A DNA stretch of 64,000 nt, taken from positions 1,054,001 to 1,118,000 of the forward strand of contig NZ_CP098732.1 of assembly GCF_023824315.1 (NCBI RefSeq), read 5' to 3'. How positions within the stretch are numbered: position 1 is the first letter of the stretch; each line of letters opens with the position of its first letter. Position numbers and translations under genes: made by a program. Under the pieces are notes generated by a model that ran no database searches, was not told where the DNA came from, and worked only from the letters and a program-made list of their open reading frames with translations. Origin of the DNA: Acinetobacter tibetensis. Its GTDB lineage: Bacteria; Pseudomonadota; Gammaproteobacteria; Pseudomonadales; Moraxellaceae. Positions 1-64,000 of this stretch are shown here, piece after piece.

Positions 1-122
1 ACCCAACAGGTAATTATGAGCAGGACATGCAAGAAATTATGCAATTCTATGCCGATATTCAGCCTAAGTTTCCAGAAAAATTTAGTATTGATACCCGTTA
101 TTTGAATCAACAAGATGCCTGA
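1..122 (+). CDS. C-terminal end of an unidentified protein (partial)
   Basis: Frame 3 is open from the window edge to a TGA at 120-122 and gives about 39 residues ending in RYLNQQDA. The pattern of an Asp, a helical stretch, then PEKFSIDTRY loosely recalls the C-terminus of LpxL/HtrB-type lipid A acyltransferases (PEQY...H.RF). That is a weak resemblance, not an identification. A strong terminator follows directly, which supports a real gene end. Confidence 0.55.
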   Translation, partial: PTGNYEQDMQEIMQFYADIQPKFPEKFSIDTRYLNQQDA

Positions 123-143
123 TAAATTTGAAATCATCTTTCA

Positions 144-176
144 AGCGAGGTCGTTACAGACGGACCTCGCTTTTTT
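144..176 (+). terminator. Rho-independent terminator
   Basis: A perfect 9-bp stem (AGCGAGGTC at 144-152 with GACCTCGCT at 163-171) is followed by a run of T on the plus strand. It lies 22 bp after the stop of the partial gene, so it ends that transcript. Confidence 0.85.
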
Positions 177-189
177 ATGCCTGAAAATC

Positions 190-507
190 TTATTGGCTTA
201 ATCCCCCAAGTAACTGACAAGCTTCTTTATAATGTTCATATTCTGCCGAAATGACTTCAGGTAGCGGTTCATGAAACAGAATGTCGCCATCTTTATAGCT
301 TTGAACATACGCTTCAACTTTTTGTCTAGAGTTTCCTAATGCGTGTTCATAATAATTAATGATGGGACTGTGCATCATTTGGCTAGATTCAATATTGTGG
401 CATTGAAAATGTTCGAGTAATTTTTCAGCTTGTTTTATTTCTTTGCTGGTGCCGAAAGCACAACCTGTGAACAGCAGGGCGCAAGCAATGAAGGAAAGGC
501 GTAACAT
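190..507 (-). CDS. Small putative lipoprotein
   Basis: The 105-residue protein begins with a short basic start, a hydrophobic core and a lipobox LFTGC, with the Cys at about residue 16. This predicts signal peptidase II cleavage and a lipid anchor. The mature part is acidic and helical with further Cys and His residues. I do not recognise a family. It stands alone, convergent with the upstream plus-strand gene and divergent from pdxB. The lipoprotein call rests on the lipobox only, and the function is unknown. Confidence 0.65.
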   Translation of the reverse strand: MLRLSFIACALLFTGCAFGTSKEIKQAEKLLEHFQCHNIESSQMMHSPIINYYEHALGNSRQKVEAYVQSYKDGDILFHEPLPEVISAEYEHYKEACQLLGGLSQ

Positions 508-715
508 GAGGAATTGTGCTTTATAAAAGTGCTCAGCATTCTACGTGTCAATCAAATGATATAAAATCTTTTTAATGTATAGATTTGATTCTTTGCCCGT
601 AAAGTAAACAGTGGTGCGGTAAAACCAAAAAAGAAAAATTCAAATAATCGTTTTTGAATGGTCAGTAGAATTCTAAAGCAGTAAGATAGTGCAGAATCAA
701 TTGCTGGTCCAAATC

Positions 716-1783
716 ATGAAAATTGTGGCTGATGAAAATCTTGCTTTTACCGATTATTTTTTTGCAGAATTTGGTGCAATCCAACATGTCCCAGGTCGCA
801 ATTTAAGTCATTCTGATGTTGTAGATGCTGATGCACTCTTGGTGCGCTCGGTAACCAAAGTAAATGCCACATTGGTACAAGATACAGCACTTCGTTATGT
901 GGGTAGCGCCACCATTGGTACGGATCATCTAGATATTCAAGCTTTAAATGCTGCGGGTATTCCGTGGTCGAATGCTGCGGGCTGTAATGCTCAAGCGGTT
1001 GCGGAATATGTGATTACAGCTCTTTTACATTTAAAACCTAAACTGATTTCTGCCGAGCAAAATTTTTGCTTGGGGATTGTTGGATTAGGTAATGTCGGTT
1101 CTCGTCTAGCAACTATGGCGCAGCTATTGGGCTGGCAGGTGATTGCCTATGATCCTTTTGTGCAAAGAGATCATATCACGCAAGTGGATTTTACACAGTT
1201 ATTACAACAAGCCGATGCAATTTCAATTCATGTGCCTTTGACCAAAGCAGGTCAACATCCAACTTATCATTTATTTAATGCGACAACTTTGGCTCAAATG
1301 AAGCCAAATGCCATATTGATTAATTCGGCACGTGGACCTGTGATTGCGGAAGCTGATTTAATGGTTGATATTCGGAAAACCAATCGTACTGTGGTATTGG
1401 ATGTTTTTGAGCATGAGCCAGAAATTTCATCTGAACTATTAGAGCTTTTGGCGTTGGCGACACCACATATCGCAGGTTATAGCTTAGAAGGCAAGGCACG
1501 TGGTACTCAGATGATTTATGAGGCATTTTGTCAGGTCTTTGCTCAAGCTGCGACAAAACGGTTTGAAACTCAACTTCCAAGTTGTGAGCAATATTTTGCC
1601 CAAGCTGATTTTAAAACCGTGCTGACTCAATATTTAAACCAGATTTATGATATTGCTCAAGATGATGCCAATTTAAGAGCATGTGTAAAGCAAGGAAAAG
1701 TCGAACAGCAAGCCTTTGATACTTTAAGAAAAAACTACCCGCTACGACGTGAGTGGGCAGCACATGGAGGTCCACAGGCGTGA
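716..1783 (+). CDS. pdxB: Erythronate-4-phosphate dehydrogenase PdxB
   Basis: This NAD-dependent D-2-hydroxyacid dehydrogenase acts in the DXP-dependent pyridoxal 5'-phosphate pathway, oxidising 4-phosphoerythronate in the cytoplasm. The Rossmann motif GIVGLGNVGSR is near residue 120. The catalytic Arg is in NSARGP (about 201), the Glu in FEHEPE (about 231) and the His in TPHIAGYS (about 249). I chose the ATG at 716 (MKIVADENLAF) because it matches the family N-terminus. An upstream GTG at 689 would add nine residues. The ribosome-binding site is weak at either start. The 355-residue length is normal, though PdxB from enterics is slightly longer. The 3' end overlaps the start of epmA (GTGA), so the two genes are probably translationally coupled. 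Confidence 0.95.
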   Translation: MKIVADENLAFTDYFFAEFGAIQHVPGRNLSHSDVVDADALLVRSVTKVNATLVQDTALRYVGSATIGTDHLDIQALNAAGIPWSNAAGCNAQAVAEYVITALLHLKPKLISAEQNFCLGIVGLGNVGSRLATMAQLLGWQVIAYDPFVQRDHITQVDFTQLLQQADAISIHVPLTKAGQHPTYHLFNATTLAQMKPNAILINSARGPVIAEADLMVDIRKTNRTVVLDVFEHEPEISSELLELLALATPHIAGYSLEGKARGTQMIYEAFCQVFAQAATKRFETQLPSCEQYFAQADFKTVLTQYLNQIYDIAQDDANLRACVKQGKVEQQAFDTLRKNYPLRREWAAHGGPQA

Positions 1784-2757
1784 GTCAAGTTCATTATCAA
1801 CCGACTTGTGATTTAGCGGCAATGCAAGCGCGTGCCAAAATGTATGCACAAATTCGACAGTTTTTTGCTGAACGTCAAGTTTTAGAAGTTGAAACTCCAA
1901 TTTTATCGCAAGCAGGTGTAACAGATGTGCACTTAGCTTCGGTGCAGGCACAGCGCCATGTACAAGGTAAACTTGCAACACATTATTTACAGACTTCACC
2001 AGAATTTGCCATGAAACGTTTATTGGCAAGTGGCAGCGGACCAATTTATCAAATTTGTAAGGTTTTCCGTGACGATGAGCATGGGCGTAAGCACAACAGT
2101 GAATTTAGTATGCTGGAGTGGTATCGTCCGCATTTTAGTTTGAAAGATTTAATGTTCGAAGTTACTGATCTATTAAATGTGACTTTGGCACAGCGTTTTG
2201 GCGAAATCCGTCCGACCATTTTAAGTTATAAACATGCGTTTATGGACCGTTTGGAGTTAAATCCTTTACAGGCTAGCTTGAAAGAACTGAAAGATTGTTG
2301 TCAGCGCGTCGGTTTAAATCTGGATTTGGGTGATGATCGACTGGGATATATTGATTTACTGTTTTCACATTTTGTAGAACCTAGTTTAGGTTTTGACACG
2401 GCTGTATTTTTGACAGATTTCCCACCTGAGTTAGCATCTTTGGCAAAAACCAAACATGATGAAGATGGTGAATTGGTTGCAGCACGTTTTGAACTGTATA
2501 TCGAAGGTTTGGAATTGGCGAATGCTTATGATGAATTGATTGATGCAGATGTATTGCGTCAACGTTTTGAGGCAGATAATCAAGAGCGTAAGCAGTTAGG
2601 TTTGCATGTCATGCCTATTGACGAATATCTATTAGCTGCTTTGCCGAATATGTCAGAATGTGCAGGGATTGCTTTAGGCTTAGATCGTTTATTGATGGTG
2701 GCGACTGAAAAAATGCGCTTGGAGCAGGTGATTACTTTTCCAGCACAGATTGCATAA
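1780..2757 (+). CDS. epmA: Elongation factor P-(R)-beta-lysine ligase EpmA (PoxA/GenX)
   Basis: EpmA is a class II lysyl-tRNA-synthetase-like enzyme that activates (R)-beta-lysine and joins it to a Lys of elongation factor P. Class II motifs are visible: YLQTSPEFAMKRLL, the motif 2 region with FRDDEHGRKHNSEF and MLEWYRP, and motif 3 GIALGLDRLLM near the C-terminus. There is no anticodon-binding domain, as expected for this family. I chose the GTG at 1780, which gives SQVHYQPT and 325 residues. It overlaps the pdxB TGA and has GGAGG at 1766-1770, 9 nt upstream. The in-frame GTG at 1753 is less likely. The beta-lysine-forming partner EpmB is not in this window. Confidence 0.95.
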   Translation: MSQVHYQPTCDLAAMQARAKMYAQIRQFFAERQVLEVETPILSQAGVTDVHLASVQAQRHVQGKLATHYLQTSPEFAMKRLLASGSGPIYQICKVFRDDEHGRKHNSEFSMLEWYRPHFSLKDLMFEVTDLLNVTLAQRFGEIRPTILSYKHAFMDRLELNPLQASLKELKDCCQRVGLNLDLGDDRLGYIDLLFSHFVEPSLGFDTAVFLTDFPPELASLAKTKHDEDGELVAARFELYIEGLELANAYDELIDADVLRQRFEADNQERKQLGLHVMPIDEYLLAALPNMSECAGIALGLDRLLMVATEKMRLEQVITFPAQIA

Positions 2758-2778
2758 TCATAAATAACTGGAAGATTC

Positions 2779-2811
2779 AAAGCCCCTGATTGATTGAGAT
2801 CAAGGGCTTTT
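2779..2811. terminator. Bidirectional terminator between epmA and cca
   Basis: The stem AAAGCCC (2779-2785) pairs with GGGCTTT (2804-2810), and further pairing is possible inside. A- and T-rich flanks on both strands suit the convergent epmA and cca genes. Confidence 0.7.
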
Positions 2812-2813
2812 GA

Positions 2814-4055
2814 TTATTCTGGCTTATTTGTCGCAGTATGCTGTGATTTATAAGCTTCCAAAGCCTGAATACGACGTTGAATCAACATTTCACCGATTTC
2901 AGAGCCTTGAACATTCTCAGGTAAATCTTGTGCTTTAATTGTACGCACAATTTCCATCGCATCACGCATATAAGTGGCTTGCGGATACTCACGATCTTCA
3001 AGCCCAAGACGTCCGCGTGCATCACACTCACAGGCTTGTATGAAGGCTTCAACTCGTTCTGGACGGCGTAGTACATCAAGACGTTGTAGTAGGCGCCAGA
3101 GTGTTCCAGGCTTTAAAGCAAAAGCTTGATGGCACTTTAAGTGTTCTTTGCAGACGGCTAAGGCCAATTGTTTGGTTTGAGTCGGTACTTTTAATCGATC
3201 ACAGACTTGAGTTACGGGTTGAATCCCACGCTCTTCATGCATGATATGCCGAGGTAATTCATGCTCAGGGGTGAGGGCTTTACCCAAATCATGCACCAAA
3301 ACAGCAAAGCGTACATCCAGTGAATAATTGGCTTTACAGGCTTGATGGAGAGACATGAGTGTATGAACACCACAGTCAATTTCGGGATGATACTCAGGGC
3401 GCTGTGGAATGCCAAAGAGTGCATCAATTTCAGGAAATAAAACTTTTAAAGCACCACAAGCTTCTAAAACCTCAAAATAGACATCTGCATGAGTTTCCAT
3501 CAGCGCACGTGAAGTTTCTTTCCAGACCCGTTCTGGGGTAAGCGCATTTAATTCACCTGATTCAGCTAATTCCCGCATTAAATCAAGCGTTTCTGTGGCT
3601 ATGCTAAAACCTAAAGGTTTATAACGCGCAGCAAAACGAGCCACACGCAATACGCGAAGCGGATCTTCAACAAAGGCATGGGATACATGGCGGAGTATTT
3701 TATTGGCTAAATCTTGTTGACCTTGATAGGGATCATAGATTTTCCCAGCTTCGTCCATGGCTATCGCATTAATAGTTAAGTCGCGGCGAATCAAATCATC
3801 TTCAAGGGTCACGCTAACATCGGTAAAGAACTCAAAACCATGATAACCCTGTCCTGACTTACGCTCAGTACGGGCTAAGGCATATTCTTCTTTTGATTCT
3901 GGGTGTAGAAAAACGGGAAAATCTTTGCCTACAGGCTGATAGCCAAGTGCCAGTAATTGCTCTGGAGTAGCGCCAACAACAACATAATCTTTTTCGTGAT
4001 AGGGGTGTCCGAGTAAGTGATCTCGTACTGCACCGCCTACTAAATAAACTTGCAT
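2814..4055 (-). CDS. cca: Multifunctional CCA protein (tRNA nucleotidyltransferase with HD domain)
   Basis: Cca adds or repairs the 3'-CCA of tRNAs. The class II nucleotidyltransferase head begins [12 protein letters not shown]. The tail carries an HD phosphohydrolase domain ([13 protein letters not shown]), as in E. coli Cca (412 residues; 413 here). The first metal-binding acid of the usual DxD is Glu here (HEKDYVVVG, Glu21-Asp23), an uncommon conservative change. The start at 4055 matches the family. A 7-residue upstream extension would lie inside the terminator hairpin of maeB. The Shine-Dalgarno AGAGG is itself part of that hairpin's 3' arm. The end is convergent with epmA. Confidence 0.95.
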
Positions 4056-4103
4056 GAAAAAACCTCTATTCTTCAAGCAATCATGCTACAGAATAGAGGT
4101 TTT
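4056..4103 (-). terminator. maeB terminator whose stem contains the cca ribosome-binding site
   Basis: A perfect 14-bp stem (4090-4103 with 4059-4072) encloses a 17-nt loop. On the minus strand a T tract follows, running straight into the cca ATG at 4055. The only Shine-Dalgarno for cca, AGAGG (complement of 4063-4067), lies 7 nt upstream of the ATG within the 3' arm of the stem. The element therefore probably both ends maeB transcription and masks cca initiation on read-through RNA. Confidence 0.85.
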
Positions 4104-4136
4104 CTCAAGTCAATAACTTGAGCTTTTCACTAAAGA

Positions 4137-6416
4137 TTAAAGTGCTTCAGTTTCAGCTTGCTGAATTTCAGCCACAGTTAATGCTGTCATGTTTACTAAA
4201 CGACGTGTTGTAGTCGTTGGGGTAAGAATATGAACAGGTTTTGCTGCACCTAATAAAATAGGACCAATAGTAACGTTGTTACCAGAAGTTGATTTCAAGA
4301 GGTTGAATGAAATGTTAGCAGCATCTAAGTTCGGCATAATTAACAAGTTAGCAGAACCTTTGAAACGTGAGTTCGGGAAGGCAAAATGACGAATAGTTTC
4401 GTCCATTGCTGCATCACCGTGCATTTCACCTTCAACTTCAAGTTCAGGTGCGATTTCACTCAAGATTTCAAATACTTTACGCATTTTTTGTGCACTTGGA
4501 TCATTTTGATCTGAACCAAAACTAGAATGTGAAAGTAGAGCAACACGTGGAGTAATACCAAAACGACGCACTTCTTCAGCCGCTAAAATGGTCATTTCAG
4601 CCAACTGTTCAGCTGTTGGATTCGTATTTACATAAGTATCCGCAATGAACAAGTTACGATCTTCAAGCATTAATGCATTGAGGGTAAAGAAGTTGGTACG
4701 ACCTTCTTTCAAGCCAATCACATTTTTAACGAAGTCTAAGTGAATGTCATAGCTTGAATAAGTACCACACAACATACCATCCGCTAGACCATGTTTAACC
4801 AACATACCTGCGATTAATGTAGAACGACGACGCGCTTCACGATGTGCGTATTCAGGTGTTACCCCTTTACGTTGCATGATGTCGTAATAGTCTTCAGCAA
4901 ATTTTTCGTAGTTCGGGTTTTGCTCTTGGTCAACAATTTCAATGTTTACGCCATGTTCTAAGCGTAGACCTAATTTCTTAATGTTGGCTTCGATCACCGC
5001 AGTACGACCCACCAAAATTGGTTTCGCCATACCTTCATCTACAGCAATTTGTACAGCACGTAATACGCGGAGGTCTTCACCTTCAGCATAAGCAATACGC
5101 TTAGGATCTGTTTTTGCTTGAGCGAAAATCGGTTTCATAATGAATGCAGAGTTATAAACAAACTCAGACAAACGTTGGCGATATGCCGAGAAATCTTCGA
5201 TTGGACGTGTCGCAACACCAGAATCCATAGCTGCTTGCGCAACTGCTGGTGCAATTTCAAGGATTAAACGTTGATCAAGTGGGCGTGGAATTAAATAGTC
5301 ACGACCAAAAGATGCAGATTTTTCACCATAAGTTGCAGCATCTGCTTCAATGTGTGCCATACGTGCAATGGCGTATACGCAAGCAATTTTCATTTCTTCG
5401 TTAATGGTCGTTGCACCTACATCGAGTGCACCACGGAAGATATATGGGAAGCAAAGCGCATTGTTCACTTGGTTCGGATAGTCTGAACGACCTGTTGCCA
5501 TGATCACGTCATCACGAACTTCATGTGCATGTTCAGGTAAAATTTCTGGATCTGGGTTAGCAAGGGCAAAAATAATAGGATCTTTTGCCATGACCTTAAC
5601 CATTTCTTTGGTTAAGATACCTGCCGCTGAAAGGCCAAGGAACATGTCAGCATCTGCAATCACGTCAGCCAGTTGTGTACCTTCAATGTCTTGTACATAG
5701 CGTTTTTTAGAGTCATCTAGACCTTCACGCTGAGTCGTGAGTAGACCACGTGAGTCAGCGACGATAATGTTTTCTTTCTTTGCACCAATTGCGCAAAGTA
5801 AGTCTAAACATGAAAGGGCCGCAGCACCTGCACCCGAAGCGACAATTTTGATTTCTTCAATTTTCTTGCCATTTAACTGAAGTGCATTCAGTAAAGCAGC
5901 ACCTACAATGATTGAAGTACCGTGTTGGTCATCATGGAACACAGGAATATTCATGCGTTCGCGAAGTTTACGCTCAATGTAAAAACATTCTGGCGCTTTA
6001 ATATCTTCGAGGTTAATCCCGCCAAAAGTTGGTTCTAACGCTGCAACAATATCAACGATTTTGTCTGGATCATTTTCAGCGATTTCGATGTCGAAGACAT
6101 CAACACCAGCAAATTTTTTGAACAGGACGCCTTTACCTTCCATTACTGGTTTTGACGCTAATGGACCGATGTTACCTAGTCCAAGTACTGCGGTACCATT
6201 AGTGATAACGGCAACAAGGTTACCACGTGCAGTATATAGGGCGGCAGTTGAAGGGTCGCGTTCAATCTCTAAACAAGGCGCAGCCACACCTGGGGAGTAA
6301 GCAAGTGCTAAGTCATGTTGGTTGACCAGCTGCTTGCTAGGTGTAACACTGATTTTACCTGGGGTTGGAAACTCGTGATAATACAAAGCTTGCTGTTTTA
6401 ATGATTGATCGTCCAT
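4137..6416 (-). CDS. maeB: NADP-dependent malic enzyme MaeB
   Basis: MaeB decarboxylates malate to pyruvate with NADP reduction, supplying NADPH and pyruvate during growth on organic acids. The 759-residue protein has the usual two-part layout. An N-terminal malic enzyme domain carries [20 protein letters not shown], a KAPECFYIE segment, the DDQHGTS stretch and the dinucleotide-binding [17 protein letters not shown]. The C-terminal half (after about residue 430) is a phosphate acetyltransferase-like domain ([16 protein letters not shown]), which in this family usually serves allosteric control. It is a single gene with a strong terminator downstream. It is divergent from nothing: the preceding gene is on the same strand, 144 bp away. 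Confidence 0.95.
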
Positions 6417-6560
6417 CTGAATCTCGTTTGTTACTGAGTGGTCCAGCTTATGCTGGTGGTTTTGCTGAATTTGCTCGAATATACCATTACTTGTCTTTTA
6501 AGCCCAGTCGAACACGCTTCTTTTTTACACAAACTTAGACCTCAAGCCTATTGACTTAGA

Positions 6561-9431
6561 CTAAGAAGGGATAAGTTTATGTAATTGCAAGTATTCGGTG
6601 GCATTTTTTTCAGAGAGTGGTTTAGAAAAAAGATAACCTTGGGCAATGTCGCATTGTAGTTTTTCGAGATAGCAGAGCTGCTGTTCAGTTTCAATCCCTT
6701 CTGCGACGACAGTTAATCCCATTGCTTTACCCATGGCAACCATGGCACTAATAATGGCATCTTGTTTGCCATCTCCAATGTTGGCGATGAAGGCACGATC
6801 TATTTTTAGAATATCAATCGGGAAATCTGCGAGATAAGCAAGAGATGAATAGCCTGTACCAAAATCGTCTAGAGCAATATTAATATGACGTTGCTTAATT
6901 TGATCCAATAATATTTTGACCGTTTTTGAGTTTTCAATCAGGGAAGATTCAGTAATTTCAAGTTCTAAACTTTCACCAGAAATTTGATACGTTGCAATGG
7001 CTTCATCTAAATCGGAGAGAAGTTGTCCACGTTGTAATTGTTGAGCAACGACATTGACAGATACGCAAATATTTTTAAAACCAATCGAATTCCAATAGCT
7101 AATTTGCTTAGCTGTTTTTCGAATGACAATTCTTCCAATATCTGAAATTAAGCTGGTTTTTTCTGCCATTGGAATAAAGAGTGCAGGAGGAATAATGCCT
7201 TTAGTTGGATGATTCCAGCGAACCAAAGCTTCAAAACCGTAAACATGTTGATCTTTAAAGTCGATTTTAGGTTGGTAATAAACAACCAGCTCATCATTAC
7301 GAATAGCTTGGCGTAAGTCACGTTCTAAATAAATGCCTTGTTCAAGCAATGCTGTGTTATCACTCGAGTAATATTTCATGGTATGCCCCCCCAAACGCTT
7401 GGCTTCAGTTAAGGCTTGTTCGGCACAATTATTTAAATAATCGAGTTGTCGACCATGTTCAGGGTAGAAGGAGATCCCCATGGAAACCGTAATAATATGA
7501 TCCTGTCCAAAAATATCAAATGGTTCAGCAAAAGCATCTTGAATACGCTCACAATGCTGTTGAATGGATGGGCGGATATGAGAAATCTCATACACAATCG
7601 CAAAGTCATCGCCATTTAAATGTGCCAGGAACAACGCATCTGTGTTGGTTAAGCGTAAACGTTGAGCGACTTGTCTTAACAGTTCATCACCACCATTATT
7701 GCTTAAATATTCATTGAGTGGTCGGAATCGGTCAATATTGAGTCGAATCACAGCGAGTTGTTGAATGGAATCTTGATGCGATACTAAATATTGATGTAGT
7801 TGATAATTATAGTAAAAACGGTTTGGTAAGTCCGTTAACGTGTCATAATTTTCAAGATAAGATAAACGTTGTTCTTGAAGTTTACGTTCTGTCAGATCGG
7901 AAACAATCCCAATATAGTTGATGACACGATTATGTTCGTCGTGTATCGCATTAATATGTAGCCAAAACGTCAGCTCTTTGCCTGTACTGAATTTTTCAGT
8001 GAGTTCACCGTCATATTCACCTGTGCGTGCTAATTGTTCTAAAATAGCCTGATGGTTTTGTTGCTGTACGGATTTAAGGTTTGAGGTGATTGCGAAAAGA
8101 TGCTGTCCTAAGCAGAGGTCTTTATTAAAGCCTGTGATCTTTTCATAAAAAGGATTTACATTGACATAATGCAAATGTTTATCGAGGATAAAAATACCCT
8201 CAGCCGCTTGTTCTAAGACACTTGCAGCCAGTTTTAGACGTTCTTGATCGGTGCGTTCCTGATGAATGTCGCGTTGTATGCCAACCATGCGCAAAGGCTT
8301 TTTATTGGTTGGATCTCGTTCAATCACACGTCCAATATCGTGTACCCAACTCCACTCACCATTGGATTGCTGTACACGATAGGTGGCTTCATAGCGATCA
8401 GTCTCGGCACGAAGATGCTGTTTTAATGCTGCTTTGAAGCAGAATAAATCATCTGGATGAATGATGTTTTGTAGCTGAATACTGTGTTCTTTTGAATGTT
8501 TACGTTTTTTCTGTTGTTGGTAGTTACTGACAGATATATGACGTTCTTTAATATTCCAGTCCCAAGGTTTTAAACCTGCAATTTCATGTGCAAGATCCAA
8601 GTTTTGTTGCTGGTTTTCTAGATTACGATTCATTTGCTCAATATCAAAAGTACGTTCTTTAATTTTGTGCTCTAATTGCTGGTTATTTTGCTGTAGTTGT
8701 AATTCAATTTCTTTGGATTTGTTCATTTCATTTTGCAGTTGTTCACATAATTCTTCAGTCCGAGTCACTTGTTGCTCAGCATTTTTTATGAGTTGACCAT
8801 TACGTAAATATAAAGCAGATAAGCGTTTATGGATTCGTACAGTAGAATTGGCACACAATAAAATGACGATAAGAACAAAGTTCACGGTTAGATGAAATAA
8901 TTGGTTAATTTGGTCAGTAAGAATAAATTGAGATATAAAGTAAGGAATAATAGACGGAATGAAAATTAGACAAAAATAATCAAGGCGTTGGGTTAGGAAG
9001 GTAAGCGCTAATGTTTGAGTCACGATTAACAATAAGGCGGATAATGTTAAAGCATGAACAGGTTCAAAACTTGGATTGACCAGAGGTAAATAGTAATAAA
9101 TAAGACTAATTCCAGTTGCAATGAGTATGCCGATACCTATGCAGAGAAATTGCACCCAGTGATGCGCTTGGGAAATAGAATATTGTTCAAATTTAAATCG
9201 AGTTGCGGTCAGTAACCAAAAACTGCCGACAAGGAGCTCTGTGAGCAAGAACCAAACATTGAAATAGATGGAAAAGTGGGAAAAGTTAAACTGATAAACA
9301 CAATAAACATATAAAAAAATAATGAGAATACTGGCCAAAAATAATTGGATATGCCTTATGGAATTATGAATTTGCGCAGCACGTAACTGCGATCTAAGAT
9401 TCGCATCTAAAAAATCGGGCATAATATTCAT
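6561..9431 (-). CDS. Membrane PAS-GGDEF-EAL cyclic-di-GMP protein
   Basis: This 956-residue sensory protein has about six N-terminal membrane helices (residues 25-205). These are followed by a Gln/Glu-rich coiled coil (to about 275), PAS-type sensor modules (about 280-520), a GGDEF domain and an EAL domain. The GGDEF active site reads NGDDF (about residue 606) instead of GGDEF, so cyclase activity is doubtful. The EAL domain looks intact: FEALVRWNHP (about 731), LEITESSLI, DDFGTGYSSL (about 854), LKIDRAFI and VVAEGIET. I infer a c-di-GMP phosphodiesterase whose degenerate GGDEF domain may bind GTP as a regulator. The signal sensed is unknown. The gene is monocistronic, between maeB and rsmE on the same strand. 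Confidence 0.88.
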   Translation of the reverse strand: MNIMPDFLDANLRSQLRAAQIHNSIRHIQLFLASILIIFLYVYCVYQFNFSHFSIYFNVWFLLTELLVGSFWLLTATRFKFEQYSISQAHHWVQFLCIGIGILIATGISLIYYYLPLVNPSFEPVHALTLSALLLIVTQTLALTFLTQRLDYFCLIFIPSIIPYFISQFILTDQINQLFHLTVNFVLIVILLCANSTVRIHKRLSALYLRNGQLIKNAEQQVTRTEELCEQLQNEMNKSKEIELQLQQNNQQLEHKIKERTFDIEQMNRNLENQQQNLDLAHEIAGLKPWDWNIKERHISVSNYQQQKKRKHSKEHSIQLQNIIHPDDLFCFKAALKQHLRAETDRYEATYRVQQSNGEWSWVHDIGRVIERDPTNKKPLRMVGIQRDIHQERTDQERLKLAASVLEQAAEGIFILDKHLHYVNVNPFYEKITGFNKDLCLGQHLFAITSNLKSVQQQNHQAILEQLARTGEYDGELTEKFSTGKELTFWLHINAIHDEHNRVINYIGIVSDLTERKLQEQRLSYLENYDTLTDLPNRFYYNYQLHQYLVSHQDSIQQLAVIRLNIDRFRPLNEYLSNNGGDELLRQVAQRLRLTNTDALFLAHLNGDDFAIVYEISHIRPSIQQHCERIQDAFAEPFDIFGQDHIITVSMGISFYPEHGRQLDYLNNCAEQALTEAKRLGGHTMKYYSSDNTALLEQGIYLERDLRQAIRNDELVVYYQPKIDFKDQHVYGFEALVRWNHPTKGIIPPALFIPMAEKTSLISDIGRIVIRKTAKQISYWNSIGFKNICVSVNVVAQQLQRGQLLSDLDEAIATYQISGESLELEITESSLIENSKTVKILLDQIKQRHINIALDDFGTGYSSLAYLADFPIDILKIDRAFIANIGDGKQDAIISAMVAMGKAMGLTVVAEGIETEQQLCYLEKLQCDIAQGYLFSKPLSEKNATEYLQLHKLIPS

Positions 9432-9592
9432 AACCTTATTTTTGTTTTGTTCTAGATACTGTAGAGGTTATACGTTCCATTCATCTGCTTAGTCGTTTAA
9501 TAAAATCACAAAATATTGAATCAGTTTTAGATTAATCAGGTTATTCATAAATATCAATCTTATCCATCTGTATTTTCATCTTTTTAGAAAAA

Positions 9593-10309
9593 CTATGGTC
9601 TAACATTGTAATTTAAGATGGATAATGCAACCACAGGGGTCGTTTCGGTACGTAATACTCGTTCGCCGATACACCAGTTGACAAAACCTACATCATTTGC
9701 AGCTTGAATTTCTGCTTCACTCAAACCGCCTTCAGGCCCGATCAGCAGTGCGATATTTGGTTTGGCATTGTTCAAAGGATTTGTCTCATCCTTATTTGGT
9801 GCGAGCACAAGTTTCGTCTCTGGCAGTTCAGACACAAGCCATTTCTCTAAACTGAGTGGTGCAAGGATTTTTGGCACAAGGTTCATGCCACATTGTTCGC
9901 AAGCAGCAATCGCAATGCCTTGCCAATGATCTAACTTCTTTTGGTCGCGGTCATATTTTAAACGCATTTCACAACGTTCAGAGGTCAACAATTGAATTTC
10001 GGATACACCCAGTTCAACGGCTTTTTGAATCGCATAATCCATACGGTCACCTTTACTCATGACTTGACCAAGTAAAGTATGAATGGCTGGAGTACGATTG
10101 GTTGGGTTAAAAGCAGTGACCTGAACCGATGCTGACTTTTTGGCAACGTCACTTAAGGTCACTTCATATTCGCCGCCTTGTCCATTAAACAAAGTCGCTG
10201 TTTCACCGACTTGAGCGCGTAAAACTTTTACCCAGTGGTGAAACACTGTTTCAGTCAGTTCGACAGTGTGATCAACATTGAGTTCTGCTTCCATAAAAAA
10301 ACGAGGCAT
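9593..10309 (-). CDS. rsmE: 16S rRNA m3U1498 methyltransferase RsmE
   Basis: RsmE is a SPOUT-family enzyme that methylates N3 of U1498 in 16S rRNA within the 30S subunit. The protein has 238 residues. It starts with the typical PRFFMEAEL segment and an OB-like PUA region. The C-terminal trefoil-knot SAM site shows LLIGPEGGLSEAEI and LGERVLRTET-like GERVLRTETTPVVAL. Length and order match the family. It lies 41 bp downstream of metF, so the two may be co-transcribed. Confidence 0.95.
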   Translation of the reverse strand: MPRFFMEAELNVDHTVELTETVFHHWVKVLRAQVGETATLFNGQGGEYEVTLSDVAKKSASVQVTAFNPTNRTPAIHTLLGQVMSKGDRMDYAIQKAVELGVSEIQLLTSERCEMRLKYDRDQKKLDHWQGIAIAACEQCGMNLVPKILAPLSLEKWLVSELPETKLVLAPNKDETNPLNNAKPNIALLIGPEGGLSEAEIQAANDVGFVNWCIGERVLRTETTPVVALSILNYNVRP

Positions 10310-10349
10310 TCGGTTTTACTCTCAAATAAGGTGAGTCTAGTTTAAATAC

Positions 10350-11186
10350 TTATGCCAAACCTAGGTCTAGTACAAGCTGACGGGTAGGGTCAGTCGTGTT
10401 CATGGTGTAGAAGTGCAAACTTGGTGCACCACCAGCAATTAGGCGTTCGCAAAGTTTCACAATCACTTCATGACCAAATGCTTTAATGCTTGCCGTATCA
10501 TCACCATAGGTTGCCAATTGCTTGCGAATCCAACGTGGAATCTCAGCGCCTGTACCATCTGCAAAGCGAATTAAGTTGCTGGCATTGGTAATCGGCATAA
10601 TGCCCGGTGCAACTGGGATGTTCACACCTTCTTTTTGAATGCGATCGACAAAGTAGAAGTAGGCATCTGGATTAAAGAAGAACTGGGTTAAACCAGCGTT
10701 AGCACCTGCATTGGCTTTGTCGCAAAAACGTTGAATGTCTAAGTCAAAGCTTTCTGCTTGTGGATGCATTTCAGGATATGCAGCAACTTCAATGTGGAAA
10801 TGGTCACCAGAATGTTCACGAATAAAGCGGACCAAATCTGTTGCATAAGGTAATTCGCCTAGACCGACCTGACCTGAAGGTAGGTCACCACGTAGCGCCA
10901 CAATACGGTCAATGCCTTGTGCTTTATAAATGTCGAGTAATTCTGCAATACGAGCTTTGTCATCACCAATACAAGAGAGGTGAGGGGCAACAGGTGTACC
11001 TTTGCCATTAAATTCAGCAATGGCTGCTAAGGTACGTTCACGGGTTGAACCGCCAGCACCGTAAGTAATTGAAAAGAACTCTGGATTTAAGCGTTGTAGT
11101 TCTTGGTGTACGACTTTCAGTTTTTCTGCACCCGCATCCGTTTTGGTCGGGAAAAACTCAAAAGAAATAGGAATGTGTTTAGACAT
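10350..11186 (-). CDS. metF: 5,10-methylenetetrahydrofolate reductase MetF
   Basis: MetF is a FAD-containing TIM barrel. It reduces 5,10-methylene-THF to 5-methyl-THF, the methyl donor for methionine synthase. Family landmarks are the N-terminal ISFEFFPTKTD, the segment TYGAGGSTRERT, the repeat IVALRGD, and QFFFNPDAYF. The ATG at 11186 (MSKHIPIS) has AAGGA about 8 nt upstream. A TTG two codons earlier is less likely. It follows ahcY on the same strand, so it may share the SAH-riboswitch leader, subject to read-through of the repeat element between them. Confidence 0.95.
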   Translation of the reverse strand: MSKHIPISFEFFPTKTDAGAEKLKVVHQELQRLNPEFFSITYGAGGSTRERTLAAIAEFNGKGTPVAPHLSCIGDDKARIAELLDIYKAQGIDRIVALRGDLPSGQVGLGELPYATDLVRFIREHSGDHFHIEVAAYPEMHPQAESFDLDIQRFCDKANAGANAGLTQFFFNPDAYFYFVDRIQKEGVNIPVAPGIMPITNASNLIRFADGTGAEIPRWIRKQLATYGDDTASIKAFGHEVIVKLCERLIAGGAPSLHFYTMNTTDPTRQLVLDLGLA

Positions 11187-11221
11187 GTTCAAATCCTTTT
11201 TTATAAATGCTTGTATTCTTT

Positions 11222-11320
11222 TACCCTCGCCCTGACCCTCTCCCAGAGGGGGAGAGGAACCTCGCGGTATTTAATTCAGGGAAAAGTCCTCTCCTCTTAA
11301 GAGAGGATTTAGGAGAGGTG
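11222..11320. repeat. Intergenic CCTCTCC-type repeat with two hairpins
   Basis: The gap between ahcY and metF holds a block rich in CCTCTCC/GGAGAGG. One hairpin is CCCTCTCCC facing GGGGGAGAGG (around 11238-11257). A second is formed by CCTCTCCTCTT and AAGAGAGG with a further GGAGAGG (around 11291-11318). The base composition is unlike the surroundings. It resembles the REP/MITE-like intergenic repeats common in Acinetobacter and other proteobacteria. No second copy is visible in this window. It could end or stabilise the ahcY transcript. Confidence 0.6.
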
Positions 11321-11325
11321 AAAAA

Positions 11326-12708
11326 TTAGTATTTATAAGTATCCGATTTGAATGGGCCTTCAACTGCTACACCTAAGTAGTCTGCTTGTTCTTGAGTCAA
11401 TTGAGTCAGAACACCACCAAAACCAGCAACCATCGCAGCAGCAACTTCTTCGTCTAATTTCTTAGGAATAAGTTCTACACGGATTTTCGCAGCTTTTTCA
11501 GCTTCAGGAAGATCTGCAAATTTCTCAGCGAACAAATGCATTTGACCCAATACTTGGTTAGCAAAAGAACCATCCATAATGCGTGATGGGTGACCTGTTG
11601 CATTACCAAGGTTAACCAAACGACCTTCAGAAAGCAGGATTAGGTAGTTATTTTCATCTTCTGAACGGTAAACTTGGTGAACTTGTGGCTTAACTTCAAC
11701 CCACTTGTAACCACGTAAGTAGTTTGTGTCGATTTCAGTATCAAAGTGACCGATGTTACAAACAACAGCGCCTGCTTTTAATGAATCAAGCATTGCAGCG
11801 TCACATACGTGGTAGTTACCCGTTGTAGTTACGATTAGGTCAGTGTTTTGAAGAAGATCAGCATTTACGTCTTCTTTTTTACCTGTTTGTACGCCATTTT
11901 TGTATGGAGATACAACTTCGTAACCGTCCATGCATGCTTGCATAGCACAGATAGGATCAACTTCAGTTACACGTACAATCATACCTTCTTGGCGAAGAGA
12001 TTGAGCAGAACCTTTACCTACGTCACCGTAACCGATTACAAGTGCACGACGGCCAGATAAAAGCATATCTGTACCACGTTTGATTGCATCGTTAAGTGAG
12101 TGACGGCAACCGTATTTGTTGTCGTTTTTAGATTTAGTAACAGAATCGTTTACGTTGATTGCAGGAACTTTTAAAGTGCCATCACGAAGCATTTCGTACA
12201 GACGTTGAACACCTGTTGTTGTTTCTTCTGTTACACCGTGAATTTTAGCAATGACTTCTGGATATTTTTCATGAACAAGTAGTGTTAAGTCACCACCATC
12301 ATCCAAAATCATATTGGCATCCCAAGGTGTGCCATTGACATTGATTTGTTGTTCTAAACACCACATGTATTCTTCTTCTGTTTCGCCCTTCCAAGCAAAT
12401 ACAGGTACACCAGAAGCCGCAATTGCAGCAGCAGCGTGGTCTTGAGTAGAGAAGATGTTACAAGATGTCCAGCGAACTTCTGCGCCCAATTCAACCAATG
12501 TTTCAATGAGAACAGCAGTTTGAATGGTCATATGGATACAACCAAGGATTTTTGCGCCAGCAAGTGGTTTTGCAGCTGCATAACGCTTACGTAGACCCAT
12601 CAATGCTGGCATTTCTGCTTCAGCAAGTTTAATTTCTTTACGGCCGTAATCAGCAAGTGAAATATCAGCAACTTTGTAATCTGTAAATGAAGCAGTAACC
12701 GCGTTCAT
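11326..12708 (-). CDS. ahcY: S-adenosylhomocysteine hydrolase AhcY (SahH)
   Basis: AhcY reversibly hydrolyses S-adenosylhomocysteine to adenosine and homocysteine, removing the inhibitor left by methyl transfers. The 460-residue protein is cytoplasmic with tightly bound NAD. Visible landmarks are [16 protein letters not shown] near residue 56, [15 protein letters not shown], the NAD fold with [24 protein letters not shown] [13 protein letters not shown], and the C-terminal KSDTYKY that completes the neighbouring subunit's NAD site. It has a good Shine-Dalgarno (TAGGAGATCCAG before the ATG). It is preceded by an SAH riboswitch and its promoter and followed by metF. Confidence 0.98.
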
Positions 12709-12760
12709 CTGGATCTCCTAGTTATTAAATAACAATAAAAATAGATTGGATCGTTATGTT

Positions 12761-12887
12761 CGCGGATGCCGTTGTTAATCAAAACCAGTATTTCACAGAA
12801 GTTTTGACCGAATCGTCGAGCCTAGCGATTTCACATTACTGTTTTTGAAAATCAGCCTGTGAAAAAGTCGCAGCACCCCTCGACGAG
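12761..12887 (-). promoter_or_regulatory. S-adenosylhomocysteine (SAH) riboswitch
   Basis: The leader of ahcY folds as the SAH riboswitch class (Rfam RF01057). P1 pairs 12879-12886 with 12813-12820 over 8 perfect bp. P2 pairs 12868-12871 with 12825-12828 and 12858-12864 with 12829-12835 around a 3-nt bulge. The P4 pseudoknot pairs GGGTGC (12873-12878) with GCATCC (12764-12769), with one G-U wobble. The conserved core words GAGGGGTGCTGCGAC, AGGCTCGA and AACGGCATCCGC are all present in order. In this class SAH binding switches expression on. No terminator lies between the aptamer and the ATG 52 nt away, so control is probably translational. Confidence 0.93.
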
Positions 12888-12893
12888 TTGCAT

Positions 12894-12922
12894 ATTGTAC
12901 TTGGAAATTGTTTTAGTTCCAA
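12894..12922 (-). promoter_or_regulatory. Sigma-70 promoter for the riboswitch-ahcY transcript
   Basis: On the minus strand TTGGAA (complement of 12917-12922), a 17-nt spacer and TACAAT (complement of 12894-12899) form a good -35/-10 pair. The predicted start falls a few bases before P1 of the riboswitch, as expected for an aptamer at the 5' end of the RNA. Confidence 0.75.
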
Positions 12923-12974
12923 TCAGTAATTGGTTATTATTTGACTGATAAATGAGTACTTAGATAACTTAGTG

Positions 12975-13632
12975 ATGAATAAAGAAATAAATTATAAAAT
13001 AAAAAATTGGAGTGATATTTCGGCTGACTAGGTTAATGGCAGTGTAATCATTGGTAACGGTGCTGGTATGGCGCTTCATTCGAAATTTGTTTTAAATCTT
13101 TAAAAGAAAAAGCTGAAAAATTACAACTTTTCAATGAAGACATTTCAATGCTTTTTCAAGAATTTGATACCATCGACTTTGAGTTAATTCTTCGTTTAGT
13201 TTGGCATGCAAAATTGATTAATGAAAAATTGCGAATAGAAGAGAGTACGACCAATAAAGCCTATGAAAATATAAAAAATGCATTGATTCAAGTTGTGCGA
13301 GCAGTACATTGTTCTAGAGATCAGATTGCAGGTCAGTTCCCCCAACTTTATGAATTTACAAAATGCTTGAGCACCATTTTCTATGAAGTTTTGCCAGATT
13401 GAATAACGCAAAAACTAATTTGGTGATTTACGGTTGGGGTATAGGGAAACAAGAGTCTCACTTGGTTGATCAAATTTTTAAGCATAAATTAAGTGGCAAA
13501 ATTGCAATTTCTACTTACTCTAAAGATCAATCAGAGTGTCATCGTATTTATACTGAAATAAATAAGTTAGCTCCACAAGTTGAGGTGGAATTTTTTGATA
13601 GTCAAAGCTCAGGTTGTTGGAATAATCCTTGA
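12975..13632 (+). pseudogene. Decayed DUF4917 family gene
   Basis: Three consecutive pieces in three frames resemble one DUF4917-type protein. The first runs from the ATG at 12975 through an in-frame TAG (about 13029) to VIIGNGAGMALHSKF. A frameshift near 13090 leads into KSLKEKAEKL and the DFELILRLVWHAKLINEKL helical part, ending at 13402. The third piece (13399-13632) is the C-terminal LVIYGWGIGKQESH...KIAISTYS...EVEFFDSQSSGCW. The middle of the protein is missing at the 13400 junction. A premature stop, a frameshift and an internal deletion mean it is non-functional. Family function is unknown. Neighbours are unrelated. Confidence 0.75.
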
Positions 13633-13685
13633 GTTTAAATCTGTAAGCATTATCATCCGCCTCATATCATCTTGAGAGTGAACCT

Positions 13686-14225
13686 ATGGCTTTAGAGATT
13701 CCTGATTCTTTGCTGAATCTAGAAGCGAATTGTGGTGTATTTGCCGTTTGGATGTTGCTGCAACATCATGGTGTGCATGTCGACATGAATGAATTGATTA
13801 AGTTATGCCGACATGATCGTCAAGATGGTACCTTTACGATTGCACTAGCCGTTGCTTTAAAAAAGATCGGATTTAAGGTCACTTTCTCTACAGACCCCGA
13901 CCCCAACATAGATAGAACTGAAAGACAAAGTTATGCCGAGGCGAAAGCTTTACGCATCCCAATTGAGCCTGCGCTGAGCTATACCCAGATCCAGTCCCAG
14001 ATTGAGCAGGGTAAAATGGTCATTGTCTACTATGACACTTTAGATGAAGTGGGCAACCAGTCCTTGGTGTATTCAATAGATGATCAGGAAATTTGTTTCT
14101 TTGATAATTTTGAACCAATGCCAGCCTTAGTGTTTGAACAACAACGAAAAGCAGAAGGCATCTGCCGACAGGTTATTATTATTGATGATCGTGAGGCGAA
14201 ACTTCAATCAACTCTATTGAACTGA
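13686..14225 (+). CDS. Peptidase C39-like protein, probable loss of catalytic His
   Basis: The 179-residue protein has no signal peptide. Near its N-terminus it carries NCGVFAVWMLLQHHG (Cys16), matching the Cys helix of papain-like C39 peptidases, followed by a helix with ELIKLCRHDRQDGTF. In active members a His comes in a GH..LV strand. Here the equivalent segment reads GNQSLVYSID (123-132), and the following Asp/Asn is in FFDNFEP. The strand that should hold His has Gln or Asn. This may be a binding protein or an enzyme with altered chemistry. The gene stands alone between the DUF4917 remnant and a hairpin. Confidence 0.6.
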   Translation: MALEIPDSLLNLEANCGVFAVWMLLQHHGVHVDMNELIKLCRHDRQDGTFTIALAVALKKIGFKVTFSTDPDPNIDRTERQSYAEAKALRIPIEPALSYTQIQSQIEQGKMVIVYYDTLDEVGNQSLVYSIDDQEICFFDNFEPMPALVFEQQRKAEGICRQVIIIDDREAKLQSTLLN

Positions 14226-14238
14226 TTGCATCGGACTT

Positions 14239-14280
14239 TGGCTTTATTTATTTCGTTAAGATGCCGAATAGATAAAGCCA
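14239..14280. other. Hairpin after the C39-like gene
   Basis: A 14-bp stem with one mismatch pairs 14239-14252 with 14267-14280 around a 14-nt loop. There is no T run after it, so it may be a weak terminator or an RNA 3' end stabiliser. Confidence 0.45.
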
Positions 14281-14395
14281 TATTGTTGAGTCGATTTGCA
14301 GATCAAGATTGAAGGGTAATATTGATCTGATTTTAAATTATCGGTTTACTAATAAAGTATTGAAGAACTAAAAAAACAGAAGAAGGAAGAATCAG

Positions 14396-15352
14396 ATGAA
14401 ATGGAGCTATGGTTTAGGGCTGTTGTGTATATGTGGTTTGGTGAATGCCAATGACAGTACCGGTTTTGTGGCAACAGGCGGTGTGCAATATCTGAAAAAT
14501 CCTAAAATCTCCATGCAAAGTGAAGATTTGTTTGTGAGTAAAAAGCAGATCCGTGTGGATTATCAATTTAAGAATCTGACCAATCAAGACCTTCAAGAAA
14601 CAGTGTTATTTCCTTTACCGCGTGTGGGAAGTTCGCGTGAAAGCGATTTTGCAAATACTGAACATTTGCTGCAAAGCTTTAAAGTGCAAGCCAATGGCAA
14701 GAGTATTCAACCCCAACAGCATGTGCGTGCATTTTTACCGACGTTGACCAAACAAGGTGAAATTAATTGGGAAGGTGAACCTGTTGATGTGACCGCTGCT
14801 TTAAAAAAATGTGGATTTACTGAACATGATTTGATGTATCCGTGGAGTATGCAGCAAGATATAAATTACAGTGGTCGGATGTTTGCCTGTAAAGAGCCTC
14901 AAGTGCAGCAGTTGTTAAAACCGTATCAAGCGGGCGATGAAATCTATTGGGAAGCGCAGGTTATTTATAGTTGGCAGCAAAATTTTAAAGCCAATAGTAC
15001 TACGCGCATTCAGCATCAATATGCACCATTGGTGGGCGGTTCAGTGTCACTTTATCCAGAAGAAGATGAAAAAACCTACTGTATGGATAAGCACTTTAAA
15101 GCGGGACTCGCCAAAGCCAAGGCACAGCACGCACCTTATCAAGCATTGAGCTATATTTTAACGACAGGGGCTAACTGGGCTAAACCCATTGCAGATTTTA
15201 AACTGACCGTTGAGCGAGATGCAGGAGAGTTAGTTTCATTCTGTTGGGAGGGCAAAGTTGAAAAAATAAGCCCAACACGGTTTGAAATGCGGAAAAAGAA
15301 TTTTGTACCGAAATATGATTTAGACCTTATTTTTGTCCATATCCGTCAGTAA
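14396..15352 (+). CDS. Secreted DUF4424-like protein
   Basis: The 318-residue protein has a cleavable signal peptide (MKWSYGLGLLCICGLVNA, cut after about residue 18). The mature part begins NDSTGFVATGGVQY, followed by ISMQSEDLFVSKKQIRVDYQFKN, LQETVLFPLP and a C-terminal DLDLIFVHIRQ. This layout is that of DUF4424, a periplasmic beta-rich family of unknown function. Three to four Cys residues in the mature part could form disulfides. It has a good Shine-Dalgarno (AGAAGGAAG). The gene is monocistronic, with a terminator shared with the convergent Sel1 gene. Confidence 0.75.
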   Translation: MKWSYGLGLLCICGLVNANDSTGFVATGGVQYLKNPKISMQSEDLFVSKKQIRVDYQFKNLTNQDLQETVLFPLPRVGSSRESDFANTEHLLQSFKVQANGKSIQPQQHVRAFLPTLTKQGEINWEGEPVDVTAALKKCGFTEHDLMYPWSMQQDINYSGRMFACKEPQVQQLLKPYQAGDEIYWEAQVIYSWQQNFKANSTTRIQHQYAPLVGGSVSLYPEEDEKTYCMDKHFKAGLAKAKAQHAPYQALSYILTTGANWAKPIADFKLTVERDAGELVSFCWEGKVEKISPTRFEMRKKNFVPKYDLDLIFVHIRQ

Positions 15353-15366
15353 ATTGATTGAATAAA

Positions 15367-15406
15367 AACAGAAACCCATTTTGGACGGGGTTTCTGTTGA
15401 TTTTTT
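15367..15406. terminator. Bidirectional terminator between the DUF4424 and Sel1 genes
   Basis: AACAGAAACCC (15367-15377) pairs perfectly with GGGTTTCTGTT (15388-15398). A T-rich stretch follows on the plus strand, and A-rich sequence flanks the other side. The genes are convergent. Confidence 0.8.
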
Positions 15407-15417
15407 ATTGTTCGCGT

Positions 15418-15930
15418 TTAGTTGGATTGTTGCGCTTTACTGTTCCATTCATCTGCTTTGGCTTCATCAATTTCAACACCTAGACCATGTGCATAGATAC
15501 AAGCTAAATCGCGCATGGCTTGTACGTCACCTAGTTCTGCGGCTTGTTGTACCAAGGCTACAGATTTGGCAACATCTTTTTCGACCACATCACCACGACG
15601 GTAGAAACCTGCAAGTTCTAAAATAGAAGCCGCATGTTTGACGCTACTGGCTTGCTTAAGCCAATGGTAGGCTTGTTCAAAATAATATTTGGCTTCTTTA
15701 GGATCTTCTTCTAAAAGGTCCTTTGCATAAACGGTATAACCTTCACCAAGCCAGTACATGGCTTCGACATTGCCATTTCCAGCAGCTTTCAGTGCCCATT
15801 CTTCAGCAAGTTCAATGTGTTGTTCATCTTCACTTTCCATGTATAAAGTGGCAACTTCGAACTGTGCTGCTGCATTTCCGGCAATTGCACGATTAATCAG
15901 TTCTGCTGAAATAGAAGGAAGCTGAGACAT
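15418..15930 (-). CDS. Sel1-repeat (TPR-like) protein
   Basis: The 170-residue cytoplasmic protein consists of Sel1-like repeats, seen in AAGNGNVEAMYWLGEGY, KHAASILELAGFYRRGD and AELGDVQAMRDLACIYAHGLGV. Such solenoids mediate protein-protein contacts. The specific partner cannot be told from sequence. I place the start at 15930 (MSQLPSIS), with TTGGAA upstream. A start at 15951 would add seven residues. It is convergent with the DUF4424 gene. Confidence 0.75.
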   Translation of the reverse strand: MSQLPSISAELINRAIAGNAAAQFEVATLYMESEDEQHIELAEEWALKAAGNGNVEAMYWLGEGYTVYAKDLLEEDPKEAKYYFEQAYHWLKQASSVKHAASILELAGFYRRGDVVEKDVAKSVALVQQAAELGDVQAMRDLACIYAHGLGVEIDEAKADEWNSKAQQSN

Positions 15931-15956
15931 AGAAATTCCAAAGGCAGTCAATTAAA

Positions 15957-15978
15957 AAAGCCAATCTGATGATTGGCT
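15957..15978 (-). terminator. Minus-strand terminator upstream of the Sel1 gene
   Basis: AGCCAATC (15971-15978 on the complement) and GATTGGCT (15959-15966) form an 8-bp stem with a 4-nt loop. A run of six T follows on the minus strand. It must serve a transcript coming from the right, which fits the short membrane ORF at 16017-16223. Confidence 0.7.
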
Positions 15979-16016
15979 CAGTGATTATAGCCTAAAAGCC
16001 TTGGCGAAGTGCAGCA

Positions 16017-16223
16017 TTAAAACCAAGCGATCAAAGCACTGACTAAACTGAGTGCAGAAAGTAGATAGCCACCTAATTGCCAAAGCAAAACGATAAAACA
16101 CCATGCAATGATATTTGAGTAGATTGGAATTAGATTGTGGATTTGATTTTGAGGATGGAGGCTAAACAGAGAAATCCATATTTTTATTGATGATGAATTA
16201 AAGCAAAATGGTCGAAGGTTTAG
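16017..16223 (-). pseudogene. Possible remnant or very small membrane-protein gene
   Basis: The 390-bp gap between the Sel1 and YqfO-like genes has one open minus-strand frame of 68 codons. It ends in a strongly hydrophobic stretch (NIIAWCFIVLLWQLGGYLL, then SALSLVSALIAWF) and a TAA at 16017-16019. A terminator follows 39 bp later. No ATG or GTG with a Shine-Dalgarno is visible, and a TGA lies just upstream. It could be the C-terminal remnant of a membrane protein. The rest of the gap shows nothing else that I recognise. Confidence 0.3.
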
Positions 16224-16342
16224 TCAAATTTTCTGGGGGTGAAACCAATATACATGTTTGAAGTGATCGTGCTTGCTTGTATTTTAAGAAGTAATCATTC
16301 AACAATACGCATATTTATGTAGATTTGAAAAAAAGGGTACTT

Positions 16343-16654
16343 ATGCTGAAATTAATTTATTACGTTCCAGAGAGTCACCTAGAGTCGACTAAACAAGCAA
16401 TTTTTTCAGCAGGGGCTGGGGGAATTGGCAATTATGAACACTGTGCTTGGCAGGTTTTGGGGACAGGGCAGTTTAAGCCTATGCAAGGTGCAAATCCATT
16501 TATTGGTGAGTTGGACAGTTTAGAACAAGTACCTGAATGGCGTGTAGAAACCATTGTGCCAGAAGCCCATGCCAAAGCTGTGGCTCACGCGCTTAAAATC
16601 AGCCATCCTTATGAAGAGCCTGCTTTTGAGTTTATTCAAATACTGGATATTTAA
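16343..16654 (+). CDS. YqfO/NIF3-associated domain protein
   Basis: The 103-residue protein matches the small alpha/beta domain inserted in NIF3/YqfO proteins and also found alone. It shows MLKLIYYVPESHLESTKQAI, the AGAGGIGNYEHCAW turn, GTGQFKPMQGANPFIG, and the C-terminal SHPYEEPAFEFI. The fold is similar to CutA1, and the function is unknown. I chose the ATG at 16343, with AGGG about 6 nt upstream. A TTG at 16325 would add six residues. Neighbours are unrelated. Confidence 0.8.
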   Translation: MLKLIYYVPESHLESTKQAIFSAGAGGIGNYEHCAWQVLGTGQFKPMQGANPFIGELDSLEQVPEWRVETIVPEAHAKAVAHALKISHPYEEPAFEFIQILDI

Positions 16655-16729
16655 TATTAAAGAAAGCTTAGTAGTGTCTTTATTGTTGATGTTGTAATTT
16701 CGGGTTTGACCCATTTCGTCTTGCACTGC

Positions 16730-16749
16730 GATTGAAATATATTTCAATC
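16730..16749. other. Perfect 20-bp palindrome
   Basis: GATTGAAATATATTTCAATC is its own reverse complement. It lies in the gap between the YqfO-like gene and the nitroreductase 3' end. It may be a dimeric-regulator site or part of a decayed repeat. A second short hairpin (TACTTTTC at 16766-16773 with GAAAAGTA at 16780-16787) follows closely. Confidence 0.5.
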
Positions 16750-16942
16750 TTGTTCAGGTTCGACCTACTTTTCTTTCGGGAAAAGTAAGCAAAACCATTG
16801 TCATCAGCAAAACTCGGCAGAAATGATTATTTGATGTAGTGGATCGCAGAAACTATACGAAACATATTGATCTTGCCTCGAACAGTTGCTGATGACGTGA
16901 ATGTGTATCCAACTTTTGTGATGAATTCAATTGAGTTTAAAA

Positions 16943-17725
16943 TTAAACCTTCTGAATAAATAACTCACGATTAAAACGATATTGTGGGAAAAACACGCCG
17001 TCTTTCGCACGTTCGCCTGCTGCAATGACCATGACAGGATATTGCTGCTCATTCAGTTTTAAGATTTTTCGAACCATTGGCTCATCAAAACCTTCCATCA
17101 TGCAGCTATCGAAACCATAGGCACGCAAAGCCAAAACCAGATTTTCACACGCCAGCGCTGTGGTTTTGCTTGCCCATAATTTGGCATCAGCCGCATTAAA
17201 AGCCGTGACGGGCAATTGCTTATCAAAGGTACGTACCAACTTGAACGCGACTTTTTTAACATTGCCTAAGGCATTGAAGTAACCAGTTTTATAGTTATAT
17301 GGAATCACTCGATAATATTTTTGCACCGCGGGAGGTGTTTCAGGAAATGGAAATTCGCTGATGTTGCGTTTTGCCATATCATCCAAACGGTCTGTACGCG
17401 CAATACAGACAATCAGTTCGGCAGCAGTTTTGGCCGCCAATTGATTTAAGCAGGCTTTAATTAGTTGTTTTTTCTTGCTGGGGCTTTGTACCACATAAAA
17501 AGTCCACGGTTGTAAATTGGATGAGTTGGGCGCGAGCAGTGCTAAATCCAAACAAGCATCTAAAACTTCGTTAGGAATGGCACGGTCTGTAAATTTTCGC
17601 ACTGAACGACGGCTTTCAATCACTTTACGGAAATTAGCAACATCAATATCTTGTGGTGCAGGTTCGTAATAACGTGGTTTGCCTGAGTCATCTGCAATGA
17701 AATTTGTATGATTGGTATCTGTCAT
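16943..17725 (-). CDS. Nitroreductase family protein
   Basis: This 260-residue FMN-dependent oxidoreductase of the NfnB/NfsB fold probably acts in the cytoplasm. The FMN phosphate-binding motif is RRSVRKFTDRAIP (about residues 38-50), followed by LALLAPNSSNLQPWTFYVV. The C-terminal half has ALACENLVLALRAYGFDSCMMEGFDE and MVIAAGERAKDG. Substrate (quinone, nitroaromatic or other) cannot be assigned. No partner gene is adjacent on the same strand closer than about 110 bp. The Shine-Dalgarno is poor at the chosen ATG. Confidence 0.85.
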   Translation of the reverse strand: MTDTNHTNFIADDSGKPRYYEPAPQDIDVANFRKVIESRRSVRKFTDRAIPNEVLDACLDLALLAPNSSNLQPWTFYVVQSPSKKKQLIKACLNQLAAKTAAELIVCIARTDRLDDMAKRNISEFPFPETPPAVQKYYRVIPYNYKTGYFNALGNVKKVAFKLVRTFDKQLPVTAFNAADAKLWASKTTALACENLVLALRAYGFDSCMMEGFDEPMVRKILKLNEQQYPVMVIAAGERAKDGVFFPQYRFNRELFIQKV

Positions 17726-17806
17726 AGGATTTATAAATTTTGAAAGTTGTTGTTTTAGAATATATCGGGTGCTGTTTAACAGGTGTTGTATTTGGGTGAG
17801 CTAAAA

Positions 17807-17830
17807 TAAAGGGGCATAAGGCCCCTTTTG
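17807..17830 (-). terminator. Terminator of the enoyl-CoA hydratase gene
   Basis: AAGGGGC (17809-17815) pairs with GCCCCTT (17821-17827), with T-rich sequence after it on the minus strand. It lies just below the stop of the hydratase gene. Confidence 0.7.
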
Positions 17831-17838
17831 AGGTTCAA

Positions 17839-18639
17839 TTAGTTAAATTGAGCAAAATCAGGTTTACGTTTTTGCATAAATGCAGCAACCGCTTCAGCCA
17901 TTTCTGGTGAAGAAACACGCTGCATGAAAATCTCAGCCTCATGGTCAATACAGTCCACGATGCTGTCTAGGTTATGCTTCATGAGCGCTTTGGTTTGACG
18001 TAAAGATGCCAATGGTAATGCCGCTAAAATTTGCGCTTGTTTGAGTGCTGCTGCATAAACATCTTCTTCGATGCTGTTGACTAGACCTGCTGCAACTGCT
18101 TTTTCACTGTTAAATTTTTGGGCAGTAAACAACAATTCAGCCGCTTTGTGGTAACCCGCTTGTTGAATCAGTAATTGGCTAGCTGCACCTTCTGGTGAAA
18201 GCCCAAGGCTGACAAATGGGATTTGGAATAATGCAGTTTGGTCGCTATACACAAGGTCAGCATGCAGCAAAATAGTCACGCCAATGCCAATGGCCACACC
18301 ACGCACCGCAGCAATTAATGGTTTAGAAAAACGCGCCGCGGCTTTTAACACCACAAAAGGGGGCGCATCGCCAGATTTTCCTTGTAGTGGGGATTGAATG
18401 AATTGCATAAAGTCTTGCATGTCATTTCCCGCAGTGAAATCTGCATCTTCACCCCGTAAAATCACTACGCGTACATCTTTAGATTGATCCGCTTCATTTA
18501 GGGCTTGAGCAATCCATAAATACAATTCACCATACAATGCATTTTTTGCTTTTGGGCGGTTAATGGCTAACGTCAAAATACCGTTGTCTAAATTTGCATT
18601 TAAATGTTCATGTGGTTGTTGAATACAACTGAGCGTCAT
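17839..18639 (-). CDS. Enoyl-CoA hydratase/isomerase family protein
   Basis: The 266-residue crotonase-fold protein would act on CoA thioesters, probably in fatty acid or related catabolism. Conserved features are NRPKAKNALYGELY, the oxyanion-hole stretch LRGEDADFTAGNDMQDF (about residue 63), and AVRGVAIGIGVTILLHADLVY. The position of the usual second acid in the LGLSPEGAASQLL segment has Glu. No thiolase or dehydrogenase partner lies next to it, so the exact substrate is unknown. It is divergent from nadM. Confidence 0.85.
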   Translation of the reverse strand: MTLSCIQQPHEHLNANLDNGILTLAINRPKAKNALYGELYLWIAQALNEADQSKDVRVVILRGEDADFTAGNDMQDFMQFIQSPLQGKSGDAPPFVVLKAAARFSKPLIAAVRGVAIGIGVTILLHADLVYSDQTALFQIPFVSLGLSPEGAASQLLIQQAGYHKAAELLFTAQKFNSEKAVAAGLVNSIEEDVYAAALKQAQILAALPLASLRQTKALMKHNLDSIVDCIDHEAEIFMQRVSSPEMAEAVAAFMQKRKPDFAQFN

Positions 18640-18743
18640 CGTACTATCCTTGCTTTAAAATTTAGTTAAATTTTATGAGCCATTATGTCGTATCTTAAAC
18701 AATAACGCTGCTACTGATGAGTTCATAAAAAAGTTCATTCTCT

Positions 18744-19313
18744 ATGAAACATACATTTGATTATCTGGTATTTATTGGTCGTTTTCAGCCGTTTCACTTG
18801 GCACATATGCGAACCATCCAAATTGCGCTGGAACTGAGTGACCATGTTATTTTGGCATTGGGTTCAGCACAGATGGAACGAAATATTAAGAACCCATTTA
18901 CCGCTCAAGAACGTGAACAGATGATTTTGTCGAATTTCTCTGCGGAAGATGCTGCGCGTATTCATTTTGTACATGTTGTCGATGTTTATAATGATAAAAA
19001 ATGGGTGAATTTGGTCAAAAGCTTAGTTGCAGTGGTGGTAAAACCTGAACATAAAGTGGGGTTGATTGGACATTTTAAAGATGAATCTTCTTATTATTTA
19101 GAACTTTTTCCAGAATGGGAAATGGTTGAAATTGACAGTTTAGAAGGTGCGATGTCTGCGACCCCTATGCGTGAAGCTTATTATCGTGGGGAGATTTGGG
19201 AAGATACTTTTCCGCAAGGCACGGTTGCCTTTTTACAAAACTTCAAGCAAAGCGTGCTTTATCAACAATTACAACACAAATACCAGACCCAAGATAAAAC
19301 CAATCTTGAGTAA
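18744..19313 (+). CDS. nadM: Nicotinamide-nucleotide adenylyltransferase, NadM type
   Basis: This nucleotidylyltransferase joins NMN and ATP to form NAD. The N-terminal ATP-binding signature is FIGRFQPFHLAHMR (HxxH type). The C-terminal motif with Ser and Arg is MSATPMREAYYRGE. Related proteins in some bacteria are fused to a C-terminal Nudix domain. At 189 residues this one ends soon after the adenylyltransferase domain and has none. The gene follows its own short promoter region, divergent from the hydratase gene. YceI follows 29 bp after its stop and may be in the same transcript. Confidence 0.8.
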   Translation: MKHTFDYLVFIGRFQPFHLAHMRTIQIALELSDHVILALGSAQMERNIKNPFTAQEREQMILSNFSAEDAARIHFVHVVDVYNDKKWVNLVKSLVAVVVKPEHKVGLIGHFKDESSYYLELFPEWEMVEIDSLEGAMSATPMREAYYRGEIWEDTFPQGTVAFLQNFKQSVLYQQLQHKYQTQDKTNLE

Positions 19314-19342
19314 ACTATATCTTCATCACCTCGTTTGAGGGA

Positions 19343-19945
19343 ATGGATATGCGATACCATGTTGGAGCTTACGGGGCTTCACGTCCACCTCGGGTTTCTG
19401 GGTATATTTATGCATTTGCCATGATTATGTCTATTCAAACTGCATTGGCTAGCCCATGGCATTTATCTGCGGATTCTGAAGTTGGTTTTCATATTGACTC
19501 TTTTGGCGTGACTTTTGTGAAAGGTCAGTTTGAAAAAGTCCAATCCAGTCTTCAGTTTGATTTGAAACAACCCGAACAAGCCACAGCCGAGGTGATATTC
19601 GATATCACCAGTATCCGCTTGAATAGACCGTCTTTCAAACAGATGGTTTTGGGCCCAGACTTATTTTATGTAGAAAAATATAAAACAGCGACATTTACCA
19701 GCACTCAATTTAAAGCGCTTGGAGATCATCGTTATCAGATTCTCGGCAATTTGACCTTAAGAGGTGTGACCCATCCAATTTCGTTTAATGCTAGATTAGT
19801 TCCGAATTCGAATAATCCTGATGTGTTAGATGTCGAGGCGTATACCATAATTCGCCGTAGCGATTTTGGTATGAAAAAAGCCCTAGGTGGAATTGGTGAA
19901 AAAGTAAATATTCAAGTCATCGGACAATGGAAAAAGGCTGACTAA
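19343..19945 (+). CDS. YceI family periplasmic protein
   Basis: The 200-residue protein has a long signal region ending in SIQTALA before SPWHLSADSEVGFHI (cleavage near residue 37). YceI hallmarks follow: SFGVTFVKGQFEKV, DITSIRLNRPSFKQMVLGPDLFYVEKYKTATFTS, GNLTLRGVTHPISF and TIIRRSDFGMKKALGG. The family is a lipocalin-like barrel that binds polyisoprenoid lipids and is linked to base or stress response. It has a GAGGGA Shine-Dalgarno just before the ATG. It is convergent with the argP-like gene. Confidence 0.88.
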   Translation: MDMRYHVGAYGASRPPRVSGYIYAFAMIMSIQTALASPWHLSADSEVGFHIDSFGVTFVKGQFEKVQSSLQFDLKQPEQATAEVIFDITSIRLNRPSFKQMVLGPDLFYVEKYKTATFTSTQFKALGDHRYQILGNLTLRGVTHPISFNARLVPNSNNPDVLDVEAYTIIRRSDFGMKKALGGIGEKVNIQVIGQWKKAD

Positions 19946-19980
19946 ACCCGATGTGCTCAGTTCATGCGTAGCGTGTCTGA

Positions 19981-20892
19981 TTAAAAAGAAGTATTCATTT
20001 GCTGATTCATATAGCTTGGCGCTTTGTCGATCATATCTCGCGTGAGTTGTGCCAATGGCGGTGATTGTTGCTTCCAGTGGTGCCAATATAATTGAATATT
20101 GATATGTGAATCGGGTAATAGTTCAAGCCATTCTCCCGTATGTAAGCGCTGTCCAATTTGATAATCTGGTACCATTCCAAATCCTAAACCAAATTCTATC
20201 GCTTCTACAAAAGCCGTTGAAGAAGGAATAAAGTGGTGTGGATAGCTCTCAATATTTAAGCCAAATTTTTCCAGAATAATATCGGTATGCAGATGGTCTT
20301 TATCATTATAAATCACCGCTGGCGCCATTCTTAAGCTCTGACGGTTTAAACCTTGTGCAAACCAGCGTCGGCTGAATTCTGGGGTTGCCACCATTCGATA
20401 ATTCATACAGCCTAAGCGCTTTGCAACACAGCCTTTCATTGGTTGCTGTTCCGTTGTAATACAGGCACTGACTAATCCTGCTTCAAGTAAATGGTGAGTT
20501 TGGGTTTGATCATCTACTTTTAAATGCACCACAATTTTTTCACGTAACAAGGTTTCGCGTATTGCTCGCAGTAACCAAGTCGCAAGGGAATCATCATTAG
20601 TGGCAATATTGAGTTGATAGAATGGTGATTCAGGTGTTTGTCCCGTTAAGTCCTGTAACAGGTTCTGTTCTAATCGTCGAGTGTGTTGCAAATAATGTAA
20701 TAAGGATAATCCTGCCTGAGTGGCACGGCAAGGACGCTCACGCACAATTAAAAGATGCCCTAAAGATTTTTCTAAACTTTGCACGCGCATGGTGACGGCA
20801 GATGCCGTAATACATAAACGTTCTGCCGCCAAATCAAAACTACCTGTTTCTGCAACAGCTAAAAACGCATCGCATTGTTTACTGTTCAACAT
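19981..20892 (-). CDS. LysR family regulator, ArgP/IciA type
   Basis: The 303-residue protein has an N-terminal winged helix (MLNSKQCDAFLAVAETGSFDLAAERLCITASAVTMRVQSLE, helix-turn-helix at about 18-37) and a C-terminal periplasmic-binding-like effector domain. Its wording is that of the ArgP (LysG) branch, which responds to lysine or arginine. It is divergent from a LysE/ArgO exporter, the standard arrangement. The 139-bp gap between them is the likely operator and holds several TTAG/TTAA-rich half sites. I infer activation of the exporter by basic amino acids. Confidence 0.88.
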   Translation of the reverse strand: MLNSKQCDAFLAVAETGSFDLAAERLCITASAVTMRVQSLEKSLGHLLIVRERPCRATQAGLSLLHYLQHTRRLEQNLLQDLTGQTPESPFYQLNIATNDDSLATWLLRAIRETLLREKIVVHLKVDDQTQTHHLLEAGLVSACITTEQQPMKGCVAKRLGCMNYRMVATPEFSRRWFAQGLNRQSLRMAPAVIYNDKDHLHTDIILEKFGLNIESYPHHFIPSSTAFVEAIEFGLGFGMVPDYQIGQRLHTGEWLELLPDSHINIQLYWHHWKQQSPPLAQLTRDMIDKAPSYMNQQMNTSF

Positions 20893-21031
20893 GATGGGGT
20901 TTTAGTCCAAGCAATAAGTCATGGTTATAATCTAAGATAAATTGAGTTAAATTGATATTTTTTTAGTTTTATTTAGTTAAATAAAAAATGATTGATAATG
21001 CGATGGAGCAAAAAATAGAGTTGAAAAAGTC

Positions 21032-21637
21032 ATGTTACAAACGTATTTACAGGGGATCGCGATTGGTTTTAGTCTAATCGTGGCGATTGGGGCACAGAAT
21101 GCTTTTGTTTTAAAGCAGGGTTTAAAACAGCAGTCGGTATTTTGGGTTTGCTTTGTTTGTGCGCTGTCCGATTCGATTTTAATTCTATTAGGAATCACAG
21201 GTTTTTCAGTAGTACTTCAGCATTACCCTGAAATATTGGGCATGGCGAAATGGGCAGGGGCATTATTTTTATTTTGGTATGGCTTACAACATTTACGTGC
21301 GGCTTTCAAATCCAATCAGGCTTTGCATGCAGCAGAGCAAAACGAAACAAAATTGGGTCAAATCTTGATGGTGTGTTTGGCATTAACTTGGCTCAATCCA
21401 CACGTTTATTTGGATACTGTGGTCCTGATTGGCTCTATCTCAACCCAATTTGAGCAGAGCAAACTCTATTTTGCGCTGGGTACTATGACTGCATCATGGT
21501 TATTCTTTTTCAGTTTAGGTTATGGGGCACGATTATTAACGCCAATTTTTGAAAATCCTAAAGCATGGAAAGTTTTAGATGGTTTAATTGCCTTGATGAT
21601 GTGGGGTATCTCACTGTCTTTAATTATGGGTGTTTAA
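21032..21637 (+). CDS. LysE/ArgO family amino-acid exporter
   Basis: The 201-residue inner-membrane protein has about six hydrophobic helices. It begins MLQTYLQGIAIGFSLIVAIGAQNAFVLKQGL, where GAQNAFVLKQG is the family signature. Other conserved pieces are FVCALSDSILILLGI and ALTWLNPHVYLDT. The family exports lysine and arginine. It is controlled, by inference, by the divergent ArgP-like gene. A bidirectional terminator follows. Confidence 0.92.
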   Translation: MLQTYLQGIAIGFSLIVAIGAQNAFVLKQGLKQQSVFWVCFVCALSDSILILLGITGFSVVLQHYPEILGMAKWAGALFLFWYGLQHLRAAFKSNQALHAAEQNETKLGQILMVCLALTWLNPHVYLDTVVLIGSISTQFEQSKLYFALGTMTASWLFFFSLGYGARLLTPIFENPKAWKVLDGLIALMMWGISLSLIMGV

Positions 21638-21642
21638 GGGGT

Positions 21643-21683
21643 AAAGCCGCTGACCTTGCAATGTTCAGAGTGACAGCGGCTTT
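21643..21683. terminator. Terminator between the lysE-like gene and bcp
   Basis: AAAGCCGCTG (21643-21652) pairs perfectly with CAGCGGCTTT (21674-21683) around a 21-nt loop. The flanking genes are convergent. Confidence 0.75.
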
Positions 21684-21688
21684 GGGTC

Positions 21689-22147
21689 TTAGGCTTGTAA
21701 TGCTTTTAGATCTGCAAGAACTTGTTCTGCATGTCCCGCAGCTTTGACTTTACGATATTCTTTAACGAGCTTGCCTTGATGGAAAATAAAGGTTGAGCGT
21801 TCAATGCCCATGACTTGTTTGCCATACATATTCTTTTCTTTAATCACATCGAAGTGTTTGCACAGAACTTCTTCTTTGTCACTGATTAAATTAATCGTTA
21901 AAGCCTGCTTTTCAGTAAAGTTCTGATGGGCTTTAACTGAATCACGTGAAACCCCAAAAATACTGGTATTAAGTGCATCAAATTGGTCTTTTAAACATGA
22001 AAAACCAACGGCTTGTGTGGTACAGCCTGGCGTTGAATCTTTCGGGTAGAAATAAACAATTAACCATTCAGTAGGTACTTCAGTTAAATTGATTTCGCCA
22101 GTAGTGGTGGGGAAAGCTTGATTTGGAAGTTGAATTGTATCCGTCAT
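21689..22147 (-). CDS. bcp: Thioredoxin-dependent peroxiredoxin, Bcp/PrxQ family
   Basis: The 152-residue cytoplasmic peroxidase reduces hydrogen and alkyl peroxides through a thiol. The peroxidatic Cys is in YFYPKDSTPGCTTQA (about residue 42). In the classic Bcp the resolving Cys lies five residues later. Here that position is Val, and the next Cys is at +9 (GFSCLKDQF), so the resolving step may differ. The rest is typical: DSVKAHQNFTEKQ, LISDKEEVLCKHFDV and IERSTFIFHQGKLVKEYRKVK. It is 3 bp from the Dph6-like gene on the same strand, so they are probably co-transcribed. Confidence 0.9.
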   Translation of the reverse strand: MTDTIQLPNQAFPTTTGEINLTEVPTEWLIVYFYPKDSTPGCTTQAVGFSCLKDQFDALNTSIFGVSRDSVKAHQNFTEKQALTINLISDKEEVLCKHFDVIKEKNMYGKQVMGIERSTFIFHQGKLVKEYRKVKAAGHAEQVLADLKALQA

Positions 22148-22150
22148 GGT

Positions 22151-22849
22151 TTATCCTTCAATCTGGTGTTGTTCTAGTTCAAGGGGTAAAAAGGCGTAAT
22201 TTTCGTGATAGAGAATATCACCTTTCATAATGTTGAGCGCATGTTTAAAAATAGGGCCATTAATCACTGTTGTGTGGAATTCACCCGCTTCACCACAAGG
22301 GTCAATACCTCTTTCCACAAGCTGTTGAATATATTCAAGCGTGAGGATTTGCCCTAAATCTTCAGCTTTCATGCGTAGGTTAAGATTCACGGTAACAATC
22401 ATGCTGTGAAATCCCAGTGAAATAAATTCCTGTACAATGTCTAAACGAGGACGTTGCCAAAGTGGCATACATAAACTGAGCTGACTTTTATCGCAAACCG
22501 ATTGATTCCATTCAGCGTGTGCCATTAAATCAATATCACCTGTGACCAAGGTTTCCGCACCGAGGGCTTGGGCTTTTTGCAGCAGTTGAATGAAATGACT
22601 TTCATAATCTTGCCAAGTTGCAGAAGCAGTAAAGATGGGTAATCCAATGGCATTAGCTTGAGCATGAATAATGTCGAGCGACATACCATGTGAGCGTGAC
22701 TTTAAGCCTTGTTCTTCAAGCATAACAATTAGTGCAACAGGCTGACCCATTTGCATGGCTTGGTAGAGTGCAAGAGTGCTATCTTTCCCACCGCTATAAG
22801 AAGCGACAAATTTTTGACCTTGAGCGTTTGTATTCCATTCAATGCACAT
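22151..22849 (-). CDS. Dph6-like ATP-binding protein (adenine nucleotide alpha-hydrolase family)
   Basis: The protein has an N-type ATP pyrophosphatase P-loop, SYSGGKDSTLALYQA (about residue 17 from the chosen start), and the family word DPCGEAGEFHT near the C-terminus. Eukaryotic and archaeal relatives (Dph6) amidate diphthine on EF-2. Bacteria lack diphthamide, so the bacterial substrate is unknown. I place the start at the ATG at 22849 (MCIEW). A TTG at 22867 gives six more residues. The start lies about 35 bp after a terminator for the upstream gene. Its stop is 3 bp from the bcp start, an operon-like spacing. Confidence 0.75.
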   Translation of the reverse strand: MCIEWNTNAQGQKFVASYSGGKDSTLALYQAMQMGQPVALIVMLEEQGLKSRSHGMSLDIIHAQANAIGLPIFTASATWQDYESHFIQLLQKAQALGAETLVTGDIDLMAHAEWNQSVCDKSQLSLCMPLWQRPRLDIVQEFISLGFHSMIVTVNLNLRMKAEDLGQILTLEYIQQLVERGIDPCGEAGEFHTTVINGPIFKHALNIMKGDILYHENYAFLPLELEQHQIEG

Positions 22850-22880
22850 AGTTTCGAGTTCTATCAATTTTGTGACATAG

Positions 22881-22904
22881 AAAAAGCCTGCATAAAGCAG
22901 GCTT
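22881..22904 (-). terminator. Terminator of the small periplasmic protein gene
   Basis: AAGCCTGC (complement of 22897-22904) pairs with GCAGGCTT (complement of 22884-22891). A run of T follows on the minus strand. It lies between the secreted-protein gene and the Dph6-like gene. Confidence 0.8.
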
Positions 22905-22921
22905 CATTCACGTTGAGCGAA

Positions 22922-23332
22922 TTATTTTTTCGCTTGTGCGTTTTTCATTGCTGCTTCAGTTAATGACTTTAATTTTGTCGTTAACTGAGGACCAAAGCAG
23001 GCTTGTAAATCTTTATTCTGCTTTTGAACAAAAGCCAATGTGCTTGGGCTTTTCTTTTGGTTAATTGTGCTTTGAATTTCCCATTTTTGAGCATTGGTTA
23101 ATTTACCATCTGCTTCAACTGCACAAGTACAGTATTTGCTTACTTCAGCGCTCGATAATTTATTACCTTTGGCTGTTTCTTCTTTACAAACATTAATTAA
23201 TGCAGCTTTTACATTGGTGCTTTTATATGCTTCTTGTAGTTTGTTTGACTCAGCAGCATGTGAAGCTGTTGCGAACAATGCCGCTGCTGAAACCAATGTA
23301 GAAAGAATAATGTTTGATTTTAAATTTTTCAT
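22922..23332 (-). CDS. Small secreted protein of unknown function
   Basis: The 136-residue protein has a clear signal peptide (MKNLKSNIILSTLVSAAALFATASHA, cleaved after residue 26). The mature part is Lys-rich and helical, with four Cys (49, 68, 70, 112), two of them in YCTC. Two disulfides in the periplasm are plausible. I do not recognise a named family. It is 16 bp downstream of queC on the same strand, so it may be read from the queC transcript, and has its own terminator. Confidence 0.7.
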   Translation of the reverse strand: MKNLKSNIILSTLVSAAALFATASHAAESNKLQEAYKSTNVKAALINVCKEETAKGNKLSSAEVSKYCTCAVEADGKLTNAQKWEIQSTINQKKSPSTLAFVQKQNKDLQACFGPQLTTKLKSLTEAAMKNAQAKK

Positions 23333-23348
23333 AAACTGTACCCTGTAA

Positions 23349-24017
23349 TTACGGTATGTAACGTGTTGGGTCTGCTACGCCTGCATCTTCAAAGCCTTGT
23401 TTGCGTAAGCGGCAGCTGTCGCATTTACCACAAGCACGTCCTTGGTCATCTGCTTGGTAGCAAGACACCGTTTGACTATAGTCTACGCCATGTTCTATAC
23501 CTAAGCGAATGATATTTGCTTTGGATAAATGTAACAGAGGTGTTTCAAATTTAAGAGGTTTTCCTTCCACGCCAACTTTAGTTGCCAAGCGTGCCATGTT
23601 GGCAAAAGCGTCAATAAATTCAGGACGACAGTCTGGATAACCTGAATAATCAACGGCATTGATGCCAATCACAATGGCCTCTGCACCAAAAACTTCCGCT
23701 GCCGCTAAAGCATAAGATAAGAAAATAGTGTTACGTGCTGGAACATAAGTTACAGGAATACCTTCTTGCAACTGTTCAGGTACATCAATGCTGTGATCTG
23801 TTAAAGCAGAACCACCTAAGTTACCTAAATCAATATTAATGACACGATGTTCTACACCAGCACGTTGAGTTAATGCACGAGCAGCATCAAGTTCAGTGGT
23901 CGAGCGTTGACCATACATAAAACTGATTGCAATACATTCATAACGTGCTTGCGCCCAAGCCAAACAAGTTGTTGAGTCTAAGCCGCCAGATAACAAAACT
24001 ATGGCACGAGGGCGCAT
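23349..24017 (-). CDS. queC: 7-cyano-7-deazaguanine synthase QueC
   Basis: QueC makes preQ0 from 7-carboxy-7-deazaguanine with ATP and ammonia, a step of queuosine synthesis. The 222-residue protein has the P-loop [17 protein letters not shown] (residues 6-22), [28 protein letters not shown], and the C-terminal zinc site [19 protein letters not shown]. It is 41 bp from queE on the same strand, upstream partner in the same pathway. Confidence 0.97.
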
Positions 24018-24058
24018 ATTAAAATCTCCAAATAGATGTATTTAAGAACAGAACTAAA

Positions 24059-24769
24059 TTAACGACCAGTTTCATCATTCCAAAGCAATTTGTGTAATTG
24101 CAATTGGAAGCGAACAGGGAGATGGTCTTCTAAAATCCATTGCGCTAAGTCTCGCGCAAGTTGTGGTAAGCGTACCGCACCTTTTTCTACAGCAAAAGCA
24201 GGGGAGAACCAAACGGTACTGACTTTATCCTGTAGTTGGTATTCTGCAACCTGTAATTTTGACCACTCATAATCTTCACGGTTGCAAATCACGAATTTAA
24301 TTTGGTCGTGTGGTGTCAAGTAATCAAGATTGCTGATTAAATTGCGCTGTTCTTCACCGGAAGTTGGGGTTTTAAGATCTAAAACTTTAGAAACACGCGG
24401 GTCAACTTTAGAAACGTCTAAGGCACCACTGGTTTCTAAAGACACTTCACAGCCAAGGTCAGCTAGACGTTGCATTAATGGTAAAGCATTGGGCTGTGCC
24501 AGAGGTTCACCACCTGTCACGCAGACATAGGGGGTTTTAAAATCGAGTGTGGTTTGAATAATGTGTTCGAGCGATAGACGCTCTCCACCTTCAAAGGAGT
24601 AGGTAGTATCACAATAGGTACAGCGTAGTGGGCAACCCGTTAGGCGAATAAATACCGTAGGGAGTCCTGCTGCATTTGCTTCACCTTGTAATGAATAGAA
24701 AATCTCCGTGATGCGTAAGCCCGCAGCCGGATCAGAAACAGGAATAGCCGAAGATCTGAGAGTATTCAT
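24059..24769 (-). CDS. queE: 7-carboxy-7-deazaguanine synthase QueE
   Basis: This radical SAM enzyme converts 6-carboxytetrahydropterin to 7-carboxy-7-deazaguanine in queuosine synthesis. Family marks are RITEIFYSLQGEANAAGLPTVFIRLTGCP, the cluster-binding CPLRCTYCDT (C-x3-C-x2-C) and VCVTGGEPLAQ. I place the start at 24769 (MNTLRSS). The extension to 24787 (MWLFCT) is less typical. It lies directly upstream of queC, so the two form an operon. queD and queF are not in the window. Confidence 0.95.
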   Translation of the reverse strand: MNTLRSSAIPVSDPAAGLRITEIFYSLQGEANAAGLPTVFIRLTGCPLRCTYCDTTYSFEGGERLSLEHIIQTTLDFKTPYVCVTGGEPLAQPNALPLMQRLADLGCEVSLETSGALDVSKVDPRVSKVLDLKTPTSGEEQRNLISNLDYLTPHDQIKFVICNREDYEWSKLQVAEYQLQDKVSTVWFSPAFAVEKGAVRLPQLARDLAQWILEDHLPVRFQLQLHKLLWNDETGR

Positions 24770-24799
24770 AGTACAAAATAACCACAAGATAGAAAAATA

Positions 24800-24834
24800 A
24801 AAATCTCTACGATCATGTCTGACCGTAGAGACCG
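24800..24834 (-). terminator. Terminator of dapD
   Basis: TCTCTACG (complement of 24824-24831) pairs with CGTAGAGA (complement of 24804-24811). T-rich sequence follows on the minus strand. It separates dapD from queE. Confidence 0.8.
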
Positions 24835-24851
24835 AAAAGCATTTTGAAAAA

Positions 24852-25673
24852 TTAGTCTTCGCGTAATAATTCGTTCAAGCTCGTTTTAGAACGTGTTTGC
24901 GCATCAACTTTTTTCACGATAATTGCAGCATATAAGCTGTAAGTACCGCATTTAGAAGGAAGGCTACCCGCAACAACGACAGAACCCGCAGGTACGCGGC
25001 CGTAGTGGATTTCACCAGTTGCACGGTCATAAATCTTGGTTGATTGACCAATGAATACGCCCATTGAAATGACAGAGCCTTCTTCAACAATCACGCCTTC
25101 CACGATTTCAGAACGTGCACCAATGAAGCAGTTATCTTCAATAATGGTTGGGTTTGCTTGCAATGGCTCAAGTACGCCACCGATACCTACGCCACCAGAC
25201 AAGTGTACGTTTTTACCGATTTGTGCGCATGAACCTACAGTTGCCCATGTATCAACCATTGTGCCTTCATCTACATAAGCACCAATGTTGACGTATGATG
25301 GCATCAATACTACATTTTTGGCTTGGAAGCTGCCTTTACGAGCAACTGCTGGAGGTACTACACGAACACCTGCTGCTTTGAACTGTTCTTCAGTCCAACC
25401 AGAGAATTTAGTGTCTACTTTGTCGTAAAAACGAAGATCGCCTGACTCGATTGGCTTGTTGTCGTTTAATTTGAACGATAACAATACTGCTTTTTTAAGC
25501 CATTGGTGAACAACCCACTCACCATCGATTTTTTCTGCAACGCGTAATGAGCCATTATCTAAACCTGCAATCGCTTGTTCTACAGCGTCACGGATTTCAG
25601 CAGAGCAGTCTGCTGCTGTGAAATTGGCACGGTCTTCAAAGGCTTGTTCGATAATTGTCGAAAGCTGAGACAT
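24852..25673 (-). CDS. dapD: 2,3,4,5-tetrahydropyridine-2,6-dicarboxylate N-succinyltransferase DapD
   Basis: DapD uses succinyl-CoA to acylate tetrahydrodipicolinate in the lysine and meso-diaminopimelate pathway. The 273-residue protein has an N-terminal helical domain. Its left-handed beta-helix hexapeptide repeats are seen as [58 protein letters not shown]. Length matches E. coli DapD (274). It is monocistronic, with its own terminator. Confidence 0.98.
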
Positions 25674-25964
25674 GATCTTCCATCCAAAAAAATTTTGAAG
25701 ATTTTACACTATATTTGCTCCAAAATAGATGAAAAATCGTCTTAGCATCGGAATTTATAATTAAGGTAGTTAAGTAAAAACCTATGTTAAATTGTATAAG
25801 TTTCTAAACTGATAGGTATTTGCAAACTATATTTTATAAAATGTGTATCAAAAGTTAACAAAAACCAAGCAAATCGTTCATAAAAAATACTGATGTTCTG
25901 GTCTATGATGAGTTCATCAAAACAACTTCACGATTAAAAGTTTAATCTTCTGAGGAGACCGGTA
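25674..25964. other. Promoter region between dapD and the YfaZ-like gene
   Basis: This 291-bp AT-rich gap lies between two divergent genes and must hold both promoters. I see TATGAT near 25909 as a possible -10 for the outer-membrane gene but no convincing -35. No repeat or RNA gene is recognisable. Confidence 0.4.
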
Positions 25965-26690
25965 ATGAAAAAACTAAGTTTAATTGCGATTGCAACCACA
26001 ATGACCGTTTTTGCAGGTACTGCAATGGCAGAAGAACCAGTCATTAATGATGGTCGCGTTTCTAATCAATTAATGCCAACTTCTGTCCGTGCTGAAGCGG
26101 GAACAACAGGGTATGGTGGTGCTGTCACTTGGACCGCAAACCCATATGTTGGTGTAACCCTTGGTTATAATGGTGGTGATGTTTCTACTACTGATGATAT
26201 TTCAGTTGATGGCACCAAATACGATCTAGACATGAAAAATAATACGACTTATTTGAATGCAGAGATTCGTCCTTGGGGAACAAGTGAAGGTAAGTTTGCT
26301 AAAGCTGTCTATGTTGCTGCAGGTGCCGCATACATTGACAATGACTATGATTTAACTAAACGTTCTCAAGATGGTACGATCAAAATTAACGGAACCAATT
26401 ATTCTTATAATGGTTCAGTAAATGGTCAGATGTCCTATAAAAATACCATTGCTCCTTATGTTGGTGTAGGCTTTTCTCCTAAAGTGACCGATCGTGTTGG
26501 TGTGTTTGGTGAAGTCGGTGCTTATTACACAGGGAACCCAACTGTAGAGTTGGATAAGCAAGGTACCTTTGTGAACGCAGCAGGCGGCAATGCTGAGCAA
26601 GATTTACGTGCTGAAGAAAACAAAATCCGTAATGACGATAAATATGCGTGGATGCCAGTGGCGAAACTGGGTGTAAGCTATCACTTCTAA
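25965..26690 (+). CDS. YfaZ-like outer-membrane beta-barrel protein
   Basis: The 241-residue protein has a signal peptide (MKKLSLIAIATTMTVFAGTAMA, cut after residue 22). The mature chain alternates amphipathic beta strands (RAEAGTTGYGGAVTWTANPYVGVTLGYNGGD, TYLNAEIRPWG, VYVAAGAAYIDNDYDLT) and ends in VSYHF, the terminal Phe typical of BAM-assembled barrels. The pattern matches the YfaZ family seen in Acinetobacter. Function is unknown. It has a strong Shine-Dalgarno (GAGGAG) and a strong terminator, so it is monocistronic. Confidence 0.8.
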   Translation: MKKLSLIAIATTMTVFAGTAMAEEPVINDGRVSNQLMPTSVRAEAGTTGYGGAVTWTANPYVGVTLGYNGGDVSTTDDISVDGTKYDLDMKNNTTYLNAEIRPWGTSEGKFAKAVYVAAGAAYIDNDYDLTKRSQDGTIKINGTNYSYNGSVNGQMSYKNTIAPYVGVGFSPKVTDRVGVFGEVGAYYTGNPTVELDKQGTFVNAAGGNAEQDLRAEENKIRNDDKYAWMPVAKLGVSYHF

Positions 26691-26707
26691 GTAACATCTT
26701 ACGTATG

Positions 26708-26735
26708 AAAAAACGGGCGTTAAGCCCGTTTTTTT
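26708..26735. terminator. Bidirectional terminator after the YfaZ-like gene
   Basis: AAAAAACGGGC (26708-26718) pairs with GCCCGTTTTTT (26724-26734) around a 5-nt loop. A- and T-tracts flank both sides, and the flanking genes converge. Confidence 0.9.
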
Positions 26736-26755
26736 ATGCCAAAAGACTGTATGGA

Positions 26756-27964
26756 TTAAAAGTGATGACCGATTTTGGCACCAAAGACCCAAGCATCATT
26801 TTGATTGACTGAATATAAGGTGGCGAGTTTGGGATTTACCTCAGTGTTTTGTAGCGTTTTGGCTTTATTGAAGTGCAAATATTGTGTGCCTAAAGCAAAA
26901 AAGGATTGGGGTTGCCAGTAGTAAAGTCCACCAAGTCCTAAACTGTAGTAACCATCGACAGGGCTTAGAGTAGAAGCGGTATTGCCACTACCTACATCCC
27001 AGCCCAAATCAAAGGTTGAAACCCAACGCTGATTATATTGATGTGCGATTCCAACCTTTCCAGACCACTGATCTTCTTGATATTGAATCATTTTGAATGA
27101 GGCAATTTCAGGGGCATATTGCGCGGCACTGTCAATAATGGCGGCAAACTGTGTGGGCTGAATGATGTAGTCACTCCAATTAACCCAGCGCAGTGAAGCA
27201 TAAAGCAGATTTTTCTGCGAAATCCCTGTTTGAAAATCAAAATTAACCGAAGCGGGTGTTTCTATCTTGGTTTTATTTTCAGTCGTTAAGTGAATAGGCT
27301 GGTTCTGAATCGATTCATTTACATGCACTTGATGTTTAATTGCAGAGCGATAAGTGAGACTACTACGTAATGCGTATTCTGGAATTTGATAATTTAGACC
27401 TGCAAGCCAACCTAGCGCATGATCTTTTTTGAATTCGGCACGATAGCCATTTAAAAAGTAGAAACTTTGCCCAAAAACCTGTAAGTCGCCTTTAAAGCTT
27501 TGTACACCTAGGCCTGCATAAATTTGCCAAGTAGGGTTGAGTTGATAACCGAATAAGGTGGTGATGTTCTGACTGTCAAAATGAATTTCTGTAGATTCTA
27601 TTTCAATAGGTCCAATCACGGTATTGGGGCGATAATGGTATTGAATATCCACACCAAAGGGTTGATCGAAGATAAGACCGAATGAAACTTTCGGATAAGG
27701 CTGAAATTTTAAAGCAGCCTGTACAAAATTACGATCTTCTACAAAGTTTCCTGTAGAAAAGTCAGTGACCCCGATTTCAGCCAATTCAGCTTGATTTTGG
27801 ACTTGACCTGAAATATCTGCATTTAAGCGAGCTAGCGTTATTTCAGTATAATTACCTTGCTCAAAGAAAGGTCCAATGGATTGACCAGACAATTCCATGC
27901 CACCCGCCTGCAATGTGGGGGGAATAAAAATAACCATAGAGGTAAAGGTTCGGATCACCCACAT
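26756..27964 (-). CDS. FadL-family outer-membrane transport protein
   Basis: The 402-residue protein has a signal-like start and, after AGG, the N-terminal hatch region MELSGQSIGPFFEQGNYTEI seen in OmpP1/FadL/TodX proteins. Long beta-barrel strands follow. It ends in KIGHHF, with the terminal Phe of outer-membrane barrels. FadL proteins admit long-chain fatty acids or other hydrophobic molecules. The substrate here is not predictable. It is shorter than E. coli FadL (446). It is monocistronic and convergent with the YfaZ-like gene. Confidence 0.85.
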   Translation of the reverse strand: MWVIRTFTSMVIFIPPTLQAGGMELSGQSIGPFFEQGNYTEITLARLNADISGQVQNQAELAEIGVTDFSTGNFVEDRNFVQAALKFQPYPKVSFGLIFDQPFGVDIQYHYRPNTVIGPIEIESTEIHFDSQNITTLFGYQLNPTWQIYAGLGVQSFKGDLQVFGQSFYFLNGYRAEFKKDHALGWLAGLNYQIPEYALRSSLTYRSAIKHQVHVNESIQNQPIHLTTENKTKIETPASVNFDFQTGISQKNLLYASLRWVNWSDYIIQPTQFAAIIDSAAQYAPEIASFKMIQYQEDQWSGKVGIAHQYNQRWVSTFDLGWDVGSGNTASTLSPVDGYYSLGLGGLYYWQPQSFFALGTQYLHFNKAKTLQNTEVNPKLATLYSVNQNDAWVFGAKIGHHF

Positions 27965-28120
27965 ATTGAAATACTCTAAATTATTATAAAAAGAGGTTTT
28001 GTTTTGGTGTGCGAGCGATTGTTATTGTGTGGAATTCTACAGAGTGAAGCAAGAGGTTTATGCGATTCAGATTTTCATTGAATAGTAAATTTTAGTGTTG
28101 CAGCGTCCTATGAAAGACAA

Positions 28121-28145
28121 GGAGGCAATTCATAAAATTGCCTCC
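28121..28145 (-). terminator. Hairpin after the cysB-like gene
   Basis: GGAGGCAATT (28121-28130) pairs perfectly with AATTGCCTCC (28136-28145) around a 5-nt loop, 12 bp below the stop. The T run is short, so it is a probable terminator only. Confidence 0.65.
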
Positions 28146-28156
28146 AATATCAATAT

Positions 28157-29080
28157 TTATTCTTCAGGATATGCGACTCTTTTCAAAGCTTTGATATCCG
28201 TTTCGGGCGAGCAAAGTGAAATAAACTCATAGCCATAACCACGCAATAAATGCCCTTTGCGTACTGCAAGCCATGTGGTGTTTACACCAAAAATATCAGT
28301 TTGAATTTGCTTTAAGCGATAGTCACGTTCGGCATCATAAGCCACATTATTGACAATCCCAACGCCCATACCAAGTTCAACATAGGTTTTAATGACATCG
28401 GCATCCAGTGCTGACATGACGATATCGACATCGATATGCGCTTCTTCAAATGCTTTATCAATTTTAGAACGACCCGTGAAACCACCGTGGTAAGTGATTA
28501 ATGGGTAATGTGCTAAATCTGCTAATTCAATCGTTTCTTTTTGCGCCAATGCATGTTGTTGTGGGGTAATAATGCAGTGTTGCCAATTATAAAATGGCAC
28601 ACTGGCTAAATTATCTTCAGTGGTCAAGGATTCTGTCGCAATACCGATATCCGCTTCGCCTTGTAACAACATTTCTGTAATTTCAACAGGGCTGGCTTGT
28701 TGCAGAATAAGATGAACTTTAGGAAATTCTTTTTTAAATAAGTTCACAATTGGCGGCAGGACATAACGCGCTTGGGTATGCGTGGTTGCAATGGTCAAAG
28801 TCCCTTCATCTACTTTATTAAAGTCATCGGCTAAACGTTTAATATTGTCAGCATCGACCAACATCCGTTCCACAATGCCGAGTAGGGCTTGTCCTGGTTC
28901 TGTTAAGCCCAGTAGACGTTTACCCTTACGAATAAATAATTGAACCCCTAATTCATCTTCTAAGTCTTTAATATGTTTACTTACCCCAGATTGAGAGGTG
29001 TATAAAGCCGCAGATGCTTCGGTCAAGTTGAAGTTCTGTCGCACTGTTTCTCGAATAATTCTGAGTTGTTGGAAATTCAT
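28157..29080 (-). CDS. LysR family sulfur regulator, CysB/Cbl type
   Basis: The 307-residue protein begins MNFQQLRIIRETVRQNFNLTEASAALYTSQSGVSKHIKDLEDELG, the CysB/Cbl winged helix. The effector domain carries TTHTQARYVLPPIV, a site that in CysB binds the inducer N-acetylserine. It is the last gene of the sulfate operon, 50 bp after cysA. Such proteins activate sulfate uptake and assimilation under sulfur limitation. From sequence alone I cannot separate CysB from Cbl. Confidence 0.9.
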   Translation of the reverse strand: MNFQQLRIIRETVRQNFNLTEASAALYTSQSGVSKHIKDLEDELGVQLFIRKGKRLLGLTEPGQALLGIVERMLVDADNIKRLADDFNKVDEGTLTIATTHTQARYVLPPIVNLFKKEFPKVHLILQQASPVEITEMLLQGEADIGIATESLTTEDNLASVPFYNWQHCIITPQQHALAQKETIELADLAHYPLITYHGGFTGRSKIDKAFEEAHIDVDIVMSALDADVIKTYVELGMGVGIVNNVAYDAERDYRLKQIQTDIFGVNTTWLAVRKGHLLRGYGYEFISLCSPETDIKALKRVAYPEE

Positions 29081-29098
29081 TTCTCTATACCTTAAAGC

Positions 29099-29121
29099 GG
29101 GTGAGGTGTTGATGCCTCACC
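29099..29121 (-). terminator. Hairpin between cysA and the cysB-like gene
   Basis: GGTGAGG (29100-29106) pairs with CCTCACC (29115-29121) in the 50-bp gap. No T run follows. It may attenuate read-through or stabilise the cysA end. Confidence 0.5.
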
Positions 29122-29130
29122 TCTATGTCT

Positions 29131-30192
29131 CTATGCGACTTGATTTTCGAATAAGTGTAATGCAGTTGCACTCAACCAAACAGTTTGATTTGGTCTAAAT
29201 TGATGTAATTTTGACTCTTCTGGGCTGAGTGTAATTTCAATCAGGTTGCCTTGGCGGTCTTGTAACTCAGCCAAGACTTTGCCCGCAATCCAAATTTCAC
29301 GTAAGAATGTGGCTTGAATCGCATTGTCTTGGGGTTGAGTATGAATGCGTAATTCATTGGGACGTGCAAAGGCAATGACATTGCCATGTGGCACATATTG
29401 AGCAGCATCTAACTGAATACGGTCTTCACCCAGTTGAATGATGCCTTGATGATTGTGTCCTTCAAAGCGATTCGCCTGCCCTAAAAAGTCAAAGACAAAC
29501 GGTGTGGCAGGTTTTTCATAGACTTCGCGAGGCGAACCAATTTGTTCGACATTGCCTTTGTTCATCACCACAATTTGATCGGCAACTTCTAGTGCTTCTT
29601 CCTGATCGTGCGTCACGAAAATTGAAGTAATGTGCAATTCGTCATGTAAGGTACGTAACCAGCGACGTAGTTCTTTACGTACTTTGGCATCGAGTGCGCC
29701 AAAAGGTTCATCCAGCAGCAATACTCGTGGCTCAACTGCTAAGGCACGTGCCAAGGCAATACGTTGACGTTGTCCACCTGAAAGTTGCGCAGGATAACGG
29801 TCTGATAAGAAACCTAACTGAACCAAATCCAGTAAACGGGTAACACGTTTTTTAATTTCTGCTTCTGAAGGGCGTGTTGCACGTGGACGAACGCGTAAAC
29901 CAAAGGCAATATTGTCAAAGACCGTCATATGACGGAATAGGGCATAGTGTTGGAATACAAAGCCAACTTGGCGCTCCCGCACATGTACATCAGTGGCATC
30001 TTGACCTTCTAAAATCACTTGTCCACCATCTGCCGATTCTAAACCCGCAATAATACGGAGCAGGGTGGTTTTACCGCAACCTGAAGGACCAAGCAAAGCC
30101 ACCAATTGACCCTCAGGGAAATCTAAAGAAATATTTTTAAGTGCATGGAATGCACCAAAGTTTTTTTCAATGTTTTTGACTTGAATACTCAT
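29131..30192 (-). CDS. cysA: Sulfate/thiosulfate ABC transporter ATP-binding protein CysA
   Basis: The 353-residue ATPase has Walker [10 protein letters not shown] (about residue 36), the Q-loop [12 protein letters not shown], signature [15 protein letters not shown], Walker [14 protein letters not shown] and the H-loop THDQEEA. The C-terminal TOBE-like extension is typical of sulfate importers. It works with CysT and CysW at the cytoplasmic face of the inner membrane. It lies 14 bp downstream of cysW. Confidence 0.97.
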
Positions 30193-30206
30193 GGGGACAT
30201 TCCTAT

Positions 30207-31097
30207 TTAAAGACTTGAACTGCTGTTACTTTTGTTTTGCTTTTCCTGACGATATTCAACCCAAGTTTTCAAAATCAAGGTGACAATCGCCAGTAAAGCC
30301 AATAAGGAGGACACTGCAAAAGCCGCACTAAAGGTGTACTCGTTATAAAGAATTTCGACATGCAAGGGTAAGGTGTTGGTTTCTCCGCGAATGTGTCCTG
30401 AAACTACGGATACTGCACCGAATTCACCCATAGCTCGTGCATTACACAGAATCACACCGTAAATCAGACCCCATTTAATATTGGGTAGGGTGACTTTCCA
30501 GAAAGTTTGCCAACCTGAAGCACCAAGAACCATTGCGGCTTCTTCTTCTTCGGTACCTTGCGCTTCCATAAGCGGGATCAGTTCACGTGCTACAAAAGGA
30601 ACGGTAATAAATATAGTGGCAAGTACAATGGCGGGTACGGCATACAGAATTTTAATGTCATGGTCGAGTAACCAATTTCCCATCCAACCTTGGGTACCAA
30701 AAATAAGCACCAACATTAAACCTGCAATGACAGGCGAAACAGAAAATGGCAGATCAATTAAGGTGGTCAAAATGGATTTACCACGGAAATTAAACTTAGC
30801 CACCGACCATGCTGCTGCTACGCCAAACACCACATTTAATGGAACTGCGATTACTGCTGTGAGTAAAGTAAGTTTTACCGCAGACAAGGTGTCTGGATCG
30901 ACCAGTGCCTGAATATAAACCGTAATCCCTTGCTTAAAGGCTTCTACAAAAACCAGAATGAGCGGAAGAATTAAGCAACTTAAGAAAAAAATTAAGGCAA
31001 TGCTCAGTAATGTGTAACGGACCCAAACAGGTTCACGGGTGGCATCACGAGACTGTAGGCGTTCAGCAAAGGCATTGCTGTTGGTAACTAAGCTCAT
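30207..31097 (-). CDS. cysW: Sulfate ABC transporter permease CysW
   Basis: The 296-residue integral membrane protein has about six helices and the ABC permease EAA loop ([25 protein letters not shown]). The start at 31097 (MSLVTN) overlaps the cysT stop as ATGA, which suggests translational coupling. A longer start at 31130 would overlap cysT by 37 bp. With CysT it forms the membrane channel. Confidence 0.96.
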
Positions 31098-31927
31098 ATT
31101 GCAGTTCTCCCTGTGCGACGACTTGCCCATCCTTGTAATAAGTTAATTAAAAAGAGCAGTGCGAATGAAATTAACAGCATGACCACAGCAATGGTGGTTG
31201 CACCAGCATAATCATATTCTTCCAAACGAGAGATAATCATGAGGGGTGCAATTTCAGTTTTGAATGGTTGATTGCCTGCAATAAAAATGACAGAGCCATA
31301 TTCGCCAACACCACGTGCAAATGCCAAAGCAAAACCTGTGAGTAGCGCAGGGAATAAAATCGGTAAAATAATTTTAGTCACAATTTGCAGACGATTCGCA
31401 CCCAAAGCCGAAGCGGCCTCTTCTAGTTCTGTTTCTAAGTCACTTAATACAGGTTGAACAGTACGCACTACAAAAGGAATACCAATAAAAATAAGTGCAA
31501 GCGTGATCCCGATAGGGGTGTATGCCACTTGAATACCTAAAGGATCGAGATATTGTCCAACCCAACCGGTAGGTGCATAAAGTGAAGTTAACGCGATACC
31601 TGCCACCGCAGTGGGTAAGGCAAAAGGTAAATCGACCAAGGCATCGACAATGCGTTTACCAGGAAAACGATAACGAACCAAGCACCACGCCAGTAATAAG
31701 CCAAAAATGACATTAATGATGGCTGCTAAGAGTGCAGTACTAAAGCTGAGTTGCAAGGCTTTTAAGATACGTTCAGAACTTAAAATTTCCCATAAACCTG
31801 ACCAACCAATATCTAGCGATCGAATAAAAACTGCCGAAAGTGGAATCAGTACAATTAAAGATAAATAGGCGAGGGTAAAACCTAGCGAAAGTCCAAACCC
31901 TGGCAGCACTCGGGATCGCTGCGACAT
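31094..31927 (-). CDS. cysT: Sulfate ABC transporter permease CysT (CysU)
   Basis: The 277-residue protein has six predicted helices and the EAA loop ([26 protein letters not shown]). It begins [24 protein letters not shown], the usual CysT start. It is the first of the membrane genes and overlaps cysW. It lies 75 bp after the small hydrolase gene. Confidence 0.96.
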
Positions 31928-32002
31928 GACAATTCCTCAAAATGTGAGAATACTGATCAAATAAAATCAGTAAAATAATCAGTAAATTAAATTATGCAGA
32001 CC

Positions 32003-32608
32003 CTAGTGTGCATAGTTTAGAAAATGTGGGTAATCATCAGACAGACACATTCGAGACATTGAGCATTCAGGAATCAGGTAGTCATAAATTTCAGGAAATG
32101 GGCCAAAACCTGATGCAACATTAATATGTCCCACTTGACCTAAATTCACAGGTTGCAGCTTCCAGCTACGTGCCAATTGCTGTGCATCTTCAAAGCTTAA
32201 CCATGGATCATTTTCACTAATGAGCAAGGTTGTAGGCACCTGAATCTTCAATTGGTGAAAGAACGCTTGATAATCAGTTTTACTGTCACGTGCGAAACCT
32301 GCTTCGCCAAATCGGGCAGGATTGGCAGGCGCAACTAAAATCAACTTTTTCACATGCTTGTTCAGTTCAGGATGCAATGCCAATGCAGCCACTGTCGTTA
32401 AACAGCCAAAGCTATGAGCCACAATTTGTACATCACTTTGAAGAGGGCGCAGAGTTTTCGTAAATTGCTCTACCCAGTGATTAAGGACAGGTTGGTTCCA
32501 ATCGGTCTGATTTACACGGGAGCTAGACATGAGGTTACGTTGCAACCAAGATTGCCAGTGTTGTGCTTCACTACCACCTACACCCGGTACGATTACGGTA
32601 TGAATCAT
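32003..32608 (-). CDS. Small serine hydrolase (RBBP9/YdeN family)
   Basis: This 201-residue alpha/beta hydrolase has the family start VIVPGVGGSEAQHWQSWL, the nucleophile elbow VAHSFGCLTT (Ser in HSFG), the Asp in SENDPWLSF and a His in VGHINVASGFG. The substrate is unknown. It lies inside the sulfate operon, 30 bp after sbp and 75 bp before cysT. This suggests co-regulation with sulfur uptake, perhaps release of sulfate or thiol from an ester. That role is inference from position only. Confidence 0.85.
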   Translation of the reverse strand: MIHTVIVPGVGGSEAQHWQSWLQRNLMSSSRVNQTDWNQPVLNHWVEQFTKTLRPLQSDVQIVAHSFGCLTTVAALALHPELNKHVKKLILVAPANPARFGEAGFARDSKTDYQAFFHQLKIQVPTTLLISENDPWLSFEDAQQLARSWKLQPVNLGQVGHINVASGFGPFPEIYDYLIPECSMSRMCLSDDYPHFLNYAH

Positions 32609-32638
32609 GACGTTGCTCCTGTGGAATTAAATAACGTT

Positions 32639-33646
32639 TTATTTTGCGCTATTGATTTTCACGATTTGATCGAAAATACCGCCGTTGTCAAAATGCTGTT
32701 TTTGCACTTTGCTCCAACCACCAAATTCTTTATCAATTGTGACCAGTTTTAATGGTTTGAAGGTTGTTGAATATTTTTTCAGTACGCTTGCATTACGTGG
32801 ACGGTAATAGTTCTTCGCTGCGATCTCTTGTCCCTGAGGTGAATACAGAAAGTTCAGATAACCTTTCGCAAGATTTAAATTGCCATCTTTTTGTGCGTTC
32901 TTTTCAACAATCGCAACGGGAGGTTCCGCTAAAATAGATAAAGATGGTGTGATAATCTCGAATTTACCTGGTTGTTCACGTACAGCGAGGTAAGCTTCAT
33001 TTTCCCAAGCCAGTAATACATCTCCGATCCCGCGCTCAGCAAAAGTTGTTGTGGCACCACGGGCACCTGAGTCGAGTACTTTGGTTTGTTTATAAATTTG
33101 ACGAACAAACTCTTGTGCTTTGGCATCAGAACCATATTTGTGTTTAGCCCATGCCCATGCCCCTAAATAGTTCCAACGTGCGCCACCAGAGGTTTTTGGG
33201 TTAGGTGTAATAATATCTACACCTGGCTTAACCAAATCGCCCCAATCTTTGATTCCTTTAGGGTTGCCTTTACGAACCAAAAACACGATAGTTGAAGTAT
33301 AAGGTGTCGAGTTTTGTGGGAATTTCTTTTGCCAGTCTTTCGGGAGGAGGCTAGTTTTGTCTGCAATCGCATCAATATCGGCTGCCAAAGCCAACGTAAC
33401 AACGTCGGCATCTAAGCCATCAATTATGGCACGTGCCTGTTTTCCTGAACCGCCATGAGATTGTTTAAAATTAATGTCTTGACCTGTGCGGCTTTTCCAA
33501 TATTGTCCAAACTGTTTGTTAAAGTCTTCATAGAGTTCACGTGTCGGATCATAAGACACGTTCAGGAAATCTTTTGCCGAAGCATGTACTGCTGTAATTG
33601 AAATTAGTGCAGCAACCACCCCGAGTTTAAGTGTAGAAAAACGCAT
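32639..33646 (-). CDS. sbp: Sulfate-binding periplasmic protein
   Basis: The 335-residue protein has a signal peptide ([24 protein letters not shown], cut near residue 24). It has the SBP family words [38 protein letters not shown] and [13 protein letters not shown], which line the sulfate pocket. It delivers sulfate to CysTWA. It is the first gene of the operon, and its promoter lies in the 161-bp gap divergent from pabC. sbp and cysP are close paralogues, so the label sbp is a choice. Confidence 0.95.
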
Positions 33647-33807
33647 TTTCAGACCTCAATAATTCTAAATGTTCGTTAATATGGGCCAAGAATAGCGCTG
33701 TGTTTTTTGCAAAAAAAATAATAAAAAACGAATTTGATATGAATAAAAAAGAAATAAGTTGGATAATCTAGTCCCTAAACTACAGCAGGATCTTTGGGGG
33801 AGTCGTT

Positions 33808-34620
33808 ATGCTTTGTTTTAAGAATGCACAGGAAGTTAGGAACGTCACATTGCTTGATCGTGCTTTTCATTATGGCGATGGCTGCTTTACGACTGCACGA
33901 ATTGTGAATAATCAAATTGAGCTGGAAAGCTTACATTACGCACGGTTACTGTTGGCATGTGAGCGTTTATCACTTCATGCAAATTTAGATTTGATTGCTG
34001 AAACTTTAGTAAAAATGCAACAAGGTTTTGGACAGCTAAATGGGACTTTAAAAGTTGTCATTAGCCGTGGGGACGGACAACGCGGTTATAGTCTGCCCGA
34101 TCATATTGCCGACGTCTGGGTGTTCTTCTATCCGCAAGCTGTCGACACATTTCATTACCAGAAAATTCAGTCGGGTATCTTGCAGCGTGTTATGGGGTTG
34201 AGTATGCCAAACTTGGTTGGCATAAAAACTTTAAACCGTTTAGAACAGGTCATGCTTAAACAAGAAGCCGATCAACAGGGGTGGCTAGAGGCTTTGGTGT
34301 TGGATGTACAAGGCTCAGTTGTTGAAGGGATAAGCAGTAATTGTTTCTTTCGCATAAATGACACATGGATTACCCCTGAACTTCGTTATAATGGCGTGCA
34401 TGGTGTCATGCGTGCTGAAATTCTTCGTCGTATGCAGCAGCAAGGTATTCCATGCGAACAACGTTTGGTGAAATCGGAACAGATAGTAGATATACAAAGC
34501 CTATTTTTCTGTAATGCCTTGCAGCCCATGAAAATTGCCACAGTGTTAGATCAGCAAACATTAATGGTTGAACCCTGTATTGAACTTTTTAATACCCTAG
34601 AATTGAATCAGATAGCCTAA
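33808..34620 (+). CDS. pabC: Aminodeoxychorismate lyase PabC
   Basis: PabC is a fold-IV PLP enzyme that splits 4-amino-4-deoxychorismate into pyruvate and p-aminobenzoate for folate synthesis. The 270-residue protein has RAFHYGDGCFTTARI, the PLP-binding Lys region GIKTLNRLEQVML (about residue 138), and VEGISSNCFFRI. It is first of the pabC-mltG-tmk cluster, 7 bp before mltG, as in other gammaproteobacteria. Confidence 0.93.
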   Translation: MLCFKNAQEVRNVTLLDRAFHYGDGCFTTARIVNNQIELESLHYARLLLACERLSLHANLDLIAETLVKMQQGFGQLNGTLKVVISRGDGQRGYSLPDHIADVWVFFYPQAVDTFHYQKIQSGILQRVMGLSMPNLVGIKTLNRLEQVMLKQEADQQGWLEALVLDVQGSVVEGISSNCFFRINDTWITPELRYNGVHGVMRAEILRRMQQQGIPCEQRLVKSEQIVDIQSLFFCNALQPMKIATVLDQQTLMVEPCIELFNTLELNQIA

Positions 34621-34627
34621 TTTTATT

Positions 34628-35692
34628 ATGAGCAGTAAACCAAAACCGAAAAAAAAGCCTGCTAAAAAAGGCAAGCCAACAGCAACATTCTCCGCTAAAA
34701 AATGGGGAATTTTTATTGGGCTATTTCTAGTTGTTGTGATAGGTATTCTTTGGTCGAGTTTATTTAAGACCTATCCAGTTGAAGGGAAAAAACAGCTTTT
34801 AGCCATTGGTCAGGGGGATAGTTACTCAGGTTTGATTGATCGGCTATCGAAAGAAAATAAGATTCATTTTCCGATCATTTTAAAGCTTTATCAAAAAATC
34901 ATGATTCACGAGAGCTTAAAAGCGGGTGTTTATGAAATTGATCAGGGGATGAGTGTACGTCAGGTTTTGGAGTTTATTTCCAATGCTGAAAATGCGCAGA
35001 TGAATCGTGTTTTGGTCATTGAAGGCACAACCTTTAAACAACTGGTAGAGCAATTACAACAAAATCCAATGGTGAAAAAAGAGGTTTCAAACTTGCCTCA
35101 GGCTGAAATGTTGCAAGCCTTGAATATTCCTTTTTCACATCCTGAAGGTTTATTTGCACCAGATACCTATTTCTTTAATAAGGGTGAATCGGACAAGAAA
35201 ATTTTGACAGACTTGTACCGCCGTCAAATGAAAAGTCTCGATCAGGCTTGGGAAAATCGTGCTCCGAATCTACCCTATAAAGATAAATATGAAGCGCTGA
35301 TTATGGCGTCGATTATTGAAAAAGAGACCAGTTTGGACAGTGAATTACAGCAAGTTTCTGGTGTCTTTGTACGCCGTTTGCAACAGGGTATGCGTTTACA
35401 AACCGATCCAACCGTCATTTACGGAATGGGAGATCGCTATAAAGGCAATATTACCCGCCAAGATTTAAGAACACCGACTGCTTATAACACTTACACCATG
35501 AGTGGTTTACCCCCAACGCCTATTGCTTTACCAAGTAAAAAGGCGATTGAGGCAGCAATGCATCCAGATGACTCCAACACGATTTATTTTGTTGCCACGG
35601 GGAATGGTGGTCATAAATTTAGCGCAACCTTGGACGAGCATAATCGTGCTGTCAAAGAATATTTATCCGTATTAAAGTCGAAGCAGGAGTGA
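34628..35692 (+). CDS. mltG: Endolytic murein transglycosylase MltG
   Basis: The 354-residue inner-membrane protein has a Lys-rich cytoplasmic start, one membrane helix (GIFIGLFLVVVIGILWSSLF, about 28-47), a LysM-like region, and the YceG domain. The catalytic Glu is in ASIIEKETSLDSE (about residue 222). Other conserved words are LQTDPTVIYG and TAYNTYTMSGLPPTPI. It cuts nascent glycan strands. It lies between pabC and tmk with gaps of 7 and 3 bp. Confidence 0.95.
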   Translation: MSSKPKPKKKPAKKGKPTATFSAKKWGIFIGLFLVVVIGILWSSLFKTYPVEGKKQLLAIGQGDSYSGLIDRLSKENKIHFPIILKLYQKIMIHESLKAGVYEIDQGMSVRQVLEFISNAENAQMNRVLVIEGTTFKQLVEQLQQNPMVKKEVSNLPQAEMLQALNIPFSHPEGLFAPDTYFFNKGESDKKILTDLYRRQMKSLDQAWENRAPNLPYKDKYEALIMASIIEKETSLDSELQQVSGVFVRRLQQGMRLQTDPTVIYGMGDRYKGNITRQDLRTPTAYNTYTMSGLPPTPIALPSKKAIEAAMHPDDSNTIYFVATGNGGHKFSATLDEHNRAVKEYLSVLKSKQE

Positions 35693-35695
35693 AGC

Positions 35696-36295
35696 ATGTT
35701 TATTAGTTTTGAAGGCACAGAAGGTGTCGGGAAAACCACTCTCATTCGTAAAATTCATGAGCATTTTCAACAGCAAGGCAAAGATGTTGTGCTGACGCGT
35801 GAGCCAGGCGGAACGTCAATGGCTGAGCAAATCCGTAGTCTACTTCTTGCCGTGAATCATGATGAATTAATGTCAAATGATACGGAATTATTGTTGATTT
35901 ATGCCGCGCGTGCGCAGCATTTACAACAAGTCATTGTCCCAGCCTTGCAAGCAGGTAAAACTGTTTTATGCGACCGTTTTACCGATGCAAGTTTTGCTTA
36001 TCAATGTTCAGGACGTGGCTTGGATCAAACCAAATTAAATTTATTAAACGATCATTTCGTTTCTCATATGCCGAATATCACTTTTTGGCTTGATGCTCCA
36101 ATTGAAACTGGGATGGCGCGTGCACGGGAACGTGGTGCTTTAGATCGTTTTGAGCAAGAGAAAGTCAGCTTTTTTGAAAAGGTTCGTGCAGGTTATCAAA
36201 CGCTTTGGGAACAACAACCTGAGCGTATGAAACGTTTAGACGCAACGCAGACACCAGAACAAGTTTTTGCCCAAGCTTTGTCATATTTGGTGTAA
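35696..36295 (+). CDS. tmk: Thymidylate kinase Tmk
   Basis: Tmk phosphorylates dTMP to dTDP with ATP. The 199-residue protein has the P-loop FEGTEGVGKTTLI (residues 4-16), the DR(Y/F) motif VLCDRFTDASFAYQ with the catalytic Asp, and the LID region RARERGALDRFE. It follows mltG by 3 bp. holB, often next, is not here. Confidence 0.96.
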   Translation: MFISFEGTEGVGKTTLIRKIHEHFQQQGKDVVLTREPGGTSMAEQIRSLLLAVNHDELMSNDTELLLIYAARAQHLQQVIVPALQAGKTVLCDRFTDASFAYQCSGRGLDQTKLNLLNDHFVSHMPNITFWLDAPIETGMARARERGALDRFEQEKVSFFEKVRAGYQTLWEQQPERMKRLDATQTPEQVFAQALSYLV

Positions 36296-36378
36296 TCGTT
36301 GATCAATTTTCCTAGTGTCGATCACTGAATAATCTTTTATAGTGATGATCGAATAGGGAAGACGGATCATAATACGCA

Positions 36379-36819
36379 ATGAATATGCAAAGTAAACAAG
36401 CTGAAATTATTCAGTTTTTGATGCAACATTTTCCGCAAAGTTTGGAAAAATGTGAGATCGAATCCATTACGGAACGGGCAGCAACAGTCATTTATCATAT
36501 TGATGATCGAGATTTGCGTCCTGGTGGTACGGTTTCGGGACCCACCATGATGACGGTTGCAGATTATGCCTTGTATATTGCAATACTGGGTGAAATTGGG
36601 ATTGTCGGGCTAACGGTTACCACCAATTTGAACATTAATTTTTTACGAAAACCCGCTGCTTCGCAAGACCTGCGTGGTGTATGTAAACTGATAAAAGTAG
36701 GCAAAGCCCTTATTGTGGGAGAGGTCTGGATCTATTCAATGAATGAAGATGAACCAGTAGCACATGTGACAGGAACATATTCAGTACCACCACCGCGAAT
36801 TCCATCAAATATTGAGTAA
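36379..36819 (+). CDS. PaaI-type hotdog thioesterase
   Basis: The 146-residue protein has the hotdog-fold features LRPGGTVSGPTMMTVADYALYIAIL and TTNLNINFLRKPAASQDL. Such enzymes hydrolyse acyl-CoA or aryl-CoA thioesters. It lies 83 bp after tmk and could be in its transcript. It is convergent with nadB. The substrate is unknown. Confidence 0.8.
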   Translation: MNMQSKQAEIIQFLMQHFPQSLEKCEIESITERAATVIYHIDDRDLRPGGTVSGPTMMTVADYALYIAILGEIGIVGLTVTTNLNINFLRKPAASQDLRGVCKLIKVGKALIVGEVWIYSMNEDEPVAHVTGTYSVPPPRIPSNIE

Positions 36820-36859
36820 TTGTTTTTTTAAATTGAATGATAGATTGAATGTTTTAATA

Positions 36860-36891
36860 GGCAGGTACAGTTCAAAATAACTGTACCTGCC
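36860..36891. terminator. Bidirectional terminator between the thioesterase gene and nadB
   Basis: A perfect 13-bp stem pairs 36860-36872 with 36879-36891 around a 6-nt loop. The flanking genes converge. Confidence 0.85.
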
Positions 36892-36896
36892 GTATT

Positions 36897-38537
36897 TTAT
36901 TCAGCATTCACCAAAGGTGTTTCAACTTGAAAGTTTGGCGGCGTGAGTACAGTTTTACGTAGTTCTGGCGCCAATTCAGGATAGTCTAAAGTGAAATGTA
37001 GCCCGCGAGATTCTTTGCGTTCCATTGCACAACGAACAATCATTTCAGAGACCAATACCAAGTTACGCAGTTCAATCAGGTTTTTACTGACCTGATAGTC
37101 TTCATAATATTCCGTGATTTCACGCTTGAGCATTTCAATACGGTGTAAGGCGCGCTGTAAGCGTTTGGTGGTACGGACAATGCCCACATAGTTCCACATG
37201 GTTTGACGTAATTCATCCCAGTTCTGCAAAATGACGACATCTTCATCGGGATTCATAACTTGCGAGTCATCCCATTCTGGAACTTGAGGCGAGCTATAGT
37301 TTTCAACATAATGTGATTGAATATGTGTAGCAGCACTCATGCCGTAGACGAAGCATTCGAGCAGGGAGTTACTCGCCATACGGTTGGCGCCATGTAGACC
37401 TGTATAGGAAGTTTCACCAATCGCGTATAAACCGTGGATGTCAGTTTGGCTATGCTCATCAACCACCACGCCACCACAAGTGTAATGTGCAGCAGGCACC
37501 ACAGGAATCATTTCCTTAGTAATATCAATGCCCAATTCGAGTAGACGAGCATACAACGTTGGGAAATGTTCTTTTACGAAGGCTTCAGGTTTATGTGTAA
37601 TGTCTAACCAGACATGACGAATCCCTAAACGCTTGATTTCATAGTCAATGGCGCGGGCCACAATATCGCGTGGTGCCAGTTCAGCACGTTCATCAAAACG
37701 CAGCATGAAACGCTCGCCATCAGGCAATCTTAAATAAGCTCCTTCACCACGCATCGCTTCAGTGATAAGGAATGAGCGGGCTTGTGGGTGGTATAAGCAA
37801 GTAGGATGGAATTGGTTAAATTCCATATTTGCCACGCGGCACCCTGCACGATAGGCCATGGCAATCCCATCACCAGTCGCGATGTCCGGATTCGAGGTAT
37901 ACAGATAAGCTTTCATTGCTCCGCCACAAGCCAAAGCAGTAAATGGCGCTAAGAAAGTATGGACTTGTTCAGTTTTTTCATCGAGTGCGTATAGACCAAG
38001 GGCACGATTATGCGCTTCGTCGAGACCAAGTTTTTGCGAAGTAATTAAATCTATCGCGATAAAATTTTCAAAAATCGTAATATTGTCTTTTTCTTGCGCA
38101 CGTTGTACCAACGTGGTCGAAATTGCACGCCCTGTTGCATCGGCTGCGTGAATAATACGACGTTGTGAATGACCGCCTTCACGGGTTAAATGTAACTGCG
38201 ATTGTTCATCTAAAGTGAACTGCACGCCATTATTAAGCAGGAAATCTACAGAAGGTTTACCGCCTTCAACGGTTTGTTTGACTGCATCAAGTTCACATAA
38301 ATGTGCGCCTGCAATCATGGTGTCATCAATATGCTGTTGAATGGAATCCGTTTCATCCAGAACAGCGGCAACCCCGCCTTGTGCATAATAAGTGCTGGCA
38401 TCTGTAAGGGTTGATTTTGCTAAAACTGCAATGTTGAAATGATGAGGTAATGACAGTGCTAAACTTAAACCTGCGCCACCACTGCCCACAATAATCACAT
38501 CAAATTGATGCGTTGAGCTTAAATTAGACATTTCCAT
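36897..38537 (-). CDS. nadB: L-aspartate oxidase NadB
   Basis: NadB is the FAD flavoprotein that oxidises L-aspartate to iminoaspartate in de novo NAD synthesis. The 546-residue protein has the dinucleotide fold [17 protein letters not shown] (residues 14-30), [12 protein letters not shown], the [19 protein letters not shown] stretch, [10 protein letters not shown], and [12 protein letters not shown]. An ATG two codons in (38531) is equally possible as the start. It is divergent from the degP-like gene across 220 bp. Confidence 0.96.
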
Positions 38538-38757
38538 CAGCTAATTTTAAAAAAAGTTTGGTAATGACAACGCTTTTTGCGATAAAAGGCAAGTGTAAAA
38601 TAGTCGAGTGCTCATTAGAAAAAGCAATTAACTTCCTATAACTTAATCTAAAAATAAGTACTTGTTTTGCTAAAACATAATTGAACATATTATTACGCAA
38701 GAATAACGAGTTTTATGATAAAAATTTTTTGTTTAATACGTAACAATAATTGAGTGA

Positions 38758-40146
38758 ATGAGTTTTATGAAAAGTGGCTATTTACAAAAAGGAATGTATG
38801 CTGCGGTTTTTACAATGGTGGCAGTACAAACTCAAGCCGCACCAGCAGTGGATTTTTCAAATTTAGTTGAGCAAGTTAGTCCTGCGGTTGTGAGCGTGAA
38901 TGTGGTCAAAAAAATGACCCAAGAAGAAATTATGCAGCAACAAGTACCAGAGATCTTGCGTCGTTTTTTTGGTAATCAAGTCATAATTCCGCAGCAGCAA
39001 GTTCCACAAGAAAAGACTGCCTATGGCAGTGCATTTTTTATCAGTAAAGATGGTTATTTGTTGACGAATCATCATGTGGTCGAAAATGCTTCAAAAGTCA
39101 CGATCATGATGAATGATCGTCGTGAGCTAGATGCAACGGTGATTGGTAGTGATGAACGTACCGATGTGGCATTGCTCAAAGTCAAAGGTACTCAATTTCC
39201 TGCATTAACAACGGGGAATGTGGATCAACTGAAAGTCGGTGAGCCTGTATTGGCCATCGGTTCGCCGTTTGGCTTTGATTATTCAGCTTCGGCTGGGATT
39301 GTCAGCGCCAAAATGCGGAATATGATGGGTGAAACATCGGTTCCATTTATTCAAACGGATGTTGCCTTAAACCCTGGTAACTCAGGTGGGCCATTATTTA
39401 ATCAGCGTGGTGAAGTGGTTGGGGTCAACTCGCGTATTTTTAGTGGAACAGGTGGTTATATGGGCTTGTCTTTCTCCATCCCAATTGATGTTGCTATGGA
39501 TATTGCCGACCAGTTGAAGAAGAATGGCAAAGTAACGCGTTCTTATCTGGGCGTCATGATGCAGGATATTGATCGTAACTTGGCAGAATCTTACAATTTA
39601 CCAAAACCTGAAGGTGCCTTAATTACAGATGTAACACCAAATTCACCCGCAGCAAAAGCAGGTCTGAAAGCGGGTGATATTGTGCTGAAGTACAATGGTG
39701 CAGCGATTTCACGCACTTCAGAACTACTCAATTATTTAAACCGTTCTGTACCGAATCAAACCATTCAACTTGAAATATTGCGTGATGATAAAACCCGTAA
39801 CATTTCTGCAACCTTAACCACAGCACCAGATGATACGCCTGCCAAAGCTGAGCAAGATGCAGAAAATGCTGGCCCAAAAATTGGGGTGGCAATTCGTGAT
39901 TTATCGCCATCTGAATTAGCACAACTAAACATTAAAGGTGGCGTATTGATTCAAGATGTTATGCGTGGTGGGGTGGCATTTCAAGCACGGATTTTACCAG
40001 GTGATGTTATTACCCAATTGAACAATACAAGCATCAATAATTCGAAAGAGTTCATCAAAACAGTTTCGGGTTTAAAGAAAGATAGCATTGTGCGTGTTTC
40101 ACTGATTCGTGAAGGACAGCGAGCTATTTTAGGGATGCGTATTTAA
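38758..40146 (+). CDS. DegP/MucD-type periplasmic serine protease
   Basis: The 462-residue protein has a signal peptide (cut after TQAAPA, about residue 28). The trypsin-like domain has the triad His in LLTNHHVVE, Asp in ERTDVALLKV and Ser in NPGNSGGPLF. Two PDZ domains follow (SYLGVMMQDI..., and IGVAIRDLSP...). This is the HtrA/DegP quality-control architecture, closest to MucD in Pseudomonas-type order. The gene is monocistronic, with a strong terminator. Confidence 0.92.
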   Translation: MSFMKSGYLQKGMYAAVFTMVAVQTQAAPAVDFSNLVEQVSPAVVSVNVVKKMTQEEIMQQQVPEILRRFFGNQVIIPQQQVPQEKTAYGSAFFISKDGYLLTNHHVVENASKVTIMMNDRRELDATVIGSDERTDVALLKVKGTQFPALTTGNVDQLKVGEPVLAIGSPFGFDYSASAGIVSAKMRNMMGETSVPFIQTDVALNPGNSGGPLFNQRGEVVGVNSRIFSGTGGYMGLSFSIPIDVAMDIADQLKKNGKVTRSYLGVMMQDIDRNLAESYNLPKPEGALITDVTPNSPAAKAGLKAGDIVLKYNGAAISRTSELLNYLNRSVPNQTIQLEILRDDKTRNISATLTTAPDDTPAKAEQDAENAGPKIGVAIRDLSPSELAQLNIKGGVLIQDVMRGGVAFQARILPGDVITQLNNTSINNSKEFIKTVSGLKKDSIVRVSLIREGQRAILGMRI

Positions 40147-40179
40147 GCATCTTGATGTGAAATCATGACATGAACTAGT

Positions 40180-40215
40180 AAAAGCCAGTCTATTCAGTTT
40201 AGACTGGCTTTTTTG
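40180..40215 (+). terminator. Terminator of the degP-like gene
   Basis: AAAAGCCAGTCTA (40180-40192) pairs perfectly with TAGACTGGCTTTT (40200-40212), followed by more T. This is a strong intrinsic terminator. Confidence 0.93.
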
Positions 40216-40308
40216 ACTGATGTTCGGACAGTCAAATCAGCTTAAGTGTGAAAAAATATACATGGTTTTTTAAACTTTAACCTAACCATGGACAGGACAA
40301 ACAAATTA

Positions 40309-40761
40309 ATGAGCGCGATTTTTGATTTAAATTTGATGGTAAGGCCAGAACATATTGATGTTTTGGGGCATGTGAATAATGTGGTTTATGTACAGTGGAT
40401 GCAGGACGTTGCAACAGCACATATTGATCAGTTAGGTTTAGGCATTCAACAGTATTTAGAACTGAAACATGCCATGGTCGCAGTCGAGCATCATGTCCAA
40501 TATCGAAAAGCAGCCTTATTAGACGACCCAATTGTGTTACGTACATGGCTAAGTGACATCAATAGTATGTATTTATTTCGTCAGTATGTTTTTTACCGAC
40601 CAGCCGATCAAGCTGTGCTATTTATGGGGCAGACCAAATGGGCATGTGTGGAAATTGCAACAGGAAGACCTAAACGTATTTCACCGACATTTTCGCAAGC
40701 GTATCAACCTTTAAATGATCAGATTAATCCATTAGATTTTACGCATAGTTACACAGTTTAA
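40309..40761 (+). CDS. Acyl-CoA thioesterase, 4-hydroxybenzoyl-CoA thioesterase type
   Basis: The hotdog-fold protein has the 4HBT start LMVRPEHIDVLGHVNNVVYVQWMQD, with Asp and His in the catalytic loop, then the helix KHAMVAVEHHVQYRKAAL. The start at 40309 (MSAIFDL) gives 150 residues. The ATG at 40288 has no ribosome-binding site. The acyl substrate is unknown. It precedes the lepA operon but is separated from it by 172 bp. Confidence 0.85.
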   Translation: MSAIFDLNLMVRPEHIDVLGHVNNVVYVQWMQDVATAHIDQLGLGIQQYLELKHAMVAVEHHVQYRKAALLDDPIVLRTWLSDINSMYLFRQYVFYRPADQAVLFMGQTKWACVEIATGRPKRISPTFSQAYQPLNDQINPLDFTHSYTV

Positions 40762-40850
40762 AAGTCTACTAGCAAGTGTTTGAAAAATGTACAGTCTTAA
40801 AAACCTAAACCTTTAAACGAATTTATCACTTTTTCATTTTTGCAATCTGC

Positions 40851-40856
40851 TATAAT
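40851..40856 (+). promoter_or_regulatory. Likely -10 box of the lepA operon
   Basis: A consensus TATAAT lies 77 bp before the lepA ATG. The matching -35 is weak (T-rich, no clear TTGACA), so this is a partial call. Confidence 0.5.
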
Positions 40857-40933
40857 CGGCAGCAATTTGTCTAACCGCTTACGCTTAGTATCTCAGCTTT
40901 GTACTTGGCACTATTTTTTTCTTAAGGTAACTC

Positions 40934-42751
40934 ATGGCGCAAGCTAAAAAATCCGTGGATATCAATAATATCCGAAATTTTTCGATTATTGCTCACATTG
41001 ACCATGGTAAGTCGACTTTGGCTGACCGTTTTATTCAAATGTGTGGTGGTTTACAAGATCGTGAAATGCAAGCCCAAGTTTTGGACTCAATGGAGTTAGA
41101 ACGCGAACGTGGGATTACCATTAAAGCGGCGTCTGTAACCTTGTATTACACGCATCCAAATGGGCAAGAATATCAATTGAACTTCATTGATACGCCTGGA
41201 CACGTAGACTTTTCTTATGAAGTTTCTCGTTCTTTAGCAGCTTGTGAAGGCGCGCTATTGGTTGTAGATGCTGCACAAGGTGTTGAAGCACAATCGGTTG
41301 CAAACTGTTATACCGCAATTGAGCAAGGTCTCGAAGTTCTTCCTATTTTAAATAAAATTGATTTACCACAGGCTGAACCTGAACGTGTAATTCATGAAAT
41401 TGAAGAAATTATTGGCATTGAAGCAACAGATGCTCCAACTTGTTCTGCAAAAACTGGTTTGGGTGTCGAGGGTGTACTTGAGCGCTTAGTCGATGTCATT
41501 CCAGCACCTGTGGGTGATCGTGAAGCACCGTTACAAGCCTTAATTATTGACTCTTGGTTCGATAACTATTTAGGTGTTGTATCCTTAGTTCGTATTAAAC
41601 AAGGTCGTATCCGTAAGGGCGACAAAATGTTGGTTAAATCGACAGGACAAACTCATCCAGTCACTTCAGTGGGGGTATTTAATCCTAAGCACACTGAAAC
41701 AGATATTCTTGAAGCTGGTGAAGTAGGTTTTGTGATTGCAGGGATTAAAGATATTTTCGGTGCACCCGTAGGTGACACTATTACCCTTGCTGCTACACCT
41801 GATGTTAAAACCTTACCTGGTTTTAAAAAGGTTAAACCACAGGTTTATGCAGGTCTTTTCCCGATTGATGCGAGTGATTTTGAGCCATTCCGTGAAGCAC
41901 TACAAAAATTGCAAATCAATGACTCAGCTTTATTCTTTGAACCAGAAAGTTCAGATGCATTAGGTTTTGGTTTCCGTTGTGGCTTCTTGGGAATGCTACA
42001 CATGGAGATTGTACAAGAGCGTTTAGAGCGTGAGTATGATCTTGACCTCATTAGTTCTGCACCTACCGTAATTTATGAAGCATTAACCAAGAAGGGTGAA
42101 ACGATTTATATCGATAGTCCATCAAAAATGCCAGATGGATCTACTGTAGAAGATTTGCGTGAACCGATTGCAGAATGTCATATCCTTGTTCCTCAAGAGT
42201 ACTTAGGCAATGTAATGACCCTATGTATTGAACGCCGTGGTGTTCAAAAAGATATGAAATTCTTGGGGAACCAAGTTTCGATTACCTTTGAAATTCCAAT
42301 GGCCGAAGTCGTTATGGATTTCTTTGATAAATTGAAATCATGCTCTCGTGGTTTTGCATCGCTAGACTATAACTTTGTGCGTTTCGAAAGTTCAGCTTTA
42401 GTTAAGGTTGATGTATTAATTAATGGTGACAAGGTTGATGCCTTGGCTATGATTTGTCACCGTAATGACGCGCGTCATCGTGGTATTGCATTGGTTGAGA
42501 AAATGAAAGATTTGATTCCTCGCCAAATGTACGACGTGGCTATTCAAGCAGCTATCGGTGCGCAGATTATTGCTCGTTCTACTGTAAAAGCGATGCGTAA
42601 AAACGTATTGGCTAAATGTTATGGCGGTGACGTTTCACGTAAGAAGAAACTTCTTTCTAAACAGAAGGAAGGTAAGAAACGTATGAAACAAGTGGGTAGT
42701 GTAGAAATCCCGCAAGAAGCGTTCTTGGCTGTATTGAAAGTAGAAAGATAA
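40934..42751 (+). CDS. lepA: Translational GTPase LepA (EF4)
   Basis: LepA is a ribosome-associated GTPase linked to back-translocation or initiation. The 605-residue protein has G1 [11 protein letters not shown]2 [10 protein letters not shown]3 DTPGHVDF and G4 NKIDLP, then domain II and the LepA-specific C-terminal domain. It is the first gene of a long operon and begins after a 5' leader with TATAAT. Confidence 0.98.
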
Positions 42752-42772
42752 GAATTAGAGGTCGTTTAGCTC

Positions 42773-43600
42773 ATGGATTTTGATTTTAATTTAATACTCG
42801 TGCCTGCCACGCTGATTTTTTTCTTGGTGTGGTTGTTGGATAAGTTTGTATTTAAGCAAAGACAAACCAAGGGTAGGGGTAATGAAAACTTCATTATTAC
42901 ATGGGCTTACGATTTCTGGCCTGTACTGGCAGTGGTTTTGGTTTTACGCTCATTCTTATATGAACCATTTAATATTCCGTCAGATTCTATGGTGCCGACT
43001 TTAGAAACTGGTGACTTTATTCTGGTGAATAAATTTGACTACGGTGTACGCTTACCAATTGTGAATAAGAAAATTCTCGATGTGGGTGAGCCAGAACGTG
43101 GTGATGTCATGGTTTTTCGTTATCCACCACAACCGACGATAAGCTATATCAAGCGTGTTGTCGGTTTGCCAGGTGACCATATTATTTATGATCATGGTCA
43201 GTTAACGATTAATGGGCAAAAAGTTGCGAAAGTTCCAGTTGAGTTCAGTCGTGAGAAAGATGCCTTGGATACACCGACCTCAATTTATCATAAGGAAACT
43301 TTGGGTGAGCACACCTTTACTATGCGTGAGTTGGAAGGGGTGAACGTTGCTCGTCAAGCGCCATTTATTAATTATATTGAAAATGGTAAATACTCAACTG
43401 AAAATGGTTTATATTGGGAAGTAAAAGTTCCTAAAGGGCACTACTTTGCGATGGGGGATAATCGTGATCAAAGTGCTGACAGTCGTTTTTGGGGATTTGT
43501 ACCTGAAGAGAACTTAACTGGGCGAGCATTTTATGTTTGGATGCATAAAGAGCCTGGCTTTAAACTGCCGTCATTTAGCCGTAACGGCAAAATTGATTAA
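42773..43600 (+). CDS. lepB: Signal peptidase I LepB
   Basis: LepB cleaves the signal peptides of exported proteins at the periplasmic face. The 275-residue protein has two N-terminal membrane segments, the catalytic Ser in IPSDSMVPTLE (about residue 71), and the Lys in YIKRVVGLPGD (about 126). The C-terminal box MGDNRDQSADSRFWGFVP is present. It lies 21 bp after lepA. Confidence 0.97.
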   Translation: MDFDFNLILVPATLIFFLVWLLDKFVFKQRQTKGRGNENFIITWAYDFWPVLAVVLVLRSFLYEPFNIPSDSMVPTLETGDFILVNKFDYGVRLPIVNKKILDVGEPERGDVMVFRYPPQPTISYIKRVVGLPGDHIIYDHGQLTINGQKVAKVPVEFSREKDALDTPTSIYHKETLGEHTFTMRELEGVNVARQAPFINYIENGKYSTENGLYWEVKVPKGHYFAMGDNRDQSADSRFWGFVPEENLTGRAFYVWMHKEPGFKLPSFSRNGKID

Positions 43601-43623
43601 TTGAGCGAAATGGAAAATAAAAA

Positions 43624-43998
43624 ATGCGTCGAAATCAAAAGGGTGCATCATATATTGGTATTTTAATTGCAGTTATTGGCTTTGCTTTTTTGGCAAAAGT
43701 TGCAATTGCAGTTTGGGGATCCTATTGGGATGATCGCGTGATTGATAGTCAGATTACAGAGTTATTGCAAAGTAGTCCTGTCGATATCAGTCCATCGAAA
43801 TTCTCAAGTCAAATGGGGCAGCGTTTAGATATGAATAATGTTCGCGATATTAAATTCGAAGACATTGCTCAAGTGACAAATGTTGATGGTTTACAAGTGA
43901 AAAAGAGTTACGAGGTAAGAAAGCCTTTCTTACTGAATATTGATTTAGTGTTAAAGTTTGAGAAAAGTTTTGATCAAAGGTCAGCCCAAACTAAGTGA
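43624..43998 (+). CDS. DUF4845 family membrane protein
   Basis: The 124-residue protein begins MRRNQKGASYIGILIAVIGFAFLAKVAIAVW, a type IV-pilin-like single membrane helix. A small soluble domain follows, with VNNVRDIKFEDI-like MNNVRDIKFEDIAQV. DUF4845 genes sit between lepB and rnc in many gammaproteobacteria. The function is unknown. It overlaps rnc by 29 bp. Confidence 0.9.
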   Translation: MRRNQKGASYIGILIAVIGFAFLAKVAIAVWGSYWDDRVIDSQITELLQSSPVDISPSKFSSQMGQRLDMNNVRDIKFEDIAQVTNVDGLQVKKSYEVRKPFLLNIDLVLKFEKSFDQRSAQTK

Positions 43999-44662
43999 TA
44001 TTCGCTTGGTCAGTCGTATAGGTTATCAGTTTAAGCAAGCGGAACTACTTCAGCTTGCCTTGACGCACCGTTCGGTAAGCCATAAATATAATTATGAACG
44101 CTTAGAGTTTCTAGGTGACGCGTTGTTAGGAATGATCATCGCCAATTATTTGTACAATGCTTATCCACATGAAAATGAAGGTCGTTTAACGCGTATGCGA
44201 GCGACCTTAGTTCGACAGGAAGCATTAGGTAAAATCGCAAATGACTTAAAACTAAGTACCAATTTAATTTTAAGTACAGGTGAGTTGAAGTCAGGCGGAC
44301 ATCATCGCGAATCGATTTTGGCAGATACTGTTGAAGCCATTATTGGCGCAATTTATGTGGATTGTGCTGACTTAACGGTGTTAGAGCGTATCGTGCTAAA
44401 ATGGTACGAACCTTACTTAGACTATATCGAACCGACAGATCAACTGAAAGATCCTAAATCAAGATTGCAAGAGTATTTGCAAGCGCGTAAAAAGCCACTT
44501 CCTATTTATGAAGTGGTCGATATACAAGGGGATGCACCTAACCAACATTTCAAGGTGAATTGTACGGTTGAGGGTTTGCCTCTATTTAAGGGTGAAGGTT
44601 CAAGTCGTCGTTTTGCAGAACAGGCTGCAGCGGCGGATATTTTAAAACTTTTGGAGCAGTAA
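43970..44662 (+). CDS. rnc: Ribonuclease III Rnc
   Basis: Rnc cuts double-stranded RNA, including rRNA precursors. The protein has the RNase III signature ERLEFLGDALLG, the acidic ESILADTVEAIIGAIY site and a C-terminal dsRNA-binding domain. The likely start is the TTG at 43970 (IKGQPKLSD), which has GAGA 8 nt upstream. A TTG at 43958 is also possible. In either case it overlaps the DUF4845 stop. It lies 6 bp before era. Confidence 0.96.
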   Translation: MIKGQPKLSDIRLVSRIGYQFKQAELLQLALTHRSVSHKYNYERLEFLGDALLGMIIANYLYNAYPHENEGRLTRMRATLVRQEALGKIANDLKLSTNLILSTGELKSGGHHRESILADTVEAIIGAIYVDCADLTVLERIVLKWYEPYLDYIEPTDQLKDPKSRLQEYLQARKKPLPIYEVVDIQGDAPNQHFKVNCTVEGLPLFKGEGSSRRFAEQAAAADILKLLEQ

Positions 44663-44668
44663 TCTGCC

Positions 44669-45697
44669 ATGTCAAATTCTTCCGATCACATTGATGCTGA
44701 TCACGAGTCGCCAAGCGACACTAATGATTTAATTAGCCAGTTTTTTAGTGAACAAGGCACCACGATTCCTTCTGATTTCAGAAGTGGTTTTGTTGCAATT
44801 GTTGGTCGCCCAAATGTGGGTAAGTCGACACTGATGAATCACTTACTGGGACAAAAACTTTCGATTACTTCACGTAAGCCGCAAACCACGCGTCATAAAA
44901 TTGTCGGTATTGATTCGCGTGAAAAATCTCAGGCGGTGTTCGTTGATACACCTGGGATGCATAAAAAAGAAGTGCGAGCCATCAATAAAATGATGAACCG
45001 TGCTGCATCTTCTGCATTGCGTGATGTAAATTTGGTCATGTTTGTTCTGGATGCAGACAAGTGGACTCAAAACGATGAGCTCGTTTTGGAAAAACTTAAA
45101 AATGCAGAGATGCCTGTGATTTTGGTGATCAATAAAATTGATACACTTGAAAATAAAAATCATGCCTTACCATTAATTCAAGAGCGCGCAAAATTGATGA
45201 ATTTTGCGGAAATTGTTCCTGTTTCTGCACTTCGTGGTGCGAACTTGGAACATCTACGCGACACCATTGAAAAGTATTTACCTTTCCAACCGCCAATGTA
45301 TTCGTTGGATCAATTGACTGATCGCTCTGAGCGTTTCTTAGCATCAGAAATTATCCGTGAAAAGATTATGCGTCAGCTTGGTGAAGAACTTCCGTACGAT
45401 TTAACTGTGCAAATTGAGTCATTTAAGACTGAAGAAGCAACAGTGAATGAAAAAACAGGTCGTCCAAAACCAGCATGTACCTATATTGACGCAACGATTT
45501 TTGTAGACCGCCCAGGTCAAAAAGCCATTGTGATTGGTGAAAAAGGCGCTAAGCTTAAAAAGATCGGTATGGATGCTCGTATTGATATGGAAAAAATGTT
45601 TGAACAAAAAATTATGTTAACCCTTTGGGTGAAAGTGAAAGGTGGTTGGTCAGATGATGAGCGAGCACTGAAAAGCTTGGGTTATAGTGATATCTAA
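44669..45697 (+). CDS. era: GTPase Era
   Basis: Era binds 16S rRNA and helps 30S assembly. The 342-residue protein has an N-terminal extension of about 40 acidic residues. It has G1 IVGRPNVGKSTLM, G2 QTTRHKI, G3 DTPGMH, G4 NKID, and the KH motif VIGEKGAKLKKIG. It is longer than E. coli Era (301) because of the N-terminal extension. Confidence 0.97.
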   Translation: MSNSSDHIDADHESPSDTNDLISQFFSEQGTTIPSDFRSGFVAIVGRPNVGKSTLMNHLLGQKLSITSRKPQTTRHKIVGIDSREKSQAVFVDTPGMHKKEVRAINKMMNRAASSALRDVNLVMFVLDADKWTQNDELVLEKLKNAEMPVILVINKIDTLENKNHALPLIQERAKLMNFAEIVPVSALRGANLEHLRDTIEKYLPFQPPMYSLDQLTDRSERFLASEIIREKIMRQLGEELPYDLTVQIESFKTEEATVNEKTGRPKPACTYIDATIFVDRPGQKAIVIGEKGAKLKKIGMDARIDMEKMFEQKIMLTLWVKVKGGWSDDERALKSLGYSDI

Positions 45698-45721
45698 GTT
45701 TTAAATGAAATAGGAGCTGTA

Positions 45722-45919
45722 ATGGTAAAAATTTTGTTGGTTGTGGCTAGTGTATGTTTTTTACAAGGTTGCATTCATAAGATTGTTACAGTTCCTATTA
45801 AAGTTGCATATAAAACCACCAAGGGTGTAGTGAAAGGTACAGTGGCGGTTGTCGGTGCTGTAATACCTGATGGGGATGATGAGGACAGCGAACAAAATGA
45901 TAAAGATAAGAAAGATTAG
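45722..45919 (+). CDS. Small lipoprotein (NF038104-like)
   Basis: The 65-residue protein has a signal with lipobox LQGC (Cys at about residue 17), a Lys/Val-rich middle and an acidic tail ending SEQNDKDKKD. It lies between era and recO with small gaps. A similar lipoprotein is recalled from Acinetobacter genomes under the label NF038104. The function is unknown. Confidence 0.8.
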   Translation: MVKILLVVASVCFLQGCIHKIVTVPIKVAYKTTKGVVKGTVAVVGAVIPDGDDEDSEQNDKDKKD

Positions 45920-45929
45920 TTAATTTCTC

Positions 45930-46640
45930 ATGCGTAATGAAGTTTTACATGGTTACTTGATACATCACCGTAAGTACCGAGAACGTAGCCATATTGTGCA
46001 TTTATTCACCCAAGAGCATGGGCGAGTTGATGGTATTCTTCGACAGACGCCACCACCACAATACCAGCCATTGCGTTTGCAAGCGTCAGGAAAGTCTGAA
46101 CTCAAAAATTTCAGTAAACTTGAAATTATGCATCATCCCATTTTCTTTTTTGGCGATGCATTTTTTTCTGGATTTTATCTGAATGAAATTTTACTACGTT
46201 TATGTCCGCTTGAAGTAGAAATGCCTGAGACTTTTCGGCAATATTCTGCAACTATTCAGCATTTACAAACACTCAGTCATCAAGTTAATTCAACACTATT
46301 TTTAAAACAAATCCTTCGACAATTTGAGCATGCATTGTTGGAAGAGTTGGGTTATCCACTTGATTTTACAATAGATGCAAATCAAGTTTCGATTCAATCA
46401 CATCAAAATTATGCTTTTCAGTTAAATGATGGCTTTATTCCAACAACTCGGGCCTCATCTTCTACGCTATTGGGTCAACAAATTCTGAGTATGCAGAATT
46501 ATGAAAGTGGTAGGGAATTTAACCTAGAGCAGTTACAATTGTTGTCGAAGCTATATAGGCAAATGATTACATCTTTGTTGGGAGATCGACCGTTGAAAAG
46601 TCGCCAACTCTGGATTCAAAACACTCAATCTAAAACATGA
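45930..46640 (+). CDS. recO: DNA repair protein RecO
   Basis: RecO helps RecF and RecR load RecA onto single-stranded DNA gaps. The 236-residue protein starts with the OB-fold region MRNEVLHGYLIHHRKYRERSHIVHLFTQEHG. Its helical middle holds YLNEILLRLCP and ELGYPLDF. No zinc Cys cluster is seen. It lies between the lipoprotein gene and pdxJ, as in other gammaproteobacteria. Confidence 0.93.
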   Translation: MRNEVLHGYLIHHRKYRERSHIVHLFTQEHGRVDGILRQTPPPQYQPLRLQASGKSELKNFSKLEIMHHPIFFFGDAFFSGFYLNEILLRLCPLEVEMPETFRQYSATIQHLQTLSHQVNSTLFLKQILRQFEHALLEELGYPLDFTIDANQVSIQSHQNYAFQLNDGFIPTTRASSSTLLGQQILSMQNYESGREFNLEQLQLLSKLYRQMITSLLGDRPLKSRQLWIQNTQSKT

Positions 46641-46653
46641 TTAGGAAAAAACG

Positions 46654-47379
46654 ATGGCTGCTTTGCTTGGTGTAAATATTGACCATGTTGCAACTTTGCG
46701 ACAAGCACGTGGAACAACCTATCCAGACCCAGTTAATGCCGCTTTAATTTGTGAGCAAGCGGGTGCTGAAGGAATTACACTGCATTTGCGTGAAGATCGT
46801 CGTCATATTCAAGATGATGATGTGCGTCGTATGCGTCCAGTATTAAAAACTCGTATGAATTTGGAGCTTGCTGTAACGCCTGAAATGATTGCATTTGCGA
46901 AAGAGATTCAGCCACAGCATGTGTGTTTTGTGCCAGAAAAGCGTCAAGAAGTAACCACGGAAGGTGGGCTGGATGTGCTCGGTCATTTTGAAGAAGTCAA
47001 AGCGGCGACACAAGAACTTATTGCTATAGGATGTGATGTTTCGCTCTTTATTGATGCAGATTTTGCCCAAATTGATGCTGCTGTTGCATGCGGAGCACCA
47101 ACCATTGAAATTCACACAGGGGCTTATGCAGATGCTGAAACGCCTGAAGCACAGCAATATGAGTTGGATCGTATTGTGAAAGCTTCGCGCTATGCCGCTG
47201 AAAAGGGGTTGGTGGTGAATGCAGGTCATGGCTTAAATCTAGAAAATGTTACCCCGATTGCACAAATTCCTGAGATTCATGAATTGAATATTGGTCACTC
47301 TCTAATTGCAGATGCTGTATTTGTTGGTTTGGCGCAAGCTGTGCAAGAAATGAAAGCAGTGATTAAAGCTGCACGTTAA
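46654..47379 (+). CDS. pdxJ: Pyridoxine 5'-phosphate synthase PdxJ
   Basis: PdxJ condenses 1-deoxyxylulose 5-phosphate with 3-amino-2-oxopropyl phosphate to give pyridoxine 5'-phosphate. The 241-residue TIM barrel has [34 protein letters not shown], and the C-terminal [11 protein letters not shown] and [16 protein letters not shown]. It lies 13 bp after recO. pdxB at the other end of the window feeds the same pathway. Confidence 0.98.
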
Positions 47380-47401
47380 TTATCTATTTTAAGATTCAAA
47401 T

Positions 47402-48058
47402 ATGTCGAATATAAATTACGATGAACTAATGAAGCCAGTCATTGGCTTCTTGGGTTGTACTACGCCAAAAGCTTGGTTGGATGAAGCATTGAATCATCTT
47501 GAGATTCTGATGCAAGACCATGCCAATTGCGAAAAAAAAGCAGCAGGTACGGCAATGAACCTGATGTTTCGTTATAGCTTTTTTACGGATCTACAAGTGA
47601 AGCTGGCTCAATTAGTACGTGAAGAAATGCTGCATTATGAGCAAGTGCTTGAGTTTATGAAGAAGCGTGGTCAAGCGTGGTCGAACTTGAGTGCAGGGCG
47701 CTATGCAGGTGGATTACGTAAGGAAGTACGCACTTATGAGCCGGAAGCTTTAATTGATATTCTGATTATTGGGGCTTTTGTTGAGGCGCGTTCCTGTGAG
47801 CGTTTCTATGCACTTGCTCCACTCGTAGATGATGAGTTAGGGCGTTATTACCGTTACTTGCTTAAATCTGAATCACGGCATTTTGAGGATTATTTGGCTT
47901 TGGCACTAGAGGTTGCGCGAACAGGCAAATTGAAAAATCCTGAAGAAGATATACAGCAACGTATTGAACATATTCGTGAAGTTGAAGCAAATCTGATTCT
48001 ATCGCCAGATGAAACTTTCCGTTTTCATAGTGGTATTCCAGCCATAGTTGCAGCGTAA
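47402..48058 (+). CDS. miaE: tRNA-(ms2io6A)-hydroxylase MiaE
   Basis: This diiron oxygenase hydroxylates the isopentenyl group of ms2i6A37 in tRNA. The 218-residue helical protein has the metal ligands in REEMLHYEQV (EXXH) and SESRHFEDY (EXXH), and ARSCERFYALAP. It follows pdxJ by 22 bp, probably the end of the lepA operon. Confidence 0.92.
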   Translation: MSNINYDELMKPVIGFLGCTTPKAWLDEALNHLEILMQDHANCEKKAAGTAMNLMFRYSFFTDLQVKLAQLVREEMLHYEQVLEFMKKRGQAWSNLSAGRYAGGLRKEVRTYEPEALIDILIIGAFVEARSCERFYALAPLVDDELGRYYRYLLKSESRHFEDYLALALEVARTGKLKNPEEDIQQRIEHIREVEANLILSPDETFRFHSGIPAIVAA

Positions 48059-48062
48059 CATT

Positions 48063-48100
48063 GAATCATGGTGTTTCAATAGTATGAAGCACCATGATTC
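48063..48100. terminator. Hairpin after miaE
   Basis: GAATCATGGTG (48063-48073) pairs perfectly with CACCATGATTC (48090-48100). It has no strong T run. It is likely the operon end, convergent with the next gene. Confidence 0.6.
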
Positions 48101-48113
48101 TGCTGAATTTTCT

Positions 48114-49214
48114 TTAATCAGGTGTGCGGAAAAAAAGTCCAATACCAATCAAAAAAATAAGACCAGTTTGCATGAAAAAAGCAGAATTAAATCCAGCATA
48201 AAATTGTTGTGCATAGCCTGCAATAATCAGGGCTCCAATTCCATAAAAAAGCCTGTACAAGGGTCTAGCGAAAGCATAAAGCACCCCAGCTAAACTAAGT
48301 AGAAAACAGCCTAAAACCATGTAGTGCAAATCCCAAATAACACTATGAATGGCAAACAAAATACAGACCAATAATCCAATAGAAAGATTCCGATAGCTTT
48401 GAAATCCTTTGTCTATACGATAGAGATGAGCCGCGAGTAAAGGAATGAAAAGTAATAAAAATGGGAAATATATCAGCTTGTTACGTCCCAAGAAAAAACT
48501 CGAAGGCTTGGGGGTAATTGGATTTTCATTAAAGCTTAATCTGAGCCAACCATTTGGATAACCTTCTGGTATTTGGGCATTCACTAAAAATTGTAATTGT
48601 TGTGAGTGTACAACAGGAAGTACATAAGCATCGCTATGTCCATAAAAGTGCCAAGATTGATTGGTTTGGATCGCTTGATAGTCAGTGTTATTTGCTGTGT
48701 TGAAATTAAAAAATGCGATGGGGGTGGGTTTGGGTGATAAGGATGTACAGGCTTGTGTTAATGTTCCATTCGTACAGATTGGTAGTACATAGAATTCAGC
48801 ATCTTTACGAGAACTTTGTTGACCACCAAAATCCAAATAAAAATGAAGTTGGCTGCTTTGATTATTAAATGTGGATGAGGGGCTGAGCCAAGCATGCTCC
48901 CCTAAGCTTTTGGCTAATTCATTTAGGTTTAAATTGGTTTTAATCGCATTTGAGCCAAACTGGCTTATAGGAATAAGCCATTGTTGCGTAGTGGGTATGG
49001 GTTGATTGCTAATTGCATCATACAACACAGGAGGAGTGGTGCTAAGCTGTTCGACCTTACCTTGTGGATGGCAACTGATTAAAACAAGGCTGATCAGAAT
49101 AAGAAAGCTGATGAATACAATGATAACAATTTTGAGTCTGAGTATGGCTTGTGGATTTTTTGCATTCATATATTGTGCTTTTTTTATCAAGATATGAGGT
49201 GTTTTGTTTTTCAT
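48114..49214 (-). CDS. Membrane protein of unknown function
   Basis: The protein has one N-terminal membrane helix (IVIIVFISFLILISLVLIS, about residues 29-47), then a 180-residue extracytoplasmic region with TQAC and beta-like stretches. A C-terminal block of about five membrane helices follows (KLIYFPFLLLFIPLLAAHL to FFMQTGLIFLIGIGLFF). I do not recognise a family. A start at 49169 (MNAKNPQ) is as plausible as the one given. The gene lies just below the tRNA-Asn terminator. Confidence 0.7.
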   Translation of the reverse strand: MKNKTPHILIKKAQYMNAKNPQAILRLKIVIIVFISFLILISLVLISCHPQGKVEQLSTTPPVLYDAISNQPIPTTQQWLIPISQFGSNAIKTNLNLNELAKSLGEHAWLSPSSTFNNQSSQLHFYLDFGGQQSSRKDAEFYVLPICTNGTLTQACTSLSPKPTPIAFFNFNTANNTDYQAIQTNQSWHFYGHSDAYVLPVVHSQQLQFLVNAQIPEGYPNGWLRLSFNENPITPKPSSFFLGRNKLIYFPFLLLFIPLLAAHLYRIDKGFQSYRNLSIGLLVCILFAIHSVIWDLHYMVLGCFLLSLAGVLYAFARPLYRLFYGIGALIIAGYAQQFYAGFNSAFFMQTGLIFLIGIGLFFRTPD

Positions 49215-49224
49215 TATTTAGACG

Positions 49225-49258
49225 TAAAAAAGCCCGCTTTAATGCTGCGGGCTTTTTT
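49225..49258 (-). terminator. Terminator of tRNA-Asn
   Basis: AAAAAAGCCCGC (complement of 49247-49258) pairs with GCGGGCTTTTTT (complement of about 49226-49237) on the minus strand. It is a strong intrinsic terminator directly after the tRNA. Confidence 0.9.
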
Positions 49259-49263
49259 GTATT

Positions 49264-49339
49264 TGGCTCTCCAACCTGGGCTCGAACCAGGGACCTGCGG
49301 ATTAACAGTCCGTCGCTCTACCGACTGAGCTATTGGAGA
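49264..49339 (-). tRNA. tRNA-Asn (GUU)
   Basis: A 76-nt cloverleaf on the minus strand: a 7-bp acceptor stem pairs TCTCCAA with TTGGAGA, followed by discriminator G and an encoded CCA (GCCA). The anticodon GTT is the complement of 49304-49306, in the loop of GGACTGTTAATCC. The TTCGAGC T-arm is present. Confidence 0.97.
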
Positions 49340-49350
49340 ATCTGAGTGCG

Positions 49351-49378
49351 ATTATAAGCAGATTTTAAAACAGGTCAA
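49351..49378 (-). promoter_or_regulatory. Promoter of tRNA-Asn
   Basis: TTGACC (complement of 49373-49378), a 16-nt spacer and TATAAT (complement of 49351-49356) lie 11 bp upstream of the mature tRNA 5' end. Confidence 0.85.
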
Positions 49379-49510
49379 GCATTAGTGGCATAAAAAGAGA
49401 GATTTTATAGTTGTATGTTTTATATTTGAGCAAACAAAAAGAATTTAAAGAAAAAATTAACTTTTGGCTTGTGCTTTAAAAAAAGCATTGCTAGATTAAT
49501 TAAAGAAAGT

Positions 49511-49532
49511 TGTTGAGGCAAAAACCTCAACA
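49511..49532 (+). other. Leader hairpin before the unknown gene at 49587
   Basis: TGTTGAGG (49511-49518) pairs perfectly with CCTCAACA (49525-49532). It has no T run. It lies in the probable 5' leader, 54 bp before the ATG. The function is unknown. Confidence 0.5.
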
Positions 49533-49586
49533 GTGTGGATTTAAACCAACTTGCCAGCACTAAAATGGCTAAATCGGAGTAAGCGA

Positions 49587-50012
49587 ATGAATACGCTCAG
49601 CATCCCTGAAATTTTTTCTCAATTCTCATATTATCAAGAAAATTATCTATCTTTGATTCAGCAACCAGAACTGTATTACACGGCTGTGGAAGGTGCATTT
49701 GTATCTGTTCGTCCATTTGCTACAGTACAATTGTATTTGGGTGATTTACTTCAATTATGGTTTTCAGAAAAATGGCTGGTTGAATCTGCACGTGAAAGTT
49801 GGATTGCAACATATTTTTCTGAGCAGATCGAAGCACAAGAACGTGTATATATTTATGCTTTAGAAGGGCAGCTTTGGTCTAAGCCATTACAAGCTCAAGC
49901 TTGGTTGAAATCAGAGCATGCCTCTTGCATTGTTCAGCTAGAACATACTCTGAAATATTATTGCTATTACAAAGCTTTATCTGCACCACAGTACAAATTG
50001 AAACCTGCGTAA
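49587..50012 (+). CDS. Unknown cytoplasmic protein
   Basis: The 141-residue protein is aromatic-rich (many Tyr and Trp) with no signal or membrane helix. It has the stretch VEGAFVSVRPFATVQLYLGDLLQLWFSEKWL. I chose the ATG at 49587 (MNTLSIPEIF) because GGAG lies 7 nt upstream. An in-frame start at 49551 adds twelve residues. I recognise no family. It is convergent with the PaaI gene. Confidence 0.6.
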   Translation: MNTLSIPEIFSQFSYYQENYLSLIQQPELYYTAVEGAFVSVRPFATVQLYLGDLLQLWFSEKWLVESARESWIATYFSEQIEAQERVYIYALEGQLWSKPLQAQAWLKSEHASCIVQLEHTLKYYCYYKALSAPQYKLKPA

Positions 50013-50043
50013 AAGACTTATCATCATGCTTAATTTGATGTTA

Positions 50044-50071
50044 TTGCACAACATGAAGGGGTGTTGTGCAA
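50044..50071. terminator. Bidirectional terminator
   Basis: TTGCACAACA (50044-50053) pairs perfectly with TGTTGTGCAA (50062-50071) between two convergent genes. Confidence 0.8.
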
Positions 50072-50077
50072 GAATAT

Positions 50078-50512
50078 TTAAGCACGAATAATCATGCAAG
50101 TTGCGGTAGCATGTGCATAAAGTTTTCCTTCTTCATCCACAATTTTCCCTTCAGAAATCCCTAAATTTTTGCTCATATTGATGACTGTGCCAATCGCAAT
50201 CAGGTCTTTATTCTGAGGGATAGGGCGGCACATTTTAATATTCAAATCAATGGTTCCGTAGCCTACACCCGCCTCAAGCATGGTATGAATTGCACAACCT
50301 GTCACTGAATCAAGTACTGTTGCTGCAAAACCACCATGTACGCCACCTAGAGGGTTTAAATGGCGCTGATCTGCCTTGGCTTTAAAATGAATGCTGCCAA
50401 GCGTGACTTCATAAGGTGTCATAGGAATCGTTTCACTGATACTCGGTGCAGGGGCTTTTCCAGCACACATGGCTTTGAGCAACTCTAATCCAGTCATTTC
50501 TTTTATGTTCAT
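50078..50512 (-). CDS. PaaI family thioesterase
   Basis: The 144-residue hotdog protein has the family motif LNPLGGVHGGFAATVLDSVTGCAI, where HGG and the Asp are the active-site pieces, and YGTIDLNIKMCRPIP. The physiological acyl-CoA is unknown. It is unrelated in order to the thioesterase at 36379. Confidence 0.85.
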   Translation of the reverse strand: MNIKEMTGLELLKAMCAGKAPAPSISETIPMTPYEVTLGSIHFKAKADQRHLNPLGGVHGGFAATVLDSVTGCAIHTMLEAGVGYGTIDLNIKMCRPIPQNKDLIAIGTVINMSKNLGISEGKIVDEEGKLYAHATATCMIIRA

Positions 50513-50608
50513 TTGTAATCCTTTAATTTAACAAGTTCTAAAAAGGAACTATATGGTTAAGATAATAGTGAGCACAAAATGAAGTCAAGAAAAGATTGGA
50601 AAACGTCT

Positions 50609-50854
50609 TTAAGCGTCTAATTCATAAATTTTATCGAGGCTGTCTGCACCTATTAAAATATGCAGAGAAATACATTCACCAGTTGCCCATGTGGCTTGAT
50701 CAGAGTTGAGGTCAACATCAATAATATCTAAATCACGGCAAAGGGTTAAAGCACTTTCGATGACAATAAATTGGGGGGAGCGGGCTTTTAAGCATTTAGC
50801 AATGTAACGTTTAATATTCTGTTGTCGGTATACATCGATAATCTTATAGCGCAT
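50609..50854 (-). CDS. Unknown small protein
   Basis: The 81-residue protein begins MRYKIIDVYRQQNIKRY and holds an acidic stretch (LDIIDVDLNSDQA). It has no signal or membrane helix. It has no recognised family. The reading frame is clean, with codon use like its neighbours. It lies 97 bp upstream of the PaaI gene on the same strand. Confidence 0.55.
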   Translation of the reverse strand: MRYKIIDVYRQQNIKRYIAKCLKARSPQFIVIESALTLCRDLDIIDVDLNSDQATWATGECISLHILIGADSLDKIYELDA

Positions 50855-51067
50855 GATGAACTCATAGGCGTTTAGCTGTGTGTGAGCGTATCTTAGAAGA
50901 TCATCTCATGAGTTGCTATGCCTAATGTGTTGCGAAATGTTTGATTCATAAAAATAAATAAGATTTACATTTATTTATAAAGTGTAAACAGTGAAATGAT
51001 GAGTGTTATTTTTTAATACCAATCGATTAAAACTAAAACAATGCAAAGGAAGATTTAAAAGTGAAAA

Positions 51068-51474
51068 ATGCATGCACAGTGTTTATGTGGGGGCTACGCA
51101 ATTTGATGTGGATTTAATGAATGACCATATTGATGTGTGTCATTTCCGCTTTGTCATCGACAAAGTAGTGGTTTGCACATGAGCATTGATGTTAAGCCAA
51201 GCAGTTTAGTTTTTCAAAAACAAAAGCAATTGGGAATTTTTAAAGCATCGGCGTGGGGTGAGCTTGGCTTTTGCAAGCAATGTGGAACGCCATTGTTTTG
51301 GCGGATGCAAGATCATCGTTATTGTAATATTAACGTGTTTACTCTGGGTGAATTACCCAAAGAGCTAAGCTTAGATATGGAATTTATATTGATAATAAAC
51401 CTGATTTTTATTCACTCAGTCAGCCAACTAAAAAATTAACGGAGGCTGAAGTGGTGGCGAGGTTGAACCGCTAA
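51068..51474 (+). pseudogene. Decayed GFA-domain (glutathione-dependent formaldehyde-activating type) gene
   Basis: The pieces, in different frames, read like one GFA-family zinc protein. CLCGGY is near 51076. DVDLMNDHIDVCHFRF follows after a shift, then RQSSGLHMSIDVKPSSLVFQKQKQL, then WGELGFCKQCGTPLFWRM, which is the second Cys pair. After another shift near 51380 comes YIDNKPDFYSLSQPT and a C-terminal LTEAEVVARLNR ending at 51474. At least three frame changes make it non-functional. Confidence 0.7.
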
Positions 51475-51507
51475 AGCTATTGGTCGATAGTGACAAAATA
51501 TGAAAAT

Positions 51508-51544
51508 AAAAAAAAGAGCCCAAATAAATTTGAGCTCTTTTTTT
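51508..51544. terminator. Terminator shared by the GFA pseudogene and the aminotransferase
   Basis: AAAAAGAGC (51511-51519) pairs with GCTCTTTTT (51534-51542) around a loop. A- and T-tracts lie on both sides, and the flanking genes are convergent. Confidence 0.8.
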
Positions 51545-51560
51545 AAAATAATCGGCTAGA

Positions 51561-52796
51561 TTATTTTGCAGCTTTTTCAGCTTCGATTGAGGCAATCGCA
51601 GCATCAACGCCTTCGATTGAATCTGCAGCTTTCTTAATACGTGCAAGCGCATCTACAAGCACTTCGTCAGCAGTTGCGTAAGAGATACGCATGAAACCGC
51701 CAAGACCGAATGCATCGCCAGGAACTACAGCTACACCAGTTTCTTCCAACAACCATTCTGAGAATTCTGTGCAAGATTTTAAGCCTTTTGCACGAATTAA
51801 CGGACGGATGTTGGCATAAGCATAGAATGCACCATCGGCAGGTAAGCATGAAATACCGTTGATTTCATTTAAGCCGTTTACAACTAAGTCATGACGACGT
51901 TTGAAAGCTTCAATCATTGGCTCAAGTACGTCTTGAGGACCATTCAATGCAGCTTCGGCCGCAACTTGCGAAATTGAAGTTGGGTTAGACGTTGATTGAG
52001 ATTGGATTTTTTTCATTGCGCCAATGATTTTTGCAGGACCCGCTGCATAGCCAATGCGCCAGCCAGTCATTGCATAGGCTTTAGACACACCGTTTAATAC
52101 GATTGTACGGTCATATAAGTCTGGGGCAACAGTGGCGATGTTGTAAAACTCATCATCCCAACGGATTGGTTCGTACATGTCATCAGATGCAACAAATACT
52201 TGTGGGTGACGACGTAATACATCAGCTAAAGCTTCAAGTTCAGCTTTGGTATAAATCATACCTGTTGGGTTAGATGGGCTGTTGAGTACCACTAAACGCG
52301 TTTTTTCAGTGATTGCAGCTTCTAATTGTTCTGGTGTGATTTTGAAACGTTGTTCTTCACCACATTTCACAATGACAGGTGTACCTTCAGCAATAATCAC
52401 CATGTCTGGATAGCTTACCCAGAAAGGTGCAGGAATAATCACTTCATCACCTTTGTTTAACAAAGCCAATGCCAAGTTAAAGAAAGATTGTTTACCACCA
52501 CAAGAAACCAAAATTTGGTTCGCTTGGTAGTCAAGATTATTGTCGCGTTTAAATTTTGCGATAATTGCTTTTTTAAGGCCTGGCGTACCATCGACAGCGG
52601 TATATTTAGTAAAACCGTTGTTAATTGCTGCAATAGCGGCATCTTTGATGTGTTGCGGGGTGTCAAAATCTGGTTCACCAGCTCCCAAGCCAATGACATT
52701 TTTACCAGCAGCTTTAAGTTCAGCAGCTTTGTTGGTCACAGCTAGTGTAGGGGACGGTTTGATGGCATTTACACGATCAGATAGACGTACGTCCAC
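51561..52796 (-). CDS. Aspartate aminotransferase-type aminotransferase (class I)
   Basis: The 411-residue PLP enzyme has LSDRVNAIKPSPTLAVTNKA at the start, VIGLGAGEPDFDTP, SPSNPTGMIYTKAELEAL, the PLP Lys in NGVSKAYAMTGWRIGYA, and the C-terminal FMRISYAT. This is the subgroup Ib (thermophile-type) AspC. It transfers amino groups between aspartate or glutamate and 2-oxo acids. I chose the GTG at 52796 (VDVRLSDR), with AAGGA upstream. The longer reading to 52889 lacks support. Confidence 0.92.
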   Translation of the reverse strand: MDVRLSDRVNAIKPSPTLAVTNKAAELKAAGKNVIGLGAGEPDFDTPQHIKDAAIAAINNGFTKYTAVDGTPGLKKAIIAKFKRDNNLDYQANQILVSCGGKQSFFNLALALLNKGDEVIIPAPFWVSYPDMVIIAEGTPVIVKCGEEQRFKITPEQLEAAITEKTRLVVLNSPSNPTGMIYTKAELEALADVLRRHPQVFVASDDMYEPIRWDDEFYNIATVAPDLYDRTIVLNGVSKAYAMTGWRIGYAAGPAKIIGAMKKIQSQSTSNPTSISQVAAEAALNGPQDVLEPMIEAFKRRHDLVVNGLNEINGISCLPADGAFYAYANIRPLIRAKGLKSCTEFSEWLLEETGVAVVPGDAFGLGGFMRISYATADEVLVDALARIKKAADSIEGVDAAIASIEAEKAAK

Positions 52797-53003
52797 GGCG
52801 TTATTCCTTCTTATGGAGGGTAAAAAATAAAAAGCACAATATCTTAGCCTAAAAACAATGACTACGTCGTTTAAAATAAGCTCAAACACATAAAAAAATT
52901 CAATTTCGAAGCATCATTTTCAAAAATGTACAGAATTAGGAAGTTTCTCGCATCTTTATGAAAAAAACTTTAAAATAAGCCCAATTTGATGAGAGTGATG
53001 GAC

Positions 53004-53186
53004 ATGAGTAAGCAACAGCCTACTTCTAAAAAAACTTTGGTGAATCTCCCATTCCCAATGCCAAATGCTGAGCAAGGTGCTGACGATGATGTCGCACATA
53101 ATCAGGTGCGCCCAAAACCAGAGCAATATGCAGATCGAACTTGGATGCCACCACGCGGTACACGACGTTCAATGGGTAAACGTTAA
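53004..53186 (+). CDS. Small basic unknown protein
   Basis: The 60-residue protein (MSKQQPTSKKTLVNLPFPM...) is rich in Lys, Arg, Pro and Gln, with no membrane part, and ends RGTRRSMGKR. ATGs at 53004 and 52998 are both possible starts. A strong palindromic terminator follows 4 bp after the stop codon region. I recognise no family. Base content is like its neighbours. It may be a conserved small protein of Acinetobacter. Confidence 0.6.
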   Translation: MSKQQPTSKKTLVNLPFPMPNAEQGADDDVAHNQVRPKPEQYADRTWMPPRGTRRSMGKR

Positions 53187-53216
53187 AAAAAGAAGTGCAT
53201 ATGCACTTCTTTTTTT
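53185..53216. terminator. Perfect 32-bp palindromic terminator
   Basis: Positions 53185-53200 and 53201-53216 are exact reverse complements, including seven A and seven T at the ends. It can end transcription in both directions, since the diguanylate cyclase remnant converges. Confidence 0.88.
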
Positions 53217-53226
53217 ATGGGGAAAA

Positions 53227-53832
53227 TTAACGTGCACGACATTCATTGTGCTCATAATACTGTTCTTTATTTAGATACATCATTTGATCTGCGTGTTTAA
53301 GTATGTCTTCAATGTGTCCATGCAGTTTGACTATCGCATGTTCGGGACGAGTAATATAAGGTGTTTTGAATGAGTTGATTTAATATTCCACCCGTGCGTC
53401 GAAGCAGTCCATCACCAACATCATGTCCTAAACTGTTGTTGACTTCTTTTAAACCATTCATGTCAAGGAAAATACAGGAAACGGGGCGTAAGAGGCTATG
53501 TTCTAAGTGGTTCATTTCTTTGGTGTAAAATGAGCGATTATAAAGTTTGGTCAAGACATCATGTTTGCCCAAATATTCCAGATAATTTTCGGCTTTTTTA
53601 CGTGCTGTAATATTTTAATTTTACGCGCGCACTCTAAGACGCATGACTCATCTTCGAGTAAAAATTGTTGGAGGTCTTGGATGCCTTGCGCTTACCAAAG
53701 ATCAAATTGTTTTTTGACCTCACTAAAGTCTTCTAGCCACATGGCGATGGAGGCTAATTCAAAAATTGAGGAATCGAGTAATTCCATGAATTGCTCATAT
53801 TTATTATTTAAGTTGAGCTTCGTATAGGGATA
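53227..53832 (-). pseudogene. Decayed diguanylate cyclase (GGDEF) gene
   Basis: In order along the minus strand: FELASIAMWLEDFSEVKKQFDLW, an in-frame stop, then AQGIQDLQQFLLEDESCVLEC, a frameshift near 53610, then HDVLTKLYNRSFY (53572-53309 frame), FLDMNGLKEVNNSLGHDVGDGLLRR, and finally the C-terminal LKHADQMMYLNKEQ in another frame. The segment that should hold the GGDEF signature is deleted. It is a remnant with a sensor-like N-terminus. It has no functional product. Confidence 0.75.
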
Positions 53833-53967
53833 ATTTTTTCATTTTTAAATCATGTGATGAATAAAAGTATTACATCTTATTTTGTGATGATTTTGGCATT
53901 AAACTTGCCATAAAATGGGGTTGTCTGAACTTTATTTTCAACACATCCCCATGTTGATGGTGCTGAA

Positions 53968-54759
53968 TTAGTGAACTGATCTTCGGGCTTTATTTTCTGG
54001 TTTAGGTGCGGCTATTTCGCGTTGATGATTCCAAACATCGAGGAAATCTTGCTCATTGATGTTGTAAAGCTCGAGTAACGCAAGTATGACACCGCCAATG
54101 ACCATACGGCTTTCTAAAGGTGAGTCGATACGAAATTCTTTTTCATTTAGATTGTGCAAAATATCTTCAATTTCGAAAATGCGATCTCGTCCATTGCTAT
54201 CAGTTGGATACATTGGCGTATTCAAAATAATTTGTGCCAGACTTTTTTCATTGTCTGCCAATGGGAGTTGTTCAATCACTTGATCAAGAGCTTCGCTTGG
54301 GAAAATGACGTGGTCTTGCAAGACCGCTTTTAAGAACGCTTGACGTAATTTAGGTAAAGTTTGTTCCACAAAAGGACGGAATGAGGCAGGAAAAATGACA
54401 TTATGAGAAATGCCTTTAAACATCGGTGCAATTTCTTCAACTTTGTAACCTGCAACGCCACAACCTACGGAAGTAATGAAGTATTTGGTTTTAGGATGAT
54501 GCTGAGTATAAATTTTAAAATCATCAATATAATGCTGAATCTGTGAAAGCGGCATTTGTTGTAAATGTTCATTCATGGTCGGAATAGCATAGCTTTGACC
54601 TGCCCAGCCTCGTCCTGCACCTTTCATGGCACCAAAATGTAACAAAGCGATTTTAGCAGCACCACCCGCATGCGTACCCGCCATATTACTGCCAAAAACA
54701 AACACGGTATCTTCAGGTAAACTTTTAACAATGGTTTCATCATGGTAATGGTAGCGCAT
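53968..54759 (-). CDS. Phage-type macro-domain-like protein
   Basis: The 263-residue protein begins MRYHYHDETIVKSLPEDTVFVFGSNMAGTHAGGAAKIALLHFGA, then GAGRGWAGQSYAIPT and FITSVGCGVAGYKVEEIAPMF. This FVFGSN...HAGGAA...IGCGLAGY pattern is widespread in tailed phages and some bacterial genomes, and resembles ADP-ribose-binding macro domains. Its substrate is unknown. The C-terminal half has NTPMYPTDSNGRDRIFEIEDILHNL. There are no phage genes beside it. It is divergent from uvrB. Confidence 0.65.
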   Translation of the reverse strand: MRYHYHDETIVKSLPEDTVFVFGSNMAGTHAGGAAKIALLHFGAMKGAGRGWAGQSYAIPTMNEHLQQMPLSQIQHYIDDFKIYTQHHPKTKYFITSVGCGVAGYKVEEIAPMFKGISHNVIFPASFRPFVEQTLPKLRQAFLKAVLQDHVIFPSEALDQVIEQLPLADNEKSLAQIILNTPMYPTDSNGRDRIFEIEDILHNLNEKEFRIDSPLESRMVIGGVILALLELYNINEQDFLDVWNHQREIAAPKPENKARRSVH

Positions 54760-54962
54760 AAGTATTTTATCTAATCATCATTATTGATTCATGTTGCAAC
54801 TGAATAGGGCATGGGTCAAGTAGCAGGCTGTGCTTTTTTAAATAGATTATTTATAGGGTTCATTTAAACAAGACGCTAAATATTCAGTCTGCCTCATGCG
54901 AAAGTCCAAGAATGCATGTTGCATGTTGCTCAACTGCCCCCATACTATGTTAAGTCATAAGT

Positions 54963-57026
54963 GTGCCGAAGATGGAAACCATGCAAGAGCGTCAAAAACC
55001 TGTGCAAGATAGCCAACAACCTTTTGATTTGGTGACTCAGTTTCAACCTGCTGGGGATCAGCCACAGGCGATTGAAAAACTGGTACATGGTGTTGAACAA
55101 GGTTATCGGAATCAATTGTTACTTGGGGTGACAGGGTCTGGTAAAACTTACACCATGGCAAATGTAATTGCTCAGACGCAACGTCCGACTATTATCATGG
55201 CACATAACAAGACTTTAGCTGCGCAGCTTTATGGTGAATTTAAAGCATTTTTCCCGAATAATGCGGTTGAGTATTTCGTCAGTTATTACGATTACTACCA
55301 GCCAGAAGCGTATGTACCGTCTTCAGATACTTTTATTGAAAAAGATGCCGCGATTAATGATCATATTGATCAGATGCGTTTGTCTGCAACACGGGCTTTG
55401 CTTGAACGTCGGGATGCCATTATTGTGGCTTCGGTTTCTGCCATTTATGGTTTGGGTGATCCCAATGCCTACATGAGTATGTTGTTACATATTGTGCAGG
55501 GCGACCGAATGAACCGAGATGAGATTATTCGTCGTCTGGTTGAAATGCAATATAGCCGTAACGAATTAGAATTTTTACGTGCGACTTATCGTATCCGTGG
55601 CGAAATCATTGATATTTTCCCTGCCGAATCGGATCAACATGCAATTCGTATTGAGTTATTTGATGATGAGGTCGATTCGATTCGTTGGTTTGATCCATTA
55701 ACAGGGAAAATGATTAGAAAAGTTCCACGCGTCACGATTTATCCGAAAAGCCATTATGTGACACCCAAAGAGAATCTTGAGCGTGCGATTGGTACCATTC
55801 GAGAAGAACTAAAAGAGCGTTTGGTATTTTTCCGTGAACACGACAAATTGCTAGAAGCACAGCGAATTGAACAGCGCACCCGTTATGATTTGGAAATGAT
55901 GCAACAGTTGGGTTATACCAATGGCATTGAAAACTATTCACGTCATTTATCTGGACGACCATCAGGGGAGGCACCGCCCACCTTGTTTGATTATATCCCT
56001 GATGATGCCTTGTTAATTATTGATGAGTCGCATGTGACTGTGCCGCAAATTGGCGCTATGTATAAGGGTGACCGCTCACGTAAAGAGAATCTGGTGAACT
56101 ATGGCTTCCGTTTGCCAAGCGCGCTAGATAACCGTCCAATGAAATTTGAAGAATGGGAGCGCATTGTTCCGAGCACTATCTATGTGAGTGCAACCCCAGC
56201 AAAGTATGAATTAGAAAAATCGGAACAAGTGGTTGAACAAGTAGTACGACCAACAGGATTGGTTGATCCTGAAATCGAAATCCGTCCAGTGTTGACCCAA
56301 GTGGATGATGTACTGTCTGAAATTAATATTCGTAAAGAATTTAATGAACGTGTTTTGGTGACGACATTAACCAAGCGTATGGCAGAAGATTTGACTTCAT
56401 ATTTAAAAGAATATGGTGTGAAAGTCGCGTATTTACATTCAGATATTGATACAGTTGAGCGCGTTAAAATTATTCACGAATTACGTTCAGGTATTCATGA
56501 TGTTTTGGTGGGGATTAACTTGTTACGCGAAGGCTTAGACATGCCCGAAGTGTCTTTGGTCGCAATTTTGGATGCAGATAAAGAGGGTTTCTTACGCTCA
56601 GAACGTGCCTTGATTCAAACCATTGGTCGTGCCGCACGTAATTTAAAAGGTAAGGCTATTTTGTATGCAGATCGTATCACCGATTCTATGCAAAAGGCGA
56701 TTGATGAAACCGACCGTCGTCGTGCCAAACAAATTGAGTTTAATTTGGAGCATGGTATTACTCCGCGTAGTGCTGTACGTCAGGTTGTTAGGGAAATTGA
56801 CACTGGTGAAGTACTCAATGATGACCAGATTGATGCCAATATTGCAGATCAGGCTCAAGCATTGTCTGCGGATGAACAACATATTTTGTCGAATCCAAAG
56901 TTGTTCAGTAAACACATGGCAAAACTGGAAAAAGAGATGTTAAAAGCATCGAAAGAGTTGCAGTTTGAACAGGCAGCACGTTTGCGAGATGAAATTGTGC
57001 GCCTTAAAGCCCAATTGCTGCGATGA
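54963..57026 (+). CDS. uvrB: UvrABC excinuclease subunit B UvrB
   Basis: UvrB verifies damage and loads UvrC in nucleotide excision repair. The 687-residue protein has Walker [13 protein letters not shown] (about residue 55), the beta-hairpin region [17 protein letters not shown] in [26 protein letters not shown], and the C-terminal UVR domain [23 protein letters not shown]. The GTG at 54963 has no clear ribosome-binding site, and the ATGs at 54972 and 54981 are alternatives. The exact N-terminus is uncertain. Confidence 0.96.
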
Positions 57027-57076
57027 GTTCACACACGTGTTCTGCAAAATCATTACATAACACTACAGTGTGTCGG

Positions 57077-57120
57077 GTCAAAGCCCGCTATTTTTTAAGA
57101 AATTAAATTTGGGCTTTGAC
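57077..57120 (+). terminator. Hairpin after uvrB
   Basis: GTCAAAGCCC (57077-57086) pairs perfectly with GGGCTTTGAC (57111-57120) around a 24-nt loop. The T run is weak. It is a probable uvrB terminator before the lipocalin gene. Confidence 0.65.
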
Positions 57121-57150
57121 TAAATCAATCTTTTTAAAGGATATGTAGTT

Positions 57151-57747
57151 ATGCGTAAAAATAATCTTCCTAAAGCAAGCTGGCGTATTACAAAAATTGT
57201 GATTGGTGGGGCAATCTTGGTGGGGTTGGGCGCAGCGACTTTGGCCTATGCGCAAACCAAACCTATGCCTGTGGTGGAAAAGGTTGAATTAGATCGTTAT
57301 TTGGGTGTTTGGTATGAAGTTGCACGCAAGCCCATGTATTTTCAAAACAAATGTGCAAGAGATATTTCAGCAACCTATACCTTAAATGAAAATGGTAATG
57401 TAAGTGTGGATAATCGGTGTTATTCAAAAGATGGCATCTTACAGCAGGCGATAGGTGAGGCTTTTGTTAAGAATCCGCCTTTTAATTCTAAGTTACAGGT
57501 AAGTTTCCTGCCAGAAGCAGCACGTTGGATCCCTGTGGCACGAGGGGATTATTGGATTTTAAAACTGGATGATGACTATCAAACGGTGTTAGTCGGTGAA
57601 CCACGCCGAAAATACATGTGGGTACTCTCGCGTACACCAGAAGCGAAGCCTGAAGTCATCAATGAATATTTAGAATATGCCAAAACACTGGGTTATGATT
57701 TGAGTGATTTAATTCGAACAACACACAGTAAAGTCAAACCAAAATAA
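57151..57747 (+). CDS. Membrane-anchored lipocalin (Blc-like)
   Basis: The 198-residue protein has an N-terminal membrane anchor (IVIGGAILVGLGAATLAYA, about residues 15-33), then the lipocalin start VVEKVELDRYLGVWYEVARKP, which holds the G-x-W motif. The fold also shows ARWIPVARGDYWILKLDDDY and ARTPEAKPEVINEYLE-like SRTPEAKPEVINEYLEYA. Bacterial lipocalins bind fatty acids or phospholipids near the outer membrane. It has AAGGA 9 nt upstream. An IS5 element is inserted 7 bp after its stop codon. Confidence 0.87.
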   Translation: MRKNNLPKASWRITKIVIGGAILVGLGAATLAYAQTKPMPVVEKVELDRYLGVWYEVARKPMYFQNKCARDISATYTLNENGNVSVDNRCYSKDGILQQAIGEAFVKNPPFNSKLQVSFLPEAARWIPVARGDYWILKLDDDYQTVLVGEPRRKYMWVLSRTPEAKPEVINEYLEYAKTLGYDLSDLIRTTHSKVKPK

Positions 57748-57834
57748 TAGACAACTTGCATAACTCATAAACCGAACAATCATTTGCTGTAATTCTGCAC
57801 CGACATTTTTTGATATTTCATGCATAATTTATGC

Positions 57835-58230
57835 ATGAAATATATTGATATACAGAAACTGACTGATCCTCAGTTCAAACGCCTAACAGGAATATCTTGG
57901 TCTACTTATAAAGTGATGATTGATGTACTCAATCTTCATTTATCATCAACAGGGCGACCCTCTAAATTATCCATAGAAGACCAATTGCTTCTCTGTTTGA
58001 GCTATTGGCGTGAGTACCGTACTTTATTCCATGTTGGAATGACTTATGGTGTGTCAGAAGCAACAGCTTCAAGAATTGTTCGCTATACAGAAGACTGTTT
58101 AATCCGCTCTAAGAAATTTAATTTACCGAAAAAATTACCTGTTGGTGGAGGTTTAGATTGGGATGTTGTTATCGTAGATGCAACAGAAATAGTCGTACAA
58201 CGTCCTAAAAAAACAGAAGAAAAGCTATAG
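57835..58230 (+). CDS. IS5 transposase, first part (N-terminal frame)
   Basis: The ATG at 57835 (MKYIDIQ) opens 131 residues with LSIEDQLLLCLSYWREYRTLFHVGMTYGVSEATASRIVRYTED, typical of IS5. It ends at TAG just after the first catalytic Asp (VVIVDATEIVVQRPKKT). An ATG at 57820 is also in frame. The end lies after a run of seven A where a frame change joins it to the second part. Confidence 0.85.
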   Translation: MKYIDIQKLTDPQFKRLTGISWSTYKVMIDVLNLHLSSTGRPSKLSIEDQLLLCLSYWREYRTLFHVGMTYGVSEATASRIVRYTEDCLIRSKKFNLPKKLPVGGGLDWDVVIVDATEIVVQRPKKTEEKL

Positions 58231-58648
58231 CGGCAAGCAAAAGGCACATACGTTTAAAGTACAAGCGATCATTCACTATAAAACACAGCAAATCCTAAGT
58301 TTATGTATGTGCAAAGGTGCAGTACACGACTTTGAATTATTTAAAAGAAATCAGCATTTAATTCCAAAAGAATCGTTTGTATTAGCGGATAAAGGTTATC
58401 AAGGGATCTATGCGATTTATGAAAAAAGTTTAATACCAATAAAAGCAAAACGAGGATGTAAATTAGATCCTGTATTAAAACAACACAACCGTGAAATCAA
58501 TAAAAGAAGAATAGGAATTGAACATGTATTTGGTGTACTCAAGACCTTCAAAATACTTTCAGAGCGCTATCGAAATAGAGGGAAAAGGCTCGGTTTAAGA
58601 TTCAATTTAATTGCTGGAATTTACAACTTAGAATTGAATGAAAAATGA
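58208..58648 (+). CDS. IS5 transposase, second part (C-terminal frame)
   Basis: The frame entered by a +1 shift near the A7 run (58206-58212) reads QKKSYSGKQKAHTFKVQ, then CKGAVHDFELFKRN, the second Asp in LADKGYQGIYAI, and the Glu in RIGIEHVFGVLKTFKI, to the stop at 58648. A conventional ATG (MCKGAVHD) occurs only at 58307. The natural product is likely the fused protein through frameshifting, or the element is mutated here. Confidence 0.8.
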   Translation, partial: KKQKKSYSGKQKAHTFKVQAIIHYKTQQILSLCMCKGAVHDFELFKRNQHLIPKESFVLADKGYQGIYAIYEKSLIPIKAKRGCKLDPVLKQHNREINKRRIGIEHVFGVLKTFKILSERYRNRGKRLGLRFNLIAGIYNLELNEK

Positions 58649-58807
58649 GTTATGAAAGAGATCTAATTTTTAAGGCTTAAAGCCTATTTTAACGATTAAT
58701 AATTCGACAAAATTTAAGCCGTGACTTGTGTGAAAGTTATTTTAATGGGGACGTATTTTATTTAACTTATCGGTATACTAAGCCCAGCAAATCGTTTGGG
58801 TGAAAAG

Positions 58808-59743
58808 ATGTATAAAGGCGTAGCACTGTCGGTATTGGCATCCGTCACTTTTGGCGTGCTTTACGGTTATACTGAATTTTTAAAACCCTTAGATAGCGAA
58901 CATACTTTCGCTTGGCGTATGTTGTCGACGTTACCTTTTTTAACCCTGTTTATGTGGTGGTCAGGCGAACTCAAGCTTATTGCTGAATTATTCAAAAAAG
59001 TTTTTCAAAATCCAATTTATCTACTTTGGCTGTTCATTAGTTCTTTATTGTGTACATCGCAGTTGTGGCTATTCCTCTGGGGGCCAATCAATGGGCGTGG
59101 TTTAGAAGTATCTTTAGGATATTTTTTATTGCCTTTGGTTATGGTGTTGATCGGATGTGTATTACATAAAGAAAAGCTTTCCCGTTGGCAATTACTGGCA
59201 GTCATTTTGGCGGCACTAGGTGTCATACATGAGATTTGGCGCATCGGTAGTGTTGCGTGGGAAACACTGTATGTTGCTTTGGCATACCCTTTATATTTTT
59301 ATTTACGCCGACTATTCAAATCAGATCACTTAGGTGGTTTTTGGTGGGATTTATTTTTAGTTTTACCGATTGCTTTTTATCTGTTGTCCGATGCAGAAGC
59401 TTTAAGCATCATTGAACACTACCCACATTTAATCTGGGCGATTATTGGTTTGGGTTTTTTAAGTGCGCTTGGCTTGGGAAGTTATATTCTGGCGAGCCGT
59501 TTTTTACCTTTTGTTTTATTTGGTCTGCTCAGTTACTTAGAACCTGTATTGTTGGCTGCCGCATCCATTGCTTTGGGTGAGCAAGTTGCCCCAGAAGAAT
59601 GGCTGACTTATATTCCAATTTGGTGTGCGGTGTTGGTCTTGGTGATTGAAGGGTGTTTGCATTTGTACAAGCAGCAGCGTCAAAAGCGCAATCTTGAACG
59701 TAATATTGCAAAAACGGATGCACGTATAAATGATCAATTATAA
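58808..59743 (+). CDS. RarD/EamA-type membrane transporter
   Basis: The protein of 311 residues has about ten membrane helices in two EamA repeats, starting YKGVALSVLASVTFGVLYGYTEFL. The pattern matches RarD, with ALGVIHEIWRIGSVAWETLYVALAYPLYFYLRR. Substrate is unknown; the related RarD was linked to chloramphenicol sensitivity. The ATG at 58808 has GGGTGAAAAG upstream, better than the TTG at 58796. It ends in a basic cytoplasmic tail. Confidence 0.82.
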   Translation: MYKGVALSVLASVTFGVLYGYTEFLKPLDSEHTFAWRMLSTLPFLTLFMWWSGELKLIAELFKKVFQNPIYLLWLFISSLLCTSQLWLFLWGPINGRGLEVSLGYFLLPLVMVLIGCVLHKEKLSRWQLLAVILAALGVIHEIWRIGSVAWETLYVALAYPLYFYLRRLFKSDHLGGFWWDLFLVLPIAFYLLSDAEALSIIEHYPHLIWAIIGLGFLSALGLGSYILASRFLPFVLFGLLSYLEPVLLAAASIALGEQVAPEEWLTYIPIWCAVLVLVIEGCLHLYKQQRQKRNLERNIAKTDARINDQL

Positions 59744-59956
59744 GAGAAGTCGGTGTAAAACCTGATTTAAGTTGATGTGCTTTTACAGGGGGAAATCTCT
59801 ATTTTTTCTGTTTCCGCTCTTTTTTATTTGAACCGATTTTTCTTAAATTTGGCTCGAAAAGTAAAATCACATCGAAAATTACAACTATTTTGTAAATTTA
59901 TAATGAATATGTAGGAAAATAGCAGCGGCTGCACCAGCTTTTGATTCAATCTTGCT

Positions 59957-59977
59957 GACAATTCCTTTACAATTGTC
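59957..59977. other. Inverted repeat in the gap promoter region
   Basis: GACAATT (59957-59963) and AATTGTC (59971-59977) are perfect inverted repeats separated by 7 bp, about 50 bp before the gap start. This could be an operator. The 284-bp gap around it is AT-rich and shows no other gene. Confidence 0.5.
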
Positions 59978-60027
59978 GCGTTTTGAAAATTATGCCTAGA
60001 TATACAATTTAATTAGAGGACGTATCT

Positions 60028-61485
60028 GTGAGCAAAGAGACTATTACCGCCCTACATGCAGAGCACCAAGGTCGCTGGAAAAACCGTGAAGAAATCGCGG
60101 AACAAATGATTGCTTTAATCGGTAAGCTTTACCGTGAAAAAAATATTGTGGTTTCAGTGTTTGGACGTTCTTTAGTTAACCGTTCAGTTATGCAAATTTT
60201 AAAAGCGCACCGTTTCACTCGTATGATGGACGTTGAGCTTTCAGTTGTACATACGTTCCCAATTCTTCAAGCATTGGCGAAAATTGAAAATATCGGTACT
60301 GCTGAAATTGATTTAGGTAAATTAGCCGTTGCATTTAAAGAGCAAGGTGGCGATGTTGATGCATTTGTTGCAGCGGCTGTTAAATCTGTAGAAGGTCGTG
60401 CGACTTCAGTAGAAGGTCGTGACGTTGTCCTTTACGGTTTTGGTCGTATCGGTCGTATTCTTGCACGTTTAATGATTGGTCAGTCTGGCCTTGGCCGTGG
60501 TTTGAACCTAAAAGCGATTGTGGTTCGTAAGTCATCTGATGGTGATTTAGAAAAACGTGCGTCTTTATTACGCCGTGACTCAATTCATGGTCCATTTTCT
60601 GGTACGATTTCTGTAGATGAAGAAAACGAAGCAATCATTGCAAACGGTCAATTCATCAAAGTTATTTATGCGTCAAATCCAACTGAAGTTGATTATACCG
60701 ATTATGGTATTACCAATGCGTTGGTGATTGACAACACGGGTAAATGGCGTGATGCAGAAGGTCTTGCACAACACCTTAACTGCCCAGGTGCTGCACGCGT
60801 AATTTTAACTGCACCTGGTAAAGGTGACATGAAAAACGTAGTGTTCGGTGTTAACCAAGCAGACATTCTGGATGAAGATCAAATCATCTCAGCTGCAAGC
60901 TGTACAACCAACGCAATCACGCCAACATTGAAAGTATTACATGACAAATACACAGTGTTAAATGGTCACGTTGAAACAGTTCACTCGTTCACAAACGACC
61001 AGAACTTAATCGACAACTACCACAAAGCGGATCGTCGTGGTCGTGCTGCGACTTTGAACATGGTAATTACTGAAACTGGTGCGGCTAAAGCAGTTGCGAA
61101 AGCACTTCCAGCACTTCAAGGTAAATTAACAGGTAACTCTGTACGTGTTCCAACACCAAACGTTTCACTTGCGATTTTAAACTTAACTTTAGATAAAGAA
61201 GTTGATCGTGATGAAGTGAATGAATACATTCGTAAAATCTCAATCAGCTCTAGCCTTCAAGGTCAGATTGGTTATACCAACTCGACGGAAGTTGTATCTT
61301 CTGACTTCATTGGTTCGCGTACTGCGGGGGTATTTGACGCGCAAGCGACAATCACTTCAGGCAACCGCTTAACTGCATACGTATGGTATGACAACGAAGT
61401 AGGTTATAGCTGCCAAGTATTACGTATTGCTGAACAAATGGGCGGCGTAAGCTATCCAAAAGTTCCTGCTGAAACAAATGCATAA
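60028..61485 (+). CDS. gap: Glyceraldehyde-3-phosphate dehydrogenase with N-terminal extension
   Basis: The 485-residue protein has a 125-residue N-terminal extension of unknown role (MSKETITALHAEHQGRWKNREEIAEQ...). It is followed by a full GAPDH: NAD site VLYGFGRIGRILARL, catalytic Cys in SAASCTTNAITPTL, and VWYDNEVGYSCQ at the end. Similar long GAPDHs are known in Pseudomonas and Acinetobacter, where they probably serve gluconeogenic flow. GTG start with AGAGGA upstream. A strong terminator follows. Confidence 0.93.
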   Translation: MSKETITALHAEHQGRWKNREEIAEQMIALIGKLYREKNIVVSVFGRSLVNRSVMQILKAHRFTRMMDVELSVVHTFPILQALAKIENIGTAEIDLGKLAVAFKEQGGDVDAFVAAAVKSVEGRATSVEGRDVVLYGFGRIGRILARLMIGQSGLGRGLNLKAIVVRKSSDGDLEKRASLLRRDSIHGPFSGTISVDEENEAIIANGQFIKVIYASNPTEVDYTDYGITNALVIDNTGKWRDAEGLAQHLNCPGAARVILTAPGKGDMKNVVFGVNQADILDEDQIISAASCTTNAITPTLKVLHDKYTVLNGHVETVHSFTNDQNLIDNYHKADRRGRAATLNMVITETGAAKAVAKALPALQGKLTGNSVRVPTPNVSLAILNLTLDKEVDRDEVNEYIRKISISSSLQGQIGYTNSTEVVSSDFIGSRTAGVFDAQATITSGNRLTAYVWYDNEVGYSCQVLRIAEQMGGVSYPKVPAETNA

Positions 61486-61500
61486 TTTGTTCAGTTAAGA

Positions 61501-61533
61501 AAAAAGAGCTTCAGTAATGAAGCTCTTTTTTTG
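61501..61533 (+). terminator. Terminator of gap
   Basis: AAAAAGAGCTTCA (61501-61513) pairs perfectly with TGAAGCTCTTTTT (61518-61530) around a 4-nt loop, with more T after it. Confidence 0.93.
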
Positions 61534-61778
61534 TCTCTACAGTTCTTAAGTGTCCAAAAAGAGTTTTTTAGTTGACTTAAATAACAAGGTGTATGCAAAT
61601 CAGGTCAATGCAATAATTCCGACAAAATTAGTAGTATTAAATTTAATACGTTATGCTGGTGCTGATCTGGCATATCAAAATAGATGTGATGATTGCTTGA
61701 TCTGAGTAAAGTGGTTGTCCCTAGAATGACTCAAATGAATTGAGTCAATTAAAAAAACGAACTTAAAGGATTAAGTCA
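61534..61778. other. Gap upstream of the beta-repeat gene pair
   Basis: This 245-bp stretch is AT-rich with no coding frame, repeat or RNA fold that I recognise. It presumably holds the promoter of the next operon. Confidence 0.4.
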
Positions 61779-62498
61779 TTGCAAATAAAAAGAGTGCTTG
61801 CTGGTTTGGCATTTTTGGGGTTAGCGACCCTCAGCGGTGTCTTACTCGCAATTTGGGTGTTTCAACATTTCAATATTTATATTCCGCTGAACAATCAAGA
61901 TGTGAATATTGACCTGCAAGAACCACTACAAGCGAAAGTTAAAATTCATGATGCTTTGGATGTGAATGTCTCAGGGAAAATTCGTGCTGAAATTCCAATT
62001 AAAGAACAGTTAGACATTCCTTTAGCACAGACATTGACTCCACGAGTTTATTTTGATAGCCAAGTCCCCATTAAAACCATGATTCCTGTGCAGGAAACTT
62101 TAAAGGTACAGCAAAATTTACCCATCGATACGCGTGTAAATGTGGTGATTATGGGGCAAAACATCAGCTTACCGTTAAAAGGCTCAATTCCAATCAATCT
62201 AGATGTGCCGATTCATATTAATGTGCCATTAGAACAAAATGTGCACTTAAAGTTTGATGCACCCGTACGAACGGTACTGAAAGAGAATTTGCATATTCCG
62301 TTAAATGCCACATTAAAGACAGAGATTCCTGTACAAGGACAATTGAATGTCCCAATCAAGACTGCTTTAAATGCCACAGTGGATGTACAAAATACCTTGC
62401 CTGTGAAAATTCAGAAGGGGGAATTAAAAGTTCCTTTGAATACGTTAAAGCTCTCATCAGCACAGTTTGAACAACCGCAGTTGGTTCGAGCTGAATAG
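61779..62498 (+). CDS. Membrane-anchored beta-repeat protein, first of a pair
   Basis: The 239-residue protein has one N-terminal membrane helix (VLAGLAFLGLATLSGVLLAIWVF, about residues 6-28). A long periodic tail has short valine/isoleucine/leucine strands broken by Pro about every 8-12 residues (VNIDLQEPLQAKVKI, IPIKEQLDIPLA, VPIKTMIPVQETLKV, LPIDTRVNVV, VPIHINVPLEQNVHL, IPVQGQLNVPIKTAL). No Cys is present. This is probably an extended beta structure in the periplasm. The TTG start has AAAGGA 8 nt upstream. No family is recognised. The gene is 10 bp before a paralogue. Confidence 0.7.
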   Translation: MQIKRVLAGLAFLGLATLSGVLLAIWVFQHFNIYIPLNNQDVNIDLQEPLQAKVKIHDALDVNVSGKIRAEIPIKEQLDIPLAQTLTPRVYFDSQVPIKTMIPVQETLKVQQNLPIDTRVNVVIMGQNISLPLKGSIPINLDVPIHINVPLEQNVHLKFDAPVRTVLKENLHIPLNATLKTEIPVQGQLNVPIKTALNATVDVQNTLPVKIQKGELKVPLNTLKLSSAQFEQPQLVRAE

Positions 62499-62508
62499 GA
62501 GGTAAGTC

Positions 62509-63183
62509 GTGTTTTCTTCCTATCGTTTTTGGTGTTTCAGTTTTATTGGGCTAGTCGTCGCGATAGCGATTTTGTTCTGGTTGTATTTGAACGTGATTGC
62601 CTCTATGCAAATTTCGACACATCGTTCGGAAATTATGTTGCCAGATGCTTTAGCAACCAAAATTCATGTAGGTAACTATTTAGATATTCACTCTCAAGGC
62701 AAGTTGAATACGCAAATAGATATTGATCGTCAACTGAATCTACCTTTGAAAGGAAAATATCTTGCAGATTTAAAATTCGAAATAGAAACACCGATTACCG
62801 TGAATATTGACTATCAAACCATGATCCGTATTGATCAGTTAATGCCTGTAGAAACGACGACCGATTTAATTTATCAAAATCAATTGTTGCCCAAGTTCCC
62901 TTTGAAACTCGATATTCCTGTTCAGTTGGATGTGCCATTTGAACTTAAACGTGCCTACACCATTCCTGTGAAGATTCAATTTGATGGACCTGTTTACTTC
63001 GAGTTTGATGAGCGTGTTGGTTTACACGTAGTCCACCGTTTTTCACCGCAACTGAACTTGAATGACCCAATGAAAATGGATCGTATTGCCAGTTTTGATG
63101 CCACTATGTACAACGCCGTACGAAAAACTTTAGTCAATTTAGAGCTGAATATGCATTTGCCTGTACATCATATTCATCCTTGA
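62509..63183 (+). CDS. Membrane-anchored beta-repeat protein, second of a pair
   Basis: The 224-residue protein has one N-terminal membrane helix (FIGLVVAIAILFWLYLNVIA, about residues 12-31). A periodic tail resembles the upstream protein (IDIDRQLNLPLKGKYLADL, ETPITVNIDYQTMIRID, FPLKLDIPVQLDVPFEL, YTIPVKIQFDGPVYFEF). It ends in a His-rich tail (LPVHHIHP). GTG start with GGAGG 7 nt upstream. It probably forms a joint structure with the first protein. Unknown function. Confidence 0.7.
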   Translation: MFSSYRFWCFSFIGLVVAIAILFWLYLNVIASMQISTHRSEIMLPDALATKIHVGNYLDIHSQGKLNTQIDIDRQLNLPLKGKYLADLKFEIETPITVNIDYQTMIRIDQLMPVETTTDLIYQNQLLPKFPLKLDIPVQLDVPFELKRAYTIPVKIQFDGPVYFEFDERVGLHVVHRFSPQLNLNDPMKMDRIASFDATMYNAVRKTLVNLELNMHLPVHHIHP

Positions 63184-63350
63184 ATAACGCTCAATATCCA
63201 TAACTTCAATGGACATTTTAGATGTGGTTTATCTACTCTAGGCTTGGAAAAGAATGAATCACTTCCTTGATGGTTAAAGATTAATCTGATAGCTTACCGA
63301 ATGAAAGTATAGATAAGAAAAGTAAGCAGCTACTGCACTGAGGGGAGTTT

Positions 63351-63725
63351 ATGAGTACGTATGTAACCAGTAAGTTATTGGGTCAGGTTTTGTCGACAGC
63401 TTGTCCTTCCCGCGAAATACTTGAGCATCTTTCCAGTAAATGGTCACTATTAGTGCTGCATTGTTTAAGTGAAGGTGTGCATCGTTTCAGTGAATTAAAA
63501 GTAAAAATTGAGGGGATTAGTGAAAAAATGTTGTCGCAAACCCTTAAAATATTAGAACAAGATGGTTTTATTTTACGTACCGTATATCCAATTGTACCAC
63601 CGAAAGTGGAGTATCAATTGACGATTATAGGTTCGCAGGTTGCGGCAAAGGTCAATGAATTCATTTATTGGATAGAGCGAAATTTACCTGAAATTTTAGA
63701 ACAGAAACCTAAAATAAATATCTAA
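63351..63725 (+). CDS. HxlR family transcriptional regulator
   Basis: The 124-residue winged-helix protein has the HxlR start ACPSREILEHLSSKWSLLVLHCL, where a Cys before the helix is often redox-active. The rest follows the family: HRFSELKVKIEGISEKMLSQTLKILEQDGFILRTVYPIVPPKVEYQLT. It has a GAGGGGAG Shine-Dalgarno. The target is unknown. Neither neighbour is an obvious partner; such regulators often act on an adjacent reductase. Confidence 0.88.
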   Translation: MSTYVTSKLLGQVLSTACPSREILEHLSSKWSLLVLHCLSEGVHRFSELKVKIEGISEKMLSQTLKILEQDGFILRTVYPIVPPKVEYQLTIIGSQVAAKVNEFIYWIERNLPEILEQKPKINI

Positions 63726-63988
63726 ATTCATGGCTCATTCAGTAGTTTATGCTTGAGTGTCATATAACACGCTAAATGAGTTCGACTTTGAGTGAACCAT
63801 TAAATTAAAATTTAATGTTTCAGCTATTTAAAGATTATTTTCAATAAATCAATGTAAAACAAACATAAAAATAAGCAGGACTATAAAAATAATGAGGGAA
63901 ATTCATATTTAGTTGAATAATACTATTCGAGAAATGCTTTAAAATGTGGCACAATAAGCGGTTTTAAAGATTTTAGAGGATTGGCAGT
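63726..63988. other. Gap before the last gene
   Basis: This 263-bp AT-rich stretch has no coding frame, hairpin with T run, or repeat that I recognise. It probably holds the promoter of the next gene. Confidence 0.4.
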
Positions 63989-64000
63989 ATGCGCTTTGTT
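63989..64000 (+). CDS. First four codons of the next gene, possibly obg
   Basis: An ATG at 63989 is preceded by AGAGGA 8 nt upstream and reads MRFV before the window ends. From memory, Acinetobacter Obg (CgtA) begins MRFVDEAVI. Four residues are too few to identify it, so this is a guess. A real start is well supported by the Shine-Dalgarno. Confidence 0.35.

Follow-up and report, generated by a model that had tools for sequence, protein, structure and literature searches.

The window analysed here, a 64,000-nt stretch of the Acinetobacter tibetensis genome (contig NZ_CP098732.1), carries on its minus strand an S-adenosylhomocysteine (SAH) riboswitch upstream of ahcY, the gene for SAH hydrolase. 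Our main reading, to which we give a probability of about 0.7, is that this element senses SAH and activates translation of ahcY, and that the P4 pseudoknot of the aptamer and a helix between the end of P4 and the first ahcY codons (CCGCG:CGCGG) exclude each other. Comparison among leaders establishes the aptamer fold with P4 as well as the P4–codon helix that shares two bases with it. In the proposed mechanism, P4 would be unstable without SAH, and the CCGCG:CGCGG helix would shut the Shine-Dalgarno sequence and the start codon into a closed fold; with SAH bound, P4 would be locked, the codon helix would lose its base, and ribosomes could start. The direction of the switch, with SAH as the on signal, is taken from the established behavior of the SAH class and the metabolic logic of the gene rather than from the folding results. 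SAH riboswitches are activators of expression; Wang et al. 2008 reportedly have the word "activate" in their title. Such a mechanism would give the SAH riboswitch a testable output with coding sequence as its switching strand. It would also caution against synonymous changes to ahcY and against reporter fusions that include nothing beyond the AUG.

Architecture of the ahcY leader

Sequence comparison confirms that the SAH riboswitch aptamer upstream of ahcY is real. Every word and helix named in the original prediction, including an 8-bp P1, a two-part P2 and P4, lies where that prediction had placed it on the minus strand; an inner stem-loop was missing from its list. The structural features of the RF01057 class (P1, P2, the P4 pseudoknot and the conserved words) are present in the window, and the gene context is the SAM-cycle context of SAH riboswitches: ahcY, followed on the same strand by metF and an rsmE-type gene. 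The features are as follows.

12922–12894, minus strand: sigma-70-like promoter, TTGGAA (12922–12917), 17 nt, TACAAT (12899–12894)
12887–12757, minus strand: SAH riboswitch aptamer (P1, P2, inner stem-loop, P4 pseudoknot), from RF01057 (29.3 bits), the genus model R1 (91.6 bits) and covariation
12886–12879 with 12820–12813, minus strand: P1, TCGTCGAG/CTCGACGA, 8 bp in the window
12878–12873 with 12769–12764, minus strand: P4 pseudoknot, GGGTGC/GCATCC, six pairs, one of them G-U
12871–12868 with 12828–12825, minus strand: first part of P2, GCGA/TCGC, from window folds
12864–12858 with 12835–12829, minus strand: loop-side part of P2, TTTCACA/TGTGAAA, from window folds
12809–12800 with 12786–12777, minus strand: inner stem-loop, from window folds
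12765–12761 with 12703–12699 (ahcY codons 2–4), minus strand: start-codon helix, CCGCG/CGCGG, with a counterpart in 146 of 146 parsed leaders
12752–12749 with 12715–12712, minus strand: hairpin over the ribosome-binding site, GATC/GATC, from window folds
12745–12742 with 12720–12717, minus strand: extra part of the same hairpin in the window, TCTA/TAGG, from window folds
12719–12715, minus strand: Shine-Dalgarno sequence, AGGAG
12708–11326, minus strand: ahcY, S-adenosylhomocysteine hydrolase (PF05221, E = 2.9e-125; PF00670, E = 3.8e-58)
11192–10350, minus strand: metF, methylenetetrahydrofolate reductase (PF02219, E = 2.6e-79)
10309–9593, minus strand: rsmE-type rRNA methyltransferase (PF04452, E = 5.8e-49; PF20260)

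When the aptamer is folded alone, 3 of 200 shuffled sequences fold equally well; with the spacer to the start codon included, the number is 25 of 200. The AhcY protein of the window is 100% identical over 460 residues to that of Acinetobacter sp. ANC 4910.

A helix between P4 and the first ahcY codons

The leader DNA has a match in 140 of 149 Acinetobacter genomes, our own included. Seven of the nine non-matching genomes also have no ahcY match, and the remaining two (G076 and G031) have ahcY and a diverged aptamer of the same plan. The genus-wide counts given here refer to 146 parsed leaders, which comprise 139 of the 140 matching genomes (G072 was omitted) and seven more.

The strand CCGCG, made up of the two terminal bases of the P4 3′ strand and three bases beyond it, is perfectly complementary to CGCGG in ahcY codons 2–4. 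The bases directly after P4 are unusually constant (GCATCC followed by GCG). Because the same two C residues are needed by both, P4 and the codon helix are mutually exclusive in their full form; as expected of a translational riboswitch, a helix covering the start region excludes part of the aptamer. At this register, all 146 leaders have a perfect 5-base complement lying no more than 12 nt from the start; at the other 49 leader positions, 0–12 of the 146 have one. The pairing is CCGCG/CGCGG in 144 leaders, CTGCG/CGCAG in L078, which agrees in sequence with L291 of A. qingfengensis, and CCACG/CGTGG in L086. The last two each carry a matching double change, at different positions of the helix, and in the codon one is synonymous (GCG to GCA) and one changes the amino acid (GCG to GTG). 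These are the only two double changes of the helix in the genus: a search of 175 Acinetobacter genomes with two variant-leader patterns gave 52 matches, of which only L078 and L086 lay in an aptamer. A third variant leader flagged by the script, L255, was judged by eye to be a chance match. Among 66 non-redundant leaders, all five helix pairs are kept in 100% of cases, and none of 500 shuffles yields the two double changes; counting further pair types is uninformative for this helix, with 500 of 500 shuffles as high.

Codon 3 of ahcY is GCG in 144 of the 146 leaders. GCG makes up 18% of the alanine codons in 42 open reading frames of the window, and at alanine codons 14 and 19 of ahcY it is used in 0 of 90 and 2 of 90 cases, respectively. 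In a swap test, a leader's own partner was better in 596, tied in 105 and worse in 101 of 802 comparisons, a result that is positive without being clean. Shuffling of the window leader gave 37 of 500 sequences as good, and such single-leader shuffles are by themselves insufficient to decide the matter. Chance complementarity was considered and rejected.

The two genomes with a diverged aptamer, G076 and G031, have ahcY without a CCGCG:CGCGG helix. In their leaders (L120 and L261, both from small Acinetobacter genomes), another 10-bp helix (CTATATCATC paired with GATGATATAG) comes after the aptamer and also begins in the last two P4 bases; an overlapping ATCAAGA/TCTTGAT helix is present as well. 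These helices are possibly another output.

The output helix, in which the end of P4 would pair with the first ahcY codons, seems to be new. In the open literature we found no account of such a helix and no study of an Acinetobacter SAH riboswitch beyond Leyn et al. 2014; the original papers on the class might describe a Pseudomonas version.

The competing helix in other genera and families

In other Moraxellaceae, the complement is present at this register in 19 of 29 leaders and at the next, overlapping register in 14 of 29, and the remaining registers have it in 0–5 of 29. It is present at this register in 0 of 25 leaders from other families. The register test drew on 159 loci, of which 10 were not parsed automatically; two of these, L128 and L150, were added by hand, and L104, L115, L117, L120, L121, L123, L124 and L138 were left out. 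Among named records, 38 of the 39 leaders whose aptamer words are recognised by rule carry the complement downstream.

The letters and the position of the helix vary among genera. CTGCG/CGCAG lies at codons 2–4 in the leaders of genus g9, which is Psychrobacter according to its agreement with the named records L307–L309 and L311–L314, and in two of six leaders of genus g11; it extends into a start codon taken to be GTG in two of the four g7 leaders and in two of the six g11 leaders. In L126 and L133, a 12-bp helix takes in the AUG and the full length of the P4 3′ strand, and L148 has these letters too. The three g2 leaders have CGTTC/GAACG one base further on, an assignment made partly by eye. 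By rule, 5 of 31 representatives, all from outside Acinetobacter (L105, L109, L122, L137 and L143), show no convincing helix, and here 304–500 of 500 shuffles were as good. In family f21 (for instance L091–L098, L100, L102, L107 and L108), which is probably Pseudomonas and its kin, a CCATTCG/CGAATGG helix uses the last two P4 bases.

From these patterns we consider it slightly better than an even bet that ahcY codons 2–4 compete with the aptamer for the P4 3′ strand in much of Moraxellaceae, that the N-terminus of the protein (MNAV, MDAV) is in part dictated by the riboswitch, and that the competing strand has shifted in the course of evolution between coding positions, the AUG itself and the spacer upstream, with the same two P4 bases in use throughout.

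In L104, L124, L115, L117, L123 and L138, the P4 3′ strand is GCGCTC and is followed by a CTCGC/GCGAG hairpin well before the start codon. Judged from these leaders, the hairpin would be a third output layout, found in several genera.

Predicted folding of the start region

When the first codons are included, the predicted fold of the window contains CCGCG:CGCGG, CAU:AUG, GAUC:GAUC and UCUA:UAGG, and would cover both the start codon and the Shine-Dalgarno sequence. The predicted probability of CCGCG:CGCGG is 0.98 in the window and averages 0.73 over 131 distinct leaders, with values below 0.5 in 26 of them. The GATC/GATC pairs are formed in 98.5% of cells in the 66 leaders, without any double change.

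Blocking of the P4 strands in silico did not free the start codon: the mean unpaired probability of the AUG was 0.32 before and 0.16 after, and the AUG became freer in only 11 of 131 leaders. What keeps the start codon from becoming freer is that UUCAU of codons 6–8 offers AUGAA a pairing partner. The Shine-Dalgarno sequence became freer in 77 of 131 leaders; in the window its value went from 0.25 to 0.58, and a control block elsewhere gave 0.59. The cost of opening positions −18 to +15 fell by a mean of 1.8 kcal/mol (0.7 in the window), compared with a control mean of 0.6 for permuted hexamers; 396 of 2850 permutations reached the real value, and the real value exceeded the control mean in 79 of 95 cases. 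As proof of switching, these accessibility and opening-energy calculations fall short, since the opening of the start codon was not seen.

These results bear on two alternatives to the main reading. One, which we regard as unlikely, accepts the aptamer and takes CCGCG:CGCGG to be a constant structural element or a helix of the bound state, with switching achieved through, for example, the GATC:GATC hairpin, co-transcriptional folding or Rho. It would fit calculations that do not favor a simple switch model, a GATC:GATC hairpin over the Shine-Dalgarno sequence that is also conserved, and the different sequence 3′ of P4 in two genomes of the genus (G076 and G031). Against it stands the way in which the helix keeps to the pseudoknot: in most of the Moraxellaceae leaders examined (19 of 29) it starts in the last two P4 bases, including cases in which the letters or the distance to the start codon differ, and in L126, L133 and L148 it spans the whole P4 3′ strand together with the AUG.

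The other alternative, which appears distinctly improbable, reverses the sign of control, so that SAH binding would lower translation: once P4 has formed, a hairpin within codons 1–8 (AUGAA with UUCAU) would hide the start codon. The folding does predict a less accessible start codon when the P4 strand is engaged, and codon 7 is TCA in every one of the 83 leaders, out of 90, that have serine there. The UUCAU arm is nevertheless lost in the 7 of 90 leaders without TCA at codon 7 (L086 among them), in which the P4–codon helix is kept. Making more SAH hydrolase at low SAH would be metabolically senseless, and SAH riboswitches act as activators.

Finally, the conserved codons might reflect a constraint on the protein or on codon usage, with the complementarity being incidental. 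The N-terminal MNA does occur in AhcY proteins whose leader letters differ, and a 5-bp match is not rare for a single leader; set against the two leader-and-codon double changes (one synonymous, one changing the amino acid), the 18% share of GCG among alanine codons and the at most 12 of 146 leaders that match at any other register, this explanation is very improbable.

Conservation and class assignment of the aptamer

The core words of the aptamer are kept in 146 of 146 parsed Acinetobacter leaders. P4 is GGATGC/GCATCC in 130 of these and GGGTGC/GCATCC in 13, including the window, and three other forms occur once each, one of which is the double change GGATGT/ACATCC. Nineteen pairs in P1, P2 and P4 were counted over the 66 non-redundant leaders; 97.2% of cells are paired, and double changes are found in 8 of the 19. 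Pairing is 100% for the six pairs of P4 and for the inner five of P1, and each set includes one pair with a double change, which in P4 is GGATGT/ACATCC of L086. The genus-wide count of P1 stops at these five because in many leaders A faces G at the next position outward. In the loop-side part of P2, 91.7% of cells are paired and all five counted pairs show double changes. The inner stem-loop varies in length within the genus and was left out of the covariation count. Of five measures of aptamer covariation, four were equalled by 0 of 500 shuffles, and the remaining one, which counts further pair types, by 19 of 500. Sliding of the partner strands lowered aptamer pairing to 21–41%. The prediction of an SAH riboswitch before ahcY is backed by the conservation of the core and by covariation in P1, P2 and P4, and to our reading the comparison settles the identity of the element as an SAH riboswitch.

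The Rfam model gave a weaker signal. RF01057 scored 29.3 bits in the window (E = 9.3e-4 in 331 nt) with a full-length match (1–78 of 78), and its gathering score is 37. No match in the window reached the gathering score, and at E = 0.001 there was no match across the whole genome. The check proposed with the original prediction, a high-scoring RF01057 match, thus failed if taken literally. The same holds for the genus: we scored 29 Acinetobacter leaders (the window, L120, a set of seven and a set of twenty), and none reached the cut-off, the best having 36.5 bits. At E = 1, 18 of the 29 matched, with 25.2–36.5 bits, and 11 (L120 among them) did not; there was likewise no match at E = 1 in leaders from several related genera. 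Acinetobacter leaders have AT-rich stems and long loops. Since the RF01057 alignment runs over its full length, we read the sub-threshold score as a gap of the model rather than as exclusion from the class.

A genus model, R1, built from 36 other Acinetobacter aptamers with the window excluded, scored 91.6 bits on the window (E = 5.8e-19 genome-wide). R1 is largely a model of sequence, because its RNAalifold structure was poor (11 pairs). It found no second convincing copy of the aptamer in the genome, the next match having E = 0.2. We rejected the argument that the element is absent when Rfam finds nothing, the near-threshold alignment and R1 both indicating that the search is insensitive. 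In practice, annotation by the RF01057 cut-off omits the element, and it missed all 29 of the scored leaders. A degenerate motif, or one with a different ligand such as SAM, as 29.3 bits against 37 might suggest, is the least probable of the alternatives and barely credible in view of the core words in all 146 parsed leaders, the low scores common to all 29 scored leaders of the genus with their AT-rich stems and long loops, and the gene context of ahcY.

Distribution in Moraxellaceae and beyond

The aptamer was present in 34 of 34 sampled ahcY leaders from 13 Moraxellaceae genera other than Acinetobacter. The sample consisted of 32 leaders chosen among the best-scoring AhcY matches listed and two found through RF01057 (L103 and L104); genera g5 and g15 lie outside it. 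In 32 of the 34, the aptamer was detected by RF01057 (E up to 1) or by R1 (E below 0.01), and 13 of these 32 score above the Rfam threshold; L128 and L145, the remaining two, were recognised from the conserved words. Across the order, RF01057 with strict filters matched in 29 of 293 genomes. A rule based on the aptamer words returned none in 41 of 80 named records, and it misses some aptamers, because L299, L305, L310 and L320, which are from Moraxellaceae or similar, are negative by the rule and positive by Rfam or R1.

On this comparison, the SAH riboswitch is the normal state of Moraxellaceae. SAH riboswitches were reported in two of four Moraxellaceae genomes by Leyn et al. 2014 (PMC4239095), according to the accessible text of that report. 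The original prediction had spoken of a spread into this genus, a view that does not hold for an aptamer that is normal in the family and has been in print since 2014 (PMC4239095, accessible text); recent horizontal spread was rejected given the 34 of 34 leaders from 13 other genera. With the 2014 report and the presence across Moraxellaceae, the finding in that form was already known at the family level.

Some leaders and records in this survey have features of their own. In L150 (G226, about 160–385) and L299 (Moraxella caprae, about 230–460), the inner loop of the aptamer carries an insertion of about 200 nt with inverted repeats, located between the AGGCTTGG and AACGACATC words. The record BMPS01000002.1 (L303) is titled Streptomyces cinereus JCM 3040 and has an ahcY leader resembling that of Moraxellaceae genus g7; it looks mislabelled.

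Promoter and downstream genes

The predicted sigma-70-like promoter, TTGGAA-17-TACAAT, is present and is kept across the genus: of 143 leaders (the 146 minus three with too little upstream sequence), 136 have TTGG and 140 have a −10-like hexamer. It matches at 9 of 12 positions, and 1.7 such sites would be expected by chance in the region. An inverted repeat, TTGGA-N12-TCCAA (12922–12900, minus strand), spans the −35 box and the spacer. A TTGGA-N9..14-TCCAA repeat is kept in 97 of the 143 leaders, with N12 in 96, and the combination of this repeat with a −10 box occurs once in our own genome. The repeat may act as an operator in addition to the riboswitch.

A scan of positions 12400 to 13100, where 0.5 would be expected by chance, gave no terminator-like site, in agreement with the earlier statement that none is seen; the aptamer is not separated from its gene by an intrinsic terminator. 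This result and the predicted pairing with the start-codon region support a translational output.

Control of metF, which had been put forward as a further possibility, is plausible from the arrangement of the genes: metF lies on the same strand, and no promoter-like site was found in 9300–11420. It is no more than plausible because a terminator-like hairpin (TCCTCTCTTAAGAGGAGAGGA, 11307–11287, minus strand) stands between ahcY and metF; two terminator-like sites were found in the downstream scan, where 1.6 were expected by chance. The metF frame starts at TTG, and its first ATG is codon 3. Besides the hairpin, the ahcY–metF spacer (11307–11220, minus strand) contains repeats of the CCCTCT/AGAGGG type, and the spacer differs among the five loci read (L001, L004, L005, L007 and L019) of 30. 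The rsmE-type gene presumably corresponds to COG1385, a label that follows the 2014 regulon report. As far as the accessible text goes, metF and rsmE are placed in the ahcY operon by Leyn et al. 2014 (PMC4239095).

Comparison with known systems

Like members of the RF01057 class, the element in the window has P1, P2 and a P4 pseudoknot, with words around GCTGC, AGGCTCG and AACGGC, and lies before ahcY. It differs from the class in that P4 is GGRTGC/GCATCC in 143 of 146 Acinetobacter leaders, whereas the P4 strands of the class are richer in GC, and in that Acinetobacter aptamers have a longer P2 loop and a longer inner stem-loop.

In the accessible text of Leyn et al. 2014 (PMC4239095), the core of the Moraxellaceae SAH riboswitch regulon is ahcY and metF, with COG1385 as a member specific to Moraxellaceae, and these three genes are the gene set of the window. 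That text gives no Moraxellaceae sequence, structure or output mechanism.

The f21 leaders resemble those of Acinetobacter in that a hairpin directly 3′ of P4 competes with the pseudoknot for its last two bases; the partner strand lies at the Shine-Dalgarno region in f21 and in codons 2–4 in Acinetobacter. A similar principle is described, in the accessible text of PMC10907184, for the add riboswitch of V. vulnificus: its aptamer and ligand differ from those of the SAH riboswitch, and ligand binding likewise excludes a hairpin over the ribosome-binding site and the AUG.
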